From: a virus
Virus record (IMG/VR): IMGVR_UViG_3300049596_000327
Location: 1 to 32,329 of that record
Length of the DNA stretch: 32,329 nt
Reading direction: 5' to 3' (one strand)
Shown here: positions 1-32,329 of the stretch, one piece after another
How the letters are laid out: each line of letters starts with the position of its first letter
How positions within the stretch are numbered: the stretch's first letter is position 1
The notes under the pieces: generated by a model
Seen by the model: only the letters and a program-made list of their open reading frames with translations
The model's database searches: none
Told to the model about the DNA's origin: nothing
Program-made: the position numbers and the translations under genes

Positions 1-562
1 GACCGCCCGGAATACTTATATCTGTACTTGTTGTGTCGCCATACGTCCAACGTCTTTGTGAACTAATCAAAGGAAAACGCATATCGTAATCCGTAGTGTC
101 TGTAATTCTCGATTGAACTGCTGAACCTGAATAAGTAGTAGTTACAAATGAATAATCTAAATCTTTTAATTTAGCATCCCCAAACTTATCTTTTAATGAA
201 AGCGTTTCGCCATAAAAAGTAATCGAATAGTTTTCGTTTTGGTTATTCTTAACCATTGCTTTTTCCAATTGAATTTTGCCCGTTCTAAATGGCATATAAT
301 CAATCTCAATGTAAGCGTTTCTACGTAAGTTATGGTCTAGTAAAGTATCTACATCATTATTGTAAAAGTGTTCAAATATTTTATTATTAACAACACTAGA
401 CGGTACTGTAAAAGACTGTGAATAATCCGTGAATATTTTACTAATATCGTTAACGTTTTGAATCGAACTAGATACCGTTATTTCTTCATTATTAAACAAT
501 TCTATTTTAGAGTAGTTTCCACTATTCTCAACCGTTTCAATATATAAGTCAACCTTTCTCAT
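1..562 (-). CDS. Tail hub/baseplate-like protein, N-terminal part (cut by window start)
   Basis: This encodes the first 187 residues of the protein seen complete at 29555-31921, starting MRKVDLYIET. The ATG (560-562) overlaps the stop of the upstream 351-residue tail gene by one base (TAATG). The protein differs from the complete copy only by V for I and M for I in the part visible, although the DNA carries about 29 substitutions. It is broken only because the contig starts here; it is the second reading of the same locus on a circular map rather than a pseudogene or a paralogue. The role is inferred from position between tail genes and the tape measure. Confidence 0.85.
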   Translation of the reverse strand, partial: MRKVDLYIETVENSGNYSKIELFNNEEITVSSSIQNVNDISKIFTDYSQSFTVPSSVVNNKIFEHFYNNDVDTLLDHNLRRNAYIEIDYMPFRTGKIQLEKAMVKNNQNENYSITFYGETLSLKDKFGDAKLKDLDYSFVTTTYSGSAVQSRITDTTDYDMRFPLISSQRRWTYGDTTSTDISIPGG

Positions 563-970
563 TATAATACGTTGTTTAAAGTGTTGTAGTTATAATCAAA
601 TTCTAAAGTATAATTGATAGTCTTTGAATTAATAGATTTAAACTTCTCAATGTTTTTAGTTTTGCATCTTACAGGCAAGTCATTTAATAATATTTTTTCA
701 CTCAACATTATTTCCTGAATAGTTGCTTTAAAGTTTTCATTTACCCACCCCGTATTAACTCTTATACTTTCTTTTGCATTCGTGTTAAATGTTTTTGTTT
801 GTCCCTCTCTATATGAATAACTAGGAAGTACATTAGGCATTAAATTATATTCAGTATTTTGAATTTCGATATTATCATAACTCGCTTTAAAAAACCATTC
901 TCTTTGCCATGCTCCGAACTTATTAATAAAGTCAATCGGTAAAGGTGTGTACTTACATTCTTCAATAGGT
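1..970. repeat. Terminal overlap, copy A (homologous to 31360-32329)
   Basis: Every base of 1-970 aligns to 31360-32329 with a constant offset of 31359 and no indels. By eye there are about 46 mismatches (roughly 95% identity), nearly all at third codon positions. The homology reaches exactly to both contig ends, which is what a circular or circularly permuted genome gives when the assembly reads past its start. The mismatches mean the two ends derive from different variants in a population. Confidence 0.9.
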
Positions 971-1617
971 TTAAAGTAGTATGTTCTTAATACATTATTT
1001 GAAGCATCTGTAATCTCTAACTTATTACCGTTTGCCCAATATGTACCGCTAACTCTATGAACTGTTTTAAGACCACTTGAGTTAAATGTTCCCGTTGTTG
1101 TTGCTCCACTTACTAAATTTGTGAACTTTGCTTTCCAACCATTTGTAACCTCTAAAGTAATATCCCCAGCTTTAGTAACGTCATATGTCGAAGCTGAATT
1201 ATAGTAATAGTAATAAGTACCCTCATCTAATAAGTATTGACCTCTATCGTAGTTATAACCTTGCACGTATTCTGAATAACCGTCAAACCCATAATAAGTT
1301 GTTGTGTCTAATAAAGTACTTGTGTTCTTATATCGTTTAATTTGAACGTTGCAATAAGATTGGTTAAACAAAGCAGTACCAACCGAATTATAGTTTAAAG
1401 ACGGATTAATAAACTTAATGTACTCACGAATTAAAGGACTTACATTGTATAACGTTTGTAAATTCGTTGTACTTGGTATAGCTTTAGAAAGTGTGTATTG
1501 TGGCGAACTTGGAACACTTCCCGAATTCCACAAAAACACCTCTATTTTACTACTCGTTTGTAATGCTTCGTTTACCTCAATTATAAAAGGCGACCTTGCA
1601 AATATTCTATTACTCAT
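562..1617 (-). CDS. Tail structural protein, distal-tail-like (351 aa)
   Basis: A 351-residue protein rich in Tyr, Asn, Thr and Ser, with no signal peptide or membrane segment, as expected of a beta-rich virion protein. It lies directly after the gp10-like gene (4-base overlap at 1614-1617) and directly before the 788-residue tail protein (1-base overlap). Transcribed between neck genes and the tape measure, it is best read as a distal tail or baseplate component. I cannot assign a named family with certainty. Its C-terminal 136 codons are present a second time at the end of the window, with F-to-Y and Y-to-F as the only changes. Confidence 0.75.
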   Translation of the reverse strand: MSNRIFARSPFIIEVNEALQTSSKIEVFLWNSGSVPSSPQYTLSKAIPSTTNLQTLYNVSPLIREYIKFINPSLNYNSVGTALFNQSYCNVQIKRYKNTSTLLDTTTYYGFDGYSEYVQGYNYDRGQYLLDEGTYYYYYNSASTYDVTKAGDITLEVTNGWKAKFTNLVSGATTTGTFNSSGLKTVHRVSGTYWANGNKLEITDASNNVLRTYYFKPIEECKYTPLPIDFINKFGAWQREWFFKASYDNIEIQNTEYNLMPNVLPSYSYREGQTKTFNTNAKESIRVNTGWVNENFKATIQEIMLSEKILLNDLPVRCKTKNIEKFKSINSKTINYTLEFDYNYNTLNNVL

Positions 1618-2126
1618 TTCTTTGGATTTTGTATTGTGTATTTAAATAAGTCTAAAACTTCTAAACCGAACTTTTCAACTAATTCGTCGGGTAAAGTTTT
1701 AAATGCTGCTTCAAATGGTTTAGTCAAAAATAAACTTGGTTTAATTCCATTGTTAAATATGCTTCGTGCAATTAAAAACTGTAAAGACTTACGACTGATA
1801 AAGTTTCCTTTCTTATCTCTTGGAGCTATACCTTTCCTAACTATCCATTTATCTAATTTGCTTGGTGGAGGCATCTTTGATTTATATGAATAAGGTGTGT
1901 TGTATTTTACTTTTTTACCACTTACCCCCTTATCTTGAAAGTGTCCGTACTCCTCCATTTCAATAGACATTTCAAAAGAGTTAGTAGATACTTTCACATT
2001 ACCTTTTAAGCTATCATATAAAGTCTTTGTGCTATTCTTTTTTAGACGTGTTAAGTTTGTACGTGCTTCTTTAACTACGTAGTCTGTAAATCGTTTTAAC
2101 TCCTTTTGAATCGCATCGTTTAACAT
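1614..2126 (-). CDS. HK97 gp10-like head-tail/tail completion protein (170 aa)
   Basis: The length, the N-terminal helix (MLNDAIQKELKRFTDYVVKE) and a central stretch of the type MEEYGHFQDKGVSG resemble HK97 gp10-like neck proteins, in which an exposed 'xYGxfxexG' strand is common. A basic region rich in Lys and Pro follows, then a C-terminal helix. It overlaps the tail-terminator-like gene upstream by 7 bases and the 351-residue tail gene downstream by 4. In siphophages this family sits in the head-tail connector or neck. The family match is from recognisable pattern and position only. Confidence 0.6.
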   Translation of the reverse strand: MLNDAIQKELKRFTDYVVKEARTNLTRLKKNSTKTLYDSLKGNVKVSTNSFEMSIEMEEYGHFQDKGVSGKKVKYNTPYSYKSKMPPPSKLDKWIVRKGIAPRDKKGNFISRKSLQFLIARSIFNNGIKPSLFLTKPFEAAFKTLPDELVEKFGLEVLDLFKYTIQNPKK

Positions 2127-2575
2127 ACTGTCATATCAGGAAAAAAGTTAATATCTAAAGTCATTGTGCAACCAGCGATATAATTCTCAAAGCGTTCCTC
2201 AAATGGTTCAACTGTTGGCGTACCGTCTACAATATAACCGCTATCAACTAAACTACCATGTCTTAATTGTTGGTATAATCTATTTAAAGTTAGTAAAGCA
2301 GTATTAATAACATATTGCTTATTATCGTTACCTTTAAATACATCCGTAACTTCTTTCTTTGACAAGTCAACTACATCCATTGCTAATATAGAAAGGTTAC
2401 ATCTAATTACATTCTCGCTAAATTGGAATGAGTTAACAATGATATGTGATAAAGGGAACATAGTTGTTTTAGCCAAATCAATATCGAATAAACTTCCCTC
2501 CGTTACCGTGTTAACAAATTCGTCAGCTTCTAACTGTGTGCGAATTGCATCTATTATTTGTAAGTGTCCTTTCAT
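2120..2575 (-). CDS. Tail-terminator-like protein (151 aa)
   Basis: An alpha/beta protein of the size usual for tail terminators (gpU/gp17-like). It starts with a helix (MKGHLQIIDAIRTQLEADEF), has a central segment of alternating hydrophobics (RCNLSILAMDVVDLS) and a C-terminal beta segment (GCTMTLDINFFPD). It overlaps the frameshifted tail-chaperone ORF by 4 bases (ATGA) and the gp10-like gene by 7. The order chaperone, terminator, gp10, tail tip, tape measure argues for a tail/neck role; the exact identity is inferred. Confidence 0.5.
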   Translation of the reverse strand: MKGHLQIIDAIRTQLEADEFVNTVTEGSLFDIDLAKTTMFPLSHIIVNSFQFSENVIRCNLSILAMDVVDLSKKEVTDVFKGNDNKQYVINTALLTLNRLYQQLRHGSLVDSGYIVDGTPTVEPFEERFENYIAGCTMTLDINFFPDMTVC

Positions 2576-2826
2576 TCCTTAAATATTTCTTGTCTTTGTT
2601 TCTTATAAGTTAACCACGTTAAACATTGATGAATGGAAAGTTTTGTAACTTCATCGAATCTTCTAACATCCCCTTGAGCGAGTTCATATATGCTTGTATA
2701 CCATCCCCACTGTTTTGCAAATTGAGTTGCTCCACTAAAGTCTCCTGCTGCTTCTTGGTCATTTTCTTCATTTCCGTCTCCAAAAAGGTAGGAATAGCTT
2801 TCAACAATTGTTGACCTAAACTCCAA
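2572..2826 (-). CDS. Tail assembly chaperone, -1 frame extension (frameshift product C-terminus)
   Basis: These 84 codons lie in the -1 frame relative to the 231-residue ORF and overlap it by 208 bases. The frame opens exactly at the slippery run: after GTT TTT TTT, the next -1 codon is TTG at 2824-2826. There is no ATG or plausible start, so translation most likely arrives by -1 frameshift, giving a 163+84 = 247-residue fusion. The peptide contains WGWYTSIYELAQGD, followed by a helix with IHQCLTWLTYKKQ, which looks like the T part of lambda gpG/gpGT-type tail chaperones. It ends with ATGA coupling to the tail-terminator-like gene. Confidence 0.75.
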   Translation of the reverse strand: MEFRSTIVESYSYLFGDGNEENDQEAAGDFSGATQFAKQWGWYTSIYELAQGDVRRFDEVTKLSIHQCLTWLTYKKQRQEIFKE

Positions 2827-3314
2827 AAAAAAACCTGTGCCGCAAGTACAATTGAAAGTGGTGCATATTGCATTACTTCGGAATAGTTTAAAGCACTTTG
2901 ATAAGGTTCTATTTCGTACTTGTCGCCTTTCTCTTTAACGATTGGTCTGTACATAACCGCCATAGCTTTGTGTAACGTGTTAACGTCTTGAAGATACTTC
3001 TCTAAATCGATATACTCGCCACTTGTAATATTCTCTAAATCGGTTATAAATCCAAACTCAACATTCTGAATCTTAAATCTAGGTTTAAAATTATTTTTCT
3101 TTTTGAATAGTTCGTTAAAATGATTAGTAAGGTTTAAAATATCCTTTTGTTTAATCTTAACTATTTCCTTTAATTGTATTCCACAAAACCTTTCGACTAA
3201 CTTTTGACCGATATAGTCGTTGTCTTCACTTCCTTTCACATCGTCAACAAATTGCTGATAGTGAAGTAATGGAACTTCATTCAAACTTTCGGGTATAATT
3301 AACTCTAATTTCAT
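2619..3314 (-). CDS. Tail assembly chaperone, zero-frame product (231 aa)
   Basis: A largely helical, acidic protein (starts MKLELIIPESLNEVPLLHYQ) with a C-terminal Gln/Lys/Met-rich coiled-coil-like segment (EMKKMTKKQQETLVEQLNLQ). It follows the terminase and precedes the tail-terminator and gp10-like genes. Codons 161-164 read GTT TTT TTT TGG and form the slippery site from which a minority of ribosomes should enter the -1 frame. The zero-frame tail beyond that point looks as protein-like as the -1 tail, so both products are probably made, as for lambda gpG and gpGT. These chaperones wrap the tape measure during tail assembly. No clear named family was recognised for the N-terminal half. Confidence 0.7.
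   Translation of the reverse strand: MKLELIIPESLNEVPLLHYQQFVDDVKGSEDNDYIGQKLVERFCGIQLKEIVKIKQKDILNLTNHFNELFKKKNNFKPRFKIQNVEFGFITDLENITSGEYIDLEKYLQDVNTLHKAMAVMYRPIVKEKGDKYEIEPYQSALNYSEVMQYAPLSIVLAAQVFFWSLGQQLLKAIPTFLETEMKKMTKKQQETLVEQLNLQNSGDGIQAYMNSLKGMLEDSMKLQNFPFINV
2801..2834 (-). promoter_or_regulatory. Programmed -1 ribosomal frameshift site (T9 slippery run plus palindrome)
   Basis: On the coding strand the sequence is G followed by nine T (2833-2825) and then GG. In the zero frame this contains T TTT TTT in the register X XXY YYZ, so both tRNAs can re-pair after slipping back one base. Eleven bases downstream there is a perfect 14-base palindrome (2801-2814), which as RNA can form a 5-bp stem with a four-base loop; I did not find a longer pseudoknot by eye. 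Bases 2572-2826 are open in the -1 frame. Confidence 0.7.
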
Positions 3315-3345
3315 AATGTTAAAACGTTTATTTTTATTATTTGTA

Positions 3346-4554
3346 TTATCGAATGAATGGTAAGCTATTTTGGTTTTCGTTTATCTGATAAGTTACTGCA
3401 TAACGTAAAGCATCTAAAGCATGGTTATATTTATCTATCGGAGTTTCACTCTTTTTTTCTAACCAACAATAGTTATTTAACTCTTTGATTAAGTCTATAC
3501 TACTTTCGTCTATTATTAAATCGTAATCCTGAATTAATGCAATACCAAAACGAACGGAATCCGCTCCTTTAACTGCAGGTTCAATGTTAAGTCCCCTATC
3601 CTGTAACTCGTTTATTAATCTAGGTTCTGCACAATCTGCAATTATCAATGAATCGTTAGCAAATGTTTTGTTAAGTTCATACACCTGCGAAGTGGTTAAG
3701 TGTGTTTGATAAATATGTAGTTTTACATAGATAATTTTATTAGCACTATCAATAGATGTTTCGATTAATGTTGTCGGGTCATTACTAAATCCAAAATCCT
3801 GACCGAATATACTCGGATTAACTTCTTTAAACTCGCCTACTTTCCAATTGTTAAAGATTACCCCCTCTGCTTTATCTAACCAACCTCCTAAAATAGTATG
3901 CTTATACTTTTCAGGTCTGCGTTTCTTTACGTCTTTTATTTGATTTAAGAAACTTTCAGAAAGGTTTTCGATATTATCTTCATAAGTTGTATGAATAAAC
4001 GTTGTGTCGCCTTTTTCAATATTGCTTCCCGCTTCAACTCCTTTAGCTTCAAAAAACTTTTGATAAATAAAATGCTCTTTCGTTGCAGGATTTAAGACTA
4101 ATATAACTCTATTTTGTTTTAGTTGGCTACGAATAGATAAATCAATCTTATCAAATACATCTTCATCCGTTAACTCCTCTGCTTCATCTAGTACCCAAGT
4201 TGTAACTCCGTTTAATGATTTAAGGTTAGCCGTTTGATTTCCACTAGAAGTCTTTAAACCTCTAAACAATATCTTTGAACCCGTCTTTAAATTTACTATT
4301 TCATCCTTTGTAATATAGAAATCGTTTTGCAATCCAGCTAACTCAATCTTTTCAATGAACTCTGGAATAATTGAAACGTGAGCAGATGTTAATGTATATC
4401 TAGTAAATAGTATAACGTGTCCAACTTCATACGTTAGAAGCTCTAAAAATACGGTTAAACCAAACGATTTCCCACTACCACGACCACCCGTTAAAACATA
4501 GTAACGTGAATCATTCGCAAATAGTGGAATGTACTTCTTATTTAAACTTAACAA
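3346..4554 (-). CDS. terL: Terminase large subunit (402 aa)
   Basis: The packaging motor ATPase and nuclease. Walker A is GGRGSGKS at residues 23-30, Walker B is VLDEAEE at 121-127, and the nuclease domain begins near residue 248 with FGQDFGFSNDP, followed by IADCAEP and, near the C-terminus, NHALDALRYAV. These are the acidic RNase H-like catalytic positions of the Terminase_3/PBSX-type TerL family, and the length is normal. It overlaps the small terminase by 17 bases. It cuts concatemeric DNA and pumps it into the prohead through the portal. The 31-base gap to the tail chaperone contains no gene. Confidence 0.95.
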   Translation of the reverse strand: MLSLNKKYIPLFANDSRYYVLTGGRGSGKSFGLTVFLELLTYEVGHVILFTRYTLTSAHVSIIPEFIEKIELAGLQNDFYITKDEIVNLKTGSKILFRGLKTSSGNQTANLKSLNGVTTWVLDEAEELTDEDVFDKIDLSIRSQLKQNRVILVLNPATKEHFIYQKFFEAKGVEAGSNIEKGDTTFIHTTYEDNIENLSESFLNQIKDVKKRRPEKYKHTILGGWLDKAEGVIFNNWKVGEFKEVNPSIFGQDFGFSNDPTTLIETSIDSANKIIYVKLHIYQTHLTTSQVYELNKTFANDSLIIADCAEPRLINELQDRGLNIEPAVKGADSVRFGIALIQDYDLIIDESSIDLIKELNNYCWLEKKSETPIDKYNHALDALRYAVTYQINENQNSLPFIR

Positions 4555-4804
4555 GCTCTTTAATATTAATATCGTTTAATGTAATATTATTGTCTACCGT
4601 TTCTTTTGGTTTTCCATAACAGTATTCAATGATAATTTTTGACGCACTTATTTTGTCGCTTTGTCTTGCTTTATCATCTACAATTATATTTGCTAAACAT
4701 TGAATTGCATCTAGTGAATAAGGTAACATTAAATCCCTTATTCTATTCTCTTCGTCTTTTGGTTTACGACCTGAATTTGGTCTTGCTCCCCCTCTATTGC
4801 TCAT
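4538..4804 (-). CDS. terS: Terminase small subunit (88 aa)
   Basis: Starts MSNRGGARPNSGRKPKDEEN, the Gly/Arg/Pro-rich N-terminal patch common in small terminase and phage HTH proteins, followed by helices (LDAIQCLANIIVDD; KISASKIIIEYCYGKPKE). It immediately precedes and overlaps the large terminase. It recognises phage DNA and recruits TerL. At 88 residues it is short, with only a brief C-terminal segment after the DNA-binding helices. Confidence 0.8.
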   Translation of the reverse strand: MSNRGGARPNSGRKPKDEENRIRDLMLPYSLDAIQCLANIIVDDKARQSDKISASKIIIEYCYGKPKETVDNNITLNDINIKELVKFK

Positions 4805-4828
4805 TGGTTTCGTTTTGGTTAATCAATT

Positions 4829-5017
4829 TTATTTATTCCAAACTGTTACTACAAAATCATCTTTATACTTTGAATTGAAATACACTTCACAATTATATTT
4901 GTCTATAACTATTTGTGAATCTTTTTCATGTATTGTTGACGCTTGTACTCTTTTTAATTTATATCCTTGTAAAGAGTGTCTTTCTCTTTCTCTCTCTATT
5001 AATTCAATTAACGACAT
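4829..5017 (-). CDS. Small hypothetical protein (62 aa)
   Basis: A charged protein with an N-terminal Glu/Arg-rich helix (LIELIERERERH) and a C-terminal beta-like part (VYFNSKYKDDFVVTVWNK). No family recognised. It overlaps the preceding gene by 14 bases and ends 24 bases before the small terminase start, so it belongs to the same transcript. Confidence 0.6.
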   Translation of the reverse strand: MSLIELIERERERHSLQGYKLKRVQASTIHEKDSQIVIDKYNCEVYFNSKYKDDFVVTVWNK

Positions 5018-5240
5018 TAGCCTCTTCTATATCTTCTGTAAACATTCTAACAAAGTCATCCTTTGATATTATTGTTACTTCGTCCCTTTCGCTTTCTATG
5101 TTAAATACTTTATAACCTTTGTATTTTTCTTTGTTGTAGAATGCTAAACCAAAACACAGTAAATAAAATTCTTTATTCTTTTGCTCTTGTGGAATCTTTT
5201 TAATTAGCTTCTTAAATACTCTCTCTACTTCTATTGACAT
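5004..5240 (-). CDS. Small hypothetical protein (78 aa)
   Basis: I chose the ATG at 5238-5240 (MSIEVERVFKKLIKKIPQEQ) because it leaves one base after the stop of the lipoprotein gene; an upstream ATG at 5291 would overlap that gene by 50 bases. The protein is basic at its N-terminus, has a hydrophobic segment (FYLLCFGLAFYN) too short and polar to be a confident membrane helix, and an acidic C-terminus. No family recognised. Confidence 0.6.
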   Translation of the reverse strand: MSIEVERVFKKLIKKIPQEQKNKEFYLLCFGLAFYNKEKYKGYKVFNIESERDEVTIISKDDFVRMFTEDIEEANVVN

Positions 5241-5241
5241 C

Positions 5242-5490
5242 TTACCAATTATTAACGTTTGTAATACAGTAATCACTTCCTGGATGAGCATTCATCCAAT
5301 CTCCTTGTTGAAGATAAAATCTTTTTTCGTTTCCACTACATGAGTTTCTAATTACTACTGAATAGTCTTGTACGTTGTCGCTTACTACTAAACCACAGTT
5401 ACAAATTTCTTGTGGCTTGTTTGGTTTAATCTCATCTTTTTTGCAGCTTAATGCAATTAGTGAAATAAATATTAATAGTTTAGTTTTCAT
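5242..5490 (-). CDS. Phage-encoded lipoprotein with probable surface-export signal (82 aa)
   Basis: Start chosen at ATG 5488-5490 because it gives a perfect type II signal peptide: MKTK, hydrophobic core LLIFISLIA, lipobox LSC with Cys16. A longer reading (ATG at 5571) would bury the signal. The residues after the cysteine, KKDE, fit the Lys-plus-acidic lipoprotein export signal known for surface lipoproteins of Capnocytophaga and Flavobacterium. The mature part is about 66 residues with four further cysteines (30, 32, 51, 75), possibly two disulfides. It overlaps the upstream gene by 11 bases. Role inferred: superinfection exclusion or another cell-surface change; no homologue recognised. 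Confidence 0.75.
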   Translation of the reverse strand: MKTKLLIFISLIALSCKKDEIKPNKPQEICNCGLVVSDNVQDYSVVIRNSCSGNEKRFYLQQGDWMNAHPGSDYCITNVNNW

Positions 5491-5869
5491 ATTCGTTGTA
5501 TACTTTTTGTAAGTTGTTAATGAATTCTCTCCAGCATGAACCACATTGAGTAGGCTCTTCTTTTGTTCCAAATACTCTATTGTATATTGTTAATAGTTCT
5601 ATTTGTTCACTTGGTTTTATTGCTTCCCTATGTGTTATTTTAAAGAAGTTTGTTAAGTAGTTGTATTCATCCTCAACTAAACATGATAATTTTTTGTAAG
5701 GGAATAATTTATTTAGTTTCTCTTTGCGTTCGTCGCATCCGCAATCGTCTCCTGCTATAAATTTTACTAATGCTTTTATTCCCGTTGCAGTAGTTATCTT
5801 CTCAATAGTATCTCCTAAACCTTTAGACGCTTCTATTTGTTCTTTTGTTCTTCTTACTCTCTTTGCCAT
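5480..5869 (-). CDS. Hypothetical phage protein with Cys motif (129 aa)
   Basis: Starts MAKRVRRTKEQIEASKGLGD, a basic N-terminus, followed by DDCGCDERKEKLNKLF and, near the C-terminus, QCGSCWREFINNL. The two CxC/CxxC pairs could bind a metal together. Proteins with a CGCDERKEKLN segment occur repeatedly in Bacteroidota phages next to terminase genes, but I know of no established function. It lies three bases after the start of the next upstream gene's stop and is coupled to the lipoprotein by an 11-base overlap. Confidence 0.7.
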   Translation of the reverse strand: MAKRVRRTKEQIEASKGLGDTIEKITTATGIKALVKFIAGDDCGCDERKEKLNKLFPYKKLSCLVEDEYNYLTNFFKITHREAIKPSEQIELLTIYNRVFGTKEEPTQCGSCWREFINNLQKVYNEYEN

Positions 5870-5872
5870 AAT

Positions 5873-6076
5873 TTAATAATTTTTAATTGTTTCGTTATAT
5901 ATTTTCATATCTATATTATAGTAAAATTCTTGATAATATGTACCTTCAGATAAATAATTTATTAAAATACATTTGAATTTTCTTTCGTGTAATTCTATTA
6001 CTTTATATATATAACCGTTTTCAATCTCAATAATTGAATCTACTTTTATATGTTTTTTAACACTTACTTTTTTCAT
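5873..6076 (-). CDS. Small hypothetical protein (67 aa)
   Basis: A Lys/Tyr/Ile-rich, probably all-beta protein (VKKHIKVDSIIEIENGYIYK ...). No family recognised. It fits between the sigma-like gene (5 bases away) and the 129-residue gene (3 bases away) without overlap, which supports it as a member of the same operon. Confidence 0.6.
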   Translation of the reverse strand: MKKVSVKKHIKVDSIIEIENGYIYKVIELHERKFKCILINYLSEGTYYQEFYYNIDMKIYNETIKNY

Positions 6077-6081
6077 TTTGC

Positions 6082-6621
6082 TTATATTAGTTCAAAATCC
6101 TTGTTTAAATAATCTTCGTAGCTTTCGCCTACATTCTCTCTTAACTTCTGTTTACATCTCTTTAACGTTGTAAATATAGTCATGTAATGAATGTTTGACT
6201 TATCAGCAATCTTTCTTATACTTAATTTCTTTTGTGTGTAAATATCAAAAGTTAGTTTGTCGAATGGGTGCCATGTTAAACTTTCCTCTTCAATTAACCT
6301 TGTAATATTTTCATATGCTTCCTGTTCTTCGTTTGTACTTTCTTCGTTTGTTAAGAATCTACATTCATCAATCGGTAACTTCTTTTTAATTAAAACCTTT
6401 TTGTATCTATCAAAGTCCCCATGCAATGTTCTTAATATCATGTAAACATATGAACGATTAACTTTGCCATTGTTAACGCATTTGTCTATGTGGTTACATC
6501 TAATTACTTTCATGTACATTTCTTGCACTATATCTTCGCTGAATGTATGCTCCCCGAACTTTTCAACTATTGCAACCCATTGTTTATGTTGTGCAGCAAG
6601 TATGTTAATTTGATTTACCAA
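6082..6621 (-). CDS. Sigma-70/ECF-like transcription factor (179 aa)
   Basis: N-terminal region resembles sigma region 2 (FSEDIVQEMYMKVIRC; then SYVYMILRTLHGDFDRYKK), and the C-terminal region is a region-4-like HTH (LSIRKIADKSNIHYMTIFTT followed by LKRCKQKLREN). Length fits ECF-type factors. Likely role: redirecting host RNA polymerase to late phage promoters, since it sits at the end of the early block just before terminase and virion genes. The start is unusual: the open frame begins at TTG (6619-6621) inside the end of the upstream 37-codon gene. There is no nearby ATG before the conserved part, so TTG is probably real. Confidence 0.75.
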   Translation of the reverse strand: MVNQINILAAQHKQWVAIVEKFGEHTFSEDIVQEMYMKVIRCNHIDKCVNNGKVNRSYVYMILRTLHGDFDRYKKVLIKKKLPIDECRFLTNEESTNEEQEAYENITRLIEEESLTWHPFDKLTFDIYTQKKLSIRKIADKSNIHYMTIFTTLKRCKQKLRENVGESYEDYLNKDFELI

Positions 6622-6728
6622 AACAGTCTTAAAAATTGTTCAAACATCATAGCCTTATTAGCACCTTTTATGTACATTCCATACATTAAACGTCTTATTT
6701 TTTTCGGTAGTTGCTTACTTCGTTTCAT
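6615..6728 (-). CDS. Basic microprotein upstream of the sigma-like gene (37 aa)
   Basis: The reading MKRSKQLPKKIRRLMYGMYI, then a short helix ending FEQFLRLFW, fills the gap between two genes. Its ATG overlaps the upstream stop as ATGA (6725-6728) and its stop region overlaps the TTG start of the sigma-like gene by 7 bases. It is strongly basic in the first half. The double coupling argues that it is translated and may also feed ribosomes into the TTG start. No function recognised. Confidence 0.6.
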   Translation of the reverse strand: MKRSKQLPKKIRRLMYGMYIKGANKAMMFEQFLRLFW

Positions 6729-6910
6729 TTCTTTGTTTTAAAATCTTTGTAGAACTTCAAAATGTGTAAATACATTTGTTTCATTTGTTCACTCTCATCG
6801 TACCAAAGCATACAAGTCTTGTGAACATCCTGAAACGTACCGTAGTCTGTTATTATCCAACGTCTTAACGGTAGTTGCAAAATTTGTTTAAGAAGTTCTC
6901 GGTTTTCCAT
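6725..6910 (-). CDS. Small hypothetical protein (61 aa)
   Basis: Starts MENRELLKQILQLPLRRWII. I chose ATG 6908-6910 rather than the upstream ATG at 7000, because the intervening 30 codons overlap the 44-codon gene and read as low-complexity Lys/Tyr. A TATATTTG box lies only five bases upstream of the ATG, so the message may have almost no leader. No family recognised. Confidence 0.6.
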   Translation of the reverse strand: MENRELLKQILQLPLRRWIITDYGTFQDVHKTCMLWYDESEQMKQMYLHILKFYKDFKTKK

Positions 6911-6914
6911 GAAG

Positions 6915-6922
6915 CAAATATA
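6915..6922 (-). promoter_or_regulatory. Candidate -7 promoter box (TATATTTG)
   Basis: On the minus strand the sequence is TATATTTG, matching the Bacteroidota -7 consensus TAnnTTTG. No TTTG lies at the usual distance upstream (17-21 bases above there is only TATT), so this is a half-match. Transcription would begin about at the ATG of the 61-residue gene and could drive it, the microprotein and the sigma-like factor. Confidence 0.35.
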
Positions 6923-6932
6923 ATAATCTTTT

Positions 6933-7067
6933 TTAATTTGAATATATTTCTTTGTTTTTTTCTTCAATGTATATTTCAAGCATCTGTTCAATACTTGCAC
7001 CCAAATACTTTTCTCCGTTTTCTCTAAACCAAAGGAAAAATTCTTTTAATGTTTCAAATTCGTTCAT
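6933..7067 (-). CDS. Acidic small protein (44 aa)
   Basis: Reads MNEFETLKEFFLWFRENGEK, followed by a helix EQMLEIYIEEKNKEIY. It overlaps the end of the zinc-finger gene by 14 bases and ends 11 bases before the next -7-like box. Composition and the close fit between neighbours support coding. Function unknown. Confidence 0.55.
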   Translation of the reverse strand: MNEFETLKEFFLWFRENGEKYLGASIEQMLEIYIEEKNKEIYSN

Positions 7068-7293
7068 TTTCTATAAATTTTATTACTTGTTCTTTTGTTT
7101 CAAATTTAACTATCTCATACTTATTAATTTCAAAGTTAAAATAAATTACTGATAAATCTTTAATTGACTGCTCTAGGAAGCATTGTTTACAACTTATACA
7201 TCTACCTTTGTCTGCTTTAACTTGGTACTTTCTATTATTTATTTTATAGGCTTCTAATGGTTTTTCAATCTTACAGTAAAAACATTTCTTCAT
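7054..7293 (-). CDS. Zinc-finger protein, paralogue 1 (79 aa)
   Basis: Begins MKKCFYCKIEKPLEAYKINN and carries CxxC at residues 4-7 and a second Cys cluster (CISCKQC) after residue 30, the pattern of a small treble-clef/zinc-ribbon often linked to HNH-type phage proteins. The C-terminal half (YFNFEINKYEIVKFETKEQV) is beta-like. It is clearly homologous to the protein at 13935-14243, with which it shares the start, NRKY, DKG-C, EINK and VKFE/IKFE blocks. It follows NinG in the transcript. Function unknown, probably nucleic-acid binding. Confidence 0.7.
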   Translation of the reverse strand: MKKCFYCKIEKPLEAYKINNRKYQVKADKGRCISCKQCFLEQSIKDLSVIYFNFEINKYEIVKFETKEQVIKFIENERI

Positions 7294-7329
7294 GTTAAAT
7301 TTTTTTAATTTTCTTTACACGTTTTAATT

Positions 7330-7857
7330 TCATGTAAAGTCTTTTATCTTTTGTTTATACGTTTCTATTAATTCTTTTAATTCATTTACTGTAAACTTTC
7401 TTGTTAATTGTGAATCTACAGTTAATTTTTCAAATGCTTCGTAACCTATTTTTTTAACTAGGTTTTCACGATAGTTCAGCAAATCCCCAGACTTATCCTT
7501 GTTGCAAGGTCTTGAACATTGAGCATGAACATTATTTTCATCAAATCTAACGTTATAATGTCCTCCAGCCGAATAGAAATGCCCAGCATCGCAATTGTTT
7601 TCTTTAATTGGTTTCTGACAACTTATACAAACATTTCCTTTATCACGGTATCTAATATACTTATTAAATACTTGTTGTGCTAGTTTAAGATAGTCTTGCA
7701 AAGTAAGTAATTCTTCTTTAACTTTCTTTTTCTTTTCGTTCCATGCTTTCAACTTTGTTTGTTCTGCAAAGTGTTTTATACATTCATCGTTTACCATGCA
7801 GTATTTTTGTAGCATATACTTTGGTTCAAACTTTTGTTTACATTGTTTACATCTCAT
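7330..7857 (-). CDS. ninG: NinG/Rap-like recombination protein (175 aa)
   Basis: ATG 7855-7857 was chosen (MRCKQCKQKFEPKYMLQKYC); the frame extends two codons further to a TTG. Cys3/Cys6/Cys20/Cys26 form an N-terminal zinc ribbon. The core has CISC at 77-80, GHFYSAGGHYNVRFDENN from 92, and H111-x2-C114-x3-C118, the HNH-like metal site of the lambda NinG family. NinG acts on branched recombination intermediates, consistent with the ERF annealing protein here. It overlaps the methyltransferase by 11 bases. Confidence 0.9.
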   Translation of the reverse strand: MRCKQCKQKFEPKYMLQKYCMVNDECIKHFAEQTKLKAWNEKKKKVKEELLTLQDYLKLAQQVFNKYIRYRDKGNVCISCQKPIKENNCDAGHFYSAGGHYNVRFDENNVHAQCSRPCNKDKSGDLLNYRENLVKKIGYEAFEKLTVDSQLTRKFTVNELKELIETYKQKIKDFT

Positions 7858-8533
7858 AATCAAATATTGAAGTTTGTTTAATATCTTTCTTTTTAATTAT
7901 TCCTAAAGCAGTTTCAAATATAGTTCTACCGGCTTCATAGTCTACCAAGTTCCTAGCTATTTTATCTGTTCTTTGTTCCCCTTTGTATTTTCTAAAATCG
8001 TAATCATGGAATTTACAAAGTTTATTTACTTCATCTTTACCTGCTCCTATTTGTATTTTTCTTTCATTTAATTCATTTGGTAAATTAAAGTTTGTCCAAT
8101 ATAAATGTCTGCCTCTTTTTTGTGCTTGGATTAATGGCTCATAATATGGTATTACATTTTCTATTACATATTTACCTTTAAAATAATGTTGCAAAAATAA
8201 TATTTCTTGATATAAAGCCATTTCAGGGTAAACTGCTTCCGTATTTGTTTCGTAATTATTAGCAACTGCAAATCTTGCTCTAGAATGAGTAGGACATGGA
8301 GGACTTGACCATATAAAATCAAACTCTTTATAATTGTCTAATAAGTATTGGTGTGCATCTGCAACTATAACTTTGTCATTTTGGAATCTTTCTTGATATA
8401 ATTTTGCTAGTTCTTCATCCCATTCAACCGAAGTTACTTCAATTTCAATACCTTTTTCTTTTGCAACTTCATCCCATTTATACCTATTTCCACCTAAACA
8501 GGCATATAAGTTTAATATTTTAAATTTCTTCAT
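7847..8533 (-). CDS. DNA (cytosine-5)-methyltransferase-like protein, short (228 aa)
   Basis: Motif I is ILNLYACLGGNRYKW (residues 6-20), the catalytic motif IV is SSPPCPTHSRARF with Cys80 (PCP instead of the usual PCQ), motif VI is YVIENV (122-127), and motif VIII-like QKRGRHLYWTNF starts at 138. The protein is short for a C5 methyltransferase and lacks an obvious target-recognition domain. It may modify phage DNA to avoid host restriction; target unknown. It overlaps the preceding gene by 14 bases and NinG by 11. Confidence 0.8.
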   Translation of the reverse strand: MKKFKILNLYACLGGNRYKWDEVAKEKGIEIEVTSVEWDEELAKLYQERFQNDKVIVADAHQYLLDNYKEFDFIWSSPPCPTHSRARFAVANNYETNTEAVYPEMALYQEILFLQHYFKGKYVIENVIPYYEPLIQAQKRGRHLYWTNFNLPNELNERKIQIGAGKDEVNKLCKFHDYDFRKYKGEQRTDKIARNLVDYEAGRTIFETALGIIKKKDIKQTSIFDYEM

Positions 8534-8780
8534 CTATTCTAAAGTTTTCGTTTACTATCTCTATTCCAAAGTCAACACATAACACTTCAGTTTCACAAAT
8601 CAATGCTTCCATTTCTTCGTGAGTATATAACTTACAACTTATTTCTGTATCTAAATCGGCATTGCTTTTTAAAATAGAATCTAGTTCATCTATTCCGTTT
8701 TTATATCCAATACTTACCCACTCGCTAAATAGTTTATGAAGTAATGTTTTATATTTTATTATTTGTTTTGGTGTACTCAT
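8520..8780 (-). CDS. Hypothetical protein (86 aa)
   Basis: An acidic, helical protein (starts MSTPKQIIKYKTLLHKLFSE, ends with several Glu/Asp). One base separates it from the preceding gene's stop and it overlaps the methyltransferase start by 14 bases. No family recognised; possibly an accessory of the replication block. Confidence 0.6.
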   Translation of the reverse strand: MSTPKQIIKYKTLLHKLFSEWVSIGYKNGIDELDSILKSNADLDTEISCKLYTHEEMEALICETEVLCVDFGIEIVNENFRIDEEI

Positions 8781-8781
8781 C

Positions 8782-9075
8782 TTATTTGCTTATTGTGTTT
8801 CTTACTTCTTCGCCTAGTTTTTGTCTTACTTTGTATTTTAAACCTCTTAAAGATTCTTCATTTTGTTGTAAATGTTGTCTGCATCTTCTTATCGTTTCAG
8901 GACTTGTTAACGTTCCATCTTTTAAATATTCTAACATATCATCTGAATTATATAACATTCCTATATGAATATCATTTTTCCATATTTCAGCTATTAATAA
9001 TCTATCGCAATCTCTAGCATCTTTATTAGTTTCTAATATGTTTCTAACTCTTTGTTTCACTTCGTTGTTTATCAT
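8782..9075 (-). CDS. Conserved-type phage replication-block protein (97 aa)
   Basis: Helical and basic, with PETIRRCRQHLQQNEESLRG near residue 60 followed by KVRQKLGEEVRN. Proteins with a 'P-x-S/T-I-x-R-x-R-x-x-Q' helix of this size are frequent beside phage helicase genes, but have no established function. It overlaps the upstream gene by 4 bases. Confidence 0.6.
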   Translation of the reverse strand: MINNEVKQRVRNILETNKDARDCDRLLIAEIWKNDIHIGMLYNSDDMLEYLKDGTLTSPETIRRCRQHLQQNEESLRGLKYKVRQKLGEEVRNTISK

Positions 9076-9362
9076 AATAATTCTATTAAGTTTTTGTTTT
9101 CTTGTTTTGCTTCTTCTAATTGTTTATCTACTCTCATTAATGCTATTTGATAGCTTGAAATTAATGTTTCGTTACTTCTTACTATCTTCTCTAACTCTAT
9201 AATGCAATTTAAAGCGTTTTTTATATCTTCTAAAGAGCTTTCTAGTAATTTAGTATAATTACCTTGACTATCTTTTTGATATGCCGTTATATGCAATATT
9301 TTTAAAGTAGCTTGTAAACTTCGTAAATTTACAATATTTAAGTTAATTTCTATTTGTGTCAT
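9072..9362 (-). CDS. Coiled-coil hypothetical protein (96 aa)
   Basis: Almost entirely helical with heptad-like hydrophobic spacing (DIKNALNCIIELEKIVRSNE; LMRVDKQLEEAKQENKNLIE). The start shares a base with the stop of the ATPase gene (TGATG) and the end overlaps the next gene by 4 bases. Function unknown; the position suggests a helper of the replication ATPase. Confidence 0.6.
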   Translation of the reverse strand: MTQIEINLNIVNLRSLQATLKILHITAYQKDSQGNYTKLLESSLEDIKNALNCIIELEKIVRSNETLISSYQIALMRVDKQLEEAKQENKNLIELL

Positions 9363-10327
9363 CAGAATGGGGTGTCATCAGGTTTAACATATTTTAATTC
9401 TGTTTGTATTGGTTTATCAAAATCACTCATAGCACTTGAAAGTGGTTTTATAACTAAATCATTTACAATACCATTTTTTCTTTTAATTGCATCTTTGCCA
9501 CCATTTGTAAAACCTAAACCGTAATTATAATTAAACATTAAAGGCACATTTAATTCTGTTTGTTTACCTCCCGTATCTCTATCTTTAATTTTTTCAACAT
9601 CGATTAAAGTTTGAAACTTCATTCCCTCATGTTTAACAAGTCTATGAATAACTATCATATCATCACATCTATTTAAAAAAGGTTTACCTCCCTCAATATG
9701 TGCTTTCAACGGTGGCTTTAAATGTCCCTCCCAAGGGTGTTTTGCTGGATAAATCATTGATGTTCTACCTGATTCACTTGTTGGATGTGTACTTAAATAA
9801 ATAGTTTTATTAGTTTGATTACAAAATTGTCGTGCATTATTTAAGAAATTGTAATTGTCTGCATGAGTCATCCCTCTATCTAAACCCGTAAAAGGGTCAA
9901 TAAAACATCCGTCCACTTCAATAGAGTTGAATATTTCTAAAAGTTGTTCAGGTTTATAAAGTTTTGAATTATCTACAAATTTAAACCAATGCTCAATTTT
10001 CATTTCATATCTACGGATTTCTTTGTAGTCTAAATCAAAATAGTTTTTACCTGAATACATTTGAATTAAATCCCTCATCACTTGACCACTTGAATTTTCG
10101 CCCATCCAAATACACCATTTCAAATCGTGTTGAGTTGATAAAGCTAACATATACCATTCAAACCAATAAGACTTACCAACATTATCATGTCCTAAAATAA
10201 TATTTAGTTGTTTACGCTTAAAAAGAATATAATCATCTAACTCAATTCCTAAACCTAAACCTTTCTGAACTTTACCGTCTCGGTAATCATTCAAGAATTT
10301 TGTACTATGTCCTGAATTTAATATCAT
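9362..10327 (-). CDS. RecA/DnaB-like replication ATPase (321 aa)
   Basis: Walker A GHDNVGKS at residues 46-53, an aromatic/acidic WMGENSS segment near 75, Walker B-like CFIDPF at 141-146, and a possible sensor histidine STHPTSESGR at 179-188. The fold order matches RecA/DnaB/RadA-type phage helicases without the DnaB N-terminal domain. It lies directly after the replisome-organiser gene (4-base overlap), the usual loader-helicase pairing, so it is the likely replicative helicase or a RecA-like ATPase. The C-terminus beyond residue 260 is low in motifs. Confidence 0.8.
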   Translation of the reverse strand: MILNSGHSTKFLNDYRDGKVQKGLGLGIELDDYILFKRKQLNIILGHDNVGKSYWFEWYMLALSTQHDLKWCIWMGENSSGQVMRDLIQMYSGKNYFDLDYKEIRRYEMKIEHWFKFVDNSKLYKPEQLLEIFNSIEVDGCFIDPFTGLDRGMTHADNYNFLNNARQFCNQTNKTIYLSTHPTSESGRTSMIYPAKHPWEGHLKPPLKAHIEGGKPFLNRCDDMIVIHRLVKHEGMKFQTLIDVEKIKDRDTGGKQTELNVPLMFNYNYGLGFTNGGKDAIKRKNGIVNDLVIKPLSSAMSDFDKPIQTELKYVKPDDTPF

Positions 10328-11055
10328 TGTTGATTAAGTTTTTTCATTATGTTTAAATAATAATCATCTTGTACTACTTCATTGTTTAATTTATGTGAAT
10401 GTAACTCAACTGTTTTTTCTCTAGATATGTATTCAGGAGTAATAAACTTATAACTTGTTTCTTTATGGTATTCGTCATTTTTAAGGTTATCAATTACAAT
10501 TTTAAATGTATCTTTAGGATAATCTTTTAAACGTGCATTAAATTGTTTCTTTGCTTTATCGTTTACTTTTTGAAATTTTTTATCAAAAGTTAAATTTATA
10601 TATTTTAAAAGTTTATCATAATCAATTGATGATTTATCATCTTCTTTTTGTTCTTGTTCTTCTTCTTCTTCTTCTTGCGATGCAGTATATATACCGTTTA
10701 CATACTCTATCAATACTCTATCTTTCACATTTAAAAGTTCTGATTTTATGCAACTTATAACTTTTGGAGACGTTGAACCATTAAATTTAGCCCAATTCCT
10801 TAATGCTATTTCTTTAGTACTGTCATTATACATTATTCTGTTATTATCAATAAAATATTTTAACAGTTTTGATACTCTATCTATACTATATCCTAAATCA
10901 AAAGAAATATGTTTTTTTGAAATTTCATATATACCACATTGTTTTGTTTTTTCATTAGTAAGTAAATATAAATAAAATAGTTTGTGGTCGTTATCTAAAT
11001 CTTGAATAAATGTATCAGACCAAAAAGAAGTGTGTATTTTTCTAAATATAGCCAT
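10324..11055 (-). CDS. Replisome organiser/helicase-loader-like protein (243 aa)
   Basis: The N-terminal part (residues 1-110) starts IFRKIHTSFWSDTFIQDLDN and reads as a winged-helix DNA-binding domain of phage replisome organisers. A run of Glu/Gln (residues ~127-140) forms a flexible linker encoded by GAA repeats. The C-terminal part (about 146-225) resembles the conserved phage C-terminal domain Phg_2220_C, with YINLTFDKKF and YKFITPEYI. It probably binds an origin and loads the adjacent ATPase. Overlap with that gene is 4 bases. Confidence 0.75.
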   Translation of the reverse strand: MAIFRKIHTSFWSDTFIQDLDNDHKLFYLYLLTNEKTKQCGIYEISKKHISFDLGYSIDRVSKLLKYFIDNNRIMYNDSTKEIALRNWAKFNGSTSPKVISCIKSELLNVKDRVLIEYVNGIYTASQEEEEEEQEQKEDDKSSIDYDKLLKYINLTFDKKFQKVNDKAKKQFNARLKDYPKDTFKIVIDNLKNDEYHKETSYKFITPEYISREKTVELHSHKLNNEVVQDDYYLNIMKKLNQQ

Positions 11056-11057
11056 GA

Positions 11058-11573
11058 TTAAAAACCTTTATTAGTTAAATTATAATTACTAATCTCTTTA
11101 AATTCAATTCCGTCAATACCATAAGAATATTTATATAATTCAACTTGTATTTTTGATTCTTGAAAAATTTCATCATCATAGATTGAATTACAAAATAAAT
11201 CTCCTAAATAACAAAATGAACTGTTTAAATCTATTTCTCTACCTATTAAGGTAATTTTATAATTAAATAAATGTTCTTTATCTTTATTATTTAAATATGT
11301 TTTAATTCCTTGTAAGTAATTTATAGCTTGAAAAAATGTGCTTACTCCTATTTTATCTTTTTTTAATTCAAGTATATTTATTACACCTTTAATTTTGCAT
11401 TTAAAATATTCATCATATCTTGGTAAAGATATTTCAACTAAATCTGCTATTCCATAGTTACCAATTTTAAATTGTCTTTTTAATATACCATGTAAATAAA
11501 GACCTTTATCTGATAATTTTTCTTTATCTGATAAGTAAATGATTTCTTCTAAATCTTTTTCAAAAAATTCCAT
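11058..11573 (-). CDS. PD-(D/E)XK nuclease-like protein (171 aa)
   Basis: Shows the order of a restriction-endonuclease-like fold: a helix with FEKDLEEII at 4-12, a strand with GIADLVEI and Asp44, a second strand INILELK with Glu69 and Lys71, then a helix with Gln82 (FFQAINYL). These are the usual D-(E)xK-Q positions. It is the first gene after the non-coding RNA/terminator region and is followed two bases later by the replisome organiser. Role inferred: nuclease in replication, recombination or defence. Confidence 0.6.
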   Translation of the reverse strand: MEFFEKDLEEIIYLSDKEKLSDKGLYLHGILKRQFKIGNYGIADLVEISLPRYDEYFKCKIKGVINILELKKDKIGVSTFFQAINYLQGIKTYLNNKDKEHLFNYKITLIGREIDLNSSFCYLGDLFCNSIYDDEIFQESKIQVELYKYSYGIDGIEFKEISNYNLTNKGF

Positions 11574-11596
11574 AACATTCCGTTATTTTAATACAT

Positions 11597-11648
11597 AAAA
11601 AAACCCTTTACAAACAATAGCTTCTCACTTCTATTATCTATAAAGGGT
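11597..11648 (-). terminator. Intrinsic terminator with 18-bp stem
   Basis: Arms ACCCTTTA (11648-11641) and TAAAGGGT (11610-11603) continue inward through U-G, A-U, G-U and then AATAG/CTATT without a break, giving an 18-bp stem and a ten-base loop AAGTGAGAAG. A run of seven A on the plus strand (11597-11603) gives the U-tract on the minus transcript. It lies between the promoter at 11694 and the nuclease start at 11573. Confidence 0.85.
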
Positions 11649-11687
11649 AAACCTAATTTCTTTGTTCAGTATTGTGAGAAGTGAACT
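11597..11687 (-). ncRNA. Candidate structured leader/small RNA with complementary hairpin loops
   Basis: A transcript starting just below the TATATTTG box would be about 90 nt and would consist of hairpin 1 (GTTCA ... TGAAC, 11686-11664, 13-base loop), a short A/U linker and the terminator hairpin. Loop 1 contains CTTCTCAC and the terminator loop contains GTGAGAAG, an exact 8-base complement. The loops could kiss, or the 5' segment could invade the terminator stem. It could be a regulatory RNA or an attenuator for the nuclease/replication genes. No known RNA family recognised. Confidence 0.55.
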
Positions 11688-11693
11688 ATGTCG

Positions 11694-11722
11694 CAAATAT
11701 AGTAATTTATTTTAAATACAAT
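11694..11722 (-). promoter_or_regulatory. Promoter-like site (ATTG-17-TATATTTG)
   Basis: Minus-strand -7 box TATATTTG (11701-11694), with ATTG (11722-11719) 17 bases upstream in an AT-only spacer, close to the Bacteroidota TTTG/TAnnTTTG pattern. It lies in the largest non-coding gap of the genome (11574-11788) directly before the structured RNA. Confidence 0.6.
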
Positions 11723-11788
11723 ACTTTTTTATTATTTTTTTTAAATGTTATATAAATAATACTTTAACGTATAATAATTAGTTAAATG

Positions 11789-12004
11789 TTATAAAAACAA
11801 TTCATTTTCGTAAAGTAGTTCTTGTAATTTAATACGTACCTTTTCAGCTAATTGAATATCCTCGCTATTTTCTGAATACTTATACATATTGCGATAGTAG
11901 TTATCTAATTCGACAACTAACATTCGCCATTTAAAACCGTTCATGCAGTCTTTTATTTCATCTGCATCTTCAAAACTATCGAACTCTAATATTACTTTTG
12001 CCAT
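11789..12004 (-). CDS. Hypothetical phage protein (71 aa)
   Basis: Starts MAKVILEFDSFEDADEIKDC, a strand followed by an acidic helix, then CMNGFKWRMLVVELDNYYRN and a C-terminal helix. This layout is seen in many small phage proteins from aquatic and gut phages, with no known function. It is preceded by a 20-base direct repeat and followed by the 215-base non-coding region, so it is the last gene of its transcription unit. Confidence 0.7.
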   Translation of the reverse strand: MAKVILEFDSFEDADEIKDCMNGFKWRMLVVELDNYYRNMYKYSENSEDIQLAEKVRIKLQELLYENELFL

Positions 12005-12006
12005 AA

Positions 12007-12058
12007 TTTAAGGTTATATGTTTAAATTTTATTTTTATTTTAAGGTTATATGCTTAAA
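12007..12058. repeat. Two 20-base direct repeats, 32 bases apart
   Basis: TTTAAGGTTATATGTTTAAA (12007-12026) and TTTAAGGTTATATGCTTAAA (12039-12058) differ at one position. The start-to-start distance is 32 bases, about three helical turns, so a protein could bind both on one face. They occupy the gap between the phosphoesterase stop and the 71-residue gene start. Operator or duplicated leader are both possible. Confidence 0.6.
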
Positions 12059-13172
12059 AAATTACCGTGAGACGTGCGACTTGCCCGAAATCTTTGTGAA
12101 ATAAGAAACCCTCAATTGCTAGTGGCGAATGCTGATAGCCGCTTTTATGGTGCCAACTATCTGCTGGACTTGGAGAACGTAATGATTCTATTTGAACGCT
12201 CATAATGTCTTTACTTGTTTTATGGTGTACATGGTGTGTAAACCAATATCTATGTTTGCATTTATGCCAATGTTCACTCGCTTCGTGGCACATAAGCAAA
12301 GGTAAATCATTTTGCTTTGCACCGTCCCCGTGTGTTGTACCGATTAGATTCTTTCCGTAAGTTGTGTACTTTCTATGGCTTGGCGACCTATCAAATTTAA
12401 TATTTGGGTGTTCATTATACCATGAATATAAAGAATCCATTAAAAAGAATCCTGACATTTCATCGTGATTAGATACGTTGTAAACTATTTCTAAATCTGC
12501 AATGCTTACTAAAGTTTCAATAATATCAATATAAAGTTGTTTAGCCATTAAAAAGGCGTCGAACCAAAGTAAATGTGTTGACTGGTCAGTTCCCTTAGTT
12601 GTTTGTGATTTCGTGTTATCAGTGTTTAGTATATCATTTCCAACTATTAAAATAATTTTATCTATGTTAAAACCTTTTGATTTTTGTATAATACTAGAAA
12701 CACCGTCTTTTACTCTTTGAACTGCTATTTGTGAATTATATTCCTCTCCTGTTTCAAATGCTGAACAAAGTTTATTTATATGTACATCTGCTGGGTCTAT
12801 TAATAAGCAGTGTCCATCTTCATCTGATTCGGTTCTTATTATTTGGATATGGTTAGGTCTTAAATCTTTTACGCTACCGATAAAATCTTCTTTAAAATCT
12901 TCGTAGTTAAATATATTGTTTTCCCCTTTAACATTGATTGAGTAGTTTTTTCCTTTGTACCAATAATGTTTTACTTTTTCGGGGTCTATTCCTACTTTCT
13001 CGCATTCGTCAAATATACCTTTGTCAACTCTTTTGCTTATTAGTGTTGAAATGTTTCTTCTGATATTGTCGGAGTAGTTAATATTTAACTCTTTGCACAT
13101 TAAACGAGCAGTTTCTCTCCTGGAGTTGTTAGACTTATACAATTCCATTATTCTGTCGATATTCTCAACCAT
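12054..13172 (-). CDS. Metallophosphoesterase with N-terminal HTH-like domain (372 aa)
   Basis: Calcineurin-like metal motifs are all visible: D129-x-H131 (DPADVH), G178-N179-D180, N235-H236-D237, H281-G-D283 and the HHVHH cluster at 313-317. The first ~50 residues (IMELYKSNNSRRETARLMCK ...) look like a helix-turn-helix. Family members such as SbcD/Mre11 are nucleases; this phage type is probably a DNA nuclease or phosphatase in recombination. The gene starts shortly after a terminator (13193-13224), so it depends on read-through or an unrecognised promoter. Confidence 0.8.
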   Translation of the reverse strand: MVENIDRIMELYKSNNSRRETARLMCKELNINYSDNIRRNISTLISKRVDKGIFDECEKVGIDPEKVKHYWYKGKNYSINVKGENNIFNYEDFKEDFIGSVKDLRPNHIQIIRTESDEDGHCLLIDPADVHINKLCSAFETGEEYNSQIAVQRVKDGVSSIIQKSKGFNIDKIILIVGNDILNTDNTKSQTTKGTDQSTHLLWFDAFLMAKQLYIDIIETLVSIADLEIVYNVSNHDEMSGFFLMDSLYSWYNEHPNIKFDRSPSHRKYTTYGKNLIGTTHGDGAKQNDLPLLMCHEASEHWHKCKHRYWFTHHVHHKTSKDIMSVQIESLRSPSPADSWHHKSGYQHSPLAIEGFLFHKDFGQVARLTVIF

Positions 13173-13192
13173 AAACTAATTAATTAATACAT

Positions 13193-13224
13193 AAAAAAAG
13201 CAACGCTAACTTAATAACGTTGCT
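13193..13224 (-). terminator. Intrinsic terminator
   Basis: Minus-strand arms AGCAACG (13224-13218) and CGTTGCT (13205-13199) with a twelve-base loop, followed by a T run from plus-strand A 13193-13199. It lies 25 bases after the stop of the 35-codon gene and 21 bases before the phosphoesterase start. Confidence 0.8.
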
Positions 13225-13248
13225 AAATTAAATATTTTTATTAACTAA

Positions 13249-13356
13249 TTACTTTTTAATTAATTCTTTTATCTTTTTATCGATTTCTTTTTTCTTTTTA
13301 TCACTCACATATAATTTGCAAGTTTCTAAAGTTTTAATTAAATATTCAAATTTCAT
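13249..13356 (-). CDS. Lysine-rich microprotein (35 aa)
   Basis: Reads MKFEYLIKTLETCKLYVSDK, then an almost pure Lys/Ile/Glu helix (KEIDKKIKELIKK). Its ATG overlaps the upstream stop as ATGA (13353-13356) and an intrinsic terminator follows. The coupling supports translation; function unknown. Confidence 0.55.
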   Translation of the reverse strand: MKFEYLIKTLETCKLYVSDKKKKEIDKKIKELIKK

Positions 13357-13730
13357 AATGATTTTTTTAAATTAGTTATATCTGACTTTAGTTTTTCTAA
13401 ATATAAAATAAAATCCATTGCTTCTTGTTTTGCGTGTTCAATCCATTCTAAAGTGCTTAAATCGTTTCTGTCTAGTGTTGTGTTGTATTTCTTTATTCCA
13501 ACCTCGCTACGTTGTTTAAATTGATTAATAACGCTTTCAACTATTGAATCTTTAATATAAGTTTCGTTTGTTTCTTCTATTAAATTATATTGATTAACGT
13601 CAAAGCTAACACCATAATACCCGATAGGGTAAATTACTTCGTTACTTTCTATTACTGTACCCGTAAATTTATCTTTGTTAAGTCTAGTTACTTTAACTTT
13701 AAACTTTAACTCTTTGTGAATTCCTATCAT
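13353..13730 (-). CDS. MazG-like/nucleotide pyrophosphohydrolase-like protein (125 aa)
   Basis: The N-terminal half is beta-rich (KVKVTRLNKDKFTGTVIESN). The C-terminal half reads QRSEVGIKKYNTTLDRNDLS then LEWIEHAKQEAMDFILYLEK, which resembles the short MazG-like module of many phages, with Glu/Asp in the helix (EAMD) as metal ligands. It would hydrolyse NTPs or dNTPs. The N-terminal part may be a separate domain. It overlaps the neighbouring genes by 4 bases on each side. Confidence 0.6.
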   Translation of the reverse strand: MIGIHKELKFKVKVTRLNKDKFTGTVIESNEVIYPIGYYGVSFDVNQYNLIEETNETYIKDSIVESVINQFKQRSEVGIKKYNTTLDRNDLSTLEWIEHAKQEAMDFILYLEKLKSDITNLKKSL

Positions 13731-14011
13731 TTGTCTTCTGTTATTATTAGATTATCAATAAAAAATTGTTTTAGTAAAATGTATATTTCGCTTTGTTGGT
13801 CAATAGCTTCTACACTTGCTGAACCTATTAAAACATTATCAGTATTTCTGAATTTCTTCATTAATGTTCTTGCATTGTTAACCATATACTTATCAAATAT
13901 ATCACGTCTTATTGTTGTATTGTCAATTAAGTCTTCAAGTACATCGCTTATAAAAGGTAACAGTATTGAAGTAGCCACCAACTTCTGATTGATTGTTAAA
14001 TTCTTTTGCAT
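13727..14011 (-). CDS. Hypothetical helical protein (94 aa)
   Basis: Starts MQKNLTINQKLVATSILLPF, then DVLEDLIDNTTIRRDIFDKY, mostly helical and not membrane-like. Its first 26 codons overlap out of frame with the end of the zinc-finger paralogue (77 bases), the longest overlap after the frameshift region. It is coupled to the MazG-like gene by ATGA. No family recognised. Confidence 0.55.
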   Translation of the reverse strand: MQKNLTINQKLVATSILLPFISDVLEDLIDNTTIRRDIFDKYMVNNARTLMKKFRNTDNVLIGSASVEAIDQQSEIYILLKQFFIDNLIITEDK

Positions 14012-14243
14012 ATTTTAAATTATAATATTGTTTAACTTCTTCTTTGTTTTCAAACTTGATTACTTCAAATTTGTTTATTTCGTAGTTGAATTTAACCGTT
14101 GATAAATCGTTTAATGTCCTTTCAATTTCACATTCAATACAGACTTTGCACGTTCCTTTATCAGTTGGTAATTGATACTTTCTATTGTCAATATCAAATT
14201 TATCTAAGGTTAGTAATTCTTTACAGTTAAAGCATTTTTTCAT
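13935..14243 (-). CDS. Zinc-finger protein, paralogue 2 (102 aa)
   Basis: Begins MKKCFNCKELLTLDKFDIDN with CxxC at 4-7 and a second Cys cluster (CKVCIEC) after residue 30. It aligns along about 75 residues with the protein at 7054-7293, including NRKYQ, LSTVKFNYEINK and VIKFENKEEV. Residues after about 78 have no counterpart in the paralogue and overlap the next gene out of frame. Start shares a base with the 28-codon gene's stop (TAATG). Likely nucleic-acid binding. Confidence 0.7.
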   Translation of the reverse strand: MKKCFNCKELLTLDKFDIDNRKYQLPTDKGTCKVCIECEIERTLNDLSTVKFNYEINKFEVIKFENKEEVKQYYNLKYAKEFNNQSEVGGYFNTVTFYKRCT

Positions 14244-14329
14244 TAGTCTATTTCTTCATTTTTATAATAACCTAATTCATTTAATATTCTGCAATGCTCA
14301 TTCTTTAACAGTCTGAAATACTTTTGCAT
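14243..14329 (-). CDS. Microprotein (28 aa)
   Basis: Reads MQKYFRLLKNEHCRILNELG and a short acidic end. It fills the 93-base gap between the membrane-protein gene and the zinc-finger gene, and its TAA overlaps the next ATG by one base. Translated status is inferred from coupling; it could alternatively be only a translational lead-in. Confidence 0.45.
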   Translation of the reverse strand: MQKYFRLLKNEHCRILNELGYYKNEEID

Positions 14330-14336
14330 TTTGATA

Positions 14337-14576
14337 CTACCTTTTCTTTTCCTTTTTCTCATTTTCCATCCAATTAAAATAACGCTCTTCTTTTTCTAAA
14401 TCCTCAACAGTATCTGAAATATTAACTTTTGGATTAATAAAACTATCGTTTCTTCTTAAATAATCATCTGTTAATTGCTTCATTTCTTTACGAACGTTTA
14501 CAGTTTGAACCACCATGAAACCAATAATCACTATTAACGCAAATAATGTAAATCCTAATAAATATATTTTAATCAT
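14337..14576 (-). CDS. Small membrane protein (79 aa)
   Basis: One N-terminal membrane segment (IYLLGFTLFALIVIIGFMVV, about residues 4-23) followed by a charged cytoplasmic tail ending KKEKKR. It overlaps the neighbouring gene by 4 bases. Its location in the early block, away from the lysis cassette, points to a host-takeover or exclusion role rather than lysis; this is inference. Confidence 0.65.
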   Translation of the reverse strand: MIKIYLLGFTLFALIVIIGFMVVQTVNVRKEMKQLTDDYLRRNDSFINPKVNISDTVEDLEKEERYFNWMENEKKEKKR

Positions 14577-14818
14577 TTTACTTGTTTTAAAAATTCTTTT
14601 ACTCTGTTTAAATTTTCTTGTTTAAAGTCGATATGTCTATTAAGCCATAAATTTAATGAAGTATTACACATATTAAATTCGTTTATTAGCATTTTAGATA
14701 TGATTCTACGACCTTTTTCGCCTTTAGCTACATATTGACTTTCTAATAAATAAATACTCTCTCTAATCGCTTTATTTTCAATTCTTGTTTCTTCGCTTAT
14801 TCCTCCCGTTTTACCCAT
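14573..14818 (-). CDS. Hypothetical, possibly DNA-binding protein (81 aa)
   Basis: Helical, basic, with GEKGRRIISKMLINEFNMCN and a C-terminal ENLNRVKEFLKQ. The middle could form an HTH (SKMLINEFNMCNTSLNLWLN). No family recognised. Its ATG overlaps the stop of the upstream 50-codon gene (TAATG). Confidence 0.55.
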   Translation of the reverse strand: MGKTGGISEETRIENKAIRESIYLLESQYVAKGEKGRRIISKMLINEFNMCNTSLNLWLNRHIDFKQENLNRVKEFLKQVK

Positions 14819-14970
14819 TACTTACCGTATTTTATTTTGTTGTTTAAATTATGAATGTAGTTAATCCAATCGTTAAATGTGTTTAGTGGATTACTTGGTA
14901 CAATTGTATTTTGAATGTTTTTCTTTTTTGGATTATAAGTATTTAAATCCCATGTTATATTCGTTTTCAT
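14818..14970 (-). CDS. Small hypothetical protein (50 aa)
   Basis: Reads MKTNITWDLNTYNPKKKNIQ, then PLNTFNDWINYIHNLNNKI. It spans the gap between the DnaA-domain gene and the 81-residue gene exactly, ending in a TAATG junction. Asn-rich and basic. Function unknown. Confidence 0.55.
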   Translation of the reverse strand: MKTNITWDLNTYNPKKKNIQNTIVPSNPLNTFNDWINYIHNLNNKIKYGK

Positions 14971-14973
14971 ATC

Positions 14974-15336
14974 TTAAAATTTAGTTCCGTTAATAAATGC
15001 GTTTTTTAAATCTGTATTCAATTCGTCTGTAATTTCGATAAAATATTTATCTCTATAAGTTTTGTAGTTTTCAATACTTTTAATAGCGTGTAATACAGTA
15101 GCGTGATTTTTACCCCCACAAATATCGCCTATCTCTTGAAGTGTTAATTTAGTATTCTTTTTCAAATACCAACAAATCAATTGGCGTTTAAATACTAATT
15201 CTTTTTTTCGGTTAACAACACAAATTTTGTATTTCTCTATTAATTCCTTTACTCTTGCTAATGCCTGACTAGTATATTTTGCATCGTCTGTAAGCATCAT
15301 TATTCTGTAATTCGCTGGTAATTCAAATACTCTCAT
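14974..15336 (-). CDS. DnaA domain IV-like DNA-binding protein (120 aa)
   Basis: Residues ~44-90 match the C-terminal duplex-DNA-binding domain of bacterial DnaA: KELVFKRQLICWYLKKN, LTLQEIGDICGG, and GGKNHATVLHA at 74-84, against the DnaA signature GGRDHTTVLHA. There is no AAA+ ATPase part; the first 40 residues are short and unrelated. It may bind DnaA boxes on phage or host DNA, either to start phage replication or to displace host DnaA. It overlaps the preceding gene by 14 bases. Confidence 0.8.
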   Translation of the reverse strand: MRVFELPANYRIMMLTDDAKYTSQALARVKELIEKYKICVVNRKKELVFKRQLICWYLKKNTKLTLQEIGDICGGKNHATVLHAIKSIENYKTYRDKYFIEITDELNTDLKNAFINGTKF

Positions 15337-15514
15337 TTTTACTTTCTTTTAAATCGTTTAAATCTTTTATGAACTCCTCTGTAGCTATTATTAAAGCTCT
15401 TAATTTCATTCTATTTTCTACATCTGTTATGTGTGTACAATGTAGTAAATCTGTTTCGTATATCTTAAGCCTTATTTTATATTGCTTAATTAACCAATCT
15501 TCGTTAAAATTCAT
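15323..15514 (-). CDS. Small hypothetical protein (63 aa)
   Basis: Reads MNFNEDWLIKQYKIRLKIYE and a helix with MKLRALIIATEEFIKDLNDL. Mostly helical. Overlaps its neighbours by 11 and 14 bases. No family recognised. Confidence 0.6.
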   Translation of the reverse strand: MNFNEDWLIKQYKIRLKIYETDLLHCTHITDVENRMKLRALIIATEEFIKDLNDLKESKNESI

Positions 15515-15710
15515 GTCGTGGGCTTAATTCGTTTTCTAATACTTCTTCGATTAAATGTAACTGAACATCTAACATATCTATAATATCCGTTTTTGAATCT
15601 CTAACGTATATCTCGTGAATTTCTAAACCAAAGTGGCTTTCGTAAACTAACACCTGGTAAACAACTGTTAACTCGATACCTTTAAATTCAATGTGTCTTT
15701 TGTGTGTCAT
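15504..15710 (-). CDS. Small conserved-type phage protein (68 aa)
   Basis: Reads HIEFKGIELTVVYQVLVYES, a beta hairpin, then LEIHEIYVRDSKTDIIDMLD and an acidic helix. The 'V-x-F-x-G-I-E-L-T-V' beginning is common in small phage early proteins of unknown function. It is the first gene downstream of the TATCTTTG promoter-like box. Confidence 0.65.
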   Translation of the reverse strand: MTHKRHIEFKGIELTVVYQVLVYESHFGLEIHEIYVRDSKTDIIDMLDVQLHLIEEVLENELSPRHEF

Positions 15711-15750
15711 AATTTCTATTTTTTAGTGTTTTTATTTCCTTTTGTTGAAA

Positions 15751-15758
15751 CAAAGATA
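15751..15758 (-). promoter_or_regulatory. Candidate -7 promoter box (TATCTTTG)
   Basis: Minus-strand TATCTTTG matches TAnnTTTG and lies 41 bases before the start of the 68-residue gene, just downstream of a terminator. The upstream -33 position has no clear TTTG. Context makes a promoter likely: the previous unit ends at 15813. Confidence 0.5.
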
Positions 15759-15812
15759 TGTATTTAATTTTAATTAATTACATGAAATATTAAATTATTT
15801 TCAGTTTATTGC

Positions 15813-15846
15813 AAAAAAAAAGTCTAACTAATTGATAGCTAGACTT
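15813..15846 (-). terminator. Intrinsic terminator after the SSB-like gene
   Basis: Arms AAGTCTA (15846-15840) and TAGACTT (15826-15820), with inner CTA/TAG pairs, followed by nine T on the minus strand (plus-strand A 15813-15821). It is 23 bases after the SSB-like stop. Confidence 0.85.
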
Positions 15847-15868
15847 AAAAATATTAAATTATTTTTTG

Positions 15869-16156
15869 TTAAAATGGTAAATCCGAACTTGTTTCTTGTG
15901 TTTTAACCACGTTTTCAACTTCCTTTTCAGCTACAACGATACCATTATTAACATAAACTACTTTACCATTTGCAATATATTGCTTTGGTTCTTTAGCTTC
16001 ACGTTGTTCTTTACTTTGGCTATATGCCATTGAAACGTTGTTACCGTACTTTGTTTCGTCGTTAATGAAGATTTGTGTGTTAAGATATTTACCGTCTACT
16101 AATTTAGATTTATCTACTTTAGACAAATCGATACTTAAATTTAAAATTGCACTCAT
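15869..16156 (-). CDS. SSB-like protein with acidic DLPF tail (95 aa)
   Basis: The N-terminal part is beta-like (AILNLSIDLSKVDKSKLVDG, then LNTQIFINDETKYGNNVSMA), the middle has VVYVNNGIVV, and the protein ends SSDLPF. A C-terminal Asp-x-Pro-Phe tail is the protein-interaction tip of single-stranded DNA-binding proteins. Position downstream of the ERF gene fits a role on single-stranded DNA. It is shorter than bacterial SSB and I could not recognise a standard OB fold by motif. A terminator follows. Confidence 0.6.
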   Translation of the reverse strand: MSAILNLSIDLSKVDKSKLVDGKYLNTQIFINDETKYGNNVSMAYSQSKEQREAKEPKQYIANGKVVYVNNGIVVAEKEVENVVKTQETSSDLPF

Positions 16157-16172
16157 GTTACTTTATTTATTA

Positions 16173-16340
16173 TTAATATTCTTTATAATCTTCATTATTA
16201 ACTACCATTTCCCCTTCAAGTAATTCAGCATTTAACGCATCTACTATTACGGTTGTATGTGGATGGCAATTTTTATCTAACCATTTAATTAATGGCGTTA
16301 CTAATTCTGTAAATTCTGCGTACTTTTTTTCTTGTTCCAT
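16173..16340 (-). CDS. Small conserved-type phage protein with PLIKWL...NCHPH (55 aa)
   Basis: Reads MEQEKKYAEFTELVTPLIKW, then LDKNCHPHTTVIVDALNAEL and an acidic end. The combination PLIKWL, NCHPH, T-V-I-V and AELLEG recurs in many unrelated phages as a short protein of unknown function, often near recombination genes. Cys and two His could bind metal. No overlap with neighbours; 16 bases before the SSB-like start. Confidence 0.75.
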   Translation of the reverse strand: MEQEKKYAEFTELVTPLIKWLDKNCHPHTTVIVDALNAELLEGEMVVNNEDYKEY

Positions 16341-16414
16341 GTTGTTTTATTTAAATTATTAAAAATGTGTTCTATTGAAAATGGAAGTTTTTGCACCTAT
16401 ACCGATTAATTTAC

Positions 16415-16891
16415 TTACTTGTTTTTAACTGCTAAACTACTTTTGCTAAACGTTACGATAGGCACTTCTAAAACCTCTCCTGTTTGTTCATTTAACGAAG
16501 ATATATTATTCTTTTGATTTTCGTATACCGATTTATATTTATTCTCAATTTGCTTTAAGTTTTCTTTTGCTTCGTTCCATTCTGCAATATTACTAAAATC
16601 AAACTGTTTTCGTCCCTCCGTTCGTGTGAAAGTATATGAACCGATTTTAAACGTTTTGTCGTACTTTTCTGATTCATTATAAGCTAATGTATCAATCTGC
16701 TTTTTAGCATCGTTAAAACGCTTCTCTAGTTCTTTAAATACTGCGAATGCTTCTAATGAATTTGTAAAGCCTAAATCTACGTTTCTTATCACTAAATCAA
16801 TTTGATTTTGAATAACGTTAATGCTATCCGTAGTTAAACTAACACCGTTGTAGTTTTCTTCCATGTACATTTGTTCTTCTCTATTTTGCAT
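16415..16891 (-). CDS. Recombination-block protein of unknown function (158 aa)
   Basis: Long helices (NSLEAFAVFKELEKRFNDAK; EWNEAKENLKQIENKYKSVY) flank a short beta segment (FKIGSYTFTRTEGRKQFDFS). It lies between the ERF protein (12 bases upstream) and the SSB-like protein, so it is probably an accessory to single-strand annealing or nuclease function. Start taken at the first ATG; ATGs at codons 8 and 10 are alternatives. Confidence 0.65.
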   Translation of the reverse strand: MQNREEQMYMEENYNGVSLTTDSINVIQNQIDLVIRNVDLGFTNSLEAFAVFKELEKRFNDAKKQIDTLAYNESEKYDKTFKIGSYTFTRTEGRKQFDFSNIAEWNEAKENLKQIENKYKSVYENQKNNISSLNEQTGEVLEVPIVTFSKSSLAVKNK

Positions 16892-16903
16892 GATTTCTAT
16901 TTT

Positions 16904-17422
16904 TTAAAGTAATAATAACGCTTTATTTTGTAAGTCTGTTAACTCAAAACTTGCTTTAAGTTTCTCAACTGTATAAGTTCCTTGCTTAATTGTTTCTAAT
17001 GCTTTCTCAAATCTAGTGTTATCGATAGCTTGTTTCTTATGGTCGTTAGTAGCGTCTGAATCTTTAGTGTCATCAATCAAAAATAACCCGTTTAAAGCGT
17101 ATTTACGTGCATAACTAGATGAACTACCATAACATTGTGCTACGTCCATTCCTTTACGGTTTATATCGATACCAGCTTGAGCAGTTACATATACTTCGTC
17201 TTTTGTTTCATTGTCGATAATCGTTGCAGTTGATTCAACGAATACTAAACTACCAACTTCTTTTACTTCATCACTAATTGTTAAAGTACAATTATACGTT
17301 TTTAATAGTGGTTTTAACGCTTCTAATATATCTTCGCAACTACGGTAATAGTATTTACCAAATGAATTGAATTGCGACTTATTAGCCTTTAATTCGCTTT
17401 GAATGTGTTTTAAACTTTCCAT
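16904..17422 (-). CDS. erf: ERF-family single-strand annealing protein (172 aa)
   Basis: Starts MESLKHIQSELKANKSQFNS and contains FGKYYYRSCEDILEALKPLL, the ERF core 'Y-x-Y-r-s-x-e-D-i', followed by TAQAGIDINRKGMDVAQCYG and SSSSYARKYALNGLFLIDD, which is diagnostic for the ERF/phage annealing family. ERF anneals single strands in phage recombination and concatemer formation. I used ATG 17420-17422: an upstream TTG at 17446 lies inside the promoter -7 box and cannot be the usual start. It opens the early transcript. Confidence 0.9.
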   Translation of the reverse strand: MESLKHIQSELKANKSQFNSFGKYYYRSCEDILEALKPLLKTYNCTLTISDEVKEVGSLVFVESTATIIDNETKDEVYVTAQAGIDINRKGMDVAQCYGSSSSYARKYALNGLFLIDDTKDSDATNDHKKQAIDNTRFEKALETIKQGTYTVEKLKASFELTDLQNKALLLL

Positions 17423-17443
17423 ATTATTTCTTATTAGTTTATG

Positions 17444-17473
17444 CAAATGTAACTAATTTTATTTAATTACAAA
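17444..17473 (-). promoter_or_regulatory. Strong Bacteroidota-type promoter (TTTG-18-TACATTTG)
   Basis: Minus-strand TTTG (17473-17470), an 18-base AT-rich spacer, and TACATTTG (17451-17444). This matches the Bacteroidota sigma-70 promoter consensus in both boxes. Transcription would start near 17437, about 15 bases before the ERF ATG. Confidence 0.8.
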
Positions 17474-17484
17474 CTATATTTAAT

Positions 17485-17510
17485 AAAAAAAGTGTAAATT
17501 TCTTTACACT
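17485..17510 (-). terminator. Intrinsic terminator after the lysis cassette
   Basis: Arms AGTGTAAA (17510-17503) and TTTACACT (17498-17491) enclose a GAAA tetraloop, and seven T follow on the minus strand (plus-strand A 17485-17491). It ends the late transcript 41 bases after the peptidase stop and 12 bases before the early promoter. Confidence 0.9.
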
Positions 17511-17551
17511 CTTAAAACTAAAATAGAAAATATGCGTTGTAAAGATAGTTA

Positions 17552-17962
17552 TTATTTAATTATTAAGCATTGTTTTTTTAAATTCTTTGCATCAAATGAT
17601 ACGTGAACCCATGAATAATTATATTCATTAATTAATTGTGTAAATTCTAGGTTATCTTTTATCCAATCATGAATCTTTTTATTTTCTGATATGCTTCCAG
17701 CGTCAATGTCAATAGCTTCGCCTTTACAATGTTGACTTGTCAAACTCCCTTTAACGGCTTTATTAAGGTCTTTTCCCCTGTAAAAACTATTTATTCGTAG
17801 TGGTTTACCGTACCATTCTCGTAAAGGTTCAAAACATTTTTCCGCTACTGTTATCATAGCTTTTAAGTGTTCTAAAGTAGGTTGATTTTTAATACCTAAC
17901 CTTTGAGCAGTTGCCGAAAATGTAGCTTCTTTAAATGTTATATGTTTACTGATTCTCTCCAT
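17552..17962 (-). CDS. Endolysin, M15 family peptidase (136 aa)
   Basis: Contains the M15_3-type zinc site: SQHCKGEAIDID with His78 and Asp85, and WVHVS with His120. The N-terminal part (ITFKEATFSATAQRLGIKNQ) and RINSFYRGKDLN are typical of phage D-Ala-D-Ala/L-Ala-D-Glu carboxypeptidase-like endolysins. No signal peptide, so it needs a holin to reach the peptidoglycan. It is the last gene of the late transcript, overlapping a small membrane-protein gene by 17 bases. Confidence 0.9.
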   Translation of the reverse strand: MERISKHITFKEATFSATAQRLGIKNQPTLEHLKAMITVAEKCFEPLREWYGKPLRINSFYRGKDLNKAVKGSLTSQHCKGEAIDIDAGSISENKKIHDWIKDNLEFTQLINEYNYSWVHVSFDAKNLKKQCLIIK

Positions 17963-18026
17963 TATCTTTATTTTTAAGTATCATAGCAGTAGTTAAAATC
18001 AAAAATACTGCAACTAGTTCAATCAT
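17946..18026 (-). CDS. Tiny membrane protein in lysis cassette (26 aa)
   Basis: Reads MIELVAVFLILTTAMILKNK with a short polar tail: one membrane helix and a charged C-terminus. Its ATG shares a base with the stop of the 68-residue gene (TAATG), and it overlaps the endolysin start by 17 bases. Position suggests a lysis accessory (holin partner or antiholin); inferred. Confidence 0.55.
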   Translation of the reverse strand: MIELVAVFLILTTAMILKNKDNGENQ

Positions 18027-18232
18027 TATCTTAAAGTCTTTTGAGCGTGGAAAATTGCTTGTGTTCCAAATACACCTGACAACGCTTGTAAACCTACTTT
18101 AATCAATGGTCTATTGTCTACAACTCCACTTTCTGCAATTGTTAAACTCGCCACCGATAAAGCCGTAACGATACGACCTGCAATTTTATGTTTTCTCGGA
18201 GTTGGTTTTTTAATGTTTTCGATTAAATTCAT
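18026..18232 (-). CDS. Putative holin-like protein (68 aa)
   Basis: A basic N-terminus (KKPTPRKHKIAGR) followed by a moderately hydrophobic helix (IVTALSVASLTIAESG), a second weak segment (LIKVGLQALSGVFGTQAIF), and a basic end. Size, arrangement and location two bases from a membrane coiled-coil gene and just before the endolysin suggest a holin, but hydrophobicity is modest. Confidence 0.5.
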   Translation of the reverse strand: MNLIENIKKPTPRKHKIAGRIVTALSVASLTIAESGVVDNRPLIKVGLQALSGVFGTQAIFHAQKTLR

Positions 18233-18234
18233 AG

Positions 18235-18591
18235 TTATAGATTTATGTTATTTTTTTTTAATTCTTTAAGTAGGTCAACAAATGCAGTAGCATTCATATT
18301 AATAGTCCTTTCAGCGTGTCTAACTGCACTTTTTAATTCTTCAATATTTTGATTTTGTTGAGTAAACTTTAAATCGATTATCTTTTCTAAATTATCAAAT
18401 TTAGTATCGTGGGCTTGTTCTAATGCAGTTACTTTGCTTTTTAATACTGTAACCGTATCATGAAACTTACTGCTTTTAGAATCGACATTTATTTCTAAAT
18501 CCTTTAACTGTTTAATAAGGTCTTTTACAAAGTAACCTATAATAGCTACAACTAAACCTATGAACAATTTTATGTAATCTTCAGCATTCAT
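18235..18591 (-). CDS. Membrane-anchored coiled-coil protein, lysis-associated (118 aa)
   Basis: One N-terminal membrane helix (IKLFIGLVVAIIGYFV, residues ~8-23), then a long coiled coil with heptad pattern (VTVLKSKVTALEQAHDTKFD; LEKIIDLKFTQQNQNIEELK). The layout is that of hemolysin/holin-associated or i-spanin-like phage proteins. Its start shares a base with the upstream stop (TAATG). Role in holin function or envelope disruption is inferred from neighbours. Confidence 0.6.
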   Translation of the reverse strand: MNAEDYIKLFIGLVVAIIGYFVKDLIKQLKDLEINVDSKSSKFHDTVTVLKSKVTALEQAHDTKFDNLEKIIDLKFTQQNQNIEELKSAVRHAERTINMNATAFVDLLKELKKNNINL

Positions 18592-18821
18592 TAGACAATA
18601 GGATTTTCAACTAAATAATCAAAATCAGTAGGTAAACCTAAAATACTTTCTATTACTTCATCGTGTTTTATAATATACTTTGAATTATTAAACATTACAT
18701 ATGTATAAGATTGAGTAACCGAATCAATATTTTTTGGAATGCCTAAAGACAAATTTATTGAATTTAAAGCAGTATTCGCTTGTTCTTGTGTATTGTACAC
18801 ATATGCTTTAATAGATGCCAT
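18591..18821 (-). CDS. Small hypothetical late protein (76 aa)
   Basis: Reads MASIKAYVYNTQEQANTALN and a YTYVMFNNSKYIIKHDEVIE core. A mixed alpha/beta protein of the kind found after tail-fibre genes, where short accessory or chaperone-like proteins are frequent. It overlaps the fibre gene by 14 bases. No family recognised. Confidence 0.6.
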   Translation of the reverse strand: MASIKAYVYNTQEQANTALNSINLSLGIPKNIDSVTQSYTYVMFNNSKYIIKHDEVIESILGLPTDFDYLVENPIV

Positions 18822-19674
18822 AAAAAGAGTTTATTGAGTTATTAATTAACGACATATTGCTTGAATAGTCAACATTCCATAAAATACATTCTGTCATATT
18901 AGGTGTTCCTGTATTTGCTCTGTTCATTAAATATAAAGGTGTTGAATTTGCTACCGTTAAAGCAGTTTCTGCAGCTATTGAACTATTATTAATTAATATT
19001 CCTACATTTGTATTTGACTTTCTATAAGTAGATGCTAATTTATTTCCCGTTGTTGTTGGTGCTTGTTTAGAAAAGAAATTTGTACTATCAGATACATATA
19101 TATTATTAGTAGGAAAAGAACAGTAAGGAAAGTTATAAGTACCTCCTCCAATACCTATATATTCATTATTAGTGTCTAAACAGTCGTAAACATATGTATA
19201 AGTCCATACAGTTGGTAAAGTAAACGCAGATGAATAAGTATAGTTATTATATAAACCTCCCGAATAACCTTCCGCCGCAGGATTTGCAACTAATGGAATA
19301 CTTTTACCTGACATTGTAATTAAAGAACCTAAACGTACTATTCTATTTTGAGCAGTAGCAGTTGCTTGTATTGCATTTTTTCCATTTCCGCTCTGGTCAA
19401 ACCATGTAACAACAAAACCACTTCCGCTGCCACAAAAAGAAAGTAAAGAGGCAGTATCTAAAACATTTGCCACAAAGCCTATATTTTGTTCGGTATTATC
19501 AGAAGAACGTCTAACTCTAATACAGTTACCCGTATAAGTAGACGATAATTTTCTTAATGAATAAGCTACAACTGCACCGCTATACGTGTCTAATATATAG
19601 CTATAAGCTGCACCACCACCACCTCTTTTAGTAGTAGCACCTATCGCACCATATCCAAATCCTACGCCGTACAT
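18808..19674 (-). CDS. Receptor-binding/fibre protein with arabinofuranosidase-type lectin domain (288 aa)
   Basis: After a Gly-rich start (MYGVGFGYGAIG; RGGGGAAYS) comes YSGAVVAYSLRKLSSTYTGN, CIRVRRSSDNTEQNIGF and VVTWFDQSGNGKNA, a pattern shared with the alpha-L-arabinofuranosidase B catalytic/concanavalin A-like domain common in phage tail proteins. The rest is Ser/Thr/Asn-rich and beta-like. Likely binds or cuts a host surface polysaccharide. It follows the connector and small fibre genes and precedes the lysis cassette. Confidence 0.75.
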   Translation of the reverse strand: MYGVGFGYGAIGATTKRGGGGAAYSYILDTYSGAVVAYSLRKLSSTYTGNCIRVRRSSDNTEQNIGFVANVLDTASLLSFCGSGSGFVVTWFDQSGNGKNAIQATATAQNRIVRLGSLITMSGKSIPLVANPAAEGYSGGLYNNYTYSSAFTLPTVWTYTYVYDCLDTNNEYIGIGGGTYNFPYCSFPTNNIYVSDSTNFFSKQAPTTTGNKLASTYRKSNTNVGILINNSSIAAETALTVANSTPLYLMNRANTGTPNMTECILWNVDYSSNMSLINNSINSFYGIY

Positions 19675-19675
19675 A

Positions 19676-19945
19676 TTAACCGATTACTAAAGCAACAGAA
19701 CCACTAGTCAAAGTAACCCCGCTAAATAGAACACCTAAACCCGTAATATAAGCCCCTGCTTTTACTGCCGTTGCTGGAGTTGAAATATAACTCGCTTTTA
19801 CGTCTGTACCCGCCACACGAATAGCACTAAAAACAGTATCTTCTAATACTAAAATTCCTGCGATTACTTTTGTAACTGCCGTTGTATCGTTGCAAATGTA
19901 AACTCCTTTACTTGCTACTAATTTGTCTATGTTTGGTAAACTCAT
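19676..19945 (-). CDS. Small virion-type protein (89 aa)
   Basis: An Ala/Val/Thr-rich, beta-like protein with few charges (MSLPNIDKLVASKGVYICND ... GVTLTSGSVALVIG). No membrane helix. The location between two fibre-like genes and the composition suggest a fibre accessory or head-decoration role. No family recognised. Confidence 0.55.
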   Translation of the reverse strand: MSLPNIDKLVASKGVYICNDTTAVTKVIAGILVLEDTVFSAIRVAGTDVKASYISTPATAVKAGAYITGLGVLFSGVTLTSGSVALVIG

Positions 19946-19958
19946 TTTATTTTATATT

Positions 19959-20402
19959 TTATTGGTAAACTCTAATTTCTAAACTTGCATTTGCTAAAAT
20001 TGTATCAGCTTCCACTCCTAATCCGTTTAATGTTGTTATATTAAACTCGTTTGCTGATATTCGCCCACAATGAACAGTAAAATCGTCGCCTATATAGTTA
20101 AGCGTTAAAAAGCCAACTGTTTTATCTAAAGTAAACGCACTCGTCAACGTTCCTTTGTAGTACCCTGCTGACGTTCTAGTCCAAACTATTGCTCCTATTG
20201 TATTCTCTAAAACAGTAGCAGTTGGTGCAGCCGTTCCTAATTGTCCCATTAAAGCAGTATAGACTTTATAAGGTTTTAAATAGTCAGAATTAACCTTTCT
20301 ACTATCGTATGTCGCACCGTTGTAAACTGACACCTCTAAAAAATCAGTCGCCTTAATTGGAACACTACTTGTTGTTAATTCACTTATTCTTTGATTGCTC
20401 AT
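19959..20402 (-). CDS. Tail-fibre/adapter-like protein (147 aa)
   Basis: N-terminus MSNQRISELTTSSVPIKATD then FLEVSVYNGATYDSRKVNSD YL fits the 'I-x-x-L-T ... D-x-x-V' adapter seen at the start of many phage fibres. The C-terminal part (FTLDKTVGFLTLNYIGDDFT; LEIRVYQ) is beta-rich. Likely a fibre or fibre-attachment protein. Confidence 0.6.
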   Translation of the reverse strand: MSNQRISELTTSSVPIKATDFLEVSVYNGATYDSRKVNSDYLKPYKVYTALMGQLGTAAPTATVLENTIGAIVWTRTSAGYYKGTLTSAFTLDKTVGFLTLNYIGDDFTVHCGRISANEFNITTLNGLGVEADTILANASLEIRVYQ

Positions 20403-20469
20403 TTTGTTCTAACTTCTTTAATAATAACGTTAACTTTTTTAGGTTGTTATTTTTAGCTTCTTTCTTCAT
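20380..20469 (-). CDS. Lysine/leucine-rich microprotein (29 aa)
   Basis: Reads MKKEAKNNNLKKLTLLLKKL followed by EQNEQ. It starts in an ATGA overlap with the connector gene stop (20466-20469) and runs 23 bases into the fibre gene. One amphipathic helix. Coding status is moderate; it may just be a translational bridge. Confidence 0.45.
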   Translation of the reverse strand: MKKEAKNNNLKKLTLLLKKLEQNEQSKNK

Positions 20470-20966
20470 ATTATCCAACTAGTAAAATTAGTGTCATGGT
20501 CAGGCGATACATCGTCGTTTGAATTACTGTTATATTCAGGAAACGAAGTTTGATTAAAACTCATGTATCTAACAAACCTTTCTGTATAATGTTGTGCTAA
20601 ACTAGTTTCTTTGTCAATAAGAAAATCTATTTCGTTTTTATCTACATTACTAGCATTCTCGGAACTATGTTTGAATATGCCTTTTCCGTTAATTGTATAA
20701 CTCGCAAATGGTAACCACTCGACCATTGCCCAATGAATTAACATCGGTTTAACGTAAGTAGTTAATAAAGACAAATAGTTTCCACTTAAAGTGTTTGCTA
20801 CTATATCAGCTTTTAGTTTGTTGAATAAGTCAGTACCTAAATAATTAGCTATATGAATTTCCTGTGCTATCTTCACATACTGAATGAAAGTATCTGTGTC
20901 TATGTTTCCGTTTAAGCTAGTGTGCTTAACTAAATCTGTTCTATTAATTAATAGTGCTTCTGCCAT
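20466..20966 (-). CDS. Head-tail connector-like protein (166 aa)
   Basis: Starts MAEALLINRTDLVKHTSLNG and has a helical core (FIQYVKIAQEIHIANYLGTD; LLTTYVKPMLIHWAMVEWLP). The 'hAqe-hIxxyLGtdLF' helix is common in Bacteroidota phage connector/gp6-like proteins next to the portal. It follows the portal by two bases. It should join the portal to the tail. Confidence 0.65.
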   Translation of the reverse strand: MAEALLINRTDLVKHTSLNGNIDTDTFIQYVKIAQEIHIANYLGTDLFNKLKADIVANTLSGNYLSLLTTYVKPMLIHWAMVEWLPFASYTINGKGIFKHSSENASNVDKNEIDFLIDKETSLAQHYTERFVRYMSFNQTSFPEYNSNSNDDVSPDHDTNFTSWII

Positions 20967-20968
20967 GT

Positions 20969-22738
20969 CTATTTAACGTCTGAAGGTAAATTTTTGTTGT
21001 TAGGACTAAATCCTTTTAAAGGTAAGTTTTTTGGATAAATAGAAACTTCATAAGGATTAGTTACTTTAAAACCTTTTATTTCTGCTGCTCTAGTTCCAAT
21101 TTCTTCGTAACCGTTTTCCATTTTGTTTAAATCTAACATCATAGTAACACGCTGCCATTTATGAGAACATCGTGGGCCGCCGTGGAATCTAAAAATATCG
21201 TATTTATCTGCTCCAAATTCTCCAAAACCAGGATTAACTTTTTTAGTTGACATTAAATCAATATCCTCTTTACGATAAAGTTTATTTGCACTTAACATTG
21301 CTTTGCAGAATTCACGTTCAGGACTTGGATTTCCCGTATATTTATACCTTACTTTAAAGTATTTCTCTTTAACTAGTTTGTCTTGTTCACTTTTTTGAGT
21401 TGGATTTGCTGAACCTGTTGAAACTAAATTAATAGCTTTTTGAATTAAAGATAATTTAACTTCTTGTAACTTGCTTTCAACCTCTTGTAAGTGTGTGTTC
21501 AATACTTCTTCATCCTCTTGCACTGCTTCACGTTCATCTATTACAATCCAACCGTCTTGTTCTGCATCTTCTGCTAAATCAATAATTTCTTGAAGTTCAC
21601 TTTTATGCTCACTTAACGTTGTATCTTGAACAATTGCTTCTTCTTTTTTAGCGTACATATCCTCAAAAGGATTTAAACCCTCGAAATATAGTTTTAAACT
21701 AATGCCGTTAACTGCTAAAATCTTATCGATTGCATCCGTAATTAAGTTTTGAAACGGTTTAATTACTAGGTTATCAAATATCAATAAAGAGTTCTTTAAT
21801 TCGTCTGCATTAGAAGAAAATCCCGTTGTCGTTGCAATACCAAACAATAAAGGCGAAGTAACATTATGTGAAAGTAATATTTTACGCATACATTCATCAC
21901 TCAAATACTGATAATGTGCAGGAGCATCGTTTAAAGGAATAGACTCTATTGTAGTTGCGTTATCCTTGTTTTTATTGAATGAGTAAACTATCTTTTTACC
22001 TTTGCTTCCCGTTAACTTTTTATTAGCTTGTGATTCAATTTGACGTCTTTGCTCTTCCGTTCCAGTACCCCCAACAAAGTTAACCACCATTGTAGGCGAA
22101 AAACCGTTTTGAACATCGTTAATTAAATATTCAGCAATTTCCTCTTCCATTATCGTATAAGGTAAACCACCCGTATATGTAACGTTAGAGTAATACTTCA
22201 TGCCTACTGAATAAGGTTTAACATAAAGTATTTCAATTTCTGATTTACCAAAACCAAAAGCGTCTAATCTTTTAGGTTTGTATTTTTTAACGTCTTCCCA
22301 ATTATCAGAATAATAATATCCCGTAATTTCGCCCTCTTCATTGCACTTTTCAGCACGTAATAATTGAACGGGAATGTGATACGCTTTTAATATCTTTGTA
22401 CGTTTCTTATCGTAGTGAACTTGAATAGCACATTGTCCCAACAAATACGCTTCAACACTTATTTTACGTAAATCATCCGAACTAATCAAAGTAATTAATT
22501 GAGCGAACTCATTAGGCTTTTTACTAGCATCTAAAGCAGTCAATCCTTTACCGTAAATAAGTCTAGTAATATTGTTAATTACAGCGTTATTTGTAGCACT
22601 ATTTATGTGCCTATCAATTAAGAATTGGAAATAGTTGTTGTCCTCGCCATATTCAACCCAATCTTCACGTGTACTTTCGTTAATAATCGGTGCTTTATAT
22701 TCAGCTAAATTGATTACTTGTATTTTTTCGTTATCCAT
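20969..22738 (-). CDS. Portal protein with MuF-like C-terminal region (589 aa)
   Basis: The N-terminal and central part (residues ~1-390) has portal features: EYGEDNNYFQFLIDRHINSA, AYLLGQCAIQVHYDKKRTKI, and NVTSPLLFGIATTTGFSSNA. The ring lets DNA in and out of the capsid. The C-terminal part (~450-560) has REFCKAMLSANKLYRKEDID and RFHGGPRCSHKW, resembling the Cys/His end of MuF-type minor head proteins, so portal and MuF functions may be fused. Long for a portal, consistent with the fusion. It overlaps the next gene by one base. Confidence 0.85.
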   Translation of the reverse strand: MDNEKIQVINLAEYKAPIINESTREDWVEYGEDNNYFQFLIDRHINSATNNAVINNITRLIYGKGLTALDASKKPNEFAQLITLISSDDLRKISVEAYLLGQCAIQVHYDKKRTKILKAYHIPVQLLRAEKCNEEGEITGYYYSDNWEDVKKYKPKRLDAFGFGKSEIEILYVKPYSVGMKYYSNVTYTGGLPYTIMEEEIAEYLINDVQNGFSPTMVVNFVGGTGTEEQRRQIESQANKKLTGSKGKKIVYSFNKNKDNATTIESIPLNDAPAHYQYLSDECMRKILLSHNVTSPLLFGIATTTGFSSNADELKNSLLIFDNLVIKPFQNLITDAIDKILAVNGISLKLYFEGLNPFEDMYAKKEEAIVQDTTLSEHKSELQEIIDLAEDAEQDGWIVIDEREAVQEDEEVLNTHLQEVESKLQEVKLSLIQKAINLVSTGSANPTQKSEQDKLVKEKYFKVRYKYTGNPSPEREFCKAMLSANKLYRKEDIDLMSTKKVNPGFGEFGADKYDIFRFHGGPRCSHKWQRVTMMLDLNKMENGYEEIGTRAAEIKGFKVTNPYEVSIYPKNLPLKGFSPNNKNLPSDVK

Positions 22739-23070
22739 TAATCTAAAATTATGAAGTCGTTTGATGTTGTTGTACTTGTGTACGTATCTTTATTTATTGT
22801 ATAGTCTGAAATAGTCTGATTAGTACAGTAGATTTTATCTATATAAACGGGTGTAGTTGAGTTTAAAACCTCTAGTCTATATGTATGTTCCTCTTTAAGC
22901 GAGAAAGTTGCTGTAATCGTGTGGTAATAGCTTACATTCGTTGAACTTGTAATAGCTACCGTAGTGGTTACATTTGTTTGTTCATCCGTTATAGTCATAG
23001 TTGTATAAGTATCACTTCTTGGAATGAAACTAAACGTTTGAGCCGTACCGATTTCTTTTAAAACTATCAT
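22738..23070 (-). CDS. Small beta-rich virion protein (110 aa)
   Basis: Alternating Thr/Ile/Val strands (YTTMTITDEQTNVTTTVAIT; IYCTNQTISDYTINK) with few helices, suggesting an Ig-like or beta-sandwich fold. It follows the terminator after the probable tail-tube gene and directly overlaps the portal. Proteins of this size often decorate capsids or join the neck. No family recognised. Confidence 0.6.
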   Translation of the reverse strand: MIVLKEIGTAQTFSFIPRSDTYTTMTITDEQTNVTTTVAITSSTNVSYYHTITATFSLKEEHTYRLEVLNSTTPVYIDKIYCTNQTISDYTINKDTYTSTTTSNDFIILD

Positions 23071-23106
23071 AATCTTAAAACGTTGAAATTATTAATTTGT
23101 TAAAAT

Positions 23107-23134
23107 AAAAAAGGCTACCGATTAAGATAGCCTT
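23107..23134 (-). terminator. Intrinsic terminator after probable tail-tube gene
   Basis: Arms AAGGCTA (23134-23128) and TAGCCTT (23117-23111) with a ten-base loop, followed by a T run (plus-strand A 23107-23112), 22 bases after the stop of the 182-residue gene. Confidence 0.85.
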
Positions 23135-23155
23135 TTAAAGTAGTAATAGTTAATT

Positions 23156-23704
23156 TTAAGAAGTAACTACAGTTGCAGAACTAAACAAAGTCGCTAAAGT
23201 TGCCTCTGTTGAACAATTCAAGTGGTTTGCAGGAATTCTCTCCATTCCCGTAAAAGTTAATTTATAACCATTGAAATCACCCATTTGAGTCCCGTTGTCA
23301 ATAGTTGCTTCAGTTACATCCATTCCGAACTCTAAACCAGCTAAAAAGTATTGGCCTTGACGATTACGTACTACTACGTGTGGCCTGCCATAGCTCAAAA
23401 GTTTAATCATTTTGGTCGTTGCAACATCTTGTTTTTTCAAGTCAATAGTTAATGTTTGCTCAAAGAACGTTGTTCCGTTTTCTCTTGAAGAAGTACCTTT
23501 TTGTACAAATGAATTATTCCCTTTTAAAGAAAATTTGTAAAGGTTACTAATATTATTTACATCAGTAATCATATCCGTAGACGTTACATCGTACGTTAAA
23601 TCTGATTGCATAGTCGGATTGAAATTTGCTATATAAATGATATCAATACCGCCTACCGCATCTTTACAACTCTCCGCTCTACCGTTTGCTAAATCACAAG
23701 CCAT
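23156..23704 (-). CDS. Abundant virion protein, probable major tail (tube) protein (182 aa)
   Basis: Reads MACDLANGRAESCKDAVGGI, then SRENGTTFFEQTLTIDLKKQ, LLSYGRPHVVVRNRQGQYFL, and FNGYKLTFTGMERIPANHL. This set of motifs is recurrent in Bacteroidota phages as a structural protein. Separate terminators before and after the gene suggest high, independent mRNA levels, as for major capsid and tail proteins, and no other tail-tube candidate is seen. Size fits a tube protein. Confidence 0.6.
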   Translation of the reverse strand: MACDLANGRAESCKDAVGGIDIIYIANFNPTMQSDLTYDVTSTDMITDVNNISNLYKFSLKGNNSFVQKGTSSRENGTTFFEQTLTIDLKKQDVATTKMIKLLSYGRPHVVVRNRQGQYFLAGLEFGMDVTEATIDNGTQMGDFNGYKLTFTGMERIPANHLNCSTEATLATLFSSATVVTS

Positions 23705-23730
23705 AATTTTTTTTATTTTTTAATGTTAAT

Positions 23731-23761
23731 AAAAAAGGGTGGCGTTTTTTGCACCACCCTT
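23731..23761 (-). terminator. Strong intrinsic terminator after major capsid gene
   Basis: Arms AAGGGTGG (23761-23754) and CCACCCTT (23742-23735) plus a U-G and G-C pair inside, with an A-rich loop, then T6 (plus-strand A 23731-23736). It is GC-rich compared with the genome and 20 bases after the capsid stop. Confidence 0.9.
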
Positions 23762-23780
23762 TAATTAATTTTTGCTAATA

Positions 23781-24737
23781 CTAGTTAGCAGCGTTAGTAA
23801 TTCCGTAAGTCACGATATCTCCAACTGTATGGTAACCAACTCCAGCAGTCGCTCTCATAACGAATCTTACATTTTCTGAACCGTCCAAATCAGCCATGTC
23901 CAATAATTTCACAAGGTTCAAATCCGAATTTAAACCAGTCGCAAAAAATAAGTTATCAGAAGTTGTAGCAATTGCAGTATTAGAAGCTAAACCATTAGCA
24001 ACAAAGATTTTAACACCATCAAATGTTAAATCTGATAGGTTTTGATACCATTGTGTACCTTGATTATTTGAACCGTTAGCACCTAATCCTGAAGCTCCAA
24101 ATCCTCCTAATGCTCTAACGTATGCTCTAGCAATGTTTTGAGAAATATACAAGTATAAATCTTCACGTCCGTAAAGTGTAGCAGGAATTGCATCAACAAT
24201 TTTACCTAACTCAACAATAACGTTTGAAGCAGTTACAGTTGTACCAGCAACCTCGTTAGCAGTAGGTAAAGCAGCGTCAACAGTTAACTGTGTCATAAAA
24301 CCGTCAATAGAACCTGAAGTTCCCGTAGCACCTCTCCAAATAGCAACCTCAACTTGTGAAGCAACTTTCTCAATAACGTAAGCAATTAAGAAATCAGCAA
24401 ATGATTTAGGAAGTACATCGTGAGCAGACATTCCCATTTCTTCAGCTTGATACGTACTTTTGAAATCACTTTTACACAATTGTAAATTTACTTGCAATTC
24501 CTTTGGAGTTAATACTTTCTCATTTAAAGTTACTGTAGATGTAGCAGTAAAATCACAGCTCGCATTTGCCAAAAGCCCGTCAGTCAATAATCTGTGTAAT
24601 ACAGTTTTGTATTTAACGTTTGGTAAGATTGTAATTTTTCCACTTGATAAAGTGTTTCCACTTAATAAAGCAGCTTTAACATATTTCCCTGAAGACTCTC
24701 CAGCATATGTACTTGTAATTGACGTTGTAGTAGCCAT
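23781..24737 (-). CDS. Major capsid protein (318 aa)
   Basis: Starts MATTTSITSTYAGESSGKYV, with an N-arm-like Ser/Thr-rich beginning, then LPNVKYKTVLHRLLTDGLLA and ADFLIAYVIEKVASQVEVAI, and a C-terminal part with RFVMRATAGVGYHTVGDIVT. Size, the adjacent scaffold-like gene and the HK97-like alternation of helices and strands identify it. The leader is A-rich without a Shine-Dalgarno (AAATAAACAATG). A strong terminator follows. Confidence 0.85.
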   Translation of the reverse strand: MATTTSITSTYAGESSGKYVKAALLSGNTLSSGKITILPNVKYKTVLHRLLTDGLLANASCDFTATSTVTLNEKVLTPKELQVNLQLCKSDFKSTYQAEEMGMSAHDVLPKSFADFLIAYVIEKVASQVEVAIWRGATGTSGSIDGFMTQLTVDAALPTANEVAGTTVTASNVIVELGKIVDAIPATLYGREDLYLYISQNIARAYVRALGGFGASGLGANGSNNQGTQWYQNLSDLTFDGVKIFVANGLASNTAIATTSDNLFFATGLNSDLNLVKLLDMADLDGSENVRFVMRATAGVGYHTVGDIVTYGITNAAN

Positions 24738-24749
24738 TGTTTATTTATT

Positions 24750-25355
24750 TTATTTGTTGTTGTAAATTATGTTTAAAATTCTATCTCTTGCAGACGGAAC
24801 ATTTTGAGCAGTTAATTTAATTTGCTCCATTTTCTGAACGTTTTCAGGATTGAAAGTAATAGGTTTTGGAGTTTCCTCTAAAACTACTTCTTTAACCTCC
24901 TCTTTTAGTTTTAACTGTTCTTTAAGTTCAGTAATTTCTCTCTTTAATTCTTCCATGTCCGAGAAATACGTTTCTTTAGATACTGTTTCAACTGTTTTCT
25001 TTGCCGTTTGTGGTGCTTCAACTGATGCTTCAACGGGAACTTCTGCTTCGGGTTCAGCCTCTTCGATTGGTGCTTTCTCCTCTTCTTTAGCTGCAACCTC
25101 TCCAATGATACCGTCTTCGTAAACTTCCAACATTTGACCGTCTTCTAATTCGTATTCGCCAATAGGTAAAGGAACGTTTCCATTTTCTGAAACAATGAAA
25201 ATTTCTTTTCCAACTTCTAATGAATCGAACTCTAAAATAGTAACACCATCAGCAAGTTTCATTTGTGCTAATTTTACTTCCATTTGTTCTAACTTTAATT
25301 TTACGTTGAATTTTTGCTCTAAAAACTCTCTAACGCTTTTTAATTTATCTTTCAT
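24750..25355 (-). CDS. Scaffolding protein (201 aa)
   Basis: A highly charged, helical protein: N-terminal coiled coil (VREFLEQKFNVKLKLEQMEV), an acidic Pro/Ala/Val-rich middle (AEPEAEVPVEASVEAP), and a second coiled coil (MEELKREITELKEQLKLKEE). It precedes the capsid gene by 12 bases, which is the normal place of a scaffold. It would direct prohead assembly and be removed by the XkdF-like protease. Confidence 0.75.
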   Translation of the reverse strand: MKDKLKSVREFLEQKFNVKLKLEQMEVKLAQMKLADGVTILEFDSLEVGKEIFIVSENGNVPLPIGEYELEDGQMLEVYEDGIIGEVAAKEEEKAPIEEAEPEAEVPVEASVEAPQTAKKTVETVSKETYFSDMEELKREITELKEQLKLKEEVKEVVLEETPKPITFNPENVQKMEQIKLTAQNVPSARDRILNIIYNNK

Positions 25356-25395
25356 TATTCTTTAAACGTTTAGTTAATTACTCTGTTATATATAC

Positions 25396-25596
25396 TTAAC
25401 CTCTAGCTACGGTTATTGTACGTTCTACATTCGTGTTTGTAACGTTTGAAATAGTATGCTCTTGTAATGCTCCAATTCCTTGCGCTTGTAAAGTTCCATC
25501 ACAACATTCTTTTGAATATGTGCCATCCTCACAAATGCAACCTCTATTCCCACCTTGTGGACTTGTAAGGCTTTCTGTTTTCTTTTTTCTTCCCAT
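25396..25596 (-). CDS. Cys-rich small protein (66 aa)
   Basis: A basic start (MGRKKKTES) is followed by NRGCICEDGTYSKECCDGTL then QAQGIGALQEHTISN. The motif GC-x-C-E-D-G-T-Y-S-x-E-C-C-x-G-x-L-Q-A-Q-G-I-G occurs in many Bacteroidota phages near capsid genes, without a known function. Four Cys could form a metal or disulfide knuckle. 40 bases before the scaffold start. Confidence 0.7.
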   Translation of the reverse strand: MGRKKKTESLTSPQGGNRGCICEDGTYSKECCDGTLQAQGIGALQEHTISNVTNTNVERTITVARG

Positions 25597-25601
25597 TTTT
25601 A

Positions 25602-25751
25602 TTATATATAGTTGTTTATTATATTTTCTTGAATTGTTATTTCTTCCGTAACATTAGAATTTAAAACTTCATTACCAACTTTGATAATATTTAAATAACT
25701 ACTTTCAATATAAGTGTAAGAACCTCTTACTTCCTGTATTACTTCTATCAT
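25602..25751 (-). CDS. Small hypothetical protein (49 aa)
   Basis: Reads MIEVIQEVRGSYTYIESSYL, then NIIKVGNEVLNSNVTEEITI. Its ATG overlaps the fibre stop as ATGA (25748-25751) and its stop is five bases before the Cys-rich gene. It fills the gap between two structural genes. Function unknown. Confidence 0.55.
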   Translation of the reverse strand: MIEVIQEVRGSYTYIESSYLNIIKVGNEVLNSNVTEEITIQENIINNYI

Positions 25752-26779
25752 GATAAACAATTTAAAGTTAATTGACTAATATCAAACGAACACGCATTTG
25801 AAGACGCTCCCGAAGTTCTAACCGCTTGCATAGTTATGGGAGTGGTATCACTTGGTAAATTCGTAGTGATTGACCCCTCAACTGTCACGTTATTTTCTAA
25901 AGAAGTAACTTTGTAGTAAACAGTGTTAGAGTCAAATGGGTTATACATTTCAAACACAAAGAAATCAGTAGCAACAGCCCCACTTGTTCTATTTGCAGTA
26001 AAGTTTGAGCCTAAATCTATTTTTGTAGCAGTACCTGAACCATCGTTATGAAATACTTGTAAATTAGTATCAGAAGCATCCGAACCAATACCAATAATAT
26101 TTAACAAACTTTCAACTGTAACAGTAGAAGACAAACCTAAAGATGCTGTTGTTGCTGTCATCCCATAAAATTGACGTGCACTTGTATTAAACGCTGTATC
26201 ACTTACACCAAAACCCACACAAAATTTCCATCCTGTACCCACAATATTGAACGCACTTGTTGACCTATAACCACAAATCCCATTTAATGCAGGTGTTGAA
26301 ACACCAATTTTTAACCTTGTTTTTTTAGTTTGTATTGAAGTGTTTGATACAGATACAGCCGTTGCTGTTCCTTGCAATGTTCCTACCGCAATATTCTCGG
26401 ACAATACCGTTGTTGAGTTGTGTTGCGCTCTGTAACCCCTTGCAATTTCTGCGCTTCCAACAATCCAATAGTTTTCAGCTAATAATTTAGCATCAATTTG
26501 ATTTTCTACAGCTTGAGTAGTTGGATATTTATTATTATTTATTACACTGAAATTTGTTGCTTTATTTTCTAAAACTTCAAAGTCTGCAACATTGTAAATT
26601 ATTTCTTCTATTCCCGTTGTAGTTCTTGTGTATATTTTACCGTTAGTAGTGTTCATATAGAACTCTCCTATGTATAAATCAGTACTTAACCATGTACCGT
26701 CTGTATGGTCTGAACTACTTGGAATAGTTGCAATACTTGTGCCTTTTTTAATTATTATCCTTCTTGTTTCGTTAGCCAT
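25748..26779 (-). CDS. Tail-fibre/receptor-binding-like protein (343 aa)
   Basis: The N-terminal part has YIGEFYMNTTNGKIYTRTTT and FEVLENKATNFSVINNNKYP TTQAVENQIDAKL, the typical 'E-N-K-x-T-x-F-S-x-x-N-N-x-x-Y-P-T-T-x-A-V' fibre shaft/adapter sequence of Bacteroidota phages. The C-terminal 250 residues are beta-rich, Ser/Thr/Gly-rich, likely a receptor-binding head. It lies between the protease and the capsid block. Confidence 0.7.
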   Translation of the reverse strand: MANETRRIIIKKGTSIATIPSSSDHTDGTWLSTDLYIGEFYMNTTNGKIYTRTTTGIEEIIYNVADFEVLENKATNFSVINNNKYPTTQAVENQIDAKLLAENYWIVGSAEIARGYRAQHNSTTVLSENIAVGTLQGTATAVSVSNTSIQTKKTRLKIGVSTPALNGICGYRSTSAFNIVGTGWKFCVGFGVSDTAFNTSARQFYGMTATTASLGLSSTVTVESLLNIIGIGSDASDTNLQVFHNDGSGTATKIDLGSNFTANRTSGAVATDFFVFEMYNPFDSNTVYYKVTSLENNVTVEGSITTNLPSDTTPITMQAVRTSGASSNACSFDISQLTLNCLS

Positions 26780-27023
26780 TATTTATAGTATTTGAATTTT
26801 TAGATACACCATTTAAACCTCCAATTAATTGTGGCACGTCTTCGTCTTGGTTATTTATACCACCATTTAATATTGTATTGTTCTCAATGGTTAACATATA
26901 CGCAAAATCTGTATACAACATTTTCTTTGGGACATCAGAATCTGCAGCATCTAAATAAATGCTTTCCGTACCGTCTAAAGTGGTTACGTCTTTATACCTT
27001 ACAAAATATGGTATTTCACTCAT
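26772..27023 (-). CDS. Small fibre-adapter-like protein (83 aa)
   Basis: Reads MSEIPYFVRYKDVTTLDGTE, then LDAADSDVPKKMLYTDFAYM and an Asn-rich C-terminus. The short adapter-like start is like the beginning of the 147-residue fibre protein. It overlaps its neighbours by 8 bases each side. Probably a fibre attachment or trimer piece; inferred. Confidence 0.55.
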   Translation of the reverse strand: MSEIPYFVRYKDVTTLDGTESIYLDAADSDVPKKMLYTDFAYMLTIENNTILNGGINNQDEDVPQLIGGLNGVSKNSNTINNG

Positions 27024-27600
27024 TAATTAAGTTTTCTATTTCTTTGATTAATTCGTCTGTTTCAGAAACTTGTTCACTCGCTTTAATATCAGCTTCTTTA
27101 TATTTTCCCTCAATTGAGAAACCTTTGTACTCTCCATTCTTAACACGTACCCATTCGCTATCGTTGTAAACTTTCATCTTTACAATCCAACTTCCTACGG
27201 GTGCGTTAAGTTTATAGATGTTTGATTTGTCTTGTTTAGAATCTTCTACAATCCAACTTTCAATTACACTAACACCCTCAACATCTCTTTCATGTTGTGA
27301 CGTAATTTTATTTAGGTTAAGATTCTTCATGAAAAGTTCATTAGTCTTTTCAATAGTTTGTGAAGTGAAATAGATATTAAACTCCTCTCCGTCTATGTTT
27401 CTATAAATCTTTTTGTCAGGCACTAAAGCAATACCTACAACCTCTCTTTTTTCTTCGTTTACTACCTTTAATTCAATCTCATGTGAAGACAAATAAATAA
27501 AGTCCTCTTGAATTGCTGGTTTATCTACAAGCGAAATTGCGAAGACACCATCTACGCTTTCATCACTAATTATCATTTCAATGTCTTGTATCTTTTTCAT
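27016..27600 (-). CDS. Prohead protease, XkdF-like (194 aa)
   Basis: Matches the putative phage serine protease XkdF family (Peptidase_S78_2-like): ISLVDKPAIQEDFIYLS, VVGIALVPDKKIYR, a histidine in SQHERD (His103) and a serine in YKGFSIEGKY (Ser162), which I take as catalytic. It cleaves scaffold and capsid proteins during maturation. I used ATG 27598-27600, four bases after the tape-measure stop. It is far from the capsid gene, with fibre genes in between, which is an unusual order. Confidence 0.85.
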   Translation of the reverse strand: MKKIQDIEMIISDESVDGVFAISLVDKPAIQEDFIYLSSHEIELKVVNEEKREVVGIALVPDKKIYRNIDGEEFNIYFTSQTIEKTNELFMKNLNLNKITSQHERDVEGVSVIESWIVEDSKQDKSNIYKLNAPVGSWIVKMKVYNDSEWVRVKNGEYKGFSIEGKYKEADIKASEQVSETDELIKEIENLINE

Positions 27601-27604
27601 AATT

Positions 27605-29410
27605 TTAGAACGTTGCATTTCTTAATCTGTTTCTATCTAATTGTTGTTGTGATGTCATGTCGCTACTTACAACATACGCTTGAATAGGCGAACCTAATTG
27701 CCCTAGTTGGTTTTGTCCGTTATTACCTACGATATTAAAGTTTGGAGTTATTACAGTTGAGCCATTCATGCCGCTAGGACTTGAACCTCCACCACTAAAA
27801 CCGCCACCACCACTTGAAGCAGCACCACCCTCAAATTTTTGAGAAGCTATCTTTTTAACGTTAACTAAACCAGCAGTAATTGCAGCACCCATTGCGATAA
27901 AACTAAACGGAGGAGGGCCCGAAGCCAAAGCAGCATTTGCAGCCTTATAAGTATCTATAACAGCAGTTGCAATATTTATTGCCTTTTGTATTTTAAAAGC
28001 TCTTTCTTGTTGTGCTTTTGATTTACCCGCAAACAATTCACTAATGTTCGCTAATGCGTTTAATGTATCTAAAGTTCCTTGTATTTGGTTTGCTCTTAAT
28101 TGTTTTAATTTAGCTTCTTTATCTTCTTCGTCCCTTACTTCTTTTAATCTTATTTCTTCTTTTAAATTAGCTAATAATTGTTCATCTTCTAACTCTTTAA
28201 GCCTTGCTGCTTCTTTCTCATCAGCTTTCTTTTTGGCTTGTTCTGCAAAATAAGCGTATGCTGCAGCGTCTGCATCTATTTCGCCTTGTGCCATCATAGC
28301 ACGTCTTTCTCGCTCTATTTTGTCTTGTTCTGCTTGAATCTTTGCAGCTTCAGCTTTTTTTCTTCTCCTCTCTTCAGCTCTTTTATTCGCTTCCTCTTTT
28401 TCTTTTTTATCCGCTTCGGCTTGTTCTTGTTTTTGTTGGGTAGCAAATCTTATATTCTCAATTCTTAATTTATCGTTTAAGTCTTGTTTTAAATAATATA
28501 ATTCATCGTACTTTGCTTTTGTTTGGTAAATTTCCGCTCTAGTCGCTTTAATTAATTCCGAATCTTCGTCCTCGTATGCTCTTTTTAATATTAATTTTTT
28601 TTGATTGTGTAATTCTTCAATATATTTTATATTTTTTTGCCTTACTATTTCCTCATCTTTTATATTAGCAACTGTTTGTTTATGCAATTTTTTCTCGTCT
28701 GCTCCTTGTGCTTGTAATATTGCTAATTTTGTTTCACCTGATTTTATTAACCTTGAATTACTAGCGTCTATTGCTTCCTTTTGTCTTTCAAATGATTCAT
28801 TTAATTTGTCATTTGCTTCCGCTGCTGACTCCGATGAACTTGAAAAAAAAGCCAACGCACCCACCAATGCAGTAATACCCGCAACGATTAAAAGAACAGG
28901 ATTAGCAGCCATAACAACATTAAGAACTCGCATAGTTGCAGCCCCCGCTACTTGAGCAGCAGTTAACAACTTTTGACCTAATGCAGTTTTTCCAATTACA
29001 GCAGCAAGGTTAGTGAATGAATCCTTTGCAGCCATTACGCTATTGATACCCTCACTTAATGCCATTGCACTTTGAACCTTTAACAATGTCGCCTCAACTG
29101 CTGACGATTCAACACCGATTAAACCCATAGCACCTTGCACCGCACTAAACCCACCCGCAACACCTTGTAAAGCCGTTCCGAATGCTTCAAATTTAGCATC
29201 AGGGTTAAAGGCATCTGTTAAGGCTTTAGCGTCCCCGATTTGGTCTTTAAGTTCAGCGGCTTTCTTTGCTGCGTTTGTCGCTTGTTCAGACGTTGCCCCG
29301 AACTTGGCCGCTAATGCTTCGACTTCTCGTTGTGCTTCCTTTAGTTGTTGTTTAAGTGTGCCTACGCTATCTACTTTAACCTCTAACTCAATTTCCTTTT
29401 TAATAGCCAT
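27605..29410 (-). CDS. Tape measure protein (601 aa)
   Basis: Long helical protein: coiled coil (TLKQQLKEAQREVEALAAKF), a Gly/Ala-rich hydrophobic region including VVMAANPVLLIVAGITALVG, then a very long charged Lys/Glu/Ala coiled coil (residues ~200-440), a second hydrophobic helix, and a Gly/Ser-rich end. This is the standard tape-measure layout. Length sets tail length; by the usual rule of about 0.15 nm per residue, near 90 nm. The first bases overlap the 52-codon gene by 11. Confidence 0.85.
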   Translation of the reverse strand: MAIKKEIELEVKVDSVGTLKQQLKEAQREVEALAAKFGATSEQATNAAKKAAELKDQIGDAKALTDAFNPDAKFEAFGTALQGVAGGFSAVQGAMGLIGVESSAVEATLLKVQSAMALSEGINSVMAAKDSFTNLAAVIGKTALGQKLLTAAQVAGAATMRVLNVVMAANPVLLIVAGITALVGALAFFSSSSESAAEANDKLNESFERQKEAIDASNSRLIKSGETKLAILQAQGADEKKLHKQTVANIKDEEIVRQKNIKYIEELHNQKKLILKRAYEDEDSELIKATRAEIYQTKAKYDELYYLKQDLNDKLRIENIRFATQQKQEQAEADKKEKEEANKRAEERRRKKAEAAKIQAEQDKIERERRAMMAQGEIDADAAAYAYFAEQAKKKADEKEAARLKELEDEQLLANLKEEIRLKEVRDEEDKEAKLKQLRANQIQGTLDTLNALANISELFAGKSKAQQERAFKIQKAINIATAVIDTYKAANAALASGPPPFSFIAMGAAITAGLVNVKKIASQKFEGGAASSGGGGFSGGGSSPSGMNGSTVITPNFNIVGNNGQNQLGQLGSPIQAYVVSSDMTSQQQLDRNRLRNATF

Positions 29411-29558
29411 TTCTTATTGCTTTTATCTTTCTAACTCCTTGCTTATAACTTCCTATAATAGTAGTTTCAATTTTAAACTTTCCTTTTGCTATATCAATGA
29501 ATTCACTTTGTCCGTAAAAATCTGATATTTGTAATAGTTGAATTAGTTGTGCTATCAT
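29400..29558 (-). CDS. Small tail-region protein (52 aa)
   Basis: Reads MIAQLIQLLQISDFYGQSEF, then KGKFKIETTIIGSYKQGVRK and ends NGY. The start overlaps the 788-residue gene as ATGA (29555-29558) and the stop overlaps the tape-measure start by 11 bases, so it fills the whole gap. A basic C-terminus. It could be a tape-measure partner or a coupling peptide. Confidence 0.6.
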   Translation of the reverse strand: MIAQLIQLLQISDFYGQSEFIDIAKGKFKIETTIIGSYKQGVRKIKAIRNGY

Positions 29559-31921
29559 TGTTCTTGTATTATATAATTATTATAAGTTTCAATTGTACCG
29601 TCTTCAAATGTGTACTCTATTTCTAAATCAATAACTTTGTTGTCTCCACCCTCTGTTATTCTATTTGAAAACGTTTCGGTTACTCGTATGTTACCGTCTT
29701 CAGTTATTCTGCCGTAGTAAACATTTGTATCAGTTGGAACGGTTACCGCTATACGTTGTTCACTTGTTATTGTACTTGGCGAAATAGTTACGCCACCCGT
29801 TGTTGTTGTTATTAAAGCACTCTTAACATAGTTAGGAAATAATACTTCAACATCCACTACGCTTGTAGGTTTCTTTGCTCTAAAGTTTGAAATAGGTTTA
29901 ACTGGTCTAAAGTCGTTTATCAATTCTAAACTAACCTCGCCATTAGTTAACTTACTATTCATTTGGTTAATGATATAGCGTTTATCTCTAATCACTAACC
30001 TATCGTTAAGTTTAAGCGTTGTAAGTATGCTTAATGGTAATATAGTTTTAACGTTTGTAATCCTATTCTTTTTATTAAATAGGTTAGATAAATAACCATA
30101 ATAATAAGTTGCAAATTTACCTTGTGTAATTGGCACGTTCAAAAGACTTGAATTATCAGACCCCCAATTTAAAGAATAGTTAACCGTACTTTTCTTCATG
30201 TCTTGTCCGAAAGGCATATAAGTTGTAAGCGTGTTTGTTGTGGTCCCGTTATAGAACTTTATAGACGTACTTTGCTGCTCATACATATAAAGCAAAATAG
30301 GTTTAGGTATGTAAGGTTTAAAGTCAGGCTTTTTAGTTAAGCAAAAACCTACTTGTGTCATTGTTCCTGTAAACTCCGTATGTAATAAGTTTTCAAAAGG
30401 TACTTTAATTTGATAGTCTGCCCCGTCGTAATTGTAAGTATTATTTAAGTCGCCATATTCCTTACCAAATAAATCGAAAAACTCTCTATTCATGAACGAT
30501 TGACTTTGCTCATGCTCAAATTTAATTGTCTTATAAAGTGGAACTCGTGAAACGCTTATTTCTTCAGTCGTTGTGTGTTTAGTTATGTCTATAATTCGTC
30601 CCTTATTATACCAATCCTCTAAAGGTTCAATTTGAAATATAGACGAAGTTTTTGCGTAGCACGTTAGATTAAAGTTTTTGAATATACCCGAAAGGAAATC
30701 ATAAACAGTCATGTCAGGCATTAAAGACGAAAGGTCTAAATCTGAAAAGTTTTGAACCTGATTTGCATTAACACTTGGAATTACATATGTAAATTGTGCC
30801 GTAGTTATATCGTCTTGATACCATGATTCATACTTTACAATATTATATTTACTATCAAAATTTAACGCTCTATTACTTCTTACAAAACAATAGTAATCAC
30901 GGCTTAATCCTATCGTGTTAGTAGTATCCATTGTCGCAATTTGATACGTGTTGTCGCCGCTGCCTGTTATTGTGTTTATTAATGTTCCATTTTCATAAAC
31001 ATCTATGTAATATATAGCGTAAATATCTGACGTATTATATATTGCTAGTTCAATAGTTATATTTGCTTCTATTATTCCATTTGCTATATTTGAATCTTTT
31101 ATTGTTATAGTGTTATTAGTTGTGTTATAAGGTATGTACCCCAAATTAGAATCTAAAAAAGTGTTATAACTTGTTATGTCTATTTGTTCGGATATTGTAA
31201 ATTGTTCAAATAATTCTTTATTCTTACAATATAAAAAACAATTAGTAAATCTTTTATCAGTCAAAAACAATCCTTGAAAGTCTAAACTAAATTTATTCTC
31301 AATTGCTTCAAAGATTTTAGATATTTTTAAAGCAGGAAATAATTCAGTGTAATTTATTCGACCGCCCGGAATACTTATATCTGTACTTGTTGTGTCGCCA
31401 TACGTCCAACGTCTTTGTGAACTAATCAAAGGAAAACGCATATCGTAATCCGTAGTGTCTGTAATTCTCGATTGAACTGCTGAACCCGAATATGTAGTGG
31501 TTACAAATGAATAATCTAAATCTTTTAATTTAGCATCCCCGAACTTATCTTTTAATGAAAGTGTTTCGCCGTAAAAAGTAATCGAATAGTTTTCGTTTTG
31601 GTTATTCTTAACCATTGCCTTTTCCAATTGAATTTTGCCTGTTCTAAAAGGTATATAATCAATTTCAATGTAAGCGTTTCTACGTAGGTTATGGTCTAAA
31701 AGTGTGTCTATATCATTATTATAAAAGTGTTCAAAGATTTTATTATTAACAACACTAGACGGGACTGTAAAAGACTGTGAATAGTCTGTAAATATTTTAC
31801 TAATATCGTTAACATTTTGAATCGAACTAGATACTGTTATTTCTTCGTTATTAAACAATTCTATTTTAGAGTAGTTTCCACTATTCTCAACCGTTTCAAT
31901 ATATAAGTCGACTTTTCTCAT
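29555..31921 (-). CDS. Large tail protein, hub/baseplate-like (788 aa)
   Basis: A complete copy of the protein cut at the window start. The N-terminal part (residues 1-190) is followed by long beta-rich stretches, a segment SLMPDMTVYDFLSGIFKNFN LTCYAKTSSIFQIEPLEDWY near residues 400-450 that resembles the tail-hub type (gp27/gpD-like 'L-x-x-h-x-x-x-F-x-h-x-x'), and a C-terminal Ig-like portion. It lies between a distal-tail-like gene and the tape measure, consistent with a baseplate hub. The family call is tentative. Confidence 0.65.
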   Translation of the reverse strand: MRKVDLYIETVENSGNYSKIELFNNEEITVSSSIQNVNDISKIFTDYSQSFTVPSSVVNNKIFEHFYNNDIDTLLDHNLRRNAYIEIDYIPFRTGKIQLEKAMVKNNQNENYSITFYGETLSLKDKFGDAKLKDLDYSFVTTTYSGSAVQSRITDTTDYDMRFPLISSQRRWTYGDTTSTDISIPGGRINYTELFPALKISKIFEAIENKFSLDFQGLFLTDKRFTNCFLYCKNKELFEQFTISEQIDITSYNTFLDSNLGYIPYNTTNNTITIKDSNIANGIIEANITIELAIYNTSDIYAIYYIDVYENGTLINTITGSGDNTYQIATMDTTNTIGLSRDYYCFVRSNRALNFDSKYNIVKYESWYQDDITTAQFTYVIPSVNANQVQNFSDLDLSSLMPDMTVYDFLSGIFKNFNLTCYAKTSSIFQIEPLEDWYNKGRIIDITKHTTTEEISVSRVPLYKTIKFEHEQSQSFMNREFFDLFGKEYGDLNNTYNYDGADYQIKVPFENLLHTEFTGTMTQVGFCLTKKPDFKPYIPKPILLYMYEQQSTSIKFYNGTTTNTLTTYMPFGQDMKKSTVNYSLNWGSDNSSLLNVPITQGKFATYYYGYLSNLFNKKNRITNVKTILPLSILTTLKLNDRLVIRDKRYIINQMNSKLTNGEVSLELINDFRPVKPISNFRAKKPTSVVDVEVLFPNYVKSALITTTTGGVTISPSTITSEQRIAVTVPTDTNVYYGRITEDGNIRVTETFSNRITEGGDNKVIDLEIEYTFEDGTIETYNNYIIQEQ

Positions 31922-32329
31922 TATAATACGTTGTTTAAAGTGTTGAAATTATAATCAAATTCTAAAGTATAGTTAATAGTTTTTGAATTAATAGATTTAA
32001 ACTTTTCAATGTTTTTAGTTTTGCATCTTACAGGCAAGTCATTTAATAATATCTTTTCACTCAACATTATCTCTTGAATAGTTGCTTTAAAGTTTTCATT
32101 TACCCACCCCGTATTTACTCTTATACTTTCTTTTGCGTTCGTGTTAAATGTTTTTGTTTGTCCCTCTCTATATGAATAACTAGGAAGTACATTAGGCATT
32201 AAATTATATTCAGTATTTTGAATTTCGATATTATCATAACTTGCTTTGAAAAACCATTCTCTTTGCCATGCTCCGTACTTGTTAATAAAGTCAATTGGTA
32301 AAGGTGTATACTTACATTCTTCAATAGGT
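31360..32329. repeat. Terminal overlap, copy B (homologous to 1-970)
   Basis: Second reading of the locus at 1-970, offset 31359. It includes the first 187 codons of the 788-residue gene and the last 136 codons of the distal-tail-like gene. Substitutions relative to copy A are nearly all synonymous; the amino-acid changes I found are I/V and I/M in the hub protein and Y/F and F/Y in the tail protein. Confidence 0.9.
31921..32329 (-). CDS. Distal-tail-like protein, C-terminal part (cut by window end)
   Basis: The last 136 codons of the 351-residue protein, complete at 562-1617. The open frame runs off the right end of the window, so any start inside this piece (for example Met at 32199) is artificial. 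It shares a base with the start of the hub gene (TAATG), exactly as in copy A. Confidence 0.85.
   Translation of the reverse strand, partial: PIEECKYTPLPIDFINKYGAWQREWFFKASYDNIEIQNTEYNLMPNVLPSYSYREGQTKTFNTNAKESIRVNTGWVNENFKATIQEIMLSEKILLNDLPVRCKTKNIEKFKSINSKTINYTLEFDYNFNTLNNVL

Follow-up and report, generated by a model that had tools for sequence, protein, structure and literature searches.

The window, a 32.3-kb virus record, carries on its minus strand a promoter box, a 5' hairpin and an intrinsic terminator with an 18-bp stem in succession, with the loops of the two hairpins sharing eight complementary bases. The question raised by this locus is whether the match between the loops is accidental and, if it is not, what an RNA of this form would do directly before the genes that follow it.

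The leader and the downstream genes in the window

The putative promoter comprises a Bacteroidota sigma-A -7 box, TATATTTG (11694..11701, minus strand, as are all features below), matching the consensus TAnnTTTG (PMC9723704), and a candidate -33 element TTG (11719..11721) 17 nt upstream of it, assigned from the sequence and by inference. As the flavobacterial sigma-A box TAnnTTTG spans positions -12 to -5 (PMC9723704), the predicted transcription start is 11689, from which the hairpin stem is 3 nt away; with the U tract (T-run, 11597..11603) taken as the end, the leader or small RNA would be ~93 nt long (11597..11689), in good agreement with the compact RNA of ~90 nt put forward in an earlier, sequence-only reading of this locus. 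Hairpin 1 (11664..11686) consists of the stem GTTCA (11686-11682)/TGAAC (11668-11664), predicted by RNAfold and covarying in relatives, and a 13-nt loop, CTTCTCACAATAC (11669-11681). The terminator hairpin (11603..11648), recovered both by RNAfold and in the alignment fold, pairs 11648-11631 with 11620-11603 in its 18-bp stem and presents a 10-nt loop, AAGTGAGAAG (11621-11630). The kissing segments, assigned from sequence, RNAfold and covariation, are CTTCTCAC in the loop of hairpin 1 (11674..11681) and GTGAGAAG within the terminator loop (11621..11628); they are perfect complements of each other, with no other copies in the window.

RNAfold of the window element returns exactly two hairpins (-23.4 kcal/mol, z -3.1), and inspection of the sequence shows the leader to be a single unit without repeats. 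The box, small hairpin, 18-bp-stem terminator and perfect eight-base loop complementarity described in the sequence-only reading are therefore confirmed by sequence and RNAfold. A simple terminator scan, which permits loops of 3-8 nt only, called no terminator at the window element, and a search of the window against Rfam 15 with permissive filters gave no match at the gathering score or at E values up to 1.

The first gene of the operon (11058..11573) starts at 11573, 24 nt past the U tract, and encodes a 171-aa protein with a PD-(D/E)XK-like residue pattern, in which D44, E69, K71, and Q82 are invariant. Its confident model (pLDDT 93.6) has an EndoMS/NucS-like predicted fold, with an EndoMS/NucS nuclease as the top Foldseek match in the PDB, albeit a weak one (E 8e-3, prob 1.00). 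It is followed by a DnaA/DnaD-like replisome organiser (10324..11055; phrog_6251, E 6.8e-45, and phrog_1701, E 8.8e-37) and a DNA primase/helicase-like ATPase (9362..10327; phrog_18375, E 9.7e-18, and phrog_239, E 4.9e-17). The position of the RNA before nuclease, replisome-organiser, and helicase-like genes, as first proposed, is thus borne out, and is compatible with either an attenuator or a free RNA.

Complementary loops in related loci

In this window alone, an eight-base match between a 13-nt and a 10-nt loop would be expected by chance with a probability of ~3e-4 (18 alignments x 4^-8), a value per hairpin pair that is non-negligible for a single window after many looks, and one that speaks for an ordinary terminator whose loop match is accidental. 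Relatives of the 171-aa protein were gathered from viral contigs with the RNA disregarded in their selection, and most show a box, hairpin, and terminator immediately upstream of the ATG. With a looser definition of the loops, the 5' part and the interior of the terminator share a perfect complement of at least 7 nt in 87% of 63 non-redundant loci, compared with 11% when these two parts are re-paired between loci. With a stricter definition, in which the apical loops are those predicted by RNAfold with complementarity ignored, 32 of 55 loci have matches of 7 nt or longer, the mean under permutation being 1.5 and the maximum 6 (2000 permutations, loops re-paired between loci); this removes the doubt about chance for the loop match of the window, which the sequence-only reading had likewise held to be unlikely by chance. 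A second anchor, an initiator family unrelated to the nuclease, yields the complete promoter, hairpin, terminator, and pairing in 56 of 76 loci compared with 0 of 380 shuffles, these loci being related, with 19 distinct pairings among the 56. The selection-free figures are those of these three tests. The detector demands a consensus box and 7 perfect pairs, and inspection by eye turns up probable cases that it overlooks, among them L363, L386, and L424; some loci under the 7-nt threshold (e.g. L183 and L163) appear to pair by longer stretches containing G-U pairs, without the first hairpin.

At least two classes can be told apart by sequence: class I (18 aligned), in which the pairing takes up the whole of a 7-nt loop, and class II (38 aligned), the class nearest to the window, in which 8 bases of a 13-14-nt loop are paired. 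In both classes the pairs of the loop-loop helix are Watson-Crick throughout (100%), with two-sided changes at 6 of 8 positions in class II (38 sequences) and 6 of 7 in class I (18 sequences), though both alignments hold only elements selected for pairing and show the variety of the pairing, not its frequency. As a control, sliding the partner by 1-3 columns lowers overall pairing from 95-99% to 20-51%. Both ordinary stems also covary in these alignments, and the alignment fold contains two hairpins only. Among individual comparisons, the most telling are those of L016 with L077, which show 99% identity beyond the paired segments and, within them, two substitutions per side that compensate each other in full, and of L036 with L068, which are separated by a single compensated pair. 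L133 carries the two loop sequences of the window exchanged. Compensatory change across relatives thus supports the kissing interaction suggested for the window, and rather than one loop changing without the other, which the sequence-only reading had named as evidence against it, the changes found are matched. By these comparisons the loop-loop match is real, not a product of chance; covariation, permutation, and the second-anchor counts together exclude an ordinary terminator with a chance loop match, the probability of which we consider negligible.

The letters of the pairing are highly variable, with 78 distinct pairings among at least 124 elements, and they diverge at about the same rate as, or faster than, the rest of the element, even though each change must be double. 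The contig of L083 carries two elements with different pairing letters, and such differences, together with the fast divergence, are what specificity against related copies would look like, without amounting to proof of it. Next to the pairing, class II also shows conservation of letters that are unpaired, namely AYTATA in loop 1 and a GAA/GGA-type internal loop in the terminator; class I lacks these letters, and the window has them only in part. The hairpin stem mostly begins 2-11 nt past the box, and the distance from one pairing segment to the other varies little (median 53 nt, most 48-57), which fits a contact in cis. Cis kissing, a pseudoknot, and pairing in trans all predict the same covariation.

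Occurrence before replication operons

A pattern scan, and a scan with another closing pair, revealed many further elements before other genes, including those for replisome organisers, DnaD-like loaders, replication-initiation and primosomal proteins, and primase/helicases, or alternatively short genes or HNH endonucleases first and replication proteins thereafter. The element usually sits immediately ahead of the leading gene of a replication operon, and many Bacteroidota viruses appear to open their replication gene block with a predicted kissing-hairpin RNA of ~93 bases. Of the link to the following genes suggested for the window, the part that holds is the tie to replication-initiator operons; the tie to the nuclease itself does not, as the element precedes many different operons, and an RNA specific to the nuclease was rejected because the element also precedes operons without one. 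In L083 (~4037-4411), and as the first open reading frame past the element in L048, L215, L259, L297, and L320, genes of HNH/NUMOD4-type endonucleases occur between the leader RNA and the initiator gene or have an element of their own.

Several isolated phages carry the element, namely Cellulophaga phi18:3 (pairing CTTCTGAC/GTCAGAAG), Cellulophaga phi19:3 and phi13:2 (pairing CTCTCACAA/TTGTGAGAG, found by eye), Olleya Harreka_1, Flavobacterium elemoA_1-5B, and Cellulophaga Nekkels_1. Searching isolate phages by BLAST with a single element recovers little, owing to drift of the letters, and anchoring on proteins works. In Bacteroides phage BF1-TP2 (L008, ~470-540) a possible element with TGTCGTA/TACGACA lies upstream of, but not directly before, the nuclease homologue. 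Among 84,980 bacterial and archaeal genomes, searched with one pattern, at least 18 matches were found, with a single listed match, on a metagenome-bin contig, satisfying the strict detector; within the scope of that one pattern, the element seems to belong to phages that for the most part do not form lysogens. An Rfam search of eight loci, several of them with the element, returned only a tRNA, and a literature search of open-licence PMC papers returned no description of the element, which thus matches no catalogued RNA family in Rfam and no account in those papers.

Phages phi18:3 (L006, 2542-2551) and phi13:2 (L345) are 97.8% identical until 2 nt past the -7 box, beyond which the leader RNA and initiator genes are unrelated, which suggests that the RNA and initiator were exchanged together, as what appears to be a cassette with the promoter at its edge. 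Between L016 and L066, a 131-nt block holding the element is 98.5% identical, with neighbours that are 75-83% identical or unalignable; this better conservation of the element suggests either that the RNA has a function of its own or that cassettes have been exchanged. In the contigs of L016, L066, and L077, further TAnnTTTG boxes are followed by short A-rich leaders running straight to the ATG without such an RNA, so that the element is the mark of a single operon and not of every promoter. A few kissing-loop elements lack an adjoining gene, namely those of L110 (2656-2755), L028 (~9847-9955), L045 (~2420-2525), and L026. The gap is ~650 nt in L110, ~160 nt in L028, and ~400 nt in L045, and tRNA-like or other non-coding sequence is in the vicinity of these three; two elements of the group are close to tRNA-like sequences. 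Such elements suggest that the RNA can also work alone, possibly as a free-standing species.

Possible attenuation and its alternatives

Given its position between the promoter and the first ATG, a gene behind the element must be reached through the terminator, which points to attenuation, and we give about an even chance, on sequence grounds, to the conserved Bacteroidota phage leader being a transcription attenuator of the replication-initiation operon. Comparison of the loci shows two hairpins, loop-loop pairing, a fixed promoter-to-ATG position, and a tie to replication-initiator operons; in 48 loci the ATG comes 8-34 nt after the end of the terminator stem, too close for another promoter to fit between. 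RNA polymerase would start at the TAnnTTTG promoter and make the 5' hairpin at once, with the intrinsic terminator following ~50 nt later and its loop base-pairing with the first-made loop, or with an unpaired 5' segment, to form a kissing or pseudoknot fold. Most transcripts would be expected to stop at the terminator, giving a compact and stable RNA of ~93 nt with both ends structured, and the replication genes would be expressed by regulated read-through into the first ATG just beyond the terminator stem. We infer that termination takes place here in vivo, that the mRNA comes from read-through, and that the efficiency of termination or the stability of the RNA is set by the loop contact.

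Attenuators with intrinsic terminators, such as those of the pT181 type and the expression platforms of riboswitches, place a promoter, a structured leader, and a terminator directly before the regulated gene. The element resembles these in having a promoter, leader, and intrinsic terminator right before the gene with no intervening promoter, but differs in lacking a conserved antiterminator stem and in pairing inside the terminator loop, and is filed here as a variant of an attenuator since the layout is present and the conserved antiterminator is absent. The shifted register TCACTTCT/AGAAGTGA, which the sequence-only reading had offered as a means of antitermination, is present in the window but in only 1 of 38 aligned elements, and no conserved antiterminator structure is seen in the alignment fold, which has two hairpins only. 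In relatives, the pairing is confined to the terminator loop and can form alongside the terminator stem, leaving a switch between mutually exclusive stems without comparative support. As the stem is spared, the contact probably coexists with the terminator, and probably tunes terminator folding or RNA stability rather than replacing the terminator. The confinement of the pairing to the terminator loop, with no mutually exclusive antiterminator visible, nevertheless weighs against attenuation, as do the few elements without an adjacent gene (L110, L028, and L045), in which attenuation of a gene is not obvious, and the better conservation of the element block than of its flanking genes (L016/L066). 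Overall, the element probably tunes the expression of replication genes.

A self-recognising control of copy number or exclusion has a small but real chance of being correct. The terminated RNA would pair in trans with the nascent leaders of other genome copies, or of a superinfecting phage with the same loops, and the altered termination would lower or set initiator synthesis as copies rise, with the loops diversifying in the manner of plasmid incompatibility determinants. The loops are always self-complementary whilst their letters are very diverse, the letters change in a compensated manner between otherwise near-identical elements (L016/L077) and differ between the two elements of L083, their divergence keeps pace with or exceeds that of the flanks despite the double changes needed, and the element precedes replication initiators; the P4 CI RNA (PMC4825925) and the diversification of ColE1 loops (PMC9458437) provide precedents. 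However, pairing in cis accounts for the covariation without action in trans and is suited by the tight spacing, the flanks are themselves constrained, making relative rates weak evidence for diversifying selection, and lysogenic (prophage) immunity appears unlikely, given the one strict element among the listed matches from bacterial genome assemblies. The specific form of a one-RNA device, in which the terminated RNA of one genome recognises the same-loop nascent leader of another and resets its termination, is unlikely; if it were true, initiator synthesis would track genome copy number, and loop identity would define compatibility groups among mostly non-lysogenic phages.

It is unlikely that the leader is a free small RNA with its main role in trans, directed at a protein or at targets in the host or phage, and made compact and nuclease-resistant by the kissing contact, with the downstream genes riding on read-through. 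The element has its own promoter and terminator, with an inferred start near the base of the hairpin, occurs without an adjacent gene, and can exceed its neighbours in conservation, all of which this would explain; against it, the letters are too variable for a fixed host target, and the constant position just before the ATGs of replication operons suggests a role in cis. Targets in trans within the same contig were likewise rejected, the pairing letters not being enriched elsewhere in the same loci (34 extra compared with 28.7 expected). In purine riboswitches, two hairpin loops of one RNA pair with each other, around a three-way junction and a conserved ligand core. The element shares the pairing of two loops of one RNA but has no three-way junction and no conserved ligand core, and its letters are not conserved; a leader sensing a ligand or protein, riboswitch-like or autoregulatory, with the loop-loop pairing as such a tertiary contact, would account for the conserved unpaired letters of class II, but these are wanting in class I and only partial in the window, Rfam gives no match, and no common metabolic gene lies downstream, so that we regard it as very unlikely. 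A signal at the level of DNA, such as an origin of replication or a single-strand structure, would suit the adjoining initiator genes, yet the strict -7 box just before, the T-run just after, the single strand orientation, and the point at which phi18:3 and phi13:2 cease to match, no more than 2 nt from the box, make it extremely improbable. A type III toxin-antitoxin RNA was rejected, as the leader is a single unit without tandem repeats and the element also precedes operons without the nuclease.

Amongst known systems, the logic of the element comes closest to that of satellite phage P4 CI RNA, an RNA that derives from the leader of the replication operon of P4 itself, pairs with the leader, and forces premature termination (PMC4825925). 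The element is similar in being a predicted RNA from a phage replication-operon leader with segments that are self-complementary by sequence, but has two segments only, both in hairpin loops and the second inside an intrinsic terminator; moreover, its carriers are mostly not seen in bacterial genomes. The nearest in structure is RNAI/RNAII of ColE1, whose loops make contact with each other and, on diversifying, give rise to compatible replicons (PMC9458437). Loop-loop pairing (7 nt in class I) in a replication-linked RNA, with loops that diversify by matched change, is common to both. In contrast, the ColE1 RNAs arise from opposite strands and their complementarity is automatic, whereas here one RNA needs double changes. 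Sense/antisense control of the ColE1 type was rejected, with -7 boxes for an antisense promoter opposite the leader found in 4 of 48 loci compared with 5 in shuffled sequence, which is not above chance.

With more than 70 naturally matched loop pairs before replication initiators across many Bacteroidota phages, the element may represent a common layer of RNA in the control of phage replication. These pairs form a natural library for the effect of a loop-loop contact on intrinsic termination, and for RNA-based compatibility in phages as in plasmids, with several of the carriers being isolated phages with cultured hosts.

A smaller feature is found at the start codon. In the window, a mini-hairpin TAAC-GGAAT-GTTA (11573-11585, minus strand) overlaps the start codon of the 171-aa gene, and in relatives L128-L204 a mini-hairpin ATAC-GGAAN-GTAT or TAAC-GGAAN-GTTA lies just before the ATG at 1501. 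Bacteroidota normally lack Shine-Dalgarno sequences. A perfect 4-bp stem of this start-codon mini-hairpin is present in 24 of 79 loci, and it may be a translational signal.
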